Shown here one piece after another: positions 1-64,000 of a stretch of 64,000 bases of DNA; position 1 is the first letter of the stretch; each line of letters begins with the position of its first letter. A program made the position numbers and the translations under genes. This DNA comes from Candidatus Purcelliella pentastirinorum (GTDB lineage: Bacteria > Pseudomonadota > Gammaproteobacteria > Enterobacterales > Enterobacteriaceae): positions 62,001-126,000 of the forward strand of contig NZ_CP110496.1 in NCBI RefSeq assembly GCF_028748785.1. The letters are read 5' to 3'. The notes under the pieces are model-generated. The model was not told the DNA's origin. It ran no database searches and saw only the letters and a list, made by a program, of their open reading frames with translations.

Positions 1-1586
<1,586 letters not shown>

Positions 1587-1636
1587 TTATCTTCCTATAT
1601 AGTTTTTATTTTTTTAATGTTATTTTGATATATAAG

Positions 1637-2749
1637 CTATAATTTCATTGGCATAATTATATACAATGATGATGTTTTTTTTTTATCTTTTTGTATTTGT
1701 ACAGCTGATTTATTATCTGTTATTAACATTTTTATTAATTTACAGTTTAATATGTTGATTATGTCTAATAGATAAATTATATTAAAACATATTTCTATTT
1801 TATTATTTTGTTTATTTATTTTTATTTTTTCTTCGGCTTCTTCTTTTAATTGATTATTTGTTTTTATTGTTAGTATTTTTTTTTCAATTATTAATTTTAC
1901 TCCTTTTAATTTATTATTTGATAATATAGAGACTCTATTTAATGATTCTTGAAATATTTTTTTTTCTATTTTTATAATTAAGTTTGGATATTTTGGTAGT
2001 ATATTTTTGTAATGAGGAAAATTATTCTTTATTAATCTAGAAGTGAAAATAAAATTATTAGTATATATTCTAATATTGTTATTATTAAGTTCTATTTTTA
2101 ATTTTTCTTCTTTATTTTTATAGTTTATTAATTTCTTTAATTCTATTATACCTTTTGAAGGTATTATGATTGATTTTGATTTTTTTATATCATTTAATAC
2201 TTTTTTTTTACATATTGCTAATCTATGTCCATCAGTTGCAACTGATGATATTTTTTTTTGTTGAATTTTTAATAAAATTCCGTTTAAGTAATGTCTTATA
2301 TCTTTTTTTGCCATTGAAAATTGTGTTTTTTTTATTAAATTATTTAGAGTATTTTTTTTTATGTATAAAGTATTTTCTTTTTCCCAGTTTTGTATTTTAG
2401 GAAATTGATTGTATGGTATATTTGATATGGAAAATTTACTTTGTTTAAAAGAAATAAGTAATTTGTTTTTTTTTAGATCAAAATTTATTTCTGATTTTTT
2501 TGGTAGATTTTTACAAATTTTGAATAGTTTATTACCAGATACTGTTGTTACTATTGATTTATATTGTTTTTTTATTTTTATTTTAGCAGATATATCAATT
2601 TCTAAATTACTGCTATATAGTAACAATTCATTTTTATTTATCTTTAGAACAATATTAGATAAAATAGGTAATTTGGGTTTGTTTGATAAAGGATTTATTA
2701 TTGGTTTTAGTATATTTATTAAATCTTCTCTTATTAAGTTGAATTTCAT
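1637..2749 (-). CDS. dnaN: DNA polymerase III beta sliding clamp
   Basis: Sliding clamp that tethers Pol III to DNA. The 370-residue protein is close to the usual 366 of E. coli. The N-terminus (MKFNLIREDLINILKPI, then LPILSNIVL) and the C-terminal PMKL ending (E. coli PMRL) are typical, and TDGHRLAIC is the conserved mid-protein motif. It follows dnaA by 8 bases, so the two are probably co-transcribed as in E. coli, with gyrB next. Basic residues, mostly Lys, are enriched, as expected from the base composition. Confidence 0.96.
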   Translation of the reverse strand: MKFNLIREDLINILKPIINPLSNKPKLPILSNIVLKINKNELLLYSSNLEIDISAKIKIKKQYKSIVTTVSGNKLFKICKNLPKKSEINFDLKKNKLLISFKQSKFSISNIPYNQFPKIQNWEKENTLYIKKNTLNNLIKKTQFSMAKKDIRHYLNGILLKIQQKKISSVATDGHRLAICKKKVLNDIKKSKSIIIPSKGIIELKKLINYKNKEEKLKIELNNNNIRIYTNNFIFTSRLIKNNFPHYKNILPKYPNLIIKIEKKIFQESLNRVSILSNNKLKGVKLIIEKKILTIKTNNQLKEEAEEKIKINKQNNKIEICFNIIYLLDIINILNCKLIKMLITDNKSAVQIQKDKKKTSSLYIIMPMKL

Positions 2750-2757
2750 TTTATTAT

Positions 2758-3792
2758 TTAGTAAGAAAGTTTTTTTATTATTTTTTTTAAATCTTCTTCA
2801 AGATTATAGTTTTCTTTGCATAATTTTTTTATTTTTTTACATGCATATAATACAGTAGTATGGTTCCTTTTACCAAAGGAATTTCCTATTTTAGATAAAC
2901 TATAATTTGTTAATTTTTTAGTTACAATCATTGCAATTTGTCTTGGAATGGTTATTGATTTTATTTTACATTTTGATATCATGTCATTTGTTTTTATTTT
3001 ATAATATTTTGCTATTGTTTTTTGTATTTTTTTTATTGTTATTAATTTATTGTCTTTAAATATTATATCTTTTAAAACGTTTTTTACAAAGTTAATTGTT
3101 ATTTTTGATTTTTCAAAATTAGATTTAGCTATAATTCTATTTAATGCACCTTCTATTTCTCTTACGTTTGTTTTTATATATTTAGCAATAAATTCCGCTG
3201 TTTCATTTGATAATATTATATTATTTTCTTTTGTTTTTTTAATTATTATTTTTATTCTTGTTTTTAAGTCTGGTGGTTTTATGAACATAGTTAATCCACA
3301 TTCGAATCTTGATATTAATTTATTTTTTAATCCTTTAAGGGCTTTTGGGTGTTTATTGGATGTTAATATAATTTGTTGTTTATCTTCTAATAATGTATTA
3401 AATGTGTGGAAAAATTCTTCTTGTGATCTTTTTTTATTTGCAAAAAATTGTATGTCATCTAATAATAATACATTTACTGATCTATAGTATTTTTTAAAAT
3501 TTTCTATTTTATTATTTTTTAATGCCATAACCATATATTGTACAAATCTTTCTGAATTTATGTATACAACTTTTATATTATTATTTTTTGAAATTATTTT
3601 ATTTCCTATTGCATTTAATAAATGTGTTTTACCAACACCAGTAGATCCATATATAAAAAGTGGATTATATTTTTTATCTAATTTGTTTGCTATTTGAAAT
3701 GTTAATGTTTTGACAAATTTATTAGATTTACCTTCTATAAAATTTTTGAATTTATATTTTTTATTAATATTAGATTTATATATTGAATTCAT
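2758..3792 (-). CDS. dnaA: Chromosomal replication initiator DnaA, domains III-IV only
   Basis: Replication initiator ATPase. The open frame encodes 344 residues against 467 in E. coli. It begins at the junction to domain III (FKNFIEGKSNKF) and contains Walker A (GSTGVGKTHLL), Walker B (LLLDDIQFF), sensor and arginine-finger regions, then the domain IV helix-turn-helix. The domain IV signature reads NHTTV where E. coli has DHTTV, so the base-contacting Asp433 is Asn here. Domain I (DnaB and DiaA contacts) and the domain II linker are not part of this frame; remains of domain I lie immediately upstream with stops (3801-4031). The ATG sits at the end of an 11-base A run. Whether a longer protein is ever made is unclear. 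Confidence 0.93.
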   Translation of the reverse strand: MNSIYKSNINKKYKFKNFIEGKSNKFVKTLTFQIANKLDKKYNPLFIYGSTGVGKTHLLNAIGNKIISKNNNIKVVYINSERFVQYMVMALKNNKIENFKKYYRSVNVLLLDDIQFFANKKRSQEEFFHTFNTLLEDKQQIILTSNKHPKALKGLKNKLISRFECGLTMFIKPPDLKTRIKIIIKKTKENNIILSNETAEFIAKYIKTNVREIEGALNRIIAKSNFEKSKITINFVKNVLKDIIFKDNKLITIKKIQKTIAKYYKIKTNDMISKCKIKSITIPRQIAMIVTKKLTNYSLSKIGNSFGKRNHTTVLYACKKIKKLCKENYNLEEDLKKIIKKLSY

Positions 3793-3800
3793 TTTTTTTT

Positions 3801-4031
3801 TTAATTTTTAATTTTATTTTTTTTGTTATTAAAATAATATTTTAGTGAAGAATGTATATTGTTTATATATTTATTGTTTATTAATTCCAGAATAAATTTA
3901 TTTGAAGCATATAATACTAAAGTACTTTTATTAAATATTTTTTTTAAAAGTCTTATCCATATGTTAAATTATGTTGTTATTAGTTTATTTTTTAAGACTA
4001 TTAAATATTTTCGCTAAAGAATAATTAATAT
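3801..4031 (-). pseudogene. dnaA: Relic of DnaA domain I, separated from dnaA by stops
   Basis: Reading codons from 4031 down to the TAA at 3803-3801 gives a gapless match to E. coli DnaA from residue 1 to about 70. Examples are IWIR at the position of MWIR, STLVLYASNKFIL at NTLALYAPNRFVL, and NNKYINNI at RDKYLNNI. Three lesions block translation: the start codon position is ATA (4029-4031), Trp6 is TAG (4014-4016) and Glu21 is TAA (3969-3971). The segment then ends at TAA and is out of frame with the intact dnaA frame starting at 3792. No ATG is available in this frame. I read it as a recent fossil of the lost N-terminal domain. Confidence 0.85.
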
Positions 4032-4304
4032 TATTTACTTTTTGAAATTAATAAAAATGAATATTTATTTAATATTACAAATTCAATATTATTAAAATAA
4101 TATCACATTATGTGTTTCGTATATATAGAATATATAATTTAATTAATTTATAATATTTTATATAAAATATTATTGAATATTTTATTTTTTAGTTAGATTA
4201 TTAAATCTTGTAACTTTTTATTTTAAGTGTTAATTTAATATAATATTATATGTTTGATTTAACGTTTTTATTTAATAGAATAATTTATGAGAAAATTTTA
4301 ATTT
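4032..4304. other. Intergenic region between dnaA relic and rpmH
   Basis: About 270 bases of almost pure A+T between the divergent dnaA and rpmH operons. It presumably holds the promoters of both. I see no convincing DnaA-box cluster, hairpin or small gene. Confidence 0.6.
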
Positions 4305-4445
4305 ATGAAACGTACATTTCAACCTTCTTTAATAAAACGTAGTCGTTTGCACGGGTTTCGTGCTAGAATGTCTACTAAAAATGGTCGTAATATTTTAGCT
4401 AGAAGACGTTTTAAAGGTCGTATTCGTTTGGCTATTTTACGGTAA
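4305..4445 (+). CDS. rpmH: 50S ribosomal protein L34
   Basis: Small basic ribosomal protein of 46 residues, exactly the E. coli length: begins MKRTFQPS, contains HGFRARM and [10 protein letters not shown], ends RLAILR. It is too short for a 60-residue ORF cutoff and was found by reading the sequence. It opens the conserved rpmH-rnpA-yidD-yidC-mnmE string. Confidence 0.96.
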
Positions 4446-4499
4446 TAAAGAAAATCTTATTTTGTGTATTATTTTTTTTAATTTTTTATTTTATTTATT

Positions 4500-4847
4500 A
4501 TGAATTTCTGTTATTCTAAGAAATATAGGTTATTGCATAATTTCGAATTTAAAAACATTTTATTTAAAAAAAATAGGGTAATTACTCTATTTTTTAATGT
4601 TTTTTTTATTTATAATAATTTAATTTTTCCTAGATTAGGTATTATAATAAGTAAAAAAGTTATTAGGTTATCCAGTGATCGTAATCGTATAAAACGATTA
4701 TTAAGAGAAAGTTTTAGAATGAATAAAAAAAATATAAGATTCATTGATTTTGTAATATTTCCTAAAAGGATTTTATGTAATTTAAATAATAATGAAATAT
4801 TTAAATTATTAGATGATTTGTGGTGTAGATATGCTATTAATAATTAA
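4500..4847 (+). CDS. rnpA: Ribonuclease P protein component
   Basis: Protein subunit of RNase P, which matures tRNA 5' ends with the rnpB RNA (not in this window). It has 115 residues (E. coli 119). The hallmark basic motif DRNRIKRLLRESFR is intact, preceded by the RLGIIISKKVIR strand. It starts 54 bases after rpmH and overlaps the start of yidD by 17 bases, as in free-living relatives where these genes overlap or abut. Confidence 0.95.
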   Translation: MNFCYSKKYRLLHNFEFKNILFKKNRVITLFFNVFFIYNNLIFPRLGIIISKKVIRLSSDRNRIKRLLRESFRMNKKNIRFIDFVIFPKRILCNLNNNEIFKLLDDLWCRYAINN

Positions 4848-5082
4848 TTTTTTTATTTGTTTAATAGAATTATATCAAAATGTATTTAGTTTTTTTTTAT
4901 TGCCTTCTTGTAGATTTTATCCCACATGTTCTATTTATGCACAAATGGCATTATTTCGTTTTGGTTTATTTAAAGGAATTATTTTAATTTTTTTAAGATT
5001 GTTAAGATGTCATTCTTTAAATACTGGTGGAAAAGATTTTTTACCTGTGTCATTTAATATTTTTAATATATTAAAAAAATGA
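4831..5082 (+). CDS. yidD: Membrane protein insertion efficiency factor YidD
   Basis: Small membrane-associated protein thought to assist YidC-dependent insertion. The chosen ATG at 4831 gives 83 residues (E. coli 85). An upstream ATG at 4813 in the same frame would add six residues deeper into rnpA and does not fit the family start. Family signature visible: PSCRFYPTCSIYA, RFGLFKG and RCHSLNTGGKD. It is located between rnpA and yidC as usual. Confidence 0.9.
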   Translation: MLLIINFFICLIELYQNVFSFFLLPSCRFYPTCSIYAQMALFRFGLFKGIILIFLRLLRCHSLNTGGKDFLPVSFNIFNILKK

Positions 5083-5089
5083 TTTGTAT

Positions 5090-6706
5090 ATGTATAATCA
5101 ATTTAGATTTATCTTTATTATTTTTTTATTTATTTCATGTTTTTTATGGCAGACGTGGATAAATGATCATTTACAATCTTCAAAACATGAAGATAATTTA
5201 AGTTTTTTTTCTGAAATAAATAATAAATATAAAGATTATAATAGTATTATAAATGTTAAAACGGATGTTTTATCTGTTAAGATTAATGCTTATGGTGGAG
5301 ATATAGAACAAGCTAAATTATTATGTTATTCAAATAAATTAAATACTTTTTCTCCTTATAAAATTTTAGAAATTTTACCTAACTTTATTTATCAAGCGCA
5401 AAGTGGAATTCTAAAGATAGAAAATATTAATAAAAGAAAGGGTTTTATTCGTCATTATTATAATTTTTATAAAAATAATTATAAATTATTATCTGGTAAA
5501 GATGAATTAATAGTACCTATTAAATATACGGATATTGACGGAGTTATTTATACTAAAGTTTTTATTTTTAAAAGAGGTAAATATTATGTTAACGTTAAAC
5601 ATTTTATTCGTAATGTTTCTCATAACACTTTACATTTATCTATGTTTGGTCAATTAAAACAATCATTTGATCTTCCGGAAGAAAAAAACATTAATTTTAC
5701 TAAAAGTAGATTGTCTATCAATAGTTTTAGAGGTGCCGCTTATTCTACTGAAAATAATAAATATGTTAAATATAAATTTGATGATATTATTAAAAATAAT
5801 AATTTAAATATATCAACTTATGGTGGATGGATTTCTATGCTTCAACAATATTTTATTACAGCTTGGATACCTCAAAATCATAATAAGAATATTTTTTATA
5901 CTGATCATTTTTATTTATTAAATAAAAAAATAGTAGTTATAGGTTATAGATCACCTGTAATTAATATTCCTCCTGGTAAAAGTAAAATTTTTAATTCAAT
6001 TTTATGGATTGGGCCTAAAATACAAAATGAGTTATCTTTAGTTGCACCTTATTTAGATTTTACAGTTGATTATGGTTTTTTATGGTTTATTTCTCAACCA
6101 TTATTTAATTTATTGAAGTTAATACATAATCTATTTGGTAATTGGGGGGTTTCTATTATAATAATTACATTATTTGTAAGAATGATTATGTATCCTTTAA
6201 CTAAAGTGCAATATATTTCTGTTGTTAAAATGAAAATGCTACAACCTAAGATAGAAGAAATAAGATCAAGGTTCAAAAATGATAAAAAACGTATCACTCA
6301 AGAAATGATATTATTGTATAAACATGAAAAAGTTAATCCATTTGGTGGATGTTTGCCTCTTATAATTCAAATGCCAATTTTTTTAGCTCTTTATTATATG
6401 TTAATGAATTCTATTGAACTAAGACACGCAAATTTTATATTTTGGATACATGATCTTTCATCTCAAGATCCTTGTTATATATTACCTATTTTAATGGGAA
6501 TTACTATGTTTATGATTCAAAAGATATCACCTAATAGTGTTAATGATCCAATTCAAAAAAAGGTTATGAATATTATGCCTTTTATTTTTACAATATTTTT
6601 TTTATGGTTTCCATCTGGTTTGGTATTATATTATGTTGTTAGTAATTTGATTACAATTCTTCAACAACATATTATATATAAGTCTATTAAAAAACATGAT
6701 TTATAG
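5090..6706 (+). CDS. yidC: Membrane protein insertase YidC
   Basis: Inner-membrane insertase working with or without SecYEG. It has 538 residues from the ATG at 5090 (E. coli 548); a TTG two codons earlier is possible but unlikely. It has an N-terminal membrane anchor ending FLWQTW, a large periplasmic domain, and then the conserved five-helix core (WGVSIIIITLFVRMIMYPLT, NPFGGCLPLIIQMPIFLALYYML, FPSGLVLYYVVSNLITI). The gene starts 7 bases after yidD. Confidence 0.96.
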   Translation: MYNQFRFIFIIFLFISCFLWQTWINDHLQSSKHEDNLSFFSEINNKYKDYNSIINVKTDVLSVKINAYGGDIEQAKLLCYSNKLNTFSPYKILEILPNFIYQAQSGILKIENINKRKGFIRHYYNFYKNNYKLLSGKDELIVPIKYTDIDGVIYTKVFIFKRGKYYVNVKHFIRNVSHNTLHLSMFGQLKQSFDLPEEKNINFTKSRLSINSFRGAAYSTENNKYVKYKFDDIIKNNNLNISTYGGWISMLQQYFITAWIPQNHNKNIFYTDHFYLLNKKIVVIGYRSPVINIPPGKSKIFNSILWIGPKIQNELSLVAPYLDFTVDYGFLWFISQPLFNLLKLIHNLFGNWGVSIIIITLFVRMIMYPLTKVQYISVVKMKMLQPKIEEIRSRFKNDKKRITQEMILLYKHEKVNPFGGCLPLIIQMPIFLALYYMLMNSIELRHANFIFWIHDLSSQDPCYILPILMGITMFMIQKISPNSVNDPIQKKVMNIMPFIFTIFFLWFPSGLVLYYVVSNLITILQQHIIYKSIKKHDL

Positions 6707-6735
6707 AAAACATTACTTTTAATATTTATTTATCC

Positions 6736-8094
6736 ATGAATTTCACTGATACTATTTTAGCACAAGTTACTCCTGCAGGTAAAAGTGGTGTAGCGGTGTT
6801 ACGTATTTCTGGTTCTTGTAGTAAAGACATTGCTTTGCATTTACTAAATAAAATACCTAAAATACGTTATGCTGAATATTTACCTTTTTATGATTCTGAA
6901 AATAAAATTATTGATCAGGGTATAGCATTATTTTTTTTAGCCCCTAATTCTTTAACTGGAGAAGATATTTTGGAATTGCAGTGTCATGGTAGTTTAGTTG
7001 TTATAGATTTATTGATTGAGCACATATTATCTTTATCTATTGTTAGAATGGCAGAGCCAGGTGAATTTTTGAAAAGAGCTTTTTTAAATAATAAAATAGA
7101 TCTAATTCAGGCTGAAGCTATTTCAGATTTAATAAATGCAGATTCTATTAAAGTTGCTAGGTTAGCAATGAACTCTTTTAAGGGTTTATTTTCTAATAGA
7201 ATAAATATTGTTATGTCTAAATTGAAAGATATAAGAGTATATATTGAAGCTTACATTGATTTTTTACATGATGATTATATTAATTTTAATTTTATAGATG
7301 AAATAAATAATTTAATTAATGAAATAAATGATATAAAACATTCTTCATATGATGGTAGTATTTTACGTGAGGGAATTAAATTTGTTTTTTCTGGATTTCC
7401 AAATGTAGGTAAATCTACATTGTTTAATTTATTATCAGAAAATGATATTTCTATAGTTAGTGATATTCCTGGAACTACTAGGGATGTTTTACGTGAATAT
7501 ATTAATATTGATCATTTGTCATTATGTATTGTTGATACCGCTGGTTTAAATGATTCTGATGATAAAATAGAAAAAATAGGTGTTGATCGTGCTTGGATTG
7601 AATTAAAAGGAGCGGATCATATTTTTTTTGTTATAGATAATGATGTATTTAAAAATAAGTTTTTACTTTTTAATTATTTATCATTAATAAAAAATAAAAC
7701 ATTTTCTAGCATACCAATAACTATTGTGAATAATAAAATTGATCTTTTAAATAAATCACCATGTATTAAAAGTATCAATTCATATCCAATTATTTATTTA
7801 TCTGCTTTAACCGGTCATGGTATTTGTTTATTGAAAAAATATATTAAGGATATTGTTAAAACATCTAGAAATATTGAAGGTAATTTTTTGGCTAGGCGTA
7901 GACATTTGGATATTTTAGAAAAATCTCTTAAATATTTGAATAATGCAAAATATTGTTTATTAAATAATTATTCATTAGAATTATTAGCTGAAGAATTACG
8001 TAATGTTTATCAAATATTGGGTGGGATTAATGGTATTCTAACTTCTGAAAAATTATATAATGATATTTTTTCTGATTTTTGTATTGGTAAATAG
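6736..8094 (+). CDS. mnmE: tRNA modification GTPase MnmE
   Basis: GTPase that, with MnmG, makes the 5-carboxymethylaminomethyl modification at wobble U34. It has 452 residues (E. coli 454). An N-terminal folate-binding domain starts DTILAQVTPAGKSGVAVLR. The G domain has P-loop GFPNVGKST, switch II DTAGL and NKID. The essential C-terminal CIGK, with its catalytic Cys, is intact. It is the last gene of the rpmH-to-mnmE string. Confidence 0.96.
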   Translation: MNFTDTILAQVTPAGKSGVAVLRISGSCSKDIALHLLNKIPKIRYAEYLPFYDSENKIIDQGIALFFLAPNSLTGEDILELQCHGSLVVIDLLIEHILSLSIVRMAEPGEFLKRAFLNNKIDLIQAEAISDLINADSIKVARLAMNSFKGLFSNRINIVMSKLKDIRVYIEAYIDFLHDDYINFNFIDEINNLINEINDIKHSSYDGSILREGIKFVFSGFPNVGKSTLFNLLSENDISIVSDIPGTTRDVLREYINIDHLSLCIVDTAGLNDSDDKIEKIGVDRAWIELKGADHIFFVIDNDVFKNKFLLFNYLSLIKNKTFSSIPITIVNNKIDLLNKSPCIKSINSYPIIYLSALTGHGICLLKKYIKDIVKTSRNIEGNFLARRRHLDILEKSLKYLNNAKYCLLNNYSLELLAEELRNVYQILGGINGILTSEKLYNDIFSDFCIGK

Positions 8095-8157
8095 GTATAT
8101 TATGTATTTTATTAATTTAATGTAATATTTAAAGGATTTTTTTGTTTTTTGATATTT

Positions 8158-8898
8158 ATGAAAAATTTTTCTAAGTTTTTAAAAAAATTTTCAAATTTAT
8201 TACCTTCTGGGTTTAAACCTAAATTTATCACGGGTAGTGATTTATTAAGATGGCATCACGAGCAAGGTATTTTATATTCTGCTTCTATTACTAGAGATAA
8301 TAAAGCAACTAAAATACAGAAAATGTTTAACAGATCAGGAATACGTGAATTATATATAAATTGTTCTTTTAATAATTATCAAATTGAACATGAAGGACAT
8401 AAAAAAGTATTACATGCAGCACATAGATATGCTAAAGAATTTGATGATAATGTAGCTAGTTTTGTTTTTTTAGGTAATCCCGGTACCGGTAAGAATCATT
8501 TAGCAGCTGCAATTTGTAATTATTTAATTTTACGAAATAAGAGCGTATTAATAGTTACTGTAGCCGATTTAATGTCAAGTATGAAATCTACTTTTAAAGT
8601 TTATAGTGATTTAAGTGAAGAGTATTTATTAAGAAATTTTAGTACTGTAGATTTATTAATTATTGATGAAATAGGTGTTCAAATTCAGTCTAGATATGAA
8701 AAAATTGTTATAAATCAAATTGTTGATAGACGTTCTTCATCTAAAAAATCTACTGGTATGTTATCTAATTTGAATTATTTAAAATTAAGGACTTTATTAG
8801 GTAAAAGAGTTATTGATCGTATGTGTTTGGGTAAAGGATTGTGGTTAAATTTTAATTGGGGTAGTTACAGAAAAAAGGTAAATGTTAATGAATGTTAA
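8158..8898 (+). CDS. dnaC: DNA replication protein DnaC (helicase loader)
   Basis: AAA+ loader that delivers DnaB helicase to the origin. It has 246 residues from the ATG at 8158 (E. coli 245) and is strikingly similar to E. coli DnaC throughout: FKTGEELL-like start, NRSGIR, NCSFNNY, Walker A GNPGTGKNH, Walker B LLIIDEIG, INQIVDRRSSSKK. dnaT, its usual partner gene, is not beside it. It converges with nth, 15 bases away. Retention of DnaC matters because DnaA domain I has been lost. Confidence 0.95.
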   Translation: MKNFSKFLKKFSNLLPSGFKPKFITGSDLLRWHHEQGILYSASITRDNKATKIQKMFNRSGIRELYINCSFNNYQIEHEGHKKVLHAAHRYAKEFDDNVASFVFLGNPGTGKNHLAAAICNYLILRNKSVLIVTVADLMSSMKSTFKVYSDLSEEYLLRNFSTVDLLIIDEIGVQIQSRYEKIVINQIVDRRSSSKKSTGMLSNLNYLKLRTLLGKRVIDRMCLGKGLWLNFNWGSYRKKVNVNEC

Positions 8899-8913
8899 TT
8901 AAATTATTTTTTG

Positions 8914-9548
8914 TTAAAAATAATTTTTGTTTTTGTATTTACATAATTTATTTATTTCACATGAATTGCATAATGGTTTTCTAGCTTTGCATATGTAACG
9001 TCCATGTAGTACTAACCAGTTGTGTATATTTTTTTTAAATTTTTTTGGAATAATTTTATTTAATTTTTTTTCTATTTTAATTGTTGTATTTCCTGTAGCT
9101 ATTTTAGTTCTATTACATATTCTAAATACATGAGTATCAACAGCTATTGTATTTTTATTGTATAATATATTTAGAATAATGTTTGAAGATTTTCTTCCTA
9201 TTCCAGGTAATTTTTCTAATTCTTTTCTATTATTTGGTATTTTATTTTTGTGTTTATTTATTATTATTTTACATATTTTTATTATATATTTTGTTTTATT
9301 ATTAAATAATCCTAAGAATTTTATTTGTTTTTTTAATTTTTTTTTCCCTAGTTTTAGTATTTTTTTTGGTGTATTTGCTGTATGCCATAATTTTTTTGTG
9401 ATTTGATTTACTTTTATATCTTTTGATTTTGCAGATAATATTAATGCAATTAATAGTTCGAATGGTGTTTTATAGTTTAATTCTGTTTTAGGTGTAGGAT
9501 TTTTTTTTTTAAAATTTTTATTATTTCGTTTATTTTTTTATTATTCAT
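8914..9548 (-). CDS. nth: Endonuclease III, single frameshift in an A11 run
   Basis: Base-excision repair glycosylase/AP lyase. The ATG at 9548 starts MNNKKINEIIKILKKK, then the frame breaks in an 11-base A run (9500-9510). The next frame continues NPTPKTELNYKTPFELL and runs without another stop to 8914. It includes the HhH motif LPGIGRK (catalytic Lys), VDTHVFR (catalytic Asp) and the four Fe-S cysteines (CKARKPLCNSCEINKLC). Adding one A gives exactly 211 residues, the E. coli length. With all catalytic residues kept, transcriptional slippage could restore it; otherwise it is a very recent pseudogene. Confidence 0.9.
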
Positions 9549-9852
9549 TTTTAAATAAATTTAATTTGCTTTTTTTTTTAAAATTGTTATTATTTATTTG
9601 TATTTTACAATTATTTTGTATATATTTTATGTAGTTTTAAATAAATTTTATTTTATAAATATATTATTTAATATTTCAGATTTTGAGTATTTTGATTTTT
9701 TATTTTATTTTTTTAAATTTATTTTTTAATAAAATAAATTATATTTAACTTATTTACATTTTAATTTTATTATATTTAATTCTATTAATTTAGTTATTAA
9801 ATAAAATATTAATTTTGTCAAACAATATTTGTTTTATTTTAGGAGAAAAGTT
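9549..9852. other. Intergenic region between nth and ybhL
   Basis: About 300 bases of A+T-rich sequence upstream of two divergent genes. It should contain both promoters. I see only the ribosome-binding site AGGAG at 9841-9845 ahead of ybhL and no further gene or structure. Confidence 0.6.
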
Positions 9853-10566
9853 ATGGTACAATATTCTCGTCAAAATAATACTATTATTCAACAAACTCGT
9901 ACTAGTTTACAAACTTATATGGCTCATGTTTATGGATGGATGACATGCGGTTTATTGTTAACATCTTTTGTTTCTTGGTTTGTATCTAATACCCCTGAAA
10001 TTGTTCAATTAATTTTTAATAATAGGATTATTTTTTTTAGTTTAGTTATTATACAATTGTTAGTAGTATTTGTTTTATCTGGTATGGTTAACTCATTGAG
10101 TGCTACATTAAGTACTAGTTTGTTTATGTTATACTCAGTATTAACTGGATTGACTATGTCTAGCATACTTTTTATTTATACTTTTTCTTCTGTAGCTAGT
10201 TTATTTTTGATAACTTCTGGAATGTTTGGTTTTATGAGTTTTTTTGGATATGTTACTAATAGGGATTTGACCAAAATTGGTAGTTTAGCTTTTATGTTAT
10301 TAATTGGTATTACATTAGCTACAATAGTTAATTTATGGTTAAATAGTTCTCTTTTTACTTGTATATTGAATTATTTAGGTATAGTTGTATTTGTTATTTT
10401 AACTGCATATGATACGCAAAAATTGAAGGATTTTGGTGAAAGTATTATTATTGAAAATAAAAATTCATTTCGTCGTTATTCTATTATCGGTGCATTAACT
10501 CTATATCTTGATTTTATTAATTTATTTATTATATTAATTCGTAATTTTGGTAATAATAGAAGATAA
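9853..10566 (+). CDS. ybhL: Bax inhibitor-1 family inner membrane protein YbhL
   Basis: Multi-pass membrane protein of the BI-1/TMBIM family, whose bacterial members are linked to ion (calcium) leak; the exact role in Enterobacterales is not established. The ATG at 9853, 7 bases after AGGAG, gives 237 residues (E. coli YbhL 234). Seven hydrophobic segments are visible. LQTYMAHVYGWMTCGLLL, AYDTQKLK and GALTLYLDFINLFI match YbhL rather than the paralog YccA. It is followed by ybhQ, a gene from the same E. coli region. Confidence 0.88.
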   Translation: MVQYSRQNNTIIQQTRTSLQTYMAHVYGWMTCGLLLTSFVSWFVSNTPEIVQLIFNNRIIFFSLVIIQLLVVFVLSGMVNSLSATLSTSLFMLYSVLTGLTMSSILFIYTFSSVASLFLITSGMFGFMSFFGYVTNRDLTKIGSLAFMLLIGITLATIVNLWLNSSLFTCILNYLGIVVFVILTAYDTQKLKDFGESIIIENKNSFRRYSIIGALTLYLDFINLFIILIRNFGNNRR

Positions 10567-10654
10567 TATATTTATTATCTTTTATTATTTAATAAATTTT
10601 TTTTTTTATTATTTGTGAAGTTATCTTTTTTTATTTTATTTTTTTTTAGTTATT

Positions 10655-10987
10655 ATGGGATTTTATTTTCATTTTATAATACATATTTTTTTATCAATAT
10701 TATTGATATTTAGTTGGAAATATAATTTATTAATTTTATTTTGTATAATTTTATTATTTTTTTATGGTTTTTTATTTTTTGCGATGTTATTTGTCAATCA
10801 AATATATTTTTTACGTAAATTTGACGATTTTTTAGAAGAGATTACTACTATTTACTATTTTTTTTGTAATTTATTGATGTTATTTTTAATATCTAAAGTT
10901 ATTAATAATTTATTTTTTTTGTTTTTTTTAGCTTTGTTGGTAAATTTAGGTCCTTTATTTATTTCTTTAATTAGAATTATATATTGA
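10655..10987 (+). CDS. ybhQ: Inner membrane protein YbhQ-like
   Basis: A 110-residue, very hydrophobic protein with about four membrane segments. The central FDDFLEEITTIYYF followed by LISKV and LGPLFISLI aligns with E. coli YbhQ (FLEELTTTWYF, LLSRV, AGPAVVSLL), which is 136 residues. The N-terminal dozen residues and the charged C-terminal tail are missing here. The position next to ybhL supports the call. Function is unknown in any organism I can cite. Because hydrophobic A+T-rich ORFs can match by composition, confidence is moderate. Confidence 0.65.
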   Translation: MGFYFHFIIHIFLSILLIFSWKYNLLILFCIILLFFYGFLFFAMLFVNQIYFLRKFDDFLEEITTIYYFFCNLLMLFLISKVINNLFFLFFLALLVNLGPLFISLIRIIY

Positions 10988-11149
10988 TTTTTTTATTGAA
11001 ATTATTTTGTTTGTTATTATAAATGATATTTGATTTTAATTATTTAATTAAGAAAGAATTAAAATTATATTTTATTTATATTTTTTATTTCCAATTTATA
11101 TAAATATTATTTATTGTTATTGTTAATATATAAATGAAGAGTGTTTTTT

Positions 11150-11518
11150 ATGGAATTAAGTACTTTAAATATTTCTGAAAATTGTTCTGTTTTATATAAT
11201 GTTGTTATAACTGATAATGCTGCAAAACAAATTATTTTATTATCTAATAGAGATTTTAATATTAAAGGTATTAGATTAAAGGTTTCTCATTCTGGTTGTG
11301 CAGGATTAATATATAAAATGGATGTTGTGAAAGTTTTAATTGAAAGTGATTTAAGCTTTTGTCATATGGGAGCAACTTTGTATGTTTCCTTAAGTGATAT
11401 TGAATTTATTAATGGTATTAAAGTAGATTATGTTATTAATGAATTTAGTTCAATGTTTACTTTTAATAATCCAAAAGCTTCTCGTTTTTGTGGATGCGGT
11501 AAGAGTTTTAATATATAA
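11150..11518 (+). CDS. sufA: Fe-S cluster assembly A-type carrier SufA
   Basis: A-type carrier that passes Fe-S clusters from SufBCD to targets. The ATG at 11150 gives 122 residues, the E. coli length; an in-frame start three codons upstream is less likely. The three cluster-binding cysteines are present (SGCAGL and CGCGKSFNI). It is the first gene of a complete sufABCDSE operon on the plus strand. Confidence 0.93.
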   Translation: MELSTLNISENCSVLYNVVITDNAAKQIILLSNRDFNIKGIRLKVSHSGCAGLIYKMDVVKVLIESDLSFCHMGATLYVSLSDIEFINGIKVDYVINEFSSMFTFNNPKASRFCGCGKSFNI

Positions 11519-11566
11519 AAATTTATGTTAAAAATGTATTTTTTTTTTGGTAAAATGAGATAAATA

Positions 11567-13006
11567 ATGTTTAAAAAGTATAAGCAGGGTTTTTTTACTA
11601 AATTAAATACAGATAATTTAGGTTATGGTATCAATAAAGATATTATCATAGCAATATCTAAAAAAAAAAATGAACCATCTTGGATGTTAGATTTTCGTAT
11701 AAAAGCATTTAATATATGGAAAGATATGTCTGAACCTCATTGGTTAAATGCTTCTTATGAAAAATTAGATTATCAGAAATATATTTATTATTCAGCTCCA
11801 TGTATTAATAATAATTTAAATTTTGATAACATTAAAAATAAAAAATCATCTAATGATGATGGTAATAATTATTTAACTAAAGAAGTAAAAAGAACTTTTG
11901 ATAAATTAAATATTCCAATAAATAAAAATAATAAATTAGCAATTGATGCTATTTTTGATTCAGTATCTGTTGCAACTACTTGTAGTGATTTTTTAAAAAA
12001 AAAGGGGATTATTTTTTGTTCTTTAAGTTATGCGATTAATAAATATCCTTTTTTAGTAAAGAAATATTTAGGTATGGTTGTACCCCTTGATGATAATTTT
12101 TTTGCAGCTTTAAATTCAGCAGTTGTTTCTGATGGTACTTTTGTGTATGTGCCTAGAGGAGTACATTGTCCTATGGAGTTATCTACGTATTTTAGAATTA
12201 ATTCTAAAAATACTGGTCAATTTGAAAGAACAATTATTATAGCTGAAGAAAATAGTTATGTTAGTTATATTGAAGGATGTTCTGCTCCAATTCATCATAA
12301 ACATCAATTACATGCAGCCGTTGTTGAAGTTATTTTACATAAAAATGCTAGAGTAAAATATTCTACAGTACAAAATTGGTTTCCAGGAGATAATATTAAC
12401 AATGGTATTTTAAATTTTGTTACTAAAAGAGCATTATGTTTAGGGGTGGGTAGTCGAATGTCCTGGGTACAATCCGAAACTGGTTCTGCTATAACTTGGA
12501 AATATCCAAGTGTTATATTAAAAGGTGATCATTCTATTGGTGAATTTTTTTCTGTAGCATTAACCACAGGTTATCAACAAGCCGATACTGGTACTAAAAT
12601 GTTTCATATAGGGAAAAATACTAAATCCACAATTATATCTAAGAGTATATCTACATTTAAAAGCAGAAATACATACAGAGGGATAGTTAAAATAAATAAA
12701 GGCGCTTCAAACTCTAGAAATTATACTCAATGTGATTCAATGTTGATTGGTAACAATAGTAAGGCTTATACATTTCCTTCTATTAAAGTTAAAAATAATA
12801 CTTCACAGGTAGAGCATGAAGCTACTGTTTCCAAAATCAATGAAGATCAATTATTTTATTGTTTACAAAGATGTATTAATCAAGATGATGCAGTATCTAT
12901 GATAGTTAATGGATTTTGTAAAGAAATTTTTACAGAGTTACCCTTGGAATTTGCAGTAGAAGCTAAAAAATTATTATCTATAAATTTAGAAAATAGTGTG
13001 GGTTGA
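11567..13006 (+). CDS. sufB: Fe-S cluster assembly scaffold SufB
   Basis: Scaffold subunit of SufBC2D. It has 479 residues (E. coli 495); the shortening is in the N-terminal Cys-rich loop, where the E. coli cysteines are not conserved. The core is highly conserved: VPRGVHCPMELSTYFRIN, NWFPGDN, QSETGSAITWKYPS, and YTQCDSML with the Cys proposed as the cluster-building site. An in-frame run of 11 A residues (11660-11670) encodes part of SKKKNEP. Confidence 0.96.
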   Translation: MFKKYKQGFFTKLNTDNLGYGINKDIIIAISKKKNEPSWMLDFRIKAFNIWKDMSEPHWLNASYEKLDYQKYIYYSAPCINNNLNFDNIKNKKSSNDDGNNYLTKEVKRTFDKLNIPINKNNKLAIDAIFDSVSVATTCSDFLKKKGIIFCSLSYAINKYPFLVKKYLGMVVPLDDNFFAALNSAVVSDGTFVYVPRGVHCPMELSTYFRINSKNTGQFERTIIIAEENSYVSYIEGCSAPIHHKHQLHAAVVEVILHKNARVKYSTVQNWFPGDNINNGILNFVTKRALCLGVGSRMSWVQSETGSAITWKYPSVILKGDHSIGEFFSVALTTGYQQADTGTKMFHIGKNTKSTIISKSISTFKSRNTYRGIVKINKGASNSRNYTQCDSMLIGNNSKAYTFPSIKVKNNTSQVEHEATVSKINEDQLFYCLQRCINQDDAVSMIVNGFCKEIFTELPLEFAVEAKKLLSINLENSVG

Positions 13007-13035
13007 ATAAATTTAAAATATGGAATGTATTTTAT

Positions 13036-13776
13036 ATGCTTAAAATAAATAATTTAAATGTTAATATAAATGATAAAGGTGTTTTATTTGATGTAAATTT
13101 AAATATTAACCCTGGTGAAGTGCATGCTATTATGGGTCCTAATGGCTCCGGTAAAAGTTCCTTTTCATCAGTATTATCTGGTAACCCAAAATATAAGGTA
13201 ATTTCAGGTGATATTAATTTTAAAAATTATAGTATATTAAAATTATCCGCTTCTGAACGTGCTAAAAGAGGTATTTTTGTTGCTTTTCAATATCCTATAG
13301 AAATACCTGGTGTTACTAATAAATTATTTTTATATACTGCATATAATTCTTTACGTAAATATAATAATAAAACTAAATTAAATTATATTAGCTTTAATAA
13401 GTTGTTAAATAATAAAATTAATTTATTAAATATATCTAAAGATTTTTTATCTCGTGCAGTAAATGTAGGTTTTTCTGGAGGAGAAAAGAAATGTAATGAT
13501 ATATTACAAATGCTAATTTTAAAACCTAAATTATGTATTTTAGATGAAATTGATTCTGGTCTGGATATTGATATTTTAAAAAGAGTATCTGAAATTATAA
13601 ATAATTTACGCAATAATATTCGTTCTTTTATTATAATAACTCATTATAGACGTATTTTGGATTATATTAAACCTGATTTTGTACATGTTTTGTATAATGG
13701 CAAATTTATTCATTCTGGTAATATTTCATTGGTTAGCAAATTGGAGGAAAAAGGATATGGTTGGCTTATCAATTGA
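13036..13776 (+). CDS. sufC: Fe-S assembly ATPase SufC
   Basis: ABC-type ATPase of the SufBC2D complex, cytosolic. It has 246 residues from the ATG at 13036 (E. coli 248). The start 11 codons upstream overlaps sufB and has no counterpart in the family. Walker A GPNGSGKSS, Q-loop FQYP, signature SGGEK, Walker B LCILDE and switch His ITHYRR are all visible. The 3' end overlaps sufD by 20 bases, suggesting translational coupling. Confidence 0.95.
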   Translation: MLKINNLNVNINDKGVLFDVNLNINPGEVHAIMGPNGSGKSSFSSVLSGNPKYKVISGDINFKNYSILKLSASERAKRGIFVAFQYPIEIPGVTNKLFLYTAYNSLRKYNNKTKLNYISFNKLLNNKINLLNISKDFLSRAVNVGFSGGEKKCNDILQMLILKPKLCILDEIDSGLDIDILKRVSEIINNLRNNIRSFIIITHYRRILDYIKPDFVHVLYNGKFIHSGNISLVSKLEEKGYGWLIN

Positions 13777-15013
13777 TATTTTTTTAAATAAATGGAAAGA
13801 TTTATTTTATAATAGTGTTAATTATTCTAATTATTCTAAAAATCATTTGAAGAGTCTATTAAATATTAAATTAACTGTTAATGAGTATAATTTGTTTAAG
13901 TATTTTTTTGATAAAAAATTAGTTAGTTTTGTAAATAAAAATTTATTATTGGATAAAATTAATGAATTGTCTTTACCTATTGATTCTATTCGTTTAATTT
14001 TTATTGATGGTTGTTTTTCTTATAATTTTAGTGATAATGAATTTATTATATTTAATAATATAAATGTTTCAAGTTATTATAATTATTTTACAGCTATATC
14101 TTCTGATATTTTTTTACATTTAATAGAGAGTTTTTTAAATAAAATTTTTATTTTGAATTTATATTCAAATAATTTAAATGATAAACCTATATATATATTA
14201 AATATTACTACAGGATTAAAATCTGATTTAAATGTTTTGAATTATAGATATCATATAATTGTAGAATCTTCATCTTGTATTAGTATTATTGAACATTATG
14301 TTAGTTTAAATAATTATTCTCATTTAACTTGTTCTAGATTTGTCATAGAGGTTTTAAATAATTCATATTTAGATCATATAAAAATTTTATCAGAAAATTC
14401 TTTTAGTTATCATTTTTCTTGTAATGATATATATATTGATAGTAGTTCTTTTGTTAATAGTACTGTTTTTCTTTTAGGTTCTGGTATTATTAGAAATAAT
14501 ACTAATGTCAGATTTAATGGTGAAAATGGAAATATTTTATTGAATAGTTTATCAGTTCCTATTAAGAGTAATATTTTTAATAATTATACTTATGTTGAAC
14601 ATAATTTTTGTAATTCTAAAAGTCATCAGTTACATAAAATAATTTCTTCTGCTTATGGTAAATTTAAAGGTTTGGTAAAGATACTAAAAAATTCATCAAA
14701 AGTTGATGCCACAATGATAAGTAGAAATTTATTATTAAATGATTTTTCTTTTATTGAAACTGAACCTAAATTAGAAATTTATAACAATGATGTAATATGT
14801 ACACATGCCGCTACTTTAGGTAAGATAGATGAAAATCAAATATTTTATTTATGTTCTAGAGGTATAGATAGTGAAATAGCTAAAAATATTATTTTATCAT
14901 CATTTAGTCATGATGTTATTGATTTAATAAAAAATAATTTATTGAGAGACATAATTTTAAAATGTATTAATAAGCGGTTATTCGGTGATTTTTATGAATC
15001 CATTGATTATTAG
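13757..15013 (+). CDS. sufD: Fe-S cluster assembly protein SufD
   Basis: Partner of SufB in the SufBC2D scaffold, needed for iron acquisition. It has 418 residues from the ATG at 13757 (E. coli 423), with a GGAGG-like site 14-8 bases upstream. The longer open frame upstream is a shadow of sufC. The N-terminal half has drifted strongly, but the beta-helix C-terminus is clear: EPKLEIYNNDVICTHAAT, which retains the functional His, then GKIDENQIFYL. Confidence 0.93.
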   Translation: MVGLSIDIFLNKWKDLFYNSVNYSNYSKNHLKSLLNIKLTVNEYNLFKYFFDKKLVSFVNKNLLLDKINELSLPIDSIRLIFIDGCFSYNFSDNEFIIFNNINVSSYYNYFTAISSDIFLHLIESFLNKIFILNLYSNNLNDKPIYILNITTGLKSDLNVLNYRYHIIVESSSCISIIEHYVSLNNYSHLTCSRFVIEVLNNSYLDHIKILSENSFSYHFSCNDIYIDSSSFVNSTVFLLGSGIIRNNTNVRFNGENGNILLNSLSVPIKSNIFNNYTYVEHNFCNSKSHQLHKIISSAYGKFKGLVKILKNSSKVDATMISRNLLLNDFSFIETEPKLEIYNNDVICTHAATLGKIDENQIFYLCSRGIDSEIAKNIILSSFSHDVIDLIKNNLLRDIILKCINKRLFGDFYESIDY

Positions 15014-16223
15014 AAAACAATTTCCTATTTTAGAAAATAAAGTACATGGTAAAAAGCTAATATATTTTGATAATGCAGCTTCTACACAAAAACCGTTAAG
15101 TGTAATTGATACAGAAATGGATTTTTATAAATATGAATATTCATCTGTTCATAGAGGTGTATATTCGTTAAGTACAAATGCTACTAATCGTTTGGAAAAT
15201 ATTCGTATTCAAATAAGTAAGTTTATTAATGCTTCATCTGAAAAAGAAATTGTTTTTTTAAAAAATGCTACTGAAGGTATAAATTTAGTTTCTAATAGTT
15301 GGGGATATAATAAATTAAGAAGTGTTGATAATATAATTATTACAATTATGGAACATCATTCAAACATAGTTCCTTGGCAATTGTTATCTTTGAAGATTGG
15401 TTTTGAAATTAGAGTTTTAAATATTAAACCTTCAGGAGAACTAAATATTGATCAAATACATTATTTAATAGATAAAAATACTAAATTATTAGCTATTACT
15501 GAGATTTCTAATGTTTTAGGATTAATAAACCCGTTAAAAGAAATAATTTCTATAGTTAAAGATTATAGGATTACTACATTAGTAGATGGCTCTCAAGCTA
15601 TATTGCATAAAAAGGTGGATGTTCAAGATTTAAATTGTGATTTTTATGTTTTTTCAGCTCATAAAATTTATGGTCCATCAGGAGTAGGTGTTTTATATGG
15701 CAAGTATGAATTATTAATTAATATGCCTCCTTGGCAGGGTGGTGGTGGTATGATTAAAACTGTTTATTTATCAAGTATTAAGAAAACAACTTGGTTATCT
15801 CCTCCTCATCGTTTTGAAGCTGGTACTCTTAATGTGTCTGGTATTATTGGTTTAGGAGCTGCATTAAAATGGTTTCAATCTATAGATATTAATTTAATTA
15901 ATAAATATGAGAGAAAAATGTATAATTATGCAATGGATAGATTAAGTGAATTATCTTTTCTTAAGATATATAGTTTATCTAAACATTCAATAGGTATAAT
16001 ATCTTTTAATTTTATAAAAAAACATGCTTATGATGTTGGTATTTTTTTGAATAATTATGGTATTGCTATACGTACTGGTCATCATTGTGCTATGCCTTTA
16101 ATGAAATATTATGGAGTTTCTTCTATGTGTAGAATTTCTTTTGCACTTTATAATATTCAAGAAGAAATAGATAAATTAATATTTTATTTATCTCGTATTC
16201 ATTATTTATTAAATAAGTATTAA
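14994..16223 (+). CDS. sufS: Cysteine desulfurase SufS
   Basis: PLP enzyme that releases sulfur from cysteine and passes it to SufE. It has 409 residues from the ATG at 14994 (E. coli 406). A GTG at 14985 would begin MIF as E. coli SufS does and remains possible. Seen: YFDNAAST, VHRG, the PLP-Lys motif FSAHKIYGPSG, and the active-site Cys loop in RTGHHCAMPLM. It overlaps sufD by 20 bases. Confidence 0.95.
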   Translation: MNPLIIRKQFPILENKVHGKKLIYFDNAASTQKPLSVIDTEMDFYKYEYSSVHRGVYSLSTNATNRLENIRIQISKFINASSEKEIVFLKNATEGINLVSNSWGYNKLRSVDNIIITIMEHHSNIVPWQLLSLKIGFEIRVLNIKPSGELNIDQIHYLIDKNTKLLAITEISNVLGLINPLKEIISIVKDYRITTLVDGSQAILHKKVDVQDLNCDFYVFSAHKIYGPSGVGVLYGKYELLINMPPWQGGGGMIKTVYLSSIKKTTWLSPPHRFEAGTLNVSGIIGLGAALKWFQSIDINLINKYERKMYNYAMDRLSELSFLKIYSLSKHSIGIISFNFIKKHAYDVGIFLNNYGIAIRTGHHCAMPLMKYYGVSSMCRISFALYNIQEEIDKLIFYLSRIHYLLNKY

Positions 16224-16251
16224 TTGTTGATAAATTAGGATTTATTTTTAT

Positions 16252-16668
16252 ATGAAATTTTTGTTTACCAGAGATGAAGTATTATCTAATTTTAAATTAT
16301 TTTCATCTTGGGAAGAAAAATATTTATATATAATTGAATTAGGTGAGTCTTTACCTAAGATGCCTTCTTGTTTATATTCTACTAAAAATTTAATTATTGG
16401 TTGTCAAAGTAATGTTTGGGTTTATTTAAAAAAAGATGTTAAAAATATCATTAAATTATATGGTGATAGTGATACTTTAATTACTAAAGGATTTATAGCT
16501 ATAATATTAATTTTTTATAATGGTTTAACAGTTAAAGAATGTATTGCTTTTGATGTTTATTTTTACTTAAAAAAAATTTCTTTAATGAATAATTTAACAT
16601 ATTCTCGTGTTGAAGGTTTGAATTCTATTATTAATTATATTTTTAATAAATTAAAATTATTTATTTAG
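16252..16668 (+). CDS. sufE: Sulfur acceptor protein SufE
   Basis: Accepts persulfide from SufS and delivers it to SufB. It has 138 residues, identical to the E. coli length. WEEKYLYIIELGE and the acceptor Cys in GCQSNVWV are conserved. It is the last gene of the suf operon. The lpp and ldtE genes that lie between sufE and pykF in E. coli are absent. Confidence 0.95.
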   Translation: MKFLFTRDEVLSNFKLFSSWEEKYLYIIELGESLPKMPSCLYSTKNLIIGCQSNVWVYLKKDVKNIIKLYGDSDTLITKGFIAIILIFYNGLTVKECIAFDVYFYLKKISLMNNLTYSRVEGLNSIINYIFNKLKLFI

Positions 16669-16765
16669 TATTTTTTTTTTGAATTTTTATTTAAAATATT
16701 TTATTTTTTTATAATTTATATGTTTTTTAATATTTATTTTTTTAATTATTAATTTTATTATTAAA

Positions 16766-18178
16766 TTATAATGTATGTACTGATATAGTATTGGTTGTTC
16801 CTTTAGGTACAAGAGCGCCTGATACCATTATTATAGTGTCTCCTTTTTTTGCATAGTTATTTTTTAATGCTATTTTTTTTCCAATATAGTAAAAATCATC
16901 TGATGATTTTATTTTGTTTATTATAAATGGTTCTATACCTTTACTCAATATTAAATGATTAGCTGTTTTTTTGTCTGTTGTTAATGCTAGTATGGTTGAA
17001 CTAGGAAAATATTTACGTAATGATTTAGCAGATTTACCACCTTCAGTAGTTACAATTATTAGTGGAGATTTTAACTTTTCCGCTGTTTCTACTGCACTTT
17101 TACATACTGCTTCAGTTATTCTAAATATTTTGTCATTGTTTTTTATGTTAATTTTAGGTTTTATTATTTTATCTGTTCTATTACATATATTTTTCATAAT
17201 TGATACTGCTTCTATTGGATATTTACCTTTAGCACTTTCCCCTGACAACATTACAGCATCGGTTCCATCTAAAATAGCATTTGCGACATCTCCAGCTTCA
17301 GCTCTTGTGGGCCTGGGATTATATATCATTGAATCTAACATTTGTGTTGCAGTAATTACTACTTTGCCATGATTATTACATTGTTCTATAATTTTTTTTT
17401 GTGCAAAAATTACATCTTCTACAGGTATTTCTACTCCAAGATCACCTCTTGCTACCATAATTCCATCTGATACATTTAAAATTTCTTTAAAGTTATTTAA
17501 TCCTTCTTGATTTTCAATTTTTGATATTATTTGTATTCTTCCTCCCTTGTATTTATTTATATATTTTCTGATATTGATTACATCATTAAGTTTTCTTACA
17601 AATGATGCTGCTATGAAATCCACATTATGTTTACAACCAAATATTAGATCTGATTTATCTTTTTTAGATAAACTTGGTAAATTAACACATATTCCAGGTA
17701 AATTAACACTTTTATTTTCACCTAATATACCATTATTCAATACTTTACATATTATTTTATTTTCATTTAAATCTATGATTTTCATTCCTATTAATCCATC
17801 ATCTATAAGAATAATATTACCTATTTTTATATCATTTATAATTTTTTTGTAATTTATAGCTATACATGTCTTATCACCTTTTATATTTTGATCTGTAGTT
17901 ATAGTAAATATTTGATTATTATATAATTTAATTTCTTTATTGTTTTTTAATTTCATAGTTCTTATTTCTGGACCTTGCGTATCCAGTAAAATCGCAGCAT
18001 TTATCCCAGTTTCTTTCATTACTTTTTTTAAATTATTTATACGATTTTCATGTTCTTCGTAACTACCATGTGAAAAATTTAATCTCATTACATTCATACC
18101 AGCTTTTAATAAAGCTGTTAACATTGTTATTGATTCTGTTTTAGGCCCTATAGTGCAAACTATTTTAGTTTTTTTCAT
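16766..18178 (-). CDS. pykF: Pyruvate kinase I
   Basis: Converts phosphoenolpyruvate and ADP to pyruvate and ATP, the last glycolytic step. It has 470 residues, the exact PykF length, starting [16 protein letters not shown] as in E. coli PykF (not PykA). [53 protein letters not shown] and the C-terminal ASVHVL-like end (SVHTL) are present. It is convergent to sufE, in the same neighbourhood as in E. coli. Confidence 0.96.
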
Positions 18179-18388
18179 AATAATTAATTTTTTGTTTAAT
18201 ATATATATATAATATAAATATAATTTAATAATATCAAATTAATTATTTAATTACAAAATATTGATTTTAAATTTTATTTTTTTTATTGTTTTATTATTAG
18301 GTTTAAATTATGTTTTGATTGTTTTTAGATATTTAAAAATAATTCTTTTATGTTTTTATTTTACTTTTATCAGGTTTAATTATCGCTT

Positions 18389-19435
18389 ATGAATAGAATA
18401 AAGGATATTTTTTATTTTAAGAAAATTTTTTTCTCTCTTATTTTTATTTTTATTTTGTTTGTTTTATTTTTTTTAATTGTTAATCCATTTATATTATCTT
18501 TTACTTGGGCTGGTGTTATTGTTATTTCTACTTGGCCTATATTATTATTTATTGAACGGTTATTATGGAATAAACGTTTTTTGGCTGTTTTTATTATGTT
18601 GGTTTTTTTATTATTGTTATTAGTTATTCCTATAGTTATTTTATTAAGCAGTTTAATAGATAATATATATCCACTCATTAATAAATTTAAACATAATCAT
18701 ATAAACTTTCCTAAATTGTTTTGTCTTATCAAGATACCTTTAATTGGAGAAAAATTATTTATTAATTACGATAAATTTATTTTAGGTAAAAATATATTAA
18801 TCTTTAATAAATTACATCCATATTTAGGTAAATTGGTAGAATTTCTTGTATTTCAAGCTAAACAATTTACTATTTTATTATTAAATATAATTTTAACTTT
18901 AATATTTGTTATTTTTTTATATTTTAAGGGGGATAAATTATCTAAAAGTATAAGAAAATTTGTTTGTAATTTTTTTTTAGATCAGGGATTAATCATTTTT
19001 GATTTTATAGGAGAATCTATAAGATTTATTGTTTTAGGTGTTTTATTAACAGCTTTAATTCAAGGTGTATTATCCGGTATTGGATTAATTATTTCTAATA
19101 TACCATATGCTGGTTTTTTGGCTTTGTTAGCAATTTTGTTTTCTTTATTGCAAATAGGATCATTACCTGTATTAATTGTATCTATTATATTTTTATATAT
19201 AAATGGTGATATTTTTCATGGTAGCATTCTTTTTATTTGGAGTATTTTAATATCTGTTTTAGATGGTATACTTAGATTTGTTTTGATTAAAATGAGTTAT
19301 GATATACCATTTTTATTAATTATTTCTGGGATATTTGGGGGTTTTTTATCTTTTGGTATTATTGGTGTTTTTATTGGTCCAGTAATTTTGGATATTTTAT
19401 ATCGTTCAATAAATTTATTTATTTATAATGATTGA
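18389..19435 (+). CDS. ydiK: AI-2E family transporter YdiK
   Basis: Multi-pass inner-membrane protein of the UPF0118/AI-2E family. It has 348 residues (E. coli YdiK 370), with the polar C-terminal tail missing. NPFILSFTWAGVIVISTWPILL near the N-terminus and the C-terminal FGIIGVFIGPVIL are family landmarks and match YdiK closely. E. coli ydiK also sits near suf, supporting orthology. The substrate is not known. Confidence 0.87.
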   Translation: MNRIKDIFYFKKIFFSLIFIFILFVLFFLIVNPFILSFTWAGVIVISTWPILLFIERLLWNKRFLAVFIMLVFLLLLLVIPIVILLSSLIDNIYPLINKFKHNHINFPKLFCLIKIPLIGEKLFINYDKFILGKNILIFNKLHPYLGKLVEFLVFQAKQFTILLLNIILTLIFVIFLYFKGDKLSKSIRKFVCNFFLDQGLIIFDFIGESIRFIVLGVLLTALIQGVLSGIGLIISNIPYAGFLALLAILFSLLQIGSLPVLIVSIIFLYINGDIFHGSILFIWSILISVLDGILRFVLIKMSYDIPFLLIISGIFGGFLSFGIIGVFIGPVILDILYRSINLFIYND

Positions 19436-19553
19436 TTTGATAAAATATAATGTATTTTTTTATTTTGATACTTAATATTTTTATTTATATATTGATATTT
19501 TATTAATTAAAGTACATTTTATGAAATTTATATTTTTTTATTAAAAGTAAATT

Positions 19554-19898
19554 TTAATTTATAATTTTTCCTAATTTTTTTCCTCCTAAGAGATGTATAT
19601 GTAAATGATATATTTCTTGTCCTGCGTTTTTATTACAATTTATTATTAATCTGTATCCACTTTTTTCTATTTTTTGTTTTTTTGCTAATTTTACAGCTAT
19701 AATTAGCATATGTCCTATTATCATTTTATCTTTTTCATTTTTTAGTTCATTCATTGTTGGTATTAATTTGTTTGATACAATTAATATATGTATTGGTGCT
19801 TGAGGGTTCTTATCTTTAAATGCTGTTACTATATTATCTTGATATAGGATATTAGATTTTATTTTATGATTAATGATTTTATTAAAAATATTATTCAT
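19554..19898 (-). CDS. hinT: HIT-family purine nucleoside phosphoramidase HinT
   Basis: Hydrolyses nucleoside phosphoramidates such as aminoacyl-AMP. It has 114 residues (E. coli 119). FKDKNPQAPIHILIVSNKLIPT and the catalytic histidine triad YHLHIHLLGG are intact. It is located next to ptsG as in the E. coli ptsG-fhuE-hinT region, with the intervening genes lost. Confidence 0.94.
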   Translation of the reverse strand: MNNIFNKIINHKIKSNILYQDNIVTAFKDKNPQAPIHILIVSNKLIPTMNELKNEKDKMIIGHMLIIAVKLAKKQKIEKSGYRLIINCNKNAGQEIYHLHIHLLGGKKLGKIIN

Positions 19899-19935
19899 AC
19901 AATTCCCTATTAATTTTTTTAAAATATTTTATTTT

Positions 19936-21354
19936 TTAATTTTTTTTTATGTATTTTTCTATTGCTGTTTTTATATTATCTGATTGTGTACCAAAAATTA
20001 ATTGTAATCCATTTCCTATTTTTACTATACCAGCAACTCCTAATTCTCTTAATTTATTTTCGTTTATTTTTGATATTTTTTTTACATCTATTCTTAATCT
20101 TGTTATACATGCATCTATATTAATAATATTTTTTTTACCACCCAGTGAATTAATTAATTTAATTATAAAATTTATATTTTTGTATGTATTTTTTTTAATT
20201 TTAATGTTTGATATTTCTCTTCCTGGTGTTTTTAAATCAAATTTAGTTATTATAATTTTAAATATACTATAATATAGTATTGAGTAAAAACCTCCTATTA
20301 TAGGAAATAACCATAATTTATTTCCATTATTACTTAACAAAATAAAGTCAATTAAACCATGGGAAAAACTTATCCCATTGCGCATATTTAATATTATGCA
20401 TATTGCAAAAGCTAATCCTGATAATATTGAATGAATTATGTATAATATAGGAGCTACGAATAAAAATGTAAATTCTATTGGTTCTGTGATACCCGTTAAA
20501 AAAGCTGTTAATGCACCAGATAACATTATACCAGCTATTTTTTTTTGATTTTCTTTTTTTGCTGACTTCCATATTGCTATAGCTGCTGCAGGTAATCCAT
20601 ACATTTTAAATAAATAACCTCCTGATAATTTACCCGCTGTTATATCTCCTGCCATATAGCGAGGTATATCTCCGTGAAATGTTTGTCCTAGATGATTTAT
20701 GAAATCACCCACTTGCATTTGAAATGGAACATTCCAAATATGATGTAATCCAAAAGGTATTAGTGCTCTTTCTACTATGCCATAAATACTAAAAGCTATT
20801 ATTGGATTTTGATATGCAGCCCAATGTGAAAAATTTTCTATTATTTTACCTACTGGTGGCCATATAAATGATAATATTATTCCTATTAGAATAGATAATA
20901 TACCAGACATAATTGGTACAAAACGATTTCCACTAAAAAAACCTATATATTCTGGTAATTTTATCATATGAAATCTATTGAATATAATTGCTGACAATGA
21001 TCCAGCTATAATACCTCCTATTACTCCTGTATCGTAAGTTTGTTTTGTTATATGTAGATTATTTGAAATTATTAATAATGTTTTATTTATAATTATATAT
21101 GATATTACTGCTGCTAATGCAGAAACTCCATTATTTTTAGTAAATCCTAATGCAACACCTATAGAAAATATTAGTGGCATATTGATAAAAATTGAACCTC
21201 CTGTTTCAGCCATAGTTTTAGAAATTATGTATGGTAAAAAGTTTAAATTGGATGATCCTATTCCTAATAATATACCAGCTAATGGTAAAACTGATACTGG
21301 TAACATTAGTGATTTACCTATTTTTTGTAGGTTGATAAATATATTTTTATTCAT
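19936..21354 (-). CDS. ptsG: PTS glucose-specific EIICB component
   Basis: Membrane transporter that imports and phosphorylates glucose, taking phosphate from HPr via EIIA(Glc) (genes not in this window). It has 472 residues (E. coli 477). An N-terminal EIIC membrane domain ([42 protein letters not shown]) is followed by the EIIB domain with its phosphorylated Cys in [12 protein letters not shown]. With pykF in the window it points to glucose as a carbon source from the host. Confidence 0.95.
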
Positions 21355-21437
21355 ATATTAATTTCCCTTAAAATATTATTTTTCTAAATTAGTTTTTATT
21401 AAATGTTAATTTAATTATTTATAAATTTATTAGTTAT

Positions 21438-22421
21438 TTATATTTTTTTTAATAAAAATTTTTCCCAATTTAATATAGATTTTATTAATATTGATTTTTT
21501 ATTTACAGTATTTATTTCAAATGAATTTATACATTTTATCCAAATTTTTATACTTTTATATATTGAAAAAACTGATAGTTTTTTAGATAAAGTTTTTATT
21601 AATTTATATTGATCATTGTTGATTATGATATCATACACTTTATATTTCCATTTTATTGCATCCATAAGTATAACACATATCCATTTTATGATTTCAATAT
21701 TATCAAAACTATTAAAATTAATTAGTAAGTCTAATTTATTTTTTATATTTAATATTTTTATTAATTTTATTTCTAATTGTTTTCTATTTTTCCAATATTT
21801 TTTATTTAATATATTTAATGCTTTTAATGGTGATTTTTCAGCTAATTTAAATGCTATTAAACATTTTTTTTTCTTTATTTGTGTCTTTTTTTGTATCCAA
21901 TTTATACATATTTTTTTATTTGGATTTGTTATTTTCCATATTGTAAATTTGTTATTTATTTGTTTTTTTATGTTTATTAAATTATGTGTATTTAGTATAA
22001 AATAAGTATTTTTTTTAGATTGTATTAAATGATCAATAAAAGTGTTATTTATATATTTTTTAATATATTCTATTTCTTTTATAAATATAACTTGTTTATA
22101 ATTATTTTTAATTAAATTATATATTTTATGAAATATAGGATTTATTTTTTTTTTGTTAATTTTTTCTTTTTTGTTATTTATTATTATTTTATAATAGTTT
22201 GGGTTATTTTTTTTTTTCATTAATATGCAATTATTACATTGATTGCAATAATTTATTTTTTTTTTATTTGTGCATAAGATCCATTTTCCTATATTATAGG
22301 ATAATATGTTTATGCCTAAATCTATTGTTGATGAAATGAGAATAATATTTTTTTTATATTTTGATTTGTAGTAGTTTATAATATCATTGTATGTATTTAT
22401 TAGCCATGGATAGTTTTTCAT
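21438..22421 (-). CDS. holB: DNA polymerase III delta' subunit
   Basis: Clamp-loader subunit. It has 327 residues (E. coli 334) and is strongly diverged and Lys/Asn/Ile-rich. The N-terminal YPWL, the zinc-binding cysteines CNQCNNCILM with PNYYKI, and the C-terminal helix (WICVILMDAIKWKY) match HolB. Its ATG overlaps the tmk stop by 4 bases, as expected for the tmk-holB pair, which secures the call despite low identity. Confidence 0.9.
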   Translation of the reverse strand: MKNYPWLINTYNDIINYYKSKYKKNIILISSTIDLGINILSYNIGKWILCTNKKKINYCNQCNNCILMKKKNNPNYYKIIINNKKEKINKKKINPIFHKIYNLIKNNYKQVIFIKEIEYIKKYINNTFIDHLIQSKKNTYFILNTHNLINIKKQINNKFTIWKITNPNKKICINWIQKKTQIKKKKCLIAFKLAEKSPLKALNILNKKYWKNRKQLEIKLIKILNIKNKLDLLINFNSFDNIEIIKWICVILMDAIKWKYKVYDIIINNDQYKLIKTLSKKLSVFSIYKSIKIWIKCINSFEINTVNKKSILIKSILNWEKFLLKKI

Positions 22422-23053
22422 GAATTATTTGTTTTTATCCAATTTTCTATGATGAATTTTATTTTTTTATGTACATGTTTTATTTTATTATTGGCGTTTA
22501 TAAATTTTATGTTTTTTTGTTTTTTTATTATTTTTAAATAACATTTTCTAGTTCTATGAAAAAAATTTAATGATTCTTTTTCTATTCTATCTTTATTTTT
22601 TCTGTTTTTAATTCTATTTAATCCAATTTCTGGTGTAACATCTAAGTAAAGTGTTAAATCTGGTTTAAAATTTTTTAAGAATAGATTTGTTAATGTTTTT
22701 GTGATTTTTCTATCAATTTTTCTTCCACCTGTTTGGTATGCAATAGATGACATATTATGTCTATCACCTATAATCCATATACCTTTTTTTAAATTTGGTT
22801 TTATTATTGTTTCTAATAATTGAATTCTTGCAGCATATAATATTAATAATTCAGTATTTTTATTAATTATTTCATTTTTTATACTATTTTTAATTAGTTT
22901 TCTTAAATTTTCATTTAATGATGTACTACCAGGTTCTCTAGTTTTTTTTAATTTTAAAATTCCATTTTTTTTTAGTATATTTATTATATATTTGATTGCA
23001 GTTGTTTTACCTGAACCTTCTAATCCTTCAATAACTATAAATTTTCCTTTCAT
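22418..23053 (-). CDS. tmk: Thymidylate kinase
   Basis: Phosphorylates dTMP to dTDP. It has 211 residues (E. coli 213). P-loop GLEGSGKTT, TREPG, and GDRHNMSSIAYQTGGR are present. It lies between fabF and holB; pabC and mltG, which precede tmk in E. coli, are gone. Confidence 0.95.
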   Translation of the reverse strand: MKGKFIVIEGLEGSGKTTAIKYIINILKKNGILKLKKTREPGSTSLNENLRKLIKNSIKNEIINKNTELLILYAARIQLLETIIKPNLKKGIWIIGDRHNMSSIAYQTGGRKIDRKITKTLTNLFLKNFKPDLTLYLDVTPEIGLNRIKNRKNKDRIEKESLNFFHRTRKCYLKIIKKQKNIKFINANNKIKHVHKKIKFIIENWIKTNNS

Positions 23054-23110
23054 TTATTTTTTTGTGTATTTTTGTTATTAATTGTAAAATTTATAAATTT
23101 ATTTTTAAGT

Positions 23111-24349
23111 TTAATCGTATTTTTTAAATATAATGGATGCATTTGTTCCTCCAAATCCGAATGAATTACATAAACTATATTTCAAATTTTTTATTTGACG
23201 AGCGTAGTTTGGTACAAAATCTAATCCATAGTTTTCATCAGATTCATTTAAGTTTATTGTTGGTGGTATTATTTGTTTTTTTAATGCTAAAATTGAATAT
23301 ATTGATTCTATTGCACCTGATGCTCCCAATAAATGTCCAGTCATTGATTTTGTTGAACTTATGTATATTTTGTTTTTTTTAAAAACATTTTTTATTGCCA
23401 TAGCTTCAGCTTTGTCTCCATTTATTGTTGATGTGGCATGTGCATTTATGTATCCTATTTTATCAGGATTTATTTTGGCATCTTTAAGAGCATTTATCAT
23501 AGACTGTGCTGCACCTTCTCCATATTGTGGAGGAGATGTAATGTGATATGCATCACTGCTCATCCCAAATCCAACTATTTCTGCATATATTTTGGCGTTT
23601 CTTTTTTTTGCATGTTGTAATTCTTCCAACATTAAAATACCAGCTCCATCACCCAATACAAAACCATCTCTTTCTTTATCCCATGGTCTACTAGCACCTT
23701 TTGGATCATGATTTCTTGTTGATAACGCTCTAGCGGCATTGAATCCTCCAATTCCTAATGGAGTACTTGCTTTTTCAGATGCACCTGCTAACATTATATC
23801 AGCATCATTGTAAACTATTATTCTGAAGGATTGACCAATATTGTGTATTCCAGATGTGCATGCTGTTGTAATAGCGATTGTTGGCCCTTTAATTCCATAT
23901 ATAATTGTTAAATATCCTGATATCATATTTACTATAGTTGATGGTACAAAAAATGGACTTATTTTTTTTGGACCTTTTTCCATTAGTATTTGGTGATTAT
24001 ATTCAATTGATCCTAAACCACCTATTCCAGAACCAACAGCTACTCCTATACGATTAACATTATGATTATTAATTTGTATTCCAGAATCTTTTATTGCTTG
24101 ATGACCTGCCATAATACCATATTGTATAAATTCATCTATTTTTTTTATGTTTTTTATATTTATAGTTTTATCAAAAATAAAATTTTTTATTAAACCTGCA
24201 AAATGTGTTTTGTGTTTTGTTATGTCAAAATGATCTATATAGTCTATTCCACTTTTGCCTGAGATTATAGATCGCCAATTTGTTTTAACATTATTACCCA
24301 CGGGGGTTAATATTCCTATTCCTGTAATTACTACTCTGCGTTTTAACAT
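23111..24349 (-). CDS. fabF: 3-oxoacyl-ACP synthase II
   Basis: Elongating condensing enzyme of type II fatty acid synthesis. It has 412 residues (E. coli 413). The catalytic Cys is in [12 protein letters not shown], and the two His are in [11 protein letters not shown] and [17 protein letters not shown]. It is 95 bases downstream of acpP, in the rpmF-fabH-fabD-fabG-acpP-fabF order of E. coli. Confidence 0.97.
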
Positions 24350-24444
24350 ATTTACCCTCTTTAATTTATTTTTAAAAAGGAATTTACGTGATGTTTTTAA
24401 TAATTTATTTGATATTTGATTATTTTAAATAAATTATTTTTATA

Positions 24445-24690
24445 TTATTTTTTTAAATTTTTATTGTTATTAATATAATCTATAGCTGCTTGTACTGTTG
24501 TTATTTTTTCAGCTTCTTCATCTGGAATTTCTGTATCAAATTCTTCTTCTAATGCCATTACTAATTCAACCGTATCAAGGGAATCAGCACCTAAATCTTC
24601 TACAAAAGATGCGGTATTAAATACTTTTTCGTTTTTTACACCTAATTGTTCACTAATAATTTTTCTAACACGTTCTTCAATATTATTCAT
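24445..24690 (-). CDS. acpP: Acyl carrier protein
   Basis: Carries growing acyl chains on 4'-phosphopantetheine. It has 81 residues (E. coli 78). The DSL attachment motif in [19 protein letters not shown] and the acidic helix II are nearly identical to E. coli, with much better preserved base use than neighbours, typical for this protein. The C-terminus has a short Lys extension. Confidence 0.97.
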
Positions 24691-24812
24691 ATTGTTAAAT
24701 TTCCTATCAGAATGGGTTTTTGATATTATTTTCTTTAGTTTATAAGATATCTTAAAAATTACAATTCAATTTTTATTAATAAATATCTTTAAAAATAATA
24801 TTTTTTAATATG

Positions 24813-25547
24813 TTATGACATGTATAAACCTCCATTTATATGTATTGTTTCCCCTGTTATATATGATGATTTATCGGATGCTAAAAATGCTACTGCATAA
24901 GCAACATCTTTTGCTGAACCGAAGCGTTTCATTGGAATATTATTTAAAATATTGTTTGATATTTCTTTTTTTATTTTTTTTGTCATGTTAGTTTTTATGA
25001 ACCCCGGAGATACTACATTTACTGTTATTCCTCTTGAAGCAACTTCTTTAGCTATAGATTTACTCATTGCTATTAAGCCAGCTTTTGATGCGGAATAATT
25101 TGTTTGACCTATATTACCAGTATTTGCAATCATTGATCCTATTGATATTATTCTTCCTTGTTTTTTTTTTAACATAGAAAATATAACTGCTTTAGATATA
25201 TAAAATATTGAGTTTAAATTAGTGTTGATAACATTATTCCAATCTTGTTCATTCATTTTTATAAATAGTTTATCTATAGTTATAGCAGCATTATTTATTA
25301 AAATATCTATTCCTCCAAAATTTTCTTTAATATTATTTAATAGATTTGTTATTGATTTTTTATTATTAACATCTAATATATATCCTTTTCCTTTGTTTTT
25401 TAAAAAATTTTCTATTTTATTTACATTTTTATTATTAGTAGCAGTTCCAATTACAAATGCTCCATATTTTTTTAATATATAAGCTATTGCATGACCTATA
25501 CCATTTGTTGCTCCTGTAATAAGTGCTATTTTATTTTTTAGATTCAT
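24813..25547 (-). CDS. fabG: 3-oxoacyl-ACP reductase
   Basis: NADPH-dependent SDR that reduces 3-oxoacyl-ACP. It has 244 residues, the E. coli length. The glycine motif TGATNGIG, NNAAIT, the catalytic Ser region GSM, and YSASK (Tyr and Lys) are intact. The ATG overlaps the fabD stop by 4 bases. Confidence 0.96.
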   Translation of the reverse strand: MNLKNKIALITGATNGIGHAIAYILKKYGAFVIGTATNNKNVNKIENFLKNKGKGYILDVNNKKSITNLLNNIKENFGGIDILINNAAITIDKLFIKMNEQDWNNVINTNLNSIFYISKAVIFSMLKKKQGRIISIGSMIANTGNIGQTNYSASKAGLIAMSKSIAKEVASRGITVNVVSPGFIKTNMTKKIKKEISNNILNNIPMKRFGSAKDVAYAVAFLASDKSSYITGETIHINGGLYMS

Positions 25548-26485
25548 TTATTTTCCTTATTTGTTTTTAATGATTTTGATATATTTTTTGGGTTATTTGT
25601 TTGTGTTATTTTCATTTTTTTAGTAATTGCTTTGGTTAAATTACTTAAAATATTTCCTGGTCCCATTTCAATTAAATTTGTAATTTTTTTTGATTCTATA
25701 TATTTTATTATTTTTATCCAATTTACTGATTTATATAGTTGTTTTATTAAATTTTTTTTAATAATATCAGGATTAGTTTCACATAATATTGTTGAGTTGC
25801 TTATTATTGGATATATTGGTTTTTTAAATTTTATTTTTTTTATTATTTTGGATAATTTATTTGCTGCAGGTTTCATTAAAATGCAATGTGCTGGTATACT
25901 TATGGATAATGATATTATTTTAGCCCCTGCTATTTTACATTCTTCAGCTGTTTTTTCTACTGAATTTTTATTTCCTGCTATTACTGTTTGATATGGTGTA
26001 TTATAATTAGTAGTTGTTACAAATCCATGTTTTTTGTTTCTTTTACAAATTGTTTTAATAGTTTTTATATTTAAACCTAATATCACTTTCATTAATCCAT
26101 CATTTTTTTGTGATGCTTGTTGCATAAATTTTCCTCTTTGTTCAACTAATTTTATTGCACATTCAAATTTTATTACTTTTGCATATACTAAACATGAATA
26201 TTCTCCTAAGCTGTGTCCAACAATTATATTTGGTTTTATTCCATTTTTATTTTCCCATATTTTGCAAATTGATATTGATGATGTTAATATTAATGGTTGT
26301 GTTTTATGAGTTTTATCCATATCTGTTTTAGGACCATTTTGTGCTAATTCCCATAAATCATAATTTAATATTTCAGATGCTATATTGAATGTTTTTTTTA
26401 CAATAGAGTATTTTTTACTTAATTCATATAGCATACCAATGTGTTGCCCACCTTGTCCCGGGAAAATCATACCATATTTTTTCAT
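25544..26485 (-). CDS. fabD: Malonyl-CoA:ACP transacylase
   Basis: Loads malonyl groups onto ACP. It has 313 residues (E. coli 309). PGQGGQ near the N-terminus, the nucleophile motif GHSLGEYSCL, and the catalytic His in IPAHCILMKPA are present. It is preceded by fabH at 14 bases and coupled to fabG. Confidence 0.95.
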   Translation of the reverse strand: MKKYGMIFPGQGGQHIGMLYELSKKYSIVKKTFNIASEILNYDLWELAQNGPKTDMDKTHKTQPLILTSSISICKIWENKNGIKPNIIVGHSLGEYSCLVYAKVIKFECAIKLVEQRGKFMQQASQKNDGLMKVILGLNIKTIKTICKRNKKHGFVTTTNYNTPYQTVIAGNKNSVEKTAEECKIAGAKIISLSISIPAHCILMKPAANKLSKIIKKIKFKKPIYPIISNSTILCETNPDIIKKNLIKQLYKSVNWIKIIKYIESKKITNLIEMGPGNILSNLTKAITKKMKITQTNNPKNISKSLKTNKENK

Positions 26486-26499
26486 ATTATTTTATTAAA

Positions 26500-27453
26500 T
26501 TAAAAGCGTATTAAAGCCGAACCCCATGTTATACCCGCACCGAATGCTTCGAATATAACTAAATTATTTGATTTTATTTTTCCATTATTTATTGCTTTGT
26601 TTAATGCTAATGGTATTGATGCAGAAGATGTATTTCCATGTTTATCTAATGTAATTATTACTTTATTCATATCTATTCCTATTTTTTTTACAATTGCATT
26701 TATTATTCTTATATTAGATTGATGTGGTATTAACCAATCGATATTTTGATGTTTAATGTTATTTTTATTTAATGTTTCTTTGATTATTTTTATTGATTTA
26801 TTTATTGCTATTTTAAAAATTTCATTGCCTGACATTTTTAACCATGATATTTTTTTTCTTTTGTTTCTTTTTTGATAGGGTAAAGTTAATAATTTACCAT
26901 CTTTGCCTGATGCATGTAAATGTGTTGAAATTATTCCTGGTTGTTTGCTGTTACTTAATATTACTGCACCAGCTCCATCACCAAATAAAATTAATGTTCT
27001 TTTATCTTTGGGTTTTAATGTTCTTGTAAGAATATCTGATCCAATTATTAATGCATATTTTATAAATTTATTTTTTATATATTGATCAGCTATGCTTAAT
27101 GCATATATAAATCCTGTACATGCAGCTGCTATGTCAAAAGAAATACAATCTTTTATATTTAATTCATTTTGAATTATACATGCTGAACTTGGAAAAGCAT
27201 GGCTAGAAGAAGTTGTCGCCACTATTATAAGTTGAATATCGTTATTTTTTAAACCCGCTGTTTTTATAGCATTTTTTGCTGCCATGCTTCCCATGGTTGA
27301 AACTGTTTCATTAGTTTTTGCAATTCTTCTTTCATATATTCCCGTTCTATTTATTATCCATTCATTAGATTTATTTATTATATTTTTTAGATTGACATTA
27401 TTTCTAATTTTATTGGGTAAATATTTACCTGTACTAATAATTTTTGTATACAT
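26500..27453 (-). CDS. fabH: 3-oxoacyl-ACP synthase III
   Basis: Initiates fatty acid synthesis by condensing acetyl-CoA with malonyl-ACP. It has 317 residues, the E. coli length. The catalytic triad is visible: Cys in AACTGFIYAL, His in LIPHQSNIRI, and Asn in HGNTSSASIP. plsX, which sits between rpmF and fabH in E. coli, is absent; the gap is only 99 bases. Confidence 0.96.
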   Translation of the reverse strand: MYTKIISTGKYLPNKIRNNVNLKNIINKSNEWIINRTGIYERRIAKTNETVSTMGSMAAKNAIKTAGLKNNDIQLIIVATTSSSHAFPSSACIIQNELNIKDCISFDIAAACTGFIYALSIADQYIKNKFIKYALIIGSDILTRTLKPKDKRTLILFGDGAGAVILSNSKQPGIISTHLHASGKDGKLLTLPYQKRNKRKKISWLKMSGNEIFKIAINKSIKIIKETLNKNNIKHQNIDWLIPHQSNIRIINAIVKKIGIDMNKVIITLDKHGNTSSASIPLALNKAINNGKIKSNNLVIFEAFGAGITWGSALIRF

Positions 27454-27552
27454 ATTGATTTTAAATTTCCTATATGCTTTGTTTAATTTTATTTTAACTA
27501 AAATATTATTTTTTTATATATTTATTTTTTTATTAATTTTTTTGTATTTATT

Positions 27553-27756
27553 TTATTTTTTTATTTTGTTTTTTTTTTTAATATTTTGTTTTTTTAGTAT
27601 TTTTATTCCTTTGTAATATCCTTTGGATGTTAAATTATATCTGAGATGTTTTTCTTTTGATATTTTATCTATTGATATATTAGGTTCATTTAATGAATCA
27701 TGTGATCTTCGCATTCCTCTTCTAGATCTTGTTGATTTCCTTTTTTGTACGGCCAT
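27553..27756 (-). CDS. rpmF: 50S ribosomal protein L32
   Basis: Ribosomal protein, here 67 residues (E. coli 57). MAVQKRKSTRSRRGMRRSHD is diagnostic, and KHLRYNLTSKGYYKG continues the family pattern. The last 10 residues are an extra Lys/Ile/Asn tail probably created by loss of the ancestral stop. It heads the fab cluster. Confidence 0.95.
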   Translation of the reverse strand: MAVQKRKSTRSRRGMRRSHDSLNEPNISIDKISKEKHLRYNLTSKGYYKGIKILKKQNIKKKNKIKK

Positions 27757-27822
27757 TTTTTTCCTTTTTTATTTTCAATTAGAATATTTTTTGAGGTTTT
27801 TTAATAATATTATTTTTTTAAT

Positions 27823-27908
27823 TACCCAGAGCGGGACTTGAACCCGCATGATCATAAATGATCGAGGGATTTTAAGTCCCTTGTGTTTACCAATTTCACC
27901 ATCTGGGC
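27823..27908 (-). tRNA. leuZ: tRNA-Leu (anticodon UAA)
   Basis: It folds as a class II tRNA of 86 bases: acceptor GCCCAGA with TCTGGGT, discriminator A, anticodon loop CTTAAAA (UAA), a long variable arm and T-loop GTTCAAGTC. CCA is not encoded. It is next to tRNA-Cys, matching E. coli cysT-leuZ. Confidence 0.95.
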
Positions 27909-27916
27909 AATTTTGA

Positions 27917-27987
27917 AGGTACGTCTCGGAATTGAACCGAGGTGCACGGATTTGCAGTCCGTTACATAACCACTCTGTCAACGTACC
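27917..27987 (-). tRNA. cysT: tRNA-Cys (anticodon GCA)
   Basis: Class I tRNA of 71 bases: acceptor GGTACGT with ACGTACC, discriminator T (the U73 identity element for Cys), anticodon loop CTGCAAA. It is 8 bases upstream of tRNA-Leu in the same direction. Confidence 0.95.
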
Positions 27988-28369
27988 ATGTATATTTTTT
28001 CAGGATATATGATTATATTTAAATTAATATTATGTTTGATAAATTTTATTTTTAATATTTTATATTTTATATTAAATGTAAAAATATTAGTATTTAAATT
28101 TTCATTAATTTTTATATTTATGTACTGTTTTTTTTTATATTTACAGTTTATTTATGTATTTTAATTAATTGTATTTATTAAAATATTTTGTATTTTATAT
28201 ATTTATTAATAAATAAAATTATTTAAATTAAACATTAATACTTAAATATGTATTAAATATTTTTTTATATTTTATATTTTAATTTAATTATTATTAATTT
28301 TAAAAAATTTAATTTATTTATATAGAATATCTTATTTTTATTTATTTTTTGTTTATATTTGATATTATT
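27988..28369. other. Intergenic region between tRNA-Cys and accC
   Basis: About 380 A+T-rich bases. On the minus strand a perfect TATAAT (28012-28017) lies 24 bases upstream of tRNA-Cys and could be its -10 box, but there is no good -35 and such hexamers are common at this composition. I see no gene. Confidence 0.5.
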
Positions 28370-29710
28370 TTATTTTTTTATTATTTTTTTTAAAAAATTA
28401 ATATTTATTTTACCTTTTTTAAATTTTTTATTTTTTATAATTTTTTTATGTAATTCTATATTGTTTTTTATACCTTCTATTATTAATTCTTCTAATGCAT
28501 TTTTCATTTTTGCTATTGCTGTCTCTCTATTTTTACCATATGTAATTAATTTTCCTATCATAGAATCATAATAATTAGTTATTGTGTATCCTGTATATAT
28601 ATGTGATTCCCATCTTACTCCTAATCCTCCAGGAGCATGAAAGTGTGTTATTTTACCTGAATTAGGTATAAATTTGTTTGAATCTTCAGCATTAATTCGA
28701 CATTCTATGGCATATCCATTTATTTTTAAATTTTTTTGTTTTATTAATAATGGGTATCCTGATGATATTTTTATTTGTTCTTGTACTATATCTATGTTTG
28801 TTATCATTTCAGTAATTGTATGTTCAACTTGTATTCTAGTATTCATTTCTATAAAATAAAATTTATTATTTTTATATAAAAATTCAAAAGTTCCTACTCC
28901 TCTGTAATTAATTTTTTTACAAGCTTTAATACAATATTTTATTATTTTTTTTTTAATATCTTTATTTATGTTTAATATAGGAGCTTCTTCTATTAATTTT
29001 TTATGTTTGTGTTGTATTGAACAATCTCTTTCAGCTAAATAAATTACATTTCCTTTTCCATCTGAGATAATCTGTATTTCAATATGTCTTGGTTTGTTTA
29101 TATATTTTTCTATGTATATTTCATTATGTTTACATGATATTTGAGATTGATTTTGTATAATATTTATATATTGTTCAAGATGTTTATTATTATAAACTAT
29201 TTTAATTCCAATACCTCCTCCTCCATTTGCTGATTTTATTATTATTGGATATCCTATTGATTCTGCAATTTTGATATTTTTTTTTATATTATTTTTTATG
29301 GGTTTTTTTGGTCCAGGAACACATGGCATACCTATTTTTTTCATGGTATTGATTGCTGAAATTTTATTACCCATGAGATGAATTGTTTCTGGTTTAGGTC
29401 CTATAAAAATAAATCCAGAATTTTCAACTTGTTCTGCAAAATTTGCATTTTCTGATAAGAACCCATATCCAGGATGAATAGCATCTGATCCTGTAATTTC
29501 AGCAGCTGATATAATTGCTGGTATATTTAAATAACTGTTTTTTGGTTGAGGTAATCCTATACAAATTGATTCATCTGCCAAAAGTACATGTTTTTGATAT
29601 CTATCTACGGTTGAATATACAGCTACTGTTTTAATTCCTAATTCTTTACATGTTCTTAAAATTCTTAATGCAATTTCTCCTCTGTTAGCTATTGTGATTT
29701 TGTTTAGCAT
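28370..29710 (-). CDS. accC: Acetyl-CoA carboxylase, biotin carboxylase subunit
   Basis: ATP-dependent carboxylation of biotin on AccB, the committed step of fatty acid synthesis together with AccA/AccD (not in window). It has 446 residues (E. coli 449). Seen: the N-terminal [24 protein letters not shown] (ATP-grasp loop), [23 protein letters not shown], and [13 protein letters not shown]. It is 14 bases after accB. Confidence 0.96.
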
Positions 29711-29724
29711 ATTATTTTATCCAA

Positions 29725-30156
29725 TCATTCTATAATTATTAATGGTTCATTAAATTCAACTGGTTGTCCGTTTTTTATTAATATTGATTTTATTATTCCT
29801 GATTTATCTGATTCAATATGATTCATTATCTTCATTGCTTCTATTATACAAAGTGTGTCACCTATATTAATTTTTTGTCCTATTGTTATAAATGGTTTAG
29901 ATGTTGGATTTGGAGTTATATAGAAAGTTCCAACCATGGGTGAACGTATTTTATGTCCAGTTAATTCTTTTGTTTTTTTTTCTTTTTTATATTCTGTATT
30001 TTTTTTATTGTATAAGTTATAATTTAAATTATTTGTTAAATATTTATTATTTAAATAATTAATACGAATAGATTCATCTTTATTTGAAATTTCTAATTCT
30101 GTAATTTTTGTTTTTTTTACTAATTTGATTAATCTATTTATTTTTTTAATATCCAT
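29725..30156 (-). CDS. accB: Biotin carboxyl carrier protein of acetyl-CoA carboxylase
   Basis: Carries biotin between AccC and the transferase. It has 143 residues (E. coli 156); the flexible middle linker is shortened and Lys-rich. The N-terminal [24 protein letters not shown] and the biotinylation site [10 protein letters not shown] are well preserved. Confidence 0.96.
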
Positions 30157-30670
30157 TTATTATTTATCCTGTTAAATTTTAAATTCAATTAAAGATTGTT
30201 TTAAAATAAAATTTTTTATTGTTTTTTTTAATTATTTAATACTAAGCAAAGTAATAATTTTTTTATGTATTTATAATTTTATTATAACATTTAGTTAATT
30301 TAAAATTATTTGTTAATAATTTTTTAAAATATAATTTATTTTATCAATATATTTTAATTTATAACAGTATTTATATTAAAAAAAATAAAAATTGTTTTTA
30401 TATTTTTTATTTATTTAAAGTTATTTATTAATGTATAGACAAATATTATTAAATTTAATTTATTATTTACAAATATAATAGTAATATTTTTAAATTAATT
30501 ATTTAAAATATTATTTTAATTTCTATATTTAGTTTTAATAATTTTTTTATTAAAAATAAAAAATTTTATTTATGGTATATTTATAGTTTATTTTTTATTT
30601 TTTTTATTAAATACAATTCATAATTTTATTTATTTTAATATTTTATTTTATTATTTGGTTTTTTTTATTT
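30157..30670. other. Intergenic region between accB and pgsA
   Basis: About 510 bases of nearly pure A+T between divergent genes. No ORF, tRNA or stable hairpin is visible. It is longer than two promoters need, so it may be the residue of a deleted gene, but I find no recognisable protein fragment. Confidence 0.5.
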
Positions 30671-31210
30671 ATGTTTTTTAATATTCCTATGTATTTTACT
30701 TTATTAAGATTAATTTTAATTCCTTTTTTTATTATAATTTTTTATTTGCCTTGTAAATATTCATCTTTATTCAGTAGTTTAATTTTTTTAATAGCATCTT
30801 TTACAGATTTATTAGATGGATTTTGGGCTCGTCAATTAAATAGAATTACTCGTTTTGGTGAATTTTTTGATCCTGTAGCTGATAAGTTTTTGACTATTTT
30901 TGCTATGTTGTTAATAGTTGAATGTTTTCATGTTATTTTTATTACTTTACCTATATCTATAATTATTATTAGAGAGGTAATTATTTCAGCTTTACGTGAA
31001 TGGATGTCTATAATAGGAGAAAAAGATATTTTATCAGTTTCTAAACTTGCAAAGATTAAGACGATTTTTCAGATGTTGACGATATCAATATTATTATGGC
31101 ATTTTAATCAGTATTTTATTTTTTTTGGTATTATTTTATTGTATTTATCTATGATATTAACTTTATGGTCCATGATTAAATATTTTCATATAGTAAAAAA
31201 TTATTTTTAG
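30671..31210 (+). CDS. pgsA: CDP-diacylglycerol--glycerol-3-phosphate phosphatidyltransferase
   Basis: Makes phosphatidylglycerol phosphate in the inner membrane. It has 179 residues (E. coli 182). The CDP-alcohol phosphotransferase motif DLLDGFWARQLNRITRFGEFFDPVADK holds all expected Asp residues. About four to five membrane segments. tRNA-Gly follows, as in E. coli pgsA-glyW. Confidence 0.95.
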   Translation: MFFNIPMYFTLLRLILIPFFIIIFYLPCKYSSLFSSLIFLIASFTDLLDGFWARQLNRITRFGEFFDPVADKFLTIFAMLLIVECFHVIFITLPISIIIIREVIISALREWMSIIGEKDILSVSKLAKIKTIFQMLTISILLWHFNQYFIFFGIILLYLSMILTLWSMIKYFHIVKNYF

Positions 31211-31253
31211 ATTATATAATCATGTTACAATTGGTTTTGTTGTGATATCTTTA

Positions 31254-31326
31254 GCGGGAATAGCTCAGCAGGTAGAGTACAATCTTGCCAAGATTGGGGT
31301 CACGAGTTCGAATCTCGTTTCCCGCT
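31254..31326 (+). tRNA. glyW: tRNA-Gly (anticodon GCC)
   Basis: 73 bases: acceptor GCGGGAA with TTCCCGC, discriminator T, anticodon loop TTGCCAA, T-loop GTTCGAATC; nearly identical to E. coli glyW. CCA is not encoded. Its last base is also the last base of the convergent polA stop codon. Confidence 0.96.
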
Positions 31327-32201
31327 CAATATTTTTTCAAATTAGATAAAAATTTATTTAATTGATAAAATTTAAATATTTTTTTTAATTTATTTATTTT
31401 TTGATTTTTAATAAGTAAGTCATTATTACTAATATTTAATTTAATATTAGTTTTTATTGTTGCTAGTGATTTATAAAAGAATATTTTTTTTTTGTTTTTT
31501 TTTAATTGATCAATAATTTCTTTTTTTTTTCTTATAGATATTATATTTATTTTATTTATATTTTTATAAATGTTTTCTATGTTTCCAAATATTTGAATTA
31601 ATTTATTTGCTGTTACTTTTCCTATACCTGAGATACCTGGTATATTATCTGCTTTATCTCCTGATAAGGCTATGTGATCATTTTTGAATTTGGGTGATAT
31701 TCCATATCTTTTTAAGATTATATTTTTATCTAAAATTTCATTTTTTTTTGTTAATATTTTTATATTTTTTGTTATTAATTGGAACATATCTTGATCATTT
31801 GTTTTAATAAAAACTTTATTATTATTTTTTTTAGTGTAATTTTTTGCAATAGTTCCAATTACGTCATCCGCTTCTATTCCTGAAATACATATACTTTTTA
31901 TTCCCATATATTTTATTATTTTTTTTACAGGTTTTATTTGTTTTATTAAATTTGTTGGCATTGGCAAACGATTAGATTTATATCTTTTAAATAATTTATT
32001 TCTAAAATTTTTACTTTTATGATCAAATATTATAGCTAGATATTTAGGATTAAACATATCAATTAAATTATATATCATGTTTATGATACCAAATATAGCA
32101 CCTGTTGATTCTCCAATATTATTCTTAAGTAATGGGAATATGTAATATGAATTATATAAATAATAAGTTCCATCTATGAGAAAAAGATTTTTTTTTTGCA
32201 T
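31326..32201 (-). CDS. polA: DNA polymerase I reduced to its 5'-3' exonuclease domain
   Basis: 291 residues aligned to the N-terminal third of E. coli PolI (928 aa). It has LIDGTYYLYNSYY, FDHKSKNFRNKLFKRYKSNR, GIEADDVIG, TNDQDMFQLI, GDKADNIPGISGIGKVTA (helix-hairpin-helix), and ends shortly after the nuclease fold. The proofreading and polymerase domains are absent. The product should remove RNA primers and flaps but not fill gaps. This truncation is known in other reduced endosymbionts such as Buchnera. The neighbour yihA matches the E. coli polA-spf-yihA order; spf is not seen. Confidence 0.93.
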   Translation of the reverse strand: MQKKNLFLIDGTYYLYNSYYIFPLLKNNIGESTGAIFGIINMIYNLIDMFNPKYLAIIFDHKSKNFRNKLFKRYKSNRLPMPTNLIKQIKPVKKIIKYMGIKSICISGIEADDVIGTIAKNYTKKNNNKVFIKTNDQDMFQLITKNIKILTKKNEILDKNIILKRYGISPKFKNDHIALSGDKADNIPGISGIGKVTANKLIQIFGNIENIYKNINKINIISIRKKKEIIDQLKKNKKKIFFYKSLATIKTNIKLNISNNDLLIKNQKINKLKKIFKFYQLNKFLSNLKKY

Positions 32202-32281
32202 TAATTATATTTTATTTTTTTTATTCAATGAATATTTTTTATTATTTGTATAATACAATATTTTAAAAAAATTTATTTTTT

Positions 32282-32896
32282 TTAAATATTTTTATGTAAT
32301 GTTAACCATGTATTTATTTTTTTTTTTAAGATTTTAAGCCCTTTACTATTTATTGACGAAAAAGGGTGGATATTTATATTTTTATTATATTTTTTTATTT
32401 CATTTTTAAAATATATTTTTTTTTGATTTATTTTATTATTTGATAATTTATCAATTTTATTTAATAAAACTATTATTGATTTTTTTTTATTAGTTTTTTT
32501 AATTATATCTATATCTAATTTTTTTAATTTTTGTCTAATGTCTATTAAAATTATTATTCCTTTTAGTGATTTTCTTTTTTTTATATATCTATTTAGAAAA
32601 AGCATATGTTTATTTCTATTTTTTAATGATATATTTGAATACCCATATCCAGGAAAGTCAATTAGATAAAAATTTTCTATTATTTGGTATAAATTGATTA
32701 ATTTTGTTGTTCCTGGTTTTTTGCCTGTAAAAGCCATTTTTTTTACATTACTTAATGCATTTATTGTATTTGATTTTCCAACATTTGAATATCCTATAAA
32801 TGCTATTTCTATACATTTATCTTTTGGTAAATCTTTTATTTTATTTATACTTTTAATGAATTTAATTGATTTATAATTTATTGAATTGTAATTCAT
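32282..32896 (-). CDS. engB: Ribosome biogenesis GTPase EngB/YihA
   Basis: Essential GTPase for large-subunit assembly. It has 204 residues (E. coli YihA 210). G1 GYSNVGKSNTINAL, G2/G3 GKKPGTTKLINLYQ and DFPGYGYSN, and G4 NKIDKL are intact. It is adjacent to polA as in E. coli. Confidence 0.94.
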   Translation of the reverse strand: MNYNSINYKSIKFIKSINKIKDLPKDKCIEIAFIGYSNVGKSNTINALSNVKKMAFTGKKPGTTKLINLYQIIENFYLIDFPGYGYSNISLKNRNKHMLFLNRYIKKRKSLKGIIILIDIRQKLKKLDIDIIKKTNKKKSIIVLLNKIDKLSNNKINQKKIYFKNEIKKYNKNINIHPFSSINSKGLKILKKKINTWLTLHKNI

Positions 32897-32923
32897 ATTA
32901 CAATAGTTTTCTTATTTTTTATT

Positions 32924-33127
32924 TTATTCATATTCTAAAATTTTTTTATTAATTAAATTTTTTTCAATTTCTCTTAGTGCGATTACTGTTTCTTTATTTT
33001 TTTTTTTTGAAACTATAGGTTGTTCACCTTCTATTTGTATTTGTCTAGCTCTACGAGCAGCTACTAATACTAGATCAAATCTGTTTCCAATTTTTTTTAC
33101 TGCTTTTTGAACAGTTAAATGTGCCAT
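32924..33127 (-). CDS. rpoZ: RNA polymerase omega subunit (short)
   Basis: Small RNAP subunit that helps fold the beta' subunit. It has 67 residues against 91 in E. coli. The N-terminal [29 protein letters not shown] is very close to E. coli; the C-terminal 24 residues, a disordered Glu/Gln tail, are missing. It lies downstream of gmk as usual; spoT, the next E. coli gene, is absent. Confidence 0.95.
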
Positions 33128-33189
33128 ATTTTTTATTTTTTTTTTAATTTGTTTATATATTAAAATATTTTTATTTTTTTAACAATAAA

Positions 33190-33783
33190 TTATTTAATAT
33201 TTTTTTTATTTTTTATTCTTTTATATTCTGATATGAAGATACTTTTTAGATCAGATAATGCTATATTAAATTTATCATTAATTATTAAATGATCATATTT
33301 TATGTAATATTTTATTTCTTTCATTGATTGTTTTATTCTTTTTTTTATATCTGTTTTATTTTCTGAACCTCTTCTTTTTAATCTTTTGACTAATTCATTT
33401 ATTGATGGAGGTATTATATATATACTTATATTATTCTTTATTTTTTTTTTAATTTGTTTTGCTCCTTGCCAATCTATATTTAAAAATATATTAATACCCT
33501 TAGATAGAAGATTTTTGATTATTTTTTTTGGTGTTCCATAATAATTTTCAAATATTATTGCATATTCCAAAAATTCTTTATTTTTAATCATTTTTTTAAA
33601 TTTATTTTTTGAAACGAAATAATAATGTTTTCCATTTGTTTCTCCTATACGTTTATTTCTGGTTGTATATGAAATTGAAATTTTAGTTTTATATTTTGAT
33701 ATTTTTTTAATTAAAGATTGAATAAGTGTAGATTTTCCAGTGCCACTAGGTGCTGATATTATAAATAATATACCCTTATTCAT
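33190..33783 (-). CDS. gmk: Guanylate kinase
   Basis: Phosphorylates GMP to GDP. It has 197 residues (E. coli 207). P-loop SAPSGTGKSTLI, SYTTRNKRIGETNGKHYYFVS and INIDWQGAKQIKK are conserved. It is located 63 bases upstream of rpoZ in the same direction. Confidence 0.95.
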   Translation of the reverse strand: MNKGILFIISAPSGTGKSTLIQSLIKKISKYKTKISISYTTRNKRIGETNGKHYYFVSKNKFKKMIKNKEFLEYAIIFENYYGTPKKIIKNLLSKGINIFLNIDWQGAKQIKKKIKNNISIYIIPPSINELVKRLKRRGSENKTDIKKRIKQSMKEIKYYIKYDHLIINDKFNIALSDLKSIFISEYKRIKNKKNIK

Positions 33784-33869
33784 ATTTTAAAGATGTTAAT
33801 GTAATTATATTATTAAAAATAATTTAAGTATTTTTTAATCTTTAATATTAAATATTTCTTATTTTTTTA

Positions 33870-34235
33870 TTAATTTTGTCTAATTTGTTTTTCTCTAATT
33901 TCTGATAAGATTTTACAATCTATGCATAAATTAGCAATTGGATTTGCTTCTAATCTTTTTATTCCAATTTCTATTTTACATAATTCGCAATATCCAAAAC
34001 TATTGTTTTCAATTTTATTTATTGTTATTTCTATTTTTTTAATTAATTCTCTTTCTCTTTTTTTGTTATATAATTCTAATTTAAATTCTTCTTCTCTTGA
34101 TGCTCTATCTATAGGATCAGCTAAGTTATCTGTTTCTTTTTTAATACAATATACTTGTTTTTTTATTTTTTTTTTTAATTTATTGTACCATGTGTTTAAA
34201 ATTGTTTTGAAATGTTTTATTTGTGATAAATTCAT
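33870..34235 (-). CDS. dksA: RNA polymerase-binding transcription factor DksA
   Basis: Binds the RNAP secondary channel and modulates rRNA promoters, with ppGpp in free-living relatives. The intact ORF gives 121 residues starting at the Met equivalent to E. coli DksA Met32. It contains the coiled coil with [16 protein letters not shown] (tip Asp residues kept), and the zinc finger CELC and CIDC. The missing N-terminal 31 residues are encoded just upstream but shifted by one base (34236-34327). spoT is not next to gmk here, so the ppGpp link is uncertain. Confidence 0.94.
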
Positions 34236-34327
34236 ATATTTTTCACCTATTTTAGTTTTATAAGTATTAATACCTGTTATTCCTAAGATATTTAGTGACG
34301 ATATTTTTTTTTATTTTTATTTTGCAT
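34236..34327 (-). other. dksA: Out-of-frame N-terminus of DksA, broken in an A9 run
   Basis: The ATG at 34327 begins MQNKNKKK and then, across a 9-base A run (34304-34312), the frame is lost and meets a stop. After the run, the frame of the main dksA ORF reads [15 protein letters not shown], then [10 protein letters not shown], matching E. coli SSLSILAIAGVEPYQ and GEEYMNEAQL without gaps. One extra A would give a 152-residue DksA (E. coli 151). It is either a slippage site or a lesion bypassed by the internal Met start. Confidence 0.85.
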
Positions 34328-34495
34328 GTTAATTCTCATTTTTTATATTTTAATTTTATTATTTTATTTTTTTAATAATTATTTTATCTTTAAGTTATTA
34401 TTTTTTTATAATTCGAGTATAGTTTATATATTTATTTAAGATTATGTATTTTTTTTATCGATTTTATTTTTTTATTTTAGATTTGGTGCATATTA

Positions 34496-36880
34496 ATGTT
34501 TATAGATAATAAAAAAATAGTTTTTCAAAAAAAAAATTTCAATACTAAAATATTTTTTAGTATTAAATCTTTTTTTTATAAAATAATAAATAAATTAAAT
34601 TTTTTTTCTAAAATATTTTTTATTATTATAATCATTATTATTGTATATGGGTTATATTTAAATAACAAGATTATTAATCTTATCAATGGTAAAGTTTGGA
34701 AATTTCCTGTTTTTGTATATGGAAATATTGTAAATTTTAAATCTGGTATGTTTTACACAAAATGTGATTTAATTTCTATTTTAAATTTTCATCATTATTT
34801 AAAAGTTGATGTTTTGGATAATTCTGGTGAATATATTGTAAAAGAAAATAAAATTGAATTAATAAGAAGAGCTTTTAATTTTCCTGATTATAATGAAGGA
34901 GCACTTCGTGTTTGTTTTTATTTTGATAAAAATAAAATTAGAAGAATTATAAATACTAAAAATAATAAAAGCGTTGTTTTTTTTAGATTAGATCCTATAT
35001 TAGTTAATATTATACATACTTCAGATAAAGAAGAACATTTATTTTTACCATTATGTAATTTTTCTAGTAAAATGATAAATATTTTACTTTCCATTGAAGA
35101 TAAAAATTTTTTTTATCATATTGGTATCAATCCATTTTCAATGTGTAGAGCTCTTATTGCAAATGTTCATGCTGGTAAAATTATTCAGGGTGCTAGTACA
35201 TTAACACAACAATTAGCAAGGAATTTATTTTTAACTAACAAACGTTCTTTTTTACGTAAGTTTAATGAAATTTTTATTGCCATTATTATTGATGCTTTGT
35301 ATAGTAAAAACCGTATTTTAGAATTATATTTTAATGAAGTTTATTTTGGTCAATCTGGAATGTATGAAATTAGAGGTTTTCCTCTTGCAAGTATATATTA
35401 TTTTGGTAGACCAATTAATGAATTATCATTGGATCAGCAAGTATTATTAATATCTATGGTTAAAGGTGCTTCAATATATAATCCATGGAATCATCCTGAG
35501 TTAGTTTTAAGACGTCGTAATTTAATTTTAAGATTAATTTTCCATCAAAATATTATTTGTTATAAAGATTATTGTTTTTTTATTCATCGTCCTTTGGGTG
35601 TATTATCTAAAAGTAAATCTATAACTAAAAAACCTTTATTTATACAAATGTTATGTCGTGAATTAAAAATTAAATTAGGTAAAAACATTAATGATATACC
35701 TGGTAGTAGGATTTTTACTACTTTAGATTTAAGATCGCAATATTTTGCTGAAAAATCTGTGAAACTAAATATTTTATTTTTACGTAATAAATTAAAAATA
35801 AATAATTTAAAAGCTTTTATGATAATTGTAGATAAATTAACTGGAGAAGTACGTGGTATTGTTGGTAGTGCATCAACTAAAATTATTAATTCTAATAAAA
35901 TATTAGAATCTCGCAGATCTATTGGTTCGTTAGCTAAAATTATTATATATTTGTCTGTACTTGATAACCCTGATATTTATGGGTTTAATTCTTGGATTGA
36001 AGATAAACCCATTATTATTGGTTTATCTGATGTTAATGATTTTAAATTTAAAAATTATAATGAAAAGTTTATTAACAGAATGGTGTTACTTGATAAAATA
36101 ATTAATTTAATGAATGTGTCTTCAATCAATTCTAAAGTTAATTTAGATTTAAAAAATATTTTAAATACATTGTCTAAATTAGGCTTATACAAATATAAAT
36201 CTAAATATTCTATTTTTTCAAATTTAATTAATATGACTCCGGTTCAAGTAGCTCAAATTTTTCAATTAATTTCAAATGATGGTAATAAATCATGTTTATT
36301 TACTATTAAATTTATTATTTCGGAAAATGATAAAATTATTTATCATAATCATTATTCATTTAATCATGTAGTTAAATCTCAAGCTACATGGTTGACTTTA
36401 TATGGCATGCAACAAGTTGTTAAAAATGGAACTGCTAAATCTTTGAGCATATCGTATCCTCATGCTAATATAGCTGGCAAAAATAGTTTTAGTACTGGGT
36501 TAGTTGACAGCTGGTTTGTTGGTATAGATCATAGAGATGTTGTAGTTTCCTGGATAGGAATAGATAATAAAAAATCTTTATTTTTAAGTGATATTGATGC
36601 AATGCAAATGTATAGATGTTATTTGACTTATCGCCCACCTATACCTTTGGTTTTGTTTCCATTGTCTGATATTATCAAAGTAAATATTAATTATAATAAT
36701 AAAATAGTTTGTAAAAACAATATTTGGAAAAAAATACCAATTTGGGATTTTAATCATTCTTTTTCAAATTTTTGTAAAAATGATAGTAAGGAATTTATTA
36801 ATAATTCATTAGTTTTTGATAAAAATAAAAATAAGTCAATAATTTATTGGATAAAAAAATTTTTGGGTTTGTTTTTTTAA
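34496..36880 (+). CDS. mrcB: Penicillin-binding protein 1b, transpeptidase motifs degraded
   Basis: Bifunctional murein synthase in E. coli, here 794 residues (E. coli 844). A single membrane anchor lies at about residues 40-55. The glycosyltransferase domain is intact: EDKNFFYHIG (Glu201), GASTLTQQLARNLFL, and NEVYFGQSG. In the transpeptidase domain the nucleophile motif SLAK (Ser478) remains, but the SxN motif reads LMN (538-540) and KTGT reads KNSF (662-665). It should still polymerise lipid II but is unlikely to cross-link. The C-terminal tail is shortened. The neighbours dksA and erpA match E. coli order after deletion of intervening genes. Confidence 0.94.
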   Translation: MFIDNKKIVFQKKNFNTKIFFSIKSFFYKIINKLNFFSKIFFIIIIIIIVYGLYLNNKIINLINGKVWKFPVFVYGNIVNFKSGMFYTKCDLISILNFHHYLKVDVLDNSGEYIVKENKIELIRRAFNFPDYNEGALRVCFYFDKNKIRRIINTKNNKSVVFFRLDPILVNIIHTSDKEEHLFLPLCNFSSKMINILLSIEDKNFFYHIGINPFSMCRALIANVHAGKIIQGASTLTQQLARNLFLTNKRSFLRKFNEIFIAIIIDALYSKNRILELYFNEVYFGQSGMYEIRGFPLASIYYFGRPINELSLDQQVLLISMVKGASIYNPWNHPELVLRRRNLILRLIFHQNIICYKDYCFFIHRPLGVLSKSKSITKKPLFIQMLCRELKIKLGKNINDIPGSRIFTTLDLRSQYFAEKSVKLNILFLRNKLKINNLKAFMIIVDKLTGEVRGIVGSASTKIINSNKILESRRSIGSLAKIIIYLSVLDNPDIYGFNSWIEDKPIIIGLSDVNDFKFKNYNEKFINRMVLLDKIINLMNVSSINSKVNLDLKNILNTLSKLGLYKYKSKYSIFSNLINMTPVQVAQIFQLISNDGNKSCLFTIKFIISENDKIIYHNHYSFNHVVKSQATWLTLYGMQQVVKNGTAKSLSISYPHANIAGKNSFSTGLVDSWFVGIDHRDVVVSWIGIDNKKSLFLSDIDAMQMYRCYLTYRPPIPLVLFPLSDIIKVNINYNNKIVCKNNIWKKIPIWDFNHSFSNFCKNDSKEFINNSLVFDKNKNKSIIYWIKKFLGLFF

Positions 36881-36957
36881 CTTAGTATTTAGTTTATAAT
36901 TAATTTTATTTCTTTATATAAATTTATATTTATTAGATATAACATTTGGAAAATTAC

Positions 36958-37293
36958 ATGAAATCTGTTAATTTAATTTTTACTGAAGCCGCTGCTAAGA
37001 AATTAAAAAAAATAATTGATATTAAAAATAATATAAATATGAAGTTACGAGTTTATATAATTGGTGGTGGTTGTAATGGATTGAAATATAAGTTCATTTT
37101 AGATGACAAAGTAAATGATAATGATTTTATTTTTGAAAAACTTGGTGTGTTTTTGATTGTTGATGAATTTACTTTTCAGTATATCATTGGTGGTTCAGTA
37201 GATTATATTGAAAATATAATCGAATCTAAATTTTCCGTATTAAATCCCAATGCAAAAGTAACTTGTAATTGTGGTTTATCTTTTAATATATGA
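36958..37293 (+). CDS. erpA: Iron-sulfur cluster insertion protein ErpA
   Basis: A-type carrier delivering Fe-S clusters to targets. The ATG at 36958 gives 111 residues (E. coli 114). The three Cys ligands are in GGGCNGLKYKF and TCNCGLSFNI. It is distinct from SufA at 11.1 kb; IIGGSVDYIEN is the ErpA-type GGSVDY motif. Confidence 0.93.
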   Translation: MKSVNLIFTEAAAKKLKKIIDIKNNINMKLRVYIIGGGCNGLKYKFILDDKVNDNDFIFEKLGVFLIVDEFTFQYIIGGSVDYIENIIESKFSVLNPNAKVTCNCGLSFNI

Positions 37294-37423
37294 AATTATA
37301 TTATTATTTACTAAGTGATTTTTTTGTTTTATATTTTTTATTAATCATATTTATTGATATTATTTTTATTTTTAATTTTTGTTATTTTTTTTGATATTGT
37401 TTTATATAAAAGAGAAATGAAAA

Positions 37424-38836
37424 ATGATAAACATTAGATTTTTTTTAAAATATTTTTTGATTTTAAGTATATTTTTTATTTTTATTCAAAAAAGTATTAC
37501 AGCAGAAACTTTATCTTATTTTAATAATAATATTCCAAGTTTAGCACCTATGTTAGAAAAGGTAATGCCGTCTGTTGTTAGTATAAATATTGAGGGTAGT
37601 ACAGTTGTACATACTTATAGATTCCCTCAACAATTTTTTGATGATAGTTTTCCATTTTGTCAAAAAGGATCACCTTTTTATAATTCTCCTTTATGTAAAG
37701 ATTTTTTTAATGGTGAATCTAAACATAAAAGATTTAGGGCATTAGGTTCGGGTGTTATAATAAATAGTATTAATGGATATGTTGTTACTAATAATCATGT
37801 TATTGATCATGCTACTAGCATACATGTTCGATTGAGTGATGGTCGTCTTTTTGATGCTAAAATTATTGGTAGAGATCCTCGTTCTGATATTGCTTTAATT
37901 CAATTAGTTAAAGCTAATCATTTGGTTTCTATTAAAATAGCTAATTCGGATTTATTAAAAGTTGGTGATTATGCAGTTGCTATCGGCAACCCTTTTGGTT
38001 TCGGTGATACTGTTACTACAGGTATTGTATCTGCATTAGGTCGTAGTGGTTTGAATATAGATAATTATGAAAATTTTATTCAAACTGATGCTGCTATTAA
38101 TAGAGGAAATTCTGGTGGAGCATTGGTGAATTTAAATGGAGAATTGATTGGTATAAATACCGCTATATTTGCTCCAGATGGTGGTAATATTGGGATAGGA
38201 TTTGCTATACCTAGTAATATGGTTAAAAATTTAACCACTCAAATGGTTATATATGGTCAGGTAAAACGTGGTGAATTAGGTATTATGGGTACTGAATTAA
38301 ATGCAGAATTATCTAAAATATTAAATATTAATGTTCAAAAAGGTGCTTTTGTTAGTCAGGTTTTATCACAGTCTTCTGCTTATAAAAGTGGTATTAGAGC
38401 TGGTGATGTTATTGTTTCTATAAATGACAGATATATTCCAAGTTTTGCAGCATTACGTGCTGAAATAGGTTCTTTACCAGTTTGTACTAAAATTAGATTA
38501 GGTTTGATACGTAATAGTAAATTATTTTATGTTACAGTTGTTTTACAGCAAAGCAAAAAGGATATTATTGATTCTTCAACTTTATATATTGGAATTGATG
38601 GTGCTGATTTAAGTAATTATAATAATAATGGTGAACAAGGTGTTAGGGTGGATAAAATTAAATTTAATAGCTCTGCTTATAGAATAGGATTAAGAAAAAA
38701 TGATATTATTTTAGGTATTAATAAACAAAGAATTTGTAATCTAAATGAATTACGTGAGATACTTAATACTAAATCAACTTTATTGGTGTTTAATATAAAA
38801 CGTGATAAAAATAATATTTATTTATTAATACAATAA
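37424..38836 (+). CDS. degP: Periplasmic serine endoprotease DegP/HtrA
   Basis: Periplasmic protease and chaperone for misfolded envelope proteins. It has 470 residues (E. coli 474). An N-terminal signal peptide (hydrophobic FLILSIFFIFI, cleavage likely after ITA) is followed by the trypsin-like domain with His in NNHVIDHA, Asp in DPRSDIALIQL and Ser in GNSGGALVN, then two PDZ domains (AYKSGIRAGDVIVSIN and AYRIGLRKNDIILGIN). Its presence implies a real periplasm and envelope stress control. Confidence 0.94.
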   Translation: MINIRFFLKYFLILSIFFIFIQKSITAETLSYFNNNIPSLAPMLEKVMPSVVSINIEGSTVVHTYRFPQQFFDDSFPFCQKGSPFYNSPLCKDFFNGESKHKRFRALGSGVIINSINGYVVTNNHVIDHATSIHVRLSDGRLFDAKIIGRDPRSDIALIQLVKANHLVSIKIANSDLLKVGDYAVAIGNPFGFGDTVTTGIVSALGRSGLNIDNYENFIQTDAAINRGNSGGALVNLNGELIGINTAIFAPDGGNIGIGFAIPSNMVKNLTTQMVIYGQVKRGELGIMGTELNAELSKILNINVQKGAFVSQVLSQSSAYKSGIRAGDVIVSINDRYIPSFAALRAEIGSLPVCTKIRLGLIRNSKLFYVTVVLQQSKKDIIDSSTLYIGIDGADLSNYNNNGEQGVRVDKIKFNSSAYRIGLRKNDIILGINKQRICNLNELREILNTKSTLLVFNIKRDKNNIYLLIQ

Positions 38837-38889
38837 ATATTATTTTATTTTTTATATTTTTTATATATTTTAATAAAATTATATTTTTT

Positions 38890-39678
38890 TTAGATATTTA
38901 TTAGTTTTGATTTAATATTATCACTTTTATTTAATGTTAGGATTTCGCATCCAAAATTAGTTACTAGTATTGTGTGTTCGTATTGTGCTGATGGGTTAGC
39001 ATCTTTTGTTTTTACTGTCCAGCCGTCTTTCATAATTTTAGTTTTTTCCGTACCCATATTTATCATTGGTTCTACAGTAAAGATCATGCCTGGTTTTAAT
39101 TTAATTTTATTATTTTTTGTTTTATAGTGTAATATTTGAGGTTGTTCATGAAATTTTTTTCCTATTCCATGTCCACAATATTCTTTTACTATTGTAAATT
39201 TTTTTGATTCTACATATTTTTGTATATTGCAACCTATATCTTCTATATAAATATTTGGTTTAATTATTTTTAAAGCATTGTACAAACTTTTTTTTGCTAT
39301 TTTACATAAATATTCATTTTTTTTTGTTATTTTTCCTACAAAAAACATTTTAGAAGTATCACTATAATATTTATTTTTTATAATCGAAATATCTATATTT
39401 ATTATATCTCCATTTTTTAAAATAGTTTTATTCGGAATACCATGGCATATTGTATCATTTATTGATGTACATATTGATTTTGGAAATCCATGATATCCCA
39501 AACAAGCAGATTTTGCTTTTTGTTTATATTTTATATAGTTTTTACATATATTATCTAATTCTTCTGTTGTTATACCAGGTTTAATATATTCTTCTATCAT
39601 ATCTAATACAGCTGCTGCAAGTTTGCCAACTTTACGCATTTTTTTTATTTCTTTTTTATTTTTTATGTTTATTTTCAT
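38890..39678 (-). CDS. map: Methionine aminopeptidase
   Basis: Removes initiator Met. It has 262 residues (E. coli 264). Metal ligands are visible in NIDISIIKNKYYSDTSKMF, GHGIGKKFHE, FTVEPMIN and YEHTILVT. It is divergent from rpsB as in E. coli. Confidence 0.96.
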   Translation of the reverse strand: MKINIKNKKEIKKMRKVGKLAAAVLDMIEEYIKPGITTEELDNICKNYIKYKQKAKSACLGYHGFPKSICTSINDTICHGIPNKTILKNGDIINIDISIIKNKYYSDTSKMFFVGKITKKNEYLCKIAKKSLYNALKIIKPNIYIEDIGCNIQKYVESKKFTIVKEYCGHGIGKKFHEQPQILHYKTKNNKIKLKPGMIFTVEPMINMGTEKTKIMKDGWTVKTKDANPSAQYEHTILVTNFGCEILTLNKSDNIKSKLINI

Positions 39679-39860
39679 TTGTTTTTTTTATAATTATTAA
39701 TAAATATTATTTTAATTTAAATTTAAAAAAATTCAAACTATGTTTAATTTTTTTTTTTTGATTTCTTTGTTATATTTGGTGTGTTATTATCGTTTTCATA
39801 ATTTATTTACATATATTTAAAATAATTTTTATTTATTTTTTGTCATTTGTGGAGTGTGAT

Positions 39861-40565
39861 ATGATTGAATTTTCTATTAAAGATATGCTTAAAGCTGGTA
39901 TTCATTTTGGTCATCAAACTCGTTATTGGCATCCAAAAATGAAACCTTTTATATTTGGTATACATAATAATATACATATAATTGATCTTGAGAAAACTAT
40001 TTATATGTTTAATAATGCTATGATTGAATTAAGTACAATTATTCAAAATAAAGGTAAAATATTATTTGTTGGTACTAAAAGATCAGCTTCTAAGATAGTT
40101 AAAAAAGAAGCAATTTTTTTTAAACAATTTTTTGTAAATCATAGATGGTTAGGCGGAATGTTGACTAATTGGAAAACTGTTCGTCAATCCATTAAGTATC
40201 TTAAAGAATTAGAACTTCAATCTAACGATGGTACTTTTAAGAAATTAACAAAAAAAGAATCATCAATAAGATATCATAAATTAAATAAATTAGAAAATAG
40301 TTTGGGTGGTATCAAAAATATGGGTGGATTACCTGATGCTTTATTTGTTATTGATGCTAATTATGAGCGTATTGCAGTAAGCGAAGCAAATAAATTAGGT
40401 ATCACTGTATTTGCTATAGTAGATACTAATTCTGATCCTTCAGGTGTTAATTTCATTATTCCTGGTAATGATGATGCAATAAGATCAATAAAATTATATT
40501 TTAAAATAATAAGTAGTGTTATTAATAAAAATTTTACTGTTAATAATAATAATAAATTGAATTAA
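39861..40565 (+). CDS. rpsB: 30S ribosomal protein S2
   Basis: Small-subunit protein. It has 234 residues from the ATG at 39861, which follows a GGAG at 39851-39854 (E. coli 241). The in-frame start seven codons earlier has no family support. [40 protein letters not shown] and [10 protein letters not shown] are diagnostic. Operon with tsf and pyrH. Confidence 0.97.
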
Positions 40566-40623
40566 TTTTAATTTATTATTTTTTTTTTATTTTTTATTTG
40601 TTAATAATTGTGAGATATATAAA

Positions 40624-41424
40624 ATGATTAAAATTAATTCTAATTTAATTAAAGAACTTCGTTCATTAACTGGAGCTGGTTTTTTGAATTGTAAAAGAGC
40701 ATTGATTGCAACTAGTAATAATATAGAAAAATCTATTGATTATTTAAGAAAAAATGATCAATGTAATGCGTATAATAGAAGAAATAATATTACTAAAAAG
40801 GGTGTTATTTTTACTGGTATTAATGATAATTTTGCTGCAATAGTTGAAATAAATAGTGAAACGGATTTTGTTTCTCGTAATGTTTTTTTTTTAGATTTTG
40901 CAAATAAAATTATTTCTTTTGTATTAAAGAAAAAAATCACTGAACTTAGTACGTTAATAGATGTGTTTAATGATGAACGTAATATTTTAATATCTAAACT
41001 CGGTGAAAATATTAATATAAGAAAGTTAAGTACTTTAAATGGAGGTGTTGATATTACTTTAGGTAGTTATGTTCATAATATGTATTTAGGTTGTTTAGTT
41101 TCTTTAGATAAAATAGATAAAGAATTTTCTAAACACATGGCTATGCATATAGTTGCATATAGGCCTAAATATATTTATATAAAAGATATTCCTGTGAAAT
41201 TACTTGATTGTGAGAGATCAGTTTATTTAGCACTTGCAGCAAAATCATGTAAATCTAATAAAATATTAAAAAAATATGTTGATGATAAAATAAAGAAATT
41301 TATTGAAAATATAGTTTTAACTGAGCAAAATTTTCTTTTATCTTCGAAAAAAAAGGTAAAGAATATATTATTAGAAAAAGGAATTAAAATTATTGATTTT
41401 GTTTGTTTCAAAGTTGGTGAATAA
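40624..41424 (+). CDS. tsf: Elongation factor Ts
   Basis: Nucleotide exchange factor for EF-Tu. It has 266 residues (E. coli 283). LIKELRSLTGAGFLNCKRAL, EINSETDFVSRN and the C-terminal DFVCFKVGE are conserved; the core is diverged. It is 58 bases after rpsB. Confidence 0.95.
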   Translation: MIKINSNLIKELRSLTGAGFLNCKRALIATSNNIEKSIDYLRKNDQCNAYNRRNNITKKGVIFTGINDNFAAIVEINSETDFVSRNVFFLDFANKIISFVLKKKITELSTLIDVFNDERNILISKLGENINIRKLSTLNGGVDITLGSYVHNMYLGCLVSLDKIDKEFSKHMAMHIVAYRPKYIYIKDIPVKLLDCERSVYLALAAKSCKSNKILKKYVDDKIKKFIENIVLTEQNFLLSSKKKVKNILLEKGIKIIDFVCFKVGE

Positions 41425-41461
41425 TTTTTTATTTTTATAAATTTTTGTAATGGAATTTATT

Positions 41462-42187
41462 ATGTTGATTAATACAGATAAATTTAAATATCGTCGTATT
41501 TTGTTAAAAGTTAGTGGTGAAATATTTGGTAAAAATGATGGTTCTAATATAAATATAAATATTATAAATAATTTTTTAAAAGAAATAAAAAGCATTTCAC
41601 GATTAGGAATACAAATAGGTTTGGTTATTGGGGGAGGTAATATAGTAAGAGGTTCTGATATTTCTCATTTTGGAATAGATCGTGTTATTTGTGACTATAT
41701 GGGAATGTTATCTACTATAATAAATGGTTTAGCGTTATCTAATATATTACATAATAGTTCAGTTAATTCTTATTTAATGTCATCTATCCCTATAGATGGT
41801 ATTTGTCATACTTATGATTATTTAAAGGCAATTGATTTATTAATAAAAAATTTTGTTGTAATTTTTGTGGGTGGTATTGGTAATCCATTTTTTACTACAG
41901 ATTCAGCTGCATGTTTGCGTGGTATTGAATTAAATGCTGATATTATTTTGAAGGGTACAAAGGTCGATGGTGTTTTTTCAGCGGACCCTTCTGTTTATCC
42001 TAATGCTATTTTATATGATAAACTATCTTATAGTGAAATACTTAATTTAAATTTAAAAATCATGGATTCTACTGCATTTATTATGGCTAAGGAACACAAA
42101 TTACCTATTCGTATATTTAATATTAATAGTAAAGGTATTATAAAACGTATTATAATGGGCGAAGATGTTGGTACACTGATTTATTGA
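41462..42187 (+). CDS. pyrH: UMP kinase
   Basis: Phosphorylates UMP to UDP. The ATG at 41462 gives 241 residues, the E. coli length; an ATG four codons earlier is also in frame. RRILLKVSGE, GLVIGGGNIVRG, GGIGNPFFTTDSAACLRGIE and TKVDGVFSADP are present. Followed by a strong terminator. Confidence 0.95.
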   Translation: MLINTDKFKYRRILLKVSGEIFGKNDGSNININIINNFLKEIKSISRLGIQIGLVIGGGNIVRGSDISHFGIDRVICDYMGMLSTIINGLALSNILHNSSVNSYLMSSIPIDGICHTYDYLKAIDLLIKNFVVIFVGGIGNPFFTTDSAACLRGIELNADIILKGTKVDGVFSADPSVYPNAILYDKLSYSEILNLNLKIMDSTAFIMAKEHKLPIRIFNINSKGIIKRIIMGEDVGTLIY

Positions 42188-42213
42188 TTAGGTTTTTGAT
42201 TTTTAAATAGTCT

Positions 42214-42245
42214 AAAAAGCACCCAATTTTAAAAGGGTGCTTTTT
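42214..42245. terminator. Bidirectional Rho-independent terminator between pyrH and groEL
   Basis: Perfect 11-bp stem (AAAAAGCACCC at 42214-42224 with GGGTGCTTTTT at 42235-42245) and a 10-base A+T loop. T runs on either strand let it end both the rpsB-tsf-pyrH and the groES-groEL transcripts. It is the clearest hairpin terminator in the window. Confidence 0.9.
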
Positions 42246-42252
42246 GATTTTT

Positions 42253-44254
<2,002 letters not shown>

Positions 44255-44600
44255 TTTATTATTTTTCCTTATAGATATTTTACAGTAAAACAATTTATTT
44301 ATTTATTTTTTAAATAAATTTTATTAATTTTGTTTTCTATAATCATTCTTAAACTTGTAATATGGACATTATTCAAATCTTTCAAGAGTATTTTTTTTTT
44401 TTTTTTATAAATTTATGTTATTTATTTGAATGTGTTAGTTTTCTTTATTTTTTTTTAATATTTTAATAAGTGATAAATTATTTTTAATTAATTTTTATAT
44501 ATAGTTTTTTAAATAATTATATAATATATTTTTAAATATTTAATTTATTGTTTTATAAATTATTTTAAGTTTTTTGTCGTTCATATTAATAGTGATAGTT
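44255..44600. other. Intergenic region between groES and alaS
   Basis: About 345 bases between divergent genes. It contains the heat-shock-like promoter at 44358-44386 and a T16 run at 44391-44406 (an A tract upstream of that promoter on the minus strand). Nothing else recognisable. Confidence 0.6.
44358..44386 (-). promoter_or_regulatory. Sigma-32-type heat-shock promoter for groESL
   Basis: On the minus strand CTTGAA (44386-44381), 14 bases, then TCCATATTA (44366-44358). This fits the sigma-32 pattern CTTGAA with a CCCCATnTA-type -10 at allowed spacing, and it is in the same position as the E. coli groE promoter. An A16 tract immediately upstream may act as an UP-like element. It is a rare non-A+T-biased match in this region. 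Confidence 0.7.
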
Positions 44601-47243
44601 ATGAAATTTAATATTATAAATGTACGTCGTATATTTTTAGATTTTTTTGAAAATAAAGGTCATAAAATTTTTACTGGTGGACCATTAATATCTTCTGAAG
44701 ATACATCTTTATTATTTACTAATGCAGGCATGAATCAATTTGAGGATTATTATTTAGGATATAAAAAATCTCATTTTTCTAGAATTGTTACTTCTCAAAA
44801 TTGTTTACGTGTGGGTGGTAAGCATAATGATTTAGAAAAAATTGGTTATACTGATTTTCATAGTACTTTTTTTGAAATGTTAGGTAATTTTAGTTTTAAT
44901 GATTATTTTAAAAAAGAAGCTATTTTTTATGCTTGGGAGTTATTAACTGGTATAAACAATTTTAATTTGTCTAAAGATCGATTATTAGTTACTGTGCATT
45001 ATCAAGATTATGAGTCTTATAAAATATGGTCAGAAGATATTGGTATTAAATCGGATCGTATTATTATTATTGGAGATAATAAAGATAAAATTAATTATCA
45101 TTTTTCTGATAATTTCTGGCAAATGAATAATATAGGTCCTTGTGGTCCATGTACGGAAATTTTTTATGATAATTCTATAAACTTTTCTGATAAAATTGTA
45201 GATTCAAATGTTGTTTATTCAAAAAGATTTATTGAAATTTGGAATATTGTATTTATTCAATTCAATCGTGACATTGATGGATCTTTAATACCATTAAAGA
45301 TTCCTTTAGTAGATACTGGGATGGGTTTAGAACGAATCGTCTCTATTTTACAAAATGTTTATTCTATTTATAAAATTGATTTATTTAATAATATGATTAC
45401 TTTTATAGCGGATTTAATTAAATGCAATGATTTAGTTAATATTTCTTTGCGTGTTATATCCGATCATATCCGTTCTTGTATTTTTATAATTCAGGATGGT
45501 ATTTTACCATCCAATGAAAAACATGGTTATGTATTACGCAAATTAATCAGACGAGCTATTATTCACGGTTATATGTTAGGTATAAGAGATAGTTTTCTTT
45601 ATAAATTAGTTAGTTTTTTTATTCATTGTTTGAAATTAAATAATTATTTAATAAAATTAGATGTCAATAGTATTTCATCTGTTATAAAATCTGAAGAAGA
45701 TCATTTTTCAAGAACTTTGCAAAAGGGTTTTTTATTACTAAATAAAAAATTGATTAGTTTAAAAACCAATGTATTAGATGGTAAAATATTATTTGAATTA
45801 TATGATACTTATGGGTTTCCTATTTATTTAACTAAAGAAATTTGTCTTAAAAATAATATTTTGATTGATTTTATTAAATTTGAAAATTGTATGTCTGAAC
45901 AGCGTAAAAGATCACGTATGTATAATAATGATACTACAAAGTTAAAATTTAATGGTTTAATTTTAAGTAATTACTCATCGGTTTTTAATGGATATATTAA
46001 TTTTGAAATTACTAGTAAAGTATTATTAATATTAGTATCTAATAAGATGGTTAAAGACATATATACTGGTCAAAAGGGTATTATTATTTTAAATGAAACA
46101 TCATTTTTTTTTGAATCTTCTGGACAAATATCAGATATAGGTATTTTAAAGAATAATAATGGTATATTTAGAGTTGATAAAGTAAAGAAGCATGGAAATG
46201 TTATATTTCATATTGGTGTTTTAATTTCAGGTAATTTATCTGTATTTGATATAGTATGTTCTTCCATTGATAAATTTCATAGAAAATGTATTGAAATTAA
46301 TCATTCTTCTACACATTTGTTACATTCTGCTTTACGTACCGTTTTAGGTGAACATGTTGTGCAAAAAGGTTCATTTATAAATCATAAATATTTTAGATTT
46401 GATTTTTTTCATAAAAAATCATTAACTACTGATGAATTGTATTTAATTGAAAAAATTGTCAATAATTATATTCGTGATAATATTAGTATCTCAACAACTT
46501 ATATGAATTTAAATGATATTAGATTAAATAATATTATTTTTTTATTTGGTGAAAAATATAAACAGGAATTTATGCGTGTTGTTAAAATAGGTAATATTTC
46601 TTATGAAGTATGTTTGGGCACACATGTAAAACGTACTGGTGATATTGGATTTTTAAAAATTATTTCAGAGAAAGGGATATCTTTGGGTATTCGTCGTATA
46701 GAGTCTGTTGCTGGAAAATATGCCATTTCTTATATTCAATCCTTGCATTCTAAAATTAATTTATTTAGCAAATTATTAAATAGTAATTTTAATAACTTAG
46801 AAAATAATTTAATATCTACAATAAAAAATTTTAATTTATTAAAAAAAATTTTAGAAAAAAATAAAAAAGATAATTTAAATAAAAATATTATTTTCCTTAA
46901 GAAAAATATTGAAGTTTTTAAAGGTGTTAATTTTTTGTTTAATTATTTGGTAAATTTAGATATTAATAATTTATATAAAATTATGTATATTTTAATTAAA
47001 ACTTTAAATAAAATAATATTTTTTTTATTCACTAATATAAAAGATGATTACTTTTTTATTTTTTATATTAGTAAAAATTTAAATTATTTATTCGATAAAA
47101 AAGAGTTAATTAATTTTTTATCTAGTAAATTTAATTGTAAAATATGTTTTAATTCTGATATTGGAAATTTTCGTATTAAAAATGATTATTTTATTGATGA
47201 TTTTGTAAATGAAATAAAATATTGGATTTTTGGTAAAATATAA
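44601..47243 (+). CDS. alaS: Alanyl-tRNA synthetase, degenerate C-terminal domain
   Basis: Charges tRNA-Ala and edits Ser/Gly mischarging. It has 880 residues from the ATG at 44601 (E. coli 876). The class II catalytic core is clear (FTNAGMNQFEDYYLG, GGKHNDLE, FFEMLGNFSFNDYF, DTGMGLERI). The editing domain keeps HSSTH and the Cys/His of the second site, though CGGTH reads CLGTH. The Gly-rich motif of the C-Ala domain (GGKGGGR in E. coli) is not recognisable; the last 150 residues are Lys/Asn/Phe-rich. It precedes csrA and two tRNAs as in E. coli. Confidence 0.95.
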   Translation: MKFNIINVRRIFLDFFENKGHKIFTGGPLISSEDTSLLFTNAGMNQFEDYYLGYKKSHFSRIVTSQNCLRVGGKHNDLEKIGYTDFHSTFFEMLGNFSFNDYFKKEAIFYAWELLTGINNFNLSKDRLLVTVHYQDYESYKIWSEDIGIKSDRIIIIGDNKDKINYHFSDNFWQMNNIGPCGPCTEIFYDNSINFSDKIVDSNVVYSKRFIEIWNIVFIQFNRDIDGSLIPLKIPLVDTGMGLERIVSILQNVYSIYKIDLFNNMITFIADLIKCNDLVNISLRVISDHIRSCIFIIQDGILPSNEKHGYVLRKLIRRAIIHGYMLGIRDSFLYKLVSFFIHCLKLNNYLIKLDVNSISSVIKSEEDHFSRTLQKGFLLLNKKLISLKTNVLDGKILFELYDTYGFPIYLTKEICLKNNILIDFIKFENCMSEQRKRSRMYNNDTTKLKFNGLILSNYSSVFNGYINFEITSKVLLILVSNKMVKDIYTGQKGIIILNETSFFFESSGQISDIGILKNNNGIFRVDKVKKHGNVIFHIGVLISGNLSVFDIVCSSIDKFHRKCIEINHSSTHLLHSALRTVLGEHVVQKGSFINHKYFRFDFFHKKSLTTDELYLIEKIVNNYIRDNISISTTYMNLNDIRLNNIIFLFGEKYKQEFMRVVKIGNISYEVCLGTHVKRTGDIGFLKIISEKGISLGIRRIESVAGKYAISYIQSLHSKINLFSKLLNSNFNNLENNLISTIKNFNLLKKILEKNKKDNLNKNIIFLKKNIEVFKGVNFLFNYLVNLDINNLYKIMYILIKTLNKIIFFLFTNIKDDYFFIFYISKNLNYLFDKKELINFLSSKFNCKICFNSDIGNFRIKNDYFIDDFVNEIKYWIFGKI

Positions 47244-47344
47244 TTAATTTTATATTTAATTTATTTTTTTATATTTTATTGTAAAATTAGGTTCTTTATT
47301 TTATAGTTTAAAATTTGATTTGGTAGTTTATTTAGGGATGAAAA

Positions 47345-47524
47345 ATGCTTATTTTGACTAGGTGTGTAGGTGAAGCTCTTATTATTAATGATAATGTTTG
47401 TGTTACAATTTTAGGTGTAAAAGGCAATCAAGTTAGAGTTGGGATAAAAGCTCCTAAAAATGTTGTTATTCATAGGGAAGAGGTTTATCGAAAAATAAAA
47501 ATACAGAAAATAAAATCTTTATAA
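47345..47524 (+). CDS. csrA: Carbon storage regulator CsrA
   Basis: Small RNA-binding post-transcriptional regulator. It has 59 residues (E. coli 61), just under a 60-residue ORF cutoff and found by reading. [31 protein letters not shown] match. RNA-binding Arg6 and Arg44 are kept, but Arg7 is Cys. It is preserved in the alaS-csrA-serV-argV order. It is one of very few regulators left in the window. Confidence 0.95.
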
Positions 47525-47565
47525 TATTATGTTTTAATAAATTATTTATTCATAAAAGTTTTATT

Positions 47566-47654
47566 GGTGAGATGGCCGAGAGGTTTAAGGCGCTCCTCTG
47601 CTAAGGGAGTATGTAATTTTAAATGCATCGAGGGTTCGAATCCCTCTCTCATCG
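47566..47654 (+). tRNA. serV: tRNA-Ser (anticodon GCU)
   Basis: Class II tRNA of 89 bases: acceptor GGTGAGA with TCTCATC, discriminator G, anticodon loop CTGCTAA, a long variable arm with a matched stem, T-loop GTTCGAATC. Follows csrA as in E. coli. Confidence 0.95.
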
Positions 47655-47682
47655 TTTTTTTGTGTAATTTTTTTATTATTTA

Positions 47683-47756
47683 GCACCCGTAGCTTAATTG
47701 GATAGAGCATTCGGCTACGAACCGAACGGTTGGAGGTTCGAATCCTCTCGGGTGTA
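47683..47756 (+). tRNA. argV: tRNA-Arg (anticodon ACG)
   Basis: 74 bases: acceptor GCACCCG with CGGGTGT, discriminator A, anticodon loop CTACGAA. The A34 requires TadA deamination to inosine, so tadA should exist elsewhere. Follows tRNA-Ser as in E. coli. Confidence 0.95.
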
Positions 47757-47823
47757 TTTTATATTTTATTATAAAAAACTTTTATGGTTTTTGTTTATTA
47801 TATTTTATTTTTTGAATATTTTT

Positions 47824-48177
47824 TTATTTTTTAACAAGTTTTTCTTTGATTTTAGCCGCTTTACCTTTTAATGATCTTAAATAATATAATTTAGCTTTTT
47901 TTACTATACCTCTTTTATTTAATTTAATTTGATCTATTATAGGCGAGTGTTTGTTGAAAACTCTTTCTATTCCTTCGCCATGTGATATTTTTCTTACAGT
48001 AAATGAAGAATTAAGTCCTCTATTTCTAATTGCAATTACTAAACCTTCAAATATTTGAGTTTTTTTTTTATCTCCTTCTTTTATTAGTATTTTTATTTCA
48101 ATAAAGTCTCCTTGTTTAAAAAATGGTATATTTTTTTTCATATATTTTTTTTCTATTTTATTTATAATTTTATTCAT
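47824..48177 (-). CDS. rplS: 50S ribosomal protein L19
   Basis: Large-subunit protein at the subunit interface. It has 117 residues (E. coli 115). [32 protein letters not shown] is diagnostic. Last gene of the rpsP-rimM-trmD-rplS operon; its ATG overlaps the trmD end by 8 bases. Confidence 0.96.
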
Positions 48178-48928
48178 TATTTTTTTTCCTTAAGTTATAT
48201 TTTTTTTTGAATTCTGAAATTAATTTTTTTTGTTCAAATGTTAGTTTTATTTTTTTTAATAAATCTGGTCTTTTTATCCATGTATGTCCTAATGCCTGTT
48301 TTAATCTCCATTTATTTATTTTAGTATGATTACCTTTTAATAAAACTGATGGTACTTTATTACCTTGTAAATTAGATGGTCTTGTATAATGAGGGGCATC
48401 TAAAATTCCCTGATAAAATGAATCATTTGTAATAGATGATGTTTGTTTAATTGTATTTGGTATTAAACGTGTTATGCAATCAATTAAAACCATTGCTGGT
48501 ATTTCTCCTCCACTTAATATGTAATCTCCTATGGATATTTCTTCATCTATTTCTGTTTCTATTATTCTTTCGTCAATACCTTTATATCTTCCACACACTA
48601 TTATGATTTTTTTATATTTTATTATTTTAAATATTTTTTTATGTTTTAATATTTTACCTTTTGGTGAAAGATATATTACTTTTGTATTTTTGCCTATTTT
48701 TTTTTTAATGGTTTTTATTGTATTTATTATAGGTTCATACATCATTAACATTCCTCCTCCTCCTCCATACAAATAATCGTCTATTTTTTTATTTTTATTT
48801 TTTGTATAATTGCGGGGATTCCAAAGTCTTATTTTTAACAATTTTTTTTTTGTGGCACGCTTTATATTTTTAAAATTTTTTATTATTTTAAATATTTCTG
48901 GTAATATACTTATTATTTCTATCAGCAT
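48170..48928 (-). CDS. trmD: tRNA (guanine37-N1) methyltransferase
   Basis: Makes m1G37, essential for frame maintenance. It has 252 residues (E. coli 255). [36 protein letters not shown] and the trefoil-knot [19 protein letters not shown] are conserved. Downstream of rimM by 13 bases. Confidence 0.95.
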
Positions 48929-48941
48929 TTTATTTTATTTA

Positions 48942-49460
48942 TTATTTATTCCAATCTATTTTAATTTGTTTTTTTTTGTGATTTATTTTTTTTATTATTT
49001 TATTGTTTATGAATGGTATTAGTTTTTTCTTTGTTTTTTTATGTTTTTGTATTACTAATATAGTATTTTTTTTTATCGTAATTAATTTTATTATTTTGCC
49101 TATATATTTTTTTTTAGCATCTATTACTTCATAATTTTTTATTTTATTAATTAAAAAATAATTTTTTTTAAATATTTGTTTTTCATGTACCGATATATCA
49201 CAATTAGTTAAAATTTTTGCTTCATTTATATTATTAATATTCTTTATTTTTATAATAATTTTTTTATAATGTTTTTTCCAGTTTTCTATTTTTATTATTG
49301 ATTTATAATTGTTTTTTTTAATTTTCCATGTTTTGAAATCAAATATGTTTTCTTTTATTTTAAAGAATGAATTTATTTTTAACCAACCTTTTATTCCTAA
49401 TGTTTTTCCTATTTTACCTATTATTATTTCATTTTCTTTTATTTTTTTATTCATTTGCAT
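48942..49460 (-). CDS. rimM: 16S rRNA processing protein RimM
   Basis: Helps 30S maturation around S19. It has 172 residues (E. coli 182). GKIGKTLGIKGWLKINSF at the N-terminus and LIPFINNKIIKKI near the C-terminus align; the middle is diverged. The start overlaps rpsP by 14 bases; a second in-frame Met two codons later is equally possible. Confidence 0.92.
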   Translation of the reverse strand: MQMNKKIKENEIIIGKIGKTLGIKGWLKINSFFKIKENIFDFKTWKIKKNNYKSIIKIENWKKHYKKIIIKIKNINNINEAKILTNCDISVHEKQIFKKNYFLINKIKNYEVIDAKKKYIGKIIKLITIKKNTILVIQKHKKTKKKLIPFINNKIIKKINHKKKQIKIDWNK

Positions 49461-49707
49461 TTGTTTTTTGTTTTATTTTTTTTATAGAATATTTTAGTCT
49501 TTTTGATAATTTTGCTCCTGTTTTTTTCCAATATTCTAATCTTTTCATATTTATTTTAATATTTTTTATTTTATTTTTTGTAATGGAATTTAAAAATCCT
49601 ATTTTTTCTATAAAACGTCCATTTCTAGGATTTCTTTTATCGGTTACTATAATATTATAAAATGGTTTTTTTTTTGCACCATTTAGAGCTAAACGTATTC
49701 TTATCAT
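49447..49707 (-). CDS. rpsP: 30S ribosomal protein S16
   Basis: Small-subunit protein. It has 86 residues (E. coli 82). MIRIRLALNGAKKKPFYNIIV and NGRFIEKIGFLN are typical. First gene of its operon; ffh, which lies upstream in E. coli, is not here. Confidence 0.96.
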   Translation of the reverse strand: MIRIRLALNGAKKKPFYNIIVTDKRNPRNGRFIEKIGFLNSITKNKIKNIKINMKRLEYWKKTGAKLSKRLKYSIKKIKQKTNANE

Positions 49708-50359
49708 AAAACATCCTGTTTAATTTTATTAAATTTTAATTTTTAAAAATATTAGTTTTAATAGTAAATATTTAATAATGATTAATGTCAATAAAAAAAA
49801 TTTTAATTTTTTATTTGTTAAAATTTTATTTGGTATATGTTTTTCATTTTTTAATTTTTGATTATTTAAATAAAAATAAAAAAATATTTTTTAATAACTA
49901 TATTATTAATAAAATATAATAAATAAGGAATTTAAATAAAAATTATTAAATATTTTATTATAATTATAGATTATATTTTTATTTTTAAAATAAGTTGCTT
50001 TTTTTCTTTAAATTTGTGTTAAAATTCATTGTTTTTGTCAAAACTAATATTTTATTAAATTTCATGGTTTATATAATTAATATTTATATTTTTAAAATTT
50101 ATTTTATAAATTTAATATATATTTTGGTTATTGTTTATATTTTAAATATTATTTTTAATATAATTTAGCTTATTATTGTAAGATTTTTTTTTTTTTTTTT
50201 ACATTAATTGATTTTAGAATATTGAATTTATTTTTAAATATTGATTTTATTACATCAATATTTTTTTACTATACAATGTTATATCACATTAAGATTAATT
50301 TTTATTTTTTATAGTTTATTATTATTTTTTATTGTATTATTTTTATAAGGTTATTCTTT
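49708..50359. other. Intergenic region between rpsP and suhB
   Basis: About 650 bases, the longest gene-free stretch. Apart from the candidate rpsP promoter and a T17 run (50186-50202) I see no ORF, tRNA or hairpin. It may be the remains of deleted genes that have decayed beyond recognition. Confidence 0.5.
49763..49791 (-). promoter_or_regulatory. Candidate sigma-70 promoter of the rpsP operon
   Basis: On the minus strand a perfect -35 TTGACA (49791-49786), 17-base spacer, then TTTACT (49768-49763), a 4 of 6 match to the -10 consensus. It lies 56 bases upstream of the rpsP ATG. The TTGACA is unusual in this composition; the -10 is weak. Confidence 0.45.
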
Positions 50360-51142
50360 ATGAATCCTATGCTTAATATAGCAATTAAAGCGATTAGATC
50401 TGCGGGTAATTTTTTGATACAAAAATATGTAAATTATACAAAATTAGATATTAATAATATAACTAAGAGTAGTTTAGCTATAGCCAATATTAACAGATCA
50501 ATGAAATTGATTATTATGCAAGTTATTCAAAAATATTATCCTAATCATATATTTATAAAAAATAAGTATAAGTTACATTTTACTAAAAGTAATAATACTA
50601 AATGGGTTATTAATTCTCTTGATGGCGTAGATAATTTTATTAGAAAATTTCCACATTTTTCTATTTCTATAGCAGCTATAGTAAATGGTAGATCTGTAAT
50701 ATCTTTGATATATGATCCAATTCGTAACGATTTATTTTCTGCAGTTCGTGGTAATGGAGCGCAGTTAAATAGTTTTAGAATTAGAAGCAATTCTATTTGT
50801 AAATTAGAAAATATTGTTTTAGCTTTATCTTTAAAATCAAAATTGAACAATGATATAATTTTATATAAAAAAGTATTAAATAAATTGATTAACAGTCATA
50901 TTGATTTTCGTTATACTGGATCTTCATCTTTGGATTTAGCATATCTAGCAGCTGGTAAAATCGATGGTTATTTACAAGTTGGTTTTAATTATTTTGATTT
51001 TATTTCTAATGAATTATTGTTAATAGAATCAGGTAATATCTTATCAGATTTTATTGGTAAAAGTGATTGTCTGTTATTTAATAATGTTATATGTGGCAAT
51101 CCTCGTTTATTAAAAGAGTTATTAATTTTGGTTAAAGAATAA
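50360..51142 (+). CDS. suhB: SuhB, inositol monophosphatase fold with eroded active site
   Basis: 260 residues (E. coli 267), beginning MNPMLNIAIKAIRSAGN like E. coli MHPMLNIAVRAARKAGN. YDPIRNDLFSAVRGNGAQLN and GSSSLDLAYLAAGKIDGYLQVG confirm the family. Of the metal-binding residues, E67 is Asn (IKNK for ITEE) and D84 is Asn (INSLDG for IDPLDG), while D87 and D212 remain; D44 is also Asn. Phosphatase activity is therefore doubtful. E. coli SuhB also joins the rRNA antitermination complex with NusA and RNAP, which could explain retention. It converges with glyA, abutting its stop. Confidence 0.92.
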   Translation: MNPMLNIAIKAIRSAGNFLIQKYVNYTKLDINNITKSSLAIANINRSMKLIIMQVIQKYYPNHIFIKNKYKLHFTKSNNTKWVINSLDGVDNFIRKFPHFSISIAAIVNGRSVISLIYDPIRNDLFSAVRGNGAQLNSFRIRSNSICKLENIVLALSLKSKLNNDIILYKKVLNKLINSHIDFRYTGSSSLDLAYLAAGKIDGYLQVGFNYFDFISNELLLIESGNILSDFIGKSDCLLFNNVICGNPRLLKELLILVKE

Positions 51143-52387
51143 TTATTTATATATTGGAAATTTATTGCATAAATTTTTCACCATTTTTTTTATTTTTTGA
51201 ATTTTTTTTTTATTTTTTATATTATTTAATATTTCAACAATCCAGTATGTTATTTTTTTTGTTTCTTTTTTTTTAAAGCCTCTTTTTGTTATAGCGGGTG
51301 TTCCTATACGAATACCCGATGTTATCGTTGCATTTTTTTTGTCATTTGGTATAAAATTTTTATTTGTTACTATATTTGCTTCATATAATGCATTACTAGC
51401 TTCTAATCCAGTAATGTTTTTGTTAGATAGATTTATTAAAAACATATGATTTTTTGTACATCCGGATATTATTTTATATTTTTTTTTAATTAATATTTTT
51501 GTCATTGTTTTAGCATTTTTTATTGTTTGTTTTTGATACGATTGAAATTTTTTTTCCATAGCTTCTTTAAATGCTACAGCTTTAGCTGCTATTATATGCA
51601 TCATTGGGCCTCCTTGTTCTCCTGGGAATATCGCACGATCTAATTTATCATATAAAATTTTATCTCCTCCTTTAGCTAATATCATTCCCCCTCTAGGGCC
51701 TGATAAAGTTTTGTGAGTAGTTGTTGTTACTACATGCGCATATGGTAATGGATTTGGGTATAATTTAGCTGCAATTAACCCTGCTATGTGGGCCATATCA
51801 ACAAGTAAATATGAATTATTTATTTCAGCAATTTTTCTTATTCTTTTCCAATTAATTATTCCTGAATAAGATGAAAATCCAGCTATTATTAATTTTGGTT
51901 TATATTTGTTACTTAATTCATGTATTTCTTTATAGTTTATATTACCTTTTATATTTAATCCATAGTTAATGACTTTATATAATTTTCCTGATGAATTTAT
52001 CTTTGCTCCATGAGATAAATGTCCTCCATGTGTTAACTTCATACTAAGTATGGTATCTCCATAATTAATAAGTGCATTATACGCTGCTAAATTTGCTTGT
52101 GTTCCTGAATGTGGTTGTACATTAACATAGTCAGCATTAAATAATTTTTTTGCTCTTTTAATAGCTATTTTTTCTATTATGTCTACATATTTACATCCTG
52201 AGTAAAAACGTTTATTGGGATATCCTTCTGCATATTTATTTGTTAAAATTGATCCTTGTGCTTGCATAACACAGTTACTTACATAGTTTTCTGATGCTAT
52301 TAGATTTATATATTCATTTTGTCTTTTTTTTTCAGCTTGGATTAATTTCCATAATGTATTATCATATATTTTAATATTTTTTTTCAT
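51143..52387 (-). CDS. glyA: Serine hydroxymethyltransferase
   Basis: PLP enzyme converting serine to glycine and 5,10-methylene-THF. It has 414 residues (E. coli 417). NLIASENYVS, the PLP-Lys motif TTTHKTLSGPRGG, and IRIGTPAITKRGF are present. With folA nearby it supplies one-carbon units for dTMP and formyl-Met; THF itself must come from elsewhere or the host. Confidence 0.96.
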   Translation of the reverse strand: MKKNIKIYDNTLWKLIQAEKKRQNEYINLIASENYVSNCVMQAQGSILTNKYAEGYPNKRFYSGCKYVDIIEKIAIKRAKKLFNADYVNVQPHSGTQANLAAYNALINYGDTILSMKLTHGGHLSHGAKINSSGKLYKVINYGLNIKGNINYKEIHELSNKYKPKLIIAGFSSYSGIINWKRIRKIAEINNSYLLVDMAHIAGLIAAKLYPNPLPYAHVVTTTTHKTLSGPRGGMILAKGGDKILYDKLDRAIFPGEQGGPMMHIIAAKAVAFKEAMEKKFQSYQKQTIKNAKTMTKILIKKKYKIISGCTKNHMFLINLSNKNITGLEASNALYEANIVTNKNFIPNDKKNATITSGIRIGTPAITKRGFKKKETKKITYWIVEILNNIKNKKKIQKIKKMVKNLCNKFPIYK

Positions 52388-52508
52388 AATTATTTTTTTA
52401 TTTTTTTTTTGATTTTACATTATTATAATATTTTTTTTAAAATATTAAATTTTAATATTTATCAAACTTTTATTATTATATTTATTTCATTCAAATTAAA
52501 TTTATTTT

Positions 52509-53018
52509 ATGATTAGTATGATAGTTGCTTTTTCTATTAATAAAGTAATTGGTATTAATAATCAGATACCATGGTATATCCCAGAAGATTTAAAATGGTT
52601 TAAAAAACATACATTATTTAAAATTATTTTAATGGGGAGATTAACATGGGAGTCCATTGGTAAATTATTGACAAAACGTACAAATATAGTATTAAGTAGA
52701 TCTGGTTCTTGTAAAATTAATTTATCTGAATTATATAATACTAATAATGTAATATGGTTGTCTTCATTTGAAGATTTATTCATTAATTTATCAAAAAACG
52801 ATGAAGTTGTTATCATTGGTGGTGAAAGTATTTATAAACAAACATTAAAATACGTAGATAGATTATATTTAACTCATATTTATAAATATTTTTATGGTGA
52901 TACATTTTTTCCCGATTATAATATTTATAATTGGAAATCTATTTATAAAAGAAAATGCGTATTTAATATTAATGGAAAATTTACTTATTGTTTAGAAATT
53001 TTAGATAGAATTATATAA
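52509..53018 (+). CDS. folA: Dihydrofolate reductase
   Basis: Reduces dihydrofolate with NADPH. It has 169 residues (E. coli 159). The active-site region PWYIPEDLKWFKKHT retains the catalytic Asp. MGRLTWESIGK, IVLSRS, VVIIGGESIY and GDTFFPDYN follow. A short insertion sits near residue 75. It lies 10 bases upstream of rsmH, probably cotranscribed. Confidence 0.95.
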   Translation: MISMIVAFSINKVIGINNQIPWYIPEDLKWFKKHTLFKIILMGRLTWESIGKLLTKRTNIVLSRSGSCKINLSELYNTNNVIWLSSFEDLFINLSKNDEVVIIGGESIYKQTLKYVDRLYLTHIYKYFYGDTFFPDYNIYNWKSIYKRKCVFNINGKFTYCLEILDRII

Positions 53019-53027
53019 TTTTTTAAT

Positions 53028-53984
53028 ATGGAATATAGTGAAGATATAATTATAAATAAATTTAAACATAAAACTGTTTTTCTTGAAGAAGCCGTTGATA
53101 TGTTAAATATAAAACCTAATGGTATATATATAGATGCTACATTCGGTTGTGGTGGTCATTCTTATTTAATATTGTCTAAATTAAATAAATTTGGTAAATT
53201 ATATGTAATTGATCGTGATCCATTTTCTATATTTTTAGCAAAAAAAATAATAGATTCTAGATTGTTTGTGATTCATGATAGATTTTCCAAATTAATAAAT
53301 TATGTAAAAAAATATTCTATATTTGGTAAAATAGATGGTATTTTATTTGATTTAGGCATGTCTTCTTTACAATTAAATGAACCTAATAGAGGTTTTTCTT
53401 TTATGCGTGATGGTTTTTTAGATATGAGAATGGATTATTTTTCTTCTATGTCGGCATTTAAATTTTTATTTTTTAGTGATTCATTTAAAATAACTCATAT
53501 TTTAAAAAAATATGGTGAAGAGCGTTATGCTAAATTAATAGCTAATAAAATAGTTGAATATAATAAAATTAGTATTTTAAAAAAAACTAGTGATCTTTCT
53601 AAATTAATTTCTTCTGTGGTATTTAATAAAACTTATAAACACCCATCAACTCGTACTTTTCAAGCTATTAGAATATATATTAATAATGAGTTGTATGAAA
53701 TAACTGAAATATTTAAATATTTATTATCAATTCTTAATATAGGAGGTCGTATTTGTGTTATAAGTTTTCATTCTTTAGAAGATCGTATAGTGAAAAATTT
53801 TATGAATAAATATGGTAAAAGATTTTATTTCCCTTACAAATTACCTATTTTAGATTCTCAAATAAGAGATTTTAATATTATGAGATTAAAGGTATTCAAA
53901 AAAATATTTCCAACTAAGCGTACTATTTTATTAAATTCTAGATCCCGTAGTGCTATATTAAGATCAGCTGAAAAAATAATTTAG
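53028..53984 (+). CDS. rsmH: 16S rRNA (cytosine1402-N4) methyltransferase RsmH
   Basis: Methylates C1402 in the ribosomal P site. It has 318 residues (E. coli 313). Conserved blocks: VFLEEAVDMLNIKPNGIYIDATFGCGGHS, DRDPFS, DGILFDLGMSSLQLN, HPSTRTFQAIRIYIN and SFHSLEDRIVKNF. It opens the remaining division and cell-wall cluster; ftsL and ftsI, which follow it in E. coli, are absent (60-base gap to murE). Confidence 0.96.
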   Translation: MEYSEDIIINKFKHKTVFLEEAVDMLNIKPNGIYIDATFGCGGHSYLILSKLNKFGKLYVIDRDPFSIFLAKKIIDSRLFVIHDRFSKLINYVKKYSIFGKIDGILFDLGMSSLQLNEPNRGFSFMRDGFLDMRMDYFSSMSAFKFLFFSDSFKITHILKKYGEERYAKLIANKIVEYNKISILKKTSDLSKLISSVVFNKTYKHPSTRTFQAIRIYINNELYEITEIFKYLLSILNIGGRICVISFHSLEDRIVKNFMNKYGKRFYFPYKLPILDSQIRDFNIMRLKVFKKIFPTKRTILLNSRSRSAILRSAEKII

Positions 53985-54043
53985 TTTTTTTTATATTTAT
54001 TGAACAAAATATATACAATTTTATAATTTATGAGTTTTAATTT

Positions 54044-55528
54044 ATGTTGTATTTAGATTATTTATTATTACCCTGGTTATTCAATGTGCCTAAGATAAAA
54101 ATATTTAATATATCTTTGAATAGTAAATTTATTATTAAAGGAGATCTTTTTATTGCTAAGCCTGGATATAATATTGATGGTAGAAATTATATTATTGATG
54201 CATTAATTAGAGGGGCAAGTGCTGTATTAGTTGAGACAAATAATTTGATTTTAGATCTTAATATAACATATTTTAATGATGTTCCTATAATTTATTTTTT
54301 AAATTTGTCTAAAGAATTATCTTTTATTTCTCAACGTTTTTATCCTATATCTAATAAGTTAAAATTAATAGCAATAACAGGTACTAATGGTAAAAGCACT
54401 ATTTCTCATTTAATTACTCAATGGGTTTTTTTATTAGGTAATACGGGGGCAGTTATGGGTACCATTGGTAATGGTATATATGGTGATTTATGTCCTTCAA
54501 TTAATACTACAGAATCAGCTGTTGAAGTTTGTAAAATGTTGTATCATTTTTCTAAAAATAAAGTTGATATTGCTTCGATAGAGGTATCTTCTCATGGTCT
54601 CATTCAAAATCGTGTTTTATCTTTACCATTTACTGCTGCTATATTTAGTAATATTACTATGGATCATCTAGACTATCATATAAATATGGAAAGATATATA
54701 AAGGCTAAATGGTTATTATTTTCTAAACATGATATTAATATTAGTATTATTAATATAGATGATAATATTGGTAAACGGTGGGTAAAGAAAATTTCTAGGG
54801 TAGTTTGTGTTACTACTAATCGTAATTTACACTTTAGTAAAGATGAATATTGGTTAAAATTAGATAGTGCAAAGTATAATTTTAATAATACTATTATTCA
54901 TTTTGATTCTTTTTGGGGTAAAGGAACTTTTAGTACTAAATTAATTGGTGAATTTAATGTTATTAATATTTTGTTAGCTTTGGCTACACTTTTGTGGATG
55001 GGATATTCATTAACTGATTTAATTTCTACTGCTAAGTTTTTAAAACCTATTATAGGCAGAATGGAAATGTTTCATTCGATTAATAAGCCTACTGTGATTA
55101 TTGATTACGCTCATACTCCTGATGCATTAAAAAAATCTTTGATATCTGCTAGATTATATTGTAAAAATAAACTATGGTGTATTTTTGGTTGTGGAGGTAA
55201 TCGTGATAAATCTAAAAGACCTATTATGGGTAGTATTGCGGAACAATTATCTGATTATGTAGTTATTACTGTGGATAATTCACGTTATGAAAATCCTATT
55301 TATATAATTAATGATATTAAATCTGGTTTTACTAATAAAATCAATAAGAAATATTTTTTTAATCGGTTGCAGGCTATATTCAGTACTATATTATATGTGG
55401 ATAATGAAGATTTAGTTTTAATAGCTGGAAAAGGACATGAAAATTACCAAATTATTGGAAATTATTATATTGATTATTCTGATCATTCAGTAGTAAAAGC
55501 AGCATTGAAAAAAAGATATTCATCTTAA
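54044..55528 (+). CDS. murE: UDP-MurNAc-L-Ala-D-Glu:meso-diaminopimelate ligase
   Basis: Adds the third stem-peptide residue. It has 494 residues (E. coli 495). ATP loop GTNGKST, IEVSSHGLIQNRV, DYAHTPDAL, and GKGHENYQI are conserved. The substrate-selecting DNPR motif of mDAP enzymes reads DNSR, keeping the Arg. The next E. coli gene, murF, is absent. Confidence 0.95.
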   Translation: MLYLDYLLLPWLFNVPKIKIFNISLNSKFIIKGDLFIAKPGYNIDGRNYIIDALIRGASAVLVETNNLILDLNITYFNDVPIIYFLNLSKELSFISQRFYPISNKLKLIAITGTNGKSTISHLITQWVFLLGNTGAVMGTIGNGIYGDLCPSINTTESAVEVCKMLYHFSKNKVDIASIEVSSHGLIQNRVLSLPFTAAIFSNITMDHLDYHINMERYIKAKWLLFSKHDINISIINIDDNIGKRWVKKISRVVCVTTNRNLHFSKDEYWLKLDSAKYNFNNTIIHFDSFWGKGTFSTKLIGEFNVINILLALATLLWMGYSLTDLISTAKFLKPIIGRMEMFHSINKPTVIIDYAHTPDALKKSLISARLYCKNKLWCIFGCGGNRDKSKRPIMGSIAEQLSDYVVITVDNSRYENPIYIINDIKSGFTNKINKKYFFNRLQAIFSTILYVDNEDLVLIAGKGHENYQIIGNYYIDYSDHSVVKAALKKRYSS

Positions 55529-55901
55529 TAAATTTTGATTACTTTAATTTTATTCAATAGTTTTATTAATTTTTAATAATTTGATTTAATAATATTTATT
55601 TGAATAATATAATTATATTATTTTTTTAATAGTTAAAGTTTGTAAATATTTATTTTCAAAAATTTATAATAATAAATTATTTTAAAATAATTTATTTATT
55701 ATTTATGTAATGTATATTTTGAATTAAAATTAAATTGTAATATTTTACAGATATAATGTTAATGTTATGTAGCTAATTTTCTTATTCTAAATATATAATT
55801 TTATATATATAATATAGTAAAAATTATATTTTGATAATTGTGTAATAATTTACAATTTATATATAAAAAAAATGATATTTATTTTTAAGAGGTGATGATG
55901 T
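55529..55901. other. Intergenic region at the site of missing murF
   Basis: About 370 A+T-rich bases where E. coli has murF (about 1.36 kb). I compared the frames after the murE stop with the MurF N-terminus and found no convincing match, so any relic is gone. AGAGGTG at 55888-55894 is the likely ribosome-binding site of mraY. Confidence 0.55.
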
Positions 55902-56984
55902 ATGTTTTTTTGTTTATTTGACATATTTCATAATATAAATTTTTATTTATTTACTTTTTTTTCTTATAGAATTAGAATATTTGCAAGTTTTTTTACCTCA
56001 TTCTTAATTTCTTTGTTTTTAGGTTTTTATTTAATAAATTTATTAAATAAATTTAATATTTATCAAATTATTAGAATAAATGGTCCAAAAACACATTATT
56101 TAAAAAATAAAACTCCTACAATGGGCGGTATAGTAATTATAATTTCGATTTTTTTGTCTGTTTTATTTTGGTCGTATTCTTATAATCATTATATAAAATA
56201 TATTTTTATTATATTATTTAGTTATGGATTAATTGGATTAATTGATGATTATTTTAAGTTAATTAATAAAAATTCTAATGGAATAAGTGTCAAGTATAAG
56301 TACTTTTTTCAGTCTATAATAGCATTTATTTTATCTTTTTTGATATATTATCGTTGTAAAAATGTAATATTTTCTAAATTTATATTTAGTTATTTTAAAT
56401 TTTCAGAAATACAATTAGATATATTCTATATAATATTATTTTATTTTGTTATAACTGGAACTAGTAATGCTGTTAATTTAACAGATGGATTAGATGGTTT
56501 GGTTGTTATACCAATTATTTTAGTTTTTTGTGGTTTTTTGTTAATATCTTATTTTTATAGTGATATTTATATTTCAAGTTATTTTAATATTCCTTATTTG
56601 TGTAATGCTAGGGAATTGGTTATTTTTTGTTCATCAGTAATAGGTTCTTGTTTAGGATTTTTATGGTTTAATTTTTATCCTGCTAAGATATTTATGGGTG
56701 ATGTGGGTTCATTAGCTTTAGGTGGTTCATTAAGTGTTACTTCTATTTTGTTACATCAAGAGTTTTTGCTTTTTATTATGGGTGGTTTATTTGTTTTAGA
56801 AACTTTATCTGTTATTTTACAAGTATTTGTGTTTAGATTTTTTGGAAAAAAAATCTTTCTTATGGCACCTATTCATCATCATTTTGAATTGAAAGGTTAT
56901 TTTGAACCTAATATAGTTATTCGTTTTTGGATTATTTCATTGATTTTTGTATTATTTGGATTATTTATTTTTGGAATTCATTAG
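55902..56984 (+). CDS. mraY: Phospho-MurNAc-pentapeptide translocase MraY
   Basis: Integral membrane enzyme that makes lipid I on undecaprenyl phosphate. It has 360 residues, the E. coli length, with about ten membrane segments. TPTMGGI, GLIDDYFKL, NLTDGLDGL, FMGDVGSLALGG and PIHHHFELKG hold the catalytic Asp and His residues. In the absence of MurF it might act on a tripeptide precursor. Confidence 0.96.
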   Translation: MFFCLFDIFHNINFYLFTFFSYRIRIFASFFTSFLISLFLGFYLINLLNKFNIYQIIRINGPKTHYLKNKTPTMGGIVIIISIFLSVLFWSYSYNHYIKYIFIILFSYGLIGLIDDYFKLINKNSNGISVKYKYFFQSIIAFILSFLIYYRCKNVIFSKFIFSYFKFSEIQLDIFYIILFYFVITGTSNAVNLTDGLDGLVVIPIILVFCGFLLISYFYSDIYISSYFNIPYLCNARELVIFCSSVIGSCLGFLWFNFYPAKIFMGDVGSLALGGSLSVTSILLHQEFLLFIMGGLFVLETLSVILQVFVFRFFGKKIFLMAPIHHHFELKGYFEPNIVIRFWIISLIFVLFGLFIFGIH

Positions 56985-56987
56985 TAT

Positions 56988-58307
56988 ATGTACAATTATT
57001 ATAATAAGAAAATAGTTGTTATTGGTTTGGGAAAAACAGGTTTATCTTGTATAAATTTTTTTTTAAGACGTGATATTATACCAATGGTATTGGATACCAG
57101 AAATTCCCCTTCTAGATTAAATAAATTACCTAATTTTGTAAAATATAAATTAGGTCCATTAAGATGTGAGGATATTATTTTTTTTGATTTAATTGTTGTT
57201 AGTCCGGGTTTATCTTTAAATGATCCTGCATTATTGTATGCTAAAAAAATAGGTATAGAAATTATTGGAGATATTGAACTATTTTGTCGTGAATTACAAT
57301 TTATTTCTGTTGTAGCTATTACTGGATCTAATGGTAAAAGTACTGTTTCTAGTTTGTTATATAATATTGCTAATGCTTCTGGTGTTAAAGTAATTTTGGC
57401 GGGAAATATTGGTACTCCTGTATTGGATACTTTAAAAGATTATGCTCAATTATATATTTTAGAATTATCTAGTTTTCAATTAGAAACTGTATTTAGTTTA
57501 TCATCTGAAGTTTCTACGATATTAAATGTTTGTTATGATCATATAGATCGTTATCTTAGTGGTATTATGGAATATCGTTCATTTAAGTTAAGAATATATA
57601 ATAATTCTAAAATATGTCTTATTAATGTTGATGATATATTTACATTTCCATTTAATAAAATTTATAAAAAATGTATTAGTTTTGGTTCTTATACAGGTGA
57701 TTATTGCATGATAAAATATCGTGGTTCTTTATGGCTTAGCGTATATGGTAAACGCGTTTTAAATACATCTAAAATAAAATTATTTGGTTTTCATAATTAT
57801 ATTAATTGTCTAGTTGTATTAGCTATTTCAGATATAATGTCTTTTACTAGAAAAATTATTTTAAGAATATTTTCTTTGTTTAAAGGATTAAAACATCGTT
57901 TTCAATTAGTACATAAACGAAATAATATAACATGGATAAATGATTCTAAATCCACAAATTTATCTAGTACTATTGCTGCATTAATTAATTTCAAGAATAA
58001 TATTGGTTTTGTGTGGTTGTTTTTAGGTGGTATTTTAAAAAGTACTTTTTTATCTTCATTAGATAGTTATATATATAAATATAAAATAAAATTATGTTGT
58101 TTTGGGAAGGATGGTATGTTTATTTCTTCTTTATACCCTAATATTTCTATTTATAGAAATACTGTAGAAGAATTAATTATTAATATAATGCCTATAGTTA
58201 AATCTGGTGATGTTATTTTATTTTCACCTGCTTGTTCTAGTTTTGATCAATTTAAAAATTTTAAAGAGAGAGGTAATTACTTTTTAAGTATTGCAAATAA
58301 ATATTAA
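56988..58307 (+). CDS. murD: UDP-MurNAc-L-alanine:D-glutamate ligase
   Basis: Adds D-Glu to UDP-MurNAc-L-Ala. It has 439 residues (E. coli 438). VVIGLGKTGLSC, VVSPGLSLNDP, ATP loop GSNGKST, LELSSFQLE and FSPACSSFDQFKNFKERG are conserved. It starts 3 bases after mraY. ftsW, next in E. coli, is missing; the gap to murG is about 120 bases. Confidence 0.95.
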   Translation: MYNYYNKKIVVIGLGKTGLSCINFFLRRDIIPMVLDTRNSPSRLNKLPNFVKYKLGPLRCEDIIFFDLIVVSPGLSLNDPALLYAKKIGIEIIGDIELFCRELQFISVVAITGSNGKSTVSSLLYNIANASGVKVILAGNIGTPVLDTLKDYAQLYILELSSFQLETVFSLSSEVSTILNVCYDHIDRYLSGIMEYRSFKLRIYNNSKICLINVDDIFTFPFNKIYKKCISFGSYTGDYCMIKYRGSLWLSVYGKRVLNTSKIKLFGFHNYINCLVVLAISDIMSFTRKIILRIFSLFKGLKHRFQLVHKRNNITWINDSKSTNLSSTIAALINFKNNIGFVWLFLGGILKSTFLSSLDSYIYKYKIKLCCFGKDGMFISSLYPNISIYRNTVEELIINIMPIVKSGDVILFSPACSSFDQFKNFKERGNYFLSIANKY

Positions 58308-58426
58308 TTTTATAATTTTATTTATATATATATTTTTTATTGAAAATATGTTTTAAATTATATAGTATTATTTATTAATAAAATAAAATTTATTTTAATT
58401 TAAAATTATATTTTTTTGGAGTTTAG

Positions 58427-59483
58427 ATGATTAAAAAAAAAAATAATAATCACGGGTGGAGGTACTGGTGGTCATATTTTCCCGGGTATTGTAATAGCAA
58501 AAGCTCTTATTAAACATGGGTGGGATGTTCTTTGGATGGGTACTAAAGATAGGATGGAATCTTTTTTAGTACCAAGATATAAAATAAATATTGATTTTAT
58601 ATCTATTAATGGATTAAGAGGTAAAGGATTAAAATCTTATTTATTATTTTGTTTTAATTTATTTCGTAGTTTATATAAATTTAAAAAAATTATAAAAATC
58701 TGGAAACCAGATATTATTTTTGGTTTGGGTAGTTATATTTCAGCTCCCGGAGGGATAATATCATGGATATCAAGAATACCCTTAATTATTTATGAACAAA
58801 ATGTGATAGCAGGTATTACTAATAAATTATTAGCTAAAATAGCTAATATATCTATTCAAGCATTTCCAGGTGCTATATTAAATTCTATTGTAGTTGGTAA
58901 TCCTATAAGGAATGAAATTATCTCTATTTTACCTCCTGAGTTAAGATTAAATAATCGTTCTGGACCAATAAGAATACTTGTCATAGGAGGTAGTCAGGGT
59001 GCTAAAATATTTAATAATATTTTTCCGGATGTATTAAAATTATTAAAGGATAATATATTTTTATGGCATCAGGTTGGTCATAATGCATTTAATGAAATAG
59101 ATGCTATTTATAAAAAAATAGGAATTATAAAATATAGAATAAATGATTTTATTCATAATATAGCTAAAGCGTATGCATGGGCGGATTTAGTTGTTTGTCA
59201 ATCTGGTGCTATTACGGTTAGTGAGTTAATAGCGGTTGGTTTGCCTTCAATTTTGGTTCCTTTTGAACATTCAGATTGTCAACAATATTTTAATGCTTTA
59301 TTATTAGAAAAAGTTGGTGCTGGAATTATTTGTAAACAAGAAAAATTTAACGTTAATACGTTTATTTCCATTTTTAAATCATTAAATCGTGCAATCTTAT
59401 TTAAGATGTCTGTTAAAGCTAAGTCTCTTTATTTGCCAGGGTCTTTAGAACGAATATTAAAGATTATTAATAGTTGTGTTTGA
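58427..59483 (+). CDS. murG: MurG glycosyltransferase, frameshifted in an A11 run near its start
   Basis: Transfers GlcNAc to lipid I, giving lipid II. From the ATG at 58427 the frame reads MIKKK and then breaks in an 11-base A run (58433-58443). Removing one A continues with the substrate loop TGGGTGGHIFPG (58452-58487), and the frame then runs unbroken to 59483, including GLGSYISAPGG, EQNVIAGITNK, GGSQGAKIFN and CQSGAITVSELIAVGLPS. One base fewer gives 351 residues (E. coli 355). Otherwise the first in-frame Met is at 58536 and the essential Gly-rich loop is lost. Since neighbouring mur genes are intact, slippage rescue is likely. Confidence 0.92.
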
Positions 59484-59535
59484 TTAATTTATAGTTTATT
59501 TTCATTAATATTTTATATTTTAATTATATATAGTA

Positions 59536-60978
59536 ATGAATTTTTTAACTTATTTTAAAAATAATTTTTCTGTTTTTAGTTCTATTAATATACCTAAGAG
59601 TATGTATTTTATTGGTATAGGTGGATCCGGTATGGTAGGATTAGCTAAAATTTTGTTAGATATGGGTTTTTTTGTTAGTGGTTCAGATATTGAAATTAAT
59701 AGTAATGTTGATTATTTGTTATCTTTAGGTGTTTTAGTATATCATACACATGATTCTAATAACATTAAAAATGTTGATGTTGTTATTTATTCTAGTGCCA
59801 TTGAAAATGATAATGTAGAAGTTCTATCAGCTCTTGAATTAAATATACCAGTTATTTCTAGAGCAGAAATGTTATCTGAATTGATTCGTTTTAGTTATGG
59901 TATTGCTGTTGCTGGTACTCATGGTAAAACCACCACTTCTGCTTTGGTTTTTGATATTTATTTTAATAACGATAGAAATCCTTCTATTGTTAATGGTGGT
60001 TATATTAAATCTATTGGTTCTTATTCGTTTTTAGGTTCTAGTAATTGTTTTATTTTTGAAGCTGATGAAAGTGATTCTTCTTTTTTGTGTTTTCATCCTA
60101 TGGTAATTATTATAACGAATATTGAACCCGAACACTTAAGTAATTATGATGGAAGTTTTAAAAAATTACAAAATGCTTTTATTAAATTTTTACATAATTT
60201 GCCATTTTATGGCAAAGCTATTTTATGTATAGATGATTTAGTTATTCGTGATCTAATACCTAATATTTGTTGTAAATTTATTACTTATGGTTTTAGTCAT
60301 GATGCTGATGTTCATATATACAACTATAAACAAATTGGTTTAAAGAGCTCTTTTAGAATATTATATAAGGATAAATATGATATTAAAATTTTATTAAATA
60401 TGCCTGGCAAACATAATGCTTTAAATGCTGCAGCAGCATTAACAATTGCCAAGGAAGATAATATTGATGATAAACATATTTTAAAAGCATTAAAAAAATA
60501 TAAAGGTACAAAAAGACGCTTTGAATATATTGGTGAATTTTCATTATCTATAATTAATGGTAGAATCGGTAATTTTATTATTGTTGATGATTATGGTCAT
60601 CACCCCACTGAAATTTATATGTCTATATTAACTGCAAGAAAATGTTGGACAAATAGAAGAATAATTATGGTTTTTCAGCCTAATCGTTTTACTCGTACCC
60701 GTGATTTGTATAGTGAATTCATAAATATATTATCTAATGTAGATGTTTTATTTATTTCTAATATTTATTCTTCTAATGAATTACCTATTTTGGGTATAAA
60801 TAGTACTAAATTATGTAGTGATATTTTTATACTTGGGAAATTAAGTCCTATTTTTGTGAAAGATTTTGATTGTTTGGTGGATAAATTAAAAATTATTCTT
60901 ACTTGTAATGATGTATTGATAATACAAGGAGCTGGTGATATAACCAATGTTATTAAAAAATTATTAAAAATAATATAA
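59536..60978 (+). CDS. murC: UDP-N-acetylmuramate:L-alanine ligase
   Basis: First ligase of the stem peptide. It has 480 residues (E. coli 491). FIGIGGSGMVGLA, ATP loop GTHGKTTTSA, EADESDSSF, and DDYGHHPTEI are conserved. Follows murG as in E. coli; ddlB, ftsQ, ftsA, ftsZ and lpxC, which would come next, are absent from this locus. Confidence 0.96.
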   Translation: MNFLTYFKNNFSVFSSINIPKSMYFIGIGGSGMVGLAKILLDMGFFVSGSDIEINSNVDYLLSLGVLVYHTHDSNNIKNVDVVIYSSAIENDNVEVLSALELNIPVISRAEMLSELIRFSYGIAVAGTHGKTTTSALVFDIYFNNDRNPSIVNGGYIKSIGSYSFLGSSNCFIFEADESDSSFLCFHPMVIIITNIEPEHLSNYDGSFKKLQNAFIKFLHNLPFYGKAILCIDDLVIRDLIPNICCKFITYGFSHDADVHIYNYKQIGLKSSFRILYKDKYDIKILLNMPGKHNALNAAAALTIAKEDNIDDKHILKALKKYKGTKRRFEYIGEFSLSIINGRIGNFIIVDDYGHHPTEIYMSILTARKCWTNRRIIMVFQPNRFTRTRDLYSEFINILSNVDVLFISNIYSSNELPILGINSTKLCSDIFILGKLSPIFVKDFDCLVDKLKIILTCNDVLIIQGAGDITNVIKKLLKII

Positions 60979-61271
60979 TAATATTAAATTACTAAACAAA
61001 ATTTTAATAATACTTGTTAAGTGAATTATTATTTGTAATTTAATCTAATAAAATATTTTTATTTTTTAGTTATTCCATATATTTTATTAATATATAGTAT
61101 AGATTTTAATAGAATATATATTTTTAAATTGTTTAACATTAAACTAAAAATTGTAATTTAATAAAATATTTTTTTTTTTATATTTTAAATAATTAATCAA
61201 AATTATAAGTTTTTAAAAATCTTAAATATTTTTGAAGTTAACTTAAATTTATTATTTATGAGAATTATATT
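60979..61271. other. Intergenic region at the site of missing ddlB-ftsQAZ-lpxC
   Basis: About 290 bases of A+T-rich DNA replacing roughly 5 kb of E. coli cluster between murC and secA. No residual protein similarity is visible to me. It should contain the secA promoter. Confidence 0.55.
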
Positions 61272-63854
61272 ATGTTTATAAAATTTTTAACTAAATTATT
61301 TGGTAGTCGTAATGATCGTGTTTTAAAACGTATGTATAGAATTGTGAATGTAATTAATTCTTTAGAAAATGATTTTTCTAAATTATCAGATGATTTATTA
61401 AAAAATAAAACTATTGAATTTCGTAATAGATTAAAATGTGGTGAATTATTAAATACATTACTTCCTGAAGCATTTGCTGTTGTTAGGGAAGCTAGTAAAA
61501 GAATATTTGGTATGCGTCATTTTGATGTTCAACTTATTGGAGGAATTGTATTAAATAATCGTTGTGTTGCTGAGATGAGAACAGGTGAAGGTAAAACATT
61601 GACTGCAACTTTACCAGCTTATTTGAATTCTTTAAATGGATATGGTGTACATATAGTTACAGTAAACGATTACTTAGCAAAAAGAGATGCGGAAAATAAT
61701 CGTGAATTGTTTACATTTCTTGGATTAACAGTTGGGATAAATGTTTCTAGCACTTCTATTGTAGAAAAAAGAATAGCATATAATGCTGATATAACCTATG
61801 GTACTAATAATGAATATGTATTTGATTACCTTAGAGATAATATGGTTTTTAATAAAAATGATCGTGTACAACGAAAATTATATTATGCTATTGTAGATGA
61901 AGTTGATTCTATCTTTATTGATGAAGCTCGTACTCCGTTGATTATTTCAGGTCCTACAGAAAATAATTCTAATTTATATTTTGAAATAAATAAGATTGTT
62001 CCTAATTTAATATGTCAAAATAAAAAAGAATCTGATGTATATAATGGGTTTATTAATTTTTCAATTGATGAAAAATCTAAACAGGTTTATTTAACTGAAA
62101 AAGGTATGGATCTATTAGAAAATTTATTAGTTGAAAATGGTATTATGAGTGGTGAAGAATCCTTGTATTCTTCTTCTAATATAATATTAATGCATCATAT
62201 ATTAGCAGCATTACGAGCTCATACTTTATTTATTCGTAATGTTGATTACATTATTAAAAATAATAAGGTTATTATTGTTGACGAACATACTGGTAGAATT
62301 ATGCCTGGTAGAAGATGGTCGGATGGCTTACACCAGGCTATAGAAGCCAAAGAAAATGTTAATATTCAAAATGAAAATCAAACTTTAGCGTCTATAACTT
62401 TTCAGAATTATTTTAGGATGTATAAAAAAATATCTGGTATGACAGGTACTGCATATACTGAGTCTTTTGAGTTAAATGCTATTTATAATCTTGATACAGT
62501 AATTATTCCTACTAATAAACCTATGATTAGAAAGGATTTTTCTGATTTAATATATATTACTGAAAGTGAAAAGATAAATGCTATTATATTAGATATTCTT
62601 AATTGTATTAAAAAAAAGCAACCTGTTTTAGTTGGTACTATTTCTATAGAAAAATCCGAACTTATTTCTAATGAATTAAAGAAATTAGGTATACGACATA
62701 GTGTTTTAAACGCTAAATTTAATGCTCAGGAAGCCGAAATTATTGCAAAAGCTGGTGAACCAGGTGTAGTAACTATTGCCACTAATATGGCAGGTAGAGG
62801 TACTGATATTGTTTTAGGAGGTAGTAATATTAATATTAGTAAATTATTTAATGTTATTGATTCCAATGAATTATATAAAAATAAATTAATTTGGAAAAAA
62901 AAACATGATTTTGTTATATCCGTAGGTGGTTTACATATAATTGGTACTGAACGTCATGAATCTAGAAGAATAGACAATCAATTAAGAGGCAGATCTGGTC
63001 GCCAGGGTGATCCTGGTTCTTCTCGTTTTTATTTATCCATGGATGATTCTTTAATGCGTATTTTTACTCCTTCTAAAATTATTAATATGATGCGTAAATT
63101 AGGTATTAAATTTGGAGAAGCGATTGAACATCCATGGGTTACAAAAGCTATAGCAAAAGCTCAATATAAAGTAGAAAATCGTAATTTTGATATTAGAAAA
63201 CAATTATTAGAATATGATGATGTTGCTAATGATCAGCGTAAAGTAATTTATATGCAACGTAATTTTCTTTTAGAATCTGTTAATATTAGTAGAATAATTA
63301 AAGTTGTTCGCAATGATGTGTTTAATAAAATTATCAATACTTATGTTTCTAAAAATTTATCTGAACTATTTTGTAGTTTAGTTCGATTTAAAGATATTCT
63401 TAAACAAGAATTTAATTTAGAGTTATCATTATATAAACTAGATACAGATGTAATAAAAAATAAAGAATTTGATATATATGGATATATATTGCGAGATATA
63501 ATTAGTTTCCATGATAATCAAGAGAAATTAATTGATCGTTTGTTATTACAAAATATAGAAAAAAATGTTATGTTGCAAATTTTGGATTTATTTTGGAAGG
63601 AACATTTAGCTTCTATGGATTATTTACGTCAGGGCATTCATTTACGAGGTTATGCACAAAAGGATCCTAAACAAGAATATAAACGTGAATCTTTTGTTAT
63701 GTTTATAAATATGTTAGAATCTATTAAGTATGAAGTTATTAGTATTATCACTAAGATATACGTTAATTTTTCCCAGGGTTTATTTTTTATTGATATAAAT
63801 AATATGAGTACAATAAATTATAGTTTATTATTTAATAATATAAACGAAAAATGA
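61272..63854 (+). CDS. secA: Preprotein translocase ATPase SecA (no C-terminal zinc tail)
   Basis: Motor of Sec export. It has 860 residues (E. coli 901). Walker [79 protein letters not shown] and the helical scaffold are intact. The C-terminal Cys/His zinc motif that binds SecB and phospholipid is missing; the protein ends in a short Asn/Ser-rich tail. SecB-targeted delivery is therefore unlikely. Confidence 0.97.
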
Positions 63855-63922
63855 TAAATTTTAGATTTATATTTTATATTTTATTTTTTGTTTTATTTAT
63901 AATATATTTTTTATTATAATTA

Positions 63923-64000
63923 ATGAATAATTCTTTAAATCAAATAAAATTTAATATTTATCTTTTGTTTTTATTGCTAATTTGTTGTAAAAATTGTTTA
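63923..64000 (+). CDS. Possible start of an exported or membrane protein (partial)
   Basis: An ATG at 63923 opens 26 codons to the window edge. The product starts polar with one Lys, then is strongly hydrophobic (FNIYLLFLLLICC), resembling a signal peptide or membrane anchor. I do not recognise it. mutT, the E. coli neighbour of secA, does not start this way. It could be chance in A+T-rich DNA. Confidence 0.3.
   Translation, partial: MNNSLNQIKFNIYLLFLLLICCKNCL

What the first reader, a model, noticed from the sequence alone, without database searches (positions are those of the whole stretch)
53028..61271. Wall cluster without murF, ddlB, ftsI, ftsW: a possible uncross-linked tripeptide wall
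Seen: the locus runs rsmH-murE-mraY-murD-murG-murC-secA, with ftsL, ftsI, murF, ftsW, ddlB, ftsQAZ and lpxC all missing, and no fragments in the gaps. Known: MurF adds D-Ala-D-Ala, the substrate of transpeptidases. Inference: losing D-Ala-D-Ala addition and the PBP1b transpeptidase motifs together is internally consistent and suggests lipid II tripeptide polymerised into uncross-linked glycan, an unusual minimal cell wall, perhaps completed or modified by host enzymes.
Basis: partly seen in the sequence, partly recalled or inferred. Interest (0 to 1): 0.85.

Follow-up and report, generated by a model that had tools for sequence, protein, structure and literature searches.

The report
Cell wall that cannot cross-link
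A shrunken insect symbiont keeps the genes to build and polymerise cell-wall units but seems to have lost the genes for linking the strands together, so it may carry a loose, unlinked wall; this is a prediction from genes, not yet seen in the cell.

Summary
The cluster is real. rsmH-murE-mraY-murD-murG-murC-secA stands in the same order in a second species of the genus. In the single 483,447-base contig the only Mur ligases found are MurC, MurD and MurE. Searches found no Ddl, FtsW/RodA, YkuD L,D-transpeptidase, DacA, MltG, FtsZ, FtsA or MreB. The only transpeptidase-family protein is PBP1b; its polymerase domain is intact and strongly conserved (dN/dS 0.11), but its transpeptidase domain has lost two of three active-site motifs in both species. 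MurA, MurB, MurI, UppS, MurJ, an SLT lytic transglycosylase and Pal are kept; 13 wall genes tested show purifying selection. 'Uncross-linked' is well supported. 'Tripeptide' is weaker: a DadX-type alanine racemase is kept, and GlmM and DapA/B/D/F are missing, so part of the pathway needs outside supply; host-supplied MurF and Ddl (as in mealybugs) cannot be excluded. MurG has a poly-A frameshift in both species. Identity is probably Candidatus Purcelliella (inferred). New variant of a known kind. Probability of an uncross-linked polymer about 0.75; of tripeptide stems about 0.5.

The parts
53028..53984 (+). rsmH (MraW), 16S rRNA methyltransferase, first gene of the remaining dcw cluster
   Evidence: Pfam PF01795 315.9 bits; dN/dS 0.186 against G001
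54044..55528 (+). murE, meso-diaminopimelate-adding type; P-loop GTNGKST kept; DNPR motif reads DNSR in both species
   Evidence: NF001123 632.1 bits, cut-off 586; dN/dS 0.198
55529..55901 (.). 373-base gap where murF stands in E. coli; no recognisable murF remnant
   Evidence: 501 bases in G001
55902..56984 (+). mraY, lipid I synthase, four motifs searched for are present
   Evidence: TIGR00445 367.4 bits, cut-off 192; motifs; dN/dS 0.340
56988..58307 (+). murD, D-Glu-adding ligase
   Evidence: TIGR01087 348.1 bits, cut-off 212; dN/dS 0.290
58427..59483 (+). murG; ATG at 58427 separated from the GGTGG reading frame by a run of 11 A (12 A in G001): frameshifted in both species, perhaps read by transcriptional slippage
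   Evidence: TIGR01133 265.8 bits, cut-off 250 on 58536-59480; dN/dS 0.103
59536..60978 (+). murC, L-Ala-adding ligase
   Evidence: TIGR01082 484.9 bits, cut-off 335; dN/dS 0.223
60979..61271 (.). 293-base gap where ddlB-ftsQAZ-lpxC stand in E. coli; no remnant found
61272..63854 (+). secA (flank)
34496..36880 (+). mrcB (PBP1b): glycosyltransferase domain conserved; transpeptidase domain with SLAK kept but SMN->LMN and KTG->KNS
   Evidence: TIGR02071 757 bits, cut-off 718; Pfam Transgly 170.7, Transpeptidase 42.1 bits; alignment; dN/dS GT 0.106, TP 0.297

Best explanation
The symbiont keeps a minimal peptidoglycan line that makes and polymerises lipid II but cannot cross-link it. MurA-MurB-MurC-MurD (with MurI) and MurE make UDP-MurNAc-tripeptide, using diaminopimelate from outside. 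MraY and MurG make the lipid-linked disaccharide, MurJ flips it, and the polymerase domain of PBP1b joins units into strands. No recognised working D,D- or L,D-transpeptidase remains to join strands. An SLT lytic transglycosylase trims the glycan, and Pal may hold the outer membrane to it through diaminopimelate. Shown: gene content, motifs, purifying selection in two species, and loss of two transpeptidase motifs. Inferred: that the polymer exists, that its stems stop at diaminopimelate, where diaminopimelate comes from, and the tethering role.
For: Three Mur ligase matches only, each accounted for by murC/D/E. The sole Ddl-profile hit is AccC. PBP1b is the only transpeptidase-family hit; no SEDS (19); no YkuD (76). 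E. coli segments gave no MurF, Ddl, LdtD/E, MltG, DacA, FtsZ, FtsA or MreB in G000 or G001; the same query found all of these in the 4.6-Mb control G015 (Ddl at 39%), and MurF, Ddl, FtsZ, FtsA and MreB, but not LdtD/E, MltG or DacA, in the 600-kb control G008. No AmiC or MepM (found in G008 and G015) and no Slt or MltA (found in G015 only). Kept and constrained: murE, mraY, murD, murG, murC, murA, murB, murI, murJ, dN/dS 0.10-0.34; lytic transglycosylase 0.21; Pal 0.22. GT 0.106 versus TP 0.297; GT reached TP in 0.4% of 500 bootstrap pairs. MurE is of the diaminopimelate type.
Against: A DadX-type alanine racemase is kept with dN/dS 0.28: a D-Ala sink, or another role, is implied. GlmM (91) and DapA/B/D/F (46) were not found, so some steps are filled from outside and MurF/Ddl might be too; UppP was not found either, nor in control G008. 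The TP domain is not neutral (dN/dS interval 0.19-0.46) and keeps SLAK, so it retains some role. Pal and the lytic transglycosylase score under the curated cut-offs of their NCBIfam models, though over those of Pfam. Peptide-acting enzymes such as PBP4, MepS and AmiD, and monofunctional MtgA, were not searched genome-wide. No host sequence could be searched. No peptidoglycan has been shown in this organism. Only two species.
Confidence: 0.55

Rival explanations
1. The host, or another symbiont, supplies MurF and Ddl (as reported for mealybugs), so lipid II carries a pentapeptide made with D-Ala from the symbiont's DadX; the polymer may still be uncross-linked, or be cross-linked by an imported enzyme.
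For: DadX kept and conserved; other pathway holes (GlmM, DAP) already need outside supply; mealybug host genes murA-F and ddlB are reported (PMC5664097, passages; see also PMC7154730, passages). For a cixiid host one paper names gene transfer to the host as a possibility still to be investigated, in the context of nutrient pathways (PMC12691624, passage).
Against: I saw no report of such genes for planthopper hosts in the passages read or the listings of searches, which is a thin basis. The symbiont has lost the tested partners that would use D-Ala-D-Ala (class B PBPs, DacA, Ldts).
Confidence: 0.27
2. The pathway is a decaying relic on the way to a wall-less state.
For: Many steps are missing; MurG is frameshifted; 25 of 392 family genomes have no Mur ligase match at all; 11 of the 13 wall genes have dN/dS above the median of 28 ORF pairs.
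Against: 13 wall genes have open frames (murG apart from its poly-A run) with dN/dS 0.10-0.34, far below 1 and near the 0.19 median of 28 ORF pairs; MurG is the most constrained of them (0.103); P-loop and MraY motifs present.
Confidence: 0.1
3. Lipid II itself, not a polymer, is the end product.
For: No SEDS and no bifunctional synthase with all its motifs. Wolbachia is described as making lipid II while lacking a typical glycosyltransferase (PMC5543032, passages; PMC7154730, passage).
Against: The PBP1b polymerase domain is the most constrained part of that protein and its blocks are conserved; MurJ and a lytic transglycosylase are kept.
Confidence: 0.05
4. The missing genes exist but were missed, or lie on an unassembled replicon.
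For: Completeness 96.7%, not 100%; fast-evolving AT-rich genes can escape searches; a plasmid could lie outside the record.
Against: Single contig; the same absences in a second species (99% complete); the profile and segment searches found several of the same families in equally small or slightly larger relatives.
Confidence: 0.03

Closest known systems
Peptidoglycan-intermediate (PGi) bacteria, Atwal et al. 2021 (PMC8406291; passages read)
   Same: Host-associated bacteria with a reduced wall and most lipid II genes.
   Different: PGi lack class A PBP and keep SEDS plus class B PBP; here the reverse: class A PBP only, with two transpeptidase motifs lost. [quoted passage not shown]
Aphidini Buchnera lacking two to three of murC, murE, murF (PMC9116674; passages and part 1 of the discussion read)
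   Same: An insect symbiont that can lack murF and still keeps other wall genes; walls were labelled with a D-Ala analogue there.
   Different: There ddlB, ftsI and mepM are kept and ligases lost; here murC, murD and murE are kept, and Ddl and class B PBPs were not found.
Mealybug-Moranella mosaic peptidoglycan (passages in PMC5664097 and PMC7154730; the primary paper was not read)
   Same: A symbiont pathway with holes; the host may fill them.
   Different: No host genes are known to me here; the holes here include the cross-linking enzymes.
Wolbachia lipid II pathway (PMC5543032; passages)
   Same: Lipid II synthesis kept without a demonstrated wall.
   Different: Wolbachia encodes all lipid II enzymes but no typical glycosyltransferase or lytic transglycosylase; here MurF and Ddl are missing, and both a polymerase domain and a lytic transglycosylase are kept.
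G016, another reduced member of the family in this collection
   Same: Only one transpeptidase-family match, PBP1b, with all three transpeptidase motifs changed, and no SEDS.
   Different: Five Mur ligase matches, a Ddl hit and one YkuD protein, so L,D cross-links remain possible.

Membership tests
Peptidoglycan-intermediate (PGi) wall | No class A PBP | tested here: not met
   PBP1b present, TIGR02071 757 bits
Peptidoglycan-intermediate (PGi) wall | At least one SEDS and one class B PBP | tested here: not met
   PF01098 no hit; PF00905 only PBP1b
Peptidoglycan-intermediate (PGi) wall | Most lipid II genes | tested here: inconclusive
   murA, B, C, D, E, mraY, murG, murJ, murI present; MurF, Ddl, GlmM not found
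Bifunctional class A PBP (PBP1b) | Glycosyltransferase domain with its motifs | tested here: met
   Transgly 170.7 bits; motif blocks conserved
Bifunctional class A PBP (PBP1b) | Transpeptidase motifs SxxK, SxN, KTG | tested here: not met
   SLAK kept; LMN and KNS in place of SMN and KTG, both species
Host-complemented (mosaic) peptidoglycan | Host genes of bacterial origin for the missing steps | not testable with these tools
   no host genome or transcriptome held
Host-complemented (mosaic) peptidoglycan | Symbiont pathway with gaps | tested here: met
   MurF, Ddl, GlmM, DapA/B/D/F not found
Candidatus Purcelliella (organism) | Single ~480-481 kb chromosome near 21.7% GC | tested here: met
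   483,447 and 479,855 bases; window about 22% GC from the table; published 481,066-481,188 bases, 21.7% in one (PMC12505427, PMC12691624, passages)
Candidatus Purcelliella (organism) | Sequence match to a named Purcelliella record | not tested
   no named record of it was retrieved; genomes here are unnamed

The most novel reading that the evidence does not exclude
The symbiont makes polymerised but wholly uncross-linked diaminopimelate-tripeptide glycan, which bears no load and serves as an anchor for the outer membrane through Pal, in a cell without FtsZ, MreB, FtsW/RodA or any working transpeptidase, with diaminopimelate taken from a neighbouring symbiont's lysine pathway.
Probability: 0.35. 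Interest if true: 0.87.

Novelty: new variant of a known kind. Interest (0 to 1): 0.72.

Why it matters
Ordinary peptidoglycan needs both polymerisation and cross-linking. A lineage that holds the polymerisation half under selection while losing the cross-linkers would separate the two functions by natural experiment and show what a wall is for when it bears no load (membrane tether, division aid, or a signal to the host). It gives a concrete test: muropeptides of one symbiont.

Tried and rejected
Missed murF in the gap: rejected; no remnant in G000 or G001, whereas G007, another 500-kb relative, holds three short MurF-like pieces in three frames in its murE-mraY gap. G007 was considered a parallel case but keeps MreB, a class B-type PBP beside a split RodA (PBP2 by position) and MurJ, so it is not the same system. 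Weak MurF rows in the window are murE, murD and murC themselves. The DapE-like hit is ArgE. The PF07478 hit is AccC. LdcA was in the probe but was found in none of the 5 genomes, control G015 included, so it is not used. Naming the organism through genome contigs failed: the 80 loci kept are at 41-50% identity, and the tool says its own genome's records may be left out. Literature searches that might touch wall genes of this symbiont or its host gave nothing specific in what I saw; only open-licence papers are held and no supplementary file was read. The first Purcelliella genome paper (Bennett and Mao 2018) and Gossett et al. 2023 were not read, so their authors may have commented on the wall.
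Full report
What was checked. The window is bases 62001-126000 of a single 483,447-base contig, AT-rich, about 22% GC over the window (mean of the 16 rows). tblastn with 43 E. coli K-12 proteins finds the cluster's wall genes, rsmH and mrcB; it finds no ftsI, murF, ftsW, ddlB, ftsQ, ftsA, ftsZ or lpxC, and for ftsL only a 24-residue row at 9200. Three gaps hold no recognisable remnants.

Correction: murG. The mechanical ORF starts at 58536 and would cut off the GGTGG motif. The sequence shows a GGAG, an ATG at 58427 and, after ATGATT, 11 A; the MurG frame then runs in a different phase. In the second species the same place has 12 A, again out of phase. MurG is nevertheless the most constrained of the wall genes tested (dN/dS 0.103). 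[quoted passage not shown] Slippage here is inferred.

Whole-genome test. Mur_ligase_M (PF08245) gives three matches in the genome; the cluster's murE, murD and murC each match that model. In the 40 genomes, G000, G001 and G007 have three, G011 none, the other 36 five to eight. In a wider draw of 392 genomes of the family, exactly three matches occur in G000, G001, G007 and G338, the last in 190 contigs (counted by eye). The Ddl profile hits only AccC (named by TIGR00514, 675 bits). The transpeptidase profile hits only PBP1b, with 44.7 bits in G000 and 22.1 in G001. FtsW/RodA and YkuD profiles hit nothing in either. Concatenated E. coli segments found no MurF, Ddl, LdtD, LdtE, MltG, DacA, FtsZ, FtsA or MreB in G000 or G001; the only hits of the MreB segment there are weak matches in frames of 646 and 645 aa, the one in G000 being DnaK by its sequence. 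In the 600-kb control G008 the query found MurF, Ddl, Alr, FtsZ, FtsA, MreB and MurJ but not LdtD/E, MltG or DacA; in the 4.6-Mb control G015 it found all eleven segment families, LdtD/E included. ftsL, ftsQ and lpxC were tested only in the window.

What is kept. MurJ, an alanine racemase, MurA, MurB, MurI, UppS, GlmS, a weak GlmU-like match beside GlmS, BamA, Pal and an EmtA/MltC-type lytic transglycosylase. Pal scores 118.7 bits with TIGR02802 (cut-off 125) and the transglycosylase 157-162 bits with the EmtA and MltC models (cut-offs 233 and 375), that is under those cut-offs, but both pass their Pfam domain cut-offs. Not found: GlmM and its whole family (PF02878), DapA, DapB, DapD, DapF and UppP (UppP was not found in control G008 either), TolB, AmiC, MepM, LpxA, LpxB, LpxD (all found in G008 and G015), Slt and MltA (found in G015 only). 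So one glycan-cutting enzyme is kept (Slt, MltA and MltG are gone), and none of the tested enzymes that act on peptides (AmiC, MepM, DacA, LdtD/E) is kept. PBP4, MepS, AmiD and others were not tested. This pattern is what an uncross-linked polymer would leave.

PBP1b. Alignment of E. coli, G000 and seven relatives shows the glycosyltransferase blocks conserved. In the transpeptidase domain SLAK is kept in G000 and G001, SMN reads LMN and KTG reads KNS in both; E. coli, G006, G008, G014, G015 and G019 keep SxxK, SxN and KTG. G016 has lost all three, but has a Ddl hit, five Mur ligase matches and a YkuD protein. Between G000 and G001 the glycosyltransferase domain has dN/dS 0.106 (bootstrap 95% interval 0.045-0.201) and the transpeptidase domain 0.297 (0.193-0.455); in 0.4% of 500 bootstrap pairs the first reached the second. 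The transpeptidase domain is thus less constrained but not neutral; UB2H (0.605) and the N-terminal part (0.532) are less constrained still. That motif loss abolishes catalysis is established knowledge of PBPs, not tested here.

Selection. G001 (479,855 bases, same genus) has the same cluster, with spacers mraY-murD 3, murG-murC 52 and murC-secA 300 bases (G000: 3, 52, 293). dN/dS (Nei-Gojobori, one pair of species): murE 0.198, mraY 0.340, murD 0.290, murG 0.103, murC 0.223, mrcB 0.271, racemase 0.282, murA 0.266, murB 0.239, murI 0.224, murJ 0.132, lytic transglycosylase 0.210, Pal 0.220: 13 genes, all well under 1; rsmH 0.186. The median of 28 reciprocal-best ORF pairs, kept after filters on length and identity and including wall genes and some antisense frames, is 0.192; murG and murJ lie below it, the other 11 above. 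The wall genes are thus constrained about as ordinary genes or slightly less. dS is 0.13-0.31, not saturated. P-loops of MurE, MurD and MurC and four MraY motifs are present. This speaks against a relic.

The third residue. MurE belongs to the diaminopimelate-adding type (NF001123, 632 bits, cut-off 586); the DNPR motif reads DNSR in both species, keeping the arginine (that this arginine recognises diaminopimelate is recalled). Pal's OmpA-like domain aligns with solved peptidoglycan-associated lipoproteins and with E. coli Pal, keeping the GHxDxRG and RAN stretches (that these bind diaminopimelate is recalled). DapA/B/D/F were not found, so diaminopimelate should come from outside. If the organism is Purcelliella, its partner Vidania encodes the complete lysine pathway (PMC12505427, passage), and in one study Purcelliella bacteriocytes are always covered by the Vidania bacteriome (PMC10073718, passage); another study shows Vidania and Purcelliella filling different bacteriomes in Pentastiridius leporinus (PMC12691624, passages), which is less favourable. 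This cross-feeding is inference.

Against the tripeptide. The alanine racemase (G000:C1:14783-15850) scores best with DadX (466.9 bits, under that model's cut-off of 600) and over the cut-off of the general Alr model (341.5 against 168). It keeps its KSNAYGHG and GYSDGYPR stretches in both species (that they hold the catalytic residues is recalled). If no D-Ala enters the wall, its retention is unexplained. Either something outside supplies Ddl and MurF, as reported for mealybug hosts, or DadX serves another role, such as making L-Ala. I therefore put 'uncross-linked' at about 0.75 and 'tripeptide' at about 0.5; the joint best explanation is given 0.55 with that spread in mind.

Identity. No tool named the organism. 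Size and GC fit Candidatus Purcelliella of cixiid planthoppers (481,066-481,188 bases; 21.7% GC; PMC12505427 and PMC12691624, passages). The word peptidoglycan does not occur in the main text of PMC12505427, PMC12691624 or PMC13202766, and in PMC10073718 and PMC8406288 only in the reference list. I read passages, not whole texts, and not the first genome paper, so I do not claim that the gene losses are unreported.

Relation to known systems. It is close to the mirror image of peptidoglycan-intermediate bacteria, which drop class A PBP and keep SEDS/class B PBP (PMC8406291, passages). It shares murF loss with Aphidini Buchnera, whose authors saw labelled walls in spite of the losses, in cells that keep ddlB and ftsI (PMC9116674). 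That precedent warns that gene lists can under-predict walls. Verdict: a new variant of a known kind, of high interest, awaiting chemistry.

Noticed in passing
window 58427-58443 and the same place in L167 (G001): The murG start codon is followed by a poly-A run of 11 (G000) or 12 (G001), both out of phase with the conserved frame; possible transcriptional slippage.
   Followed up: yes
G000:C1:14783-15850 (L169:5784-6851): A DadX-type alanine racemase is kept although Ddl and MurF were not found.
   Followed up: partly
G000 and G001, whole genome: GlmS and a weak GlmU-like match are kept but no member of the GlmM (PGM_PMM_I) family was found, leaving a hole in UDP-GlcNAc synthesis.
   Followed up: partly
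window 50360-51142: SuhB keeps its length but has changed E. coli stretches ITEES->IKNKY and WVIDPLDGT->WVINSLDGV, places where metal ligands are recalled to lie; perhaps kept only as a Nus factor.
   Followed up: partly
G007:C1, murE-mraY gap (L174:9322-10615): Another 500-kb relative holds MurF-like pieces in three frames, a probable murF pseudogene, while keeping MreB and a class B-type PBP beside a split RodA.
   Followed up: partly
G016:C1:527000-533000 (L176): A second lineage with PBP1b as sole transpeptidase-family match and all three transpeptidase motifs changed, but with Ddl and YkuD hits kept.
   Followed up: partly
G000:C1:468057-469211 (L188:1558-2712): An argE (acetylornithine deacetylase, 573.6 bits) and, beside it, a VTT-domain membrane protein (L188:702-1418); the latter family is recalled to include undecaprenyl-phosphate transporters.
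   Followed up: no
window 8149-8898: A DnaC-type helicase loader (NF005931, 382.9 bits, cut-off 357) is kept in this small genome.
   Followed up: no
G000:C1:128071-128574 (L173:2071-2574): pal is kept although no TolB was found in the genome.
   Followed up: partly
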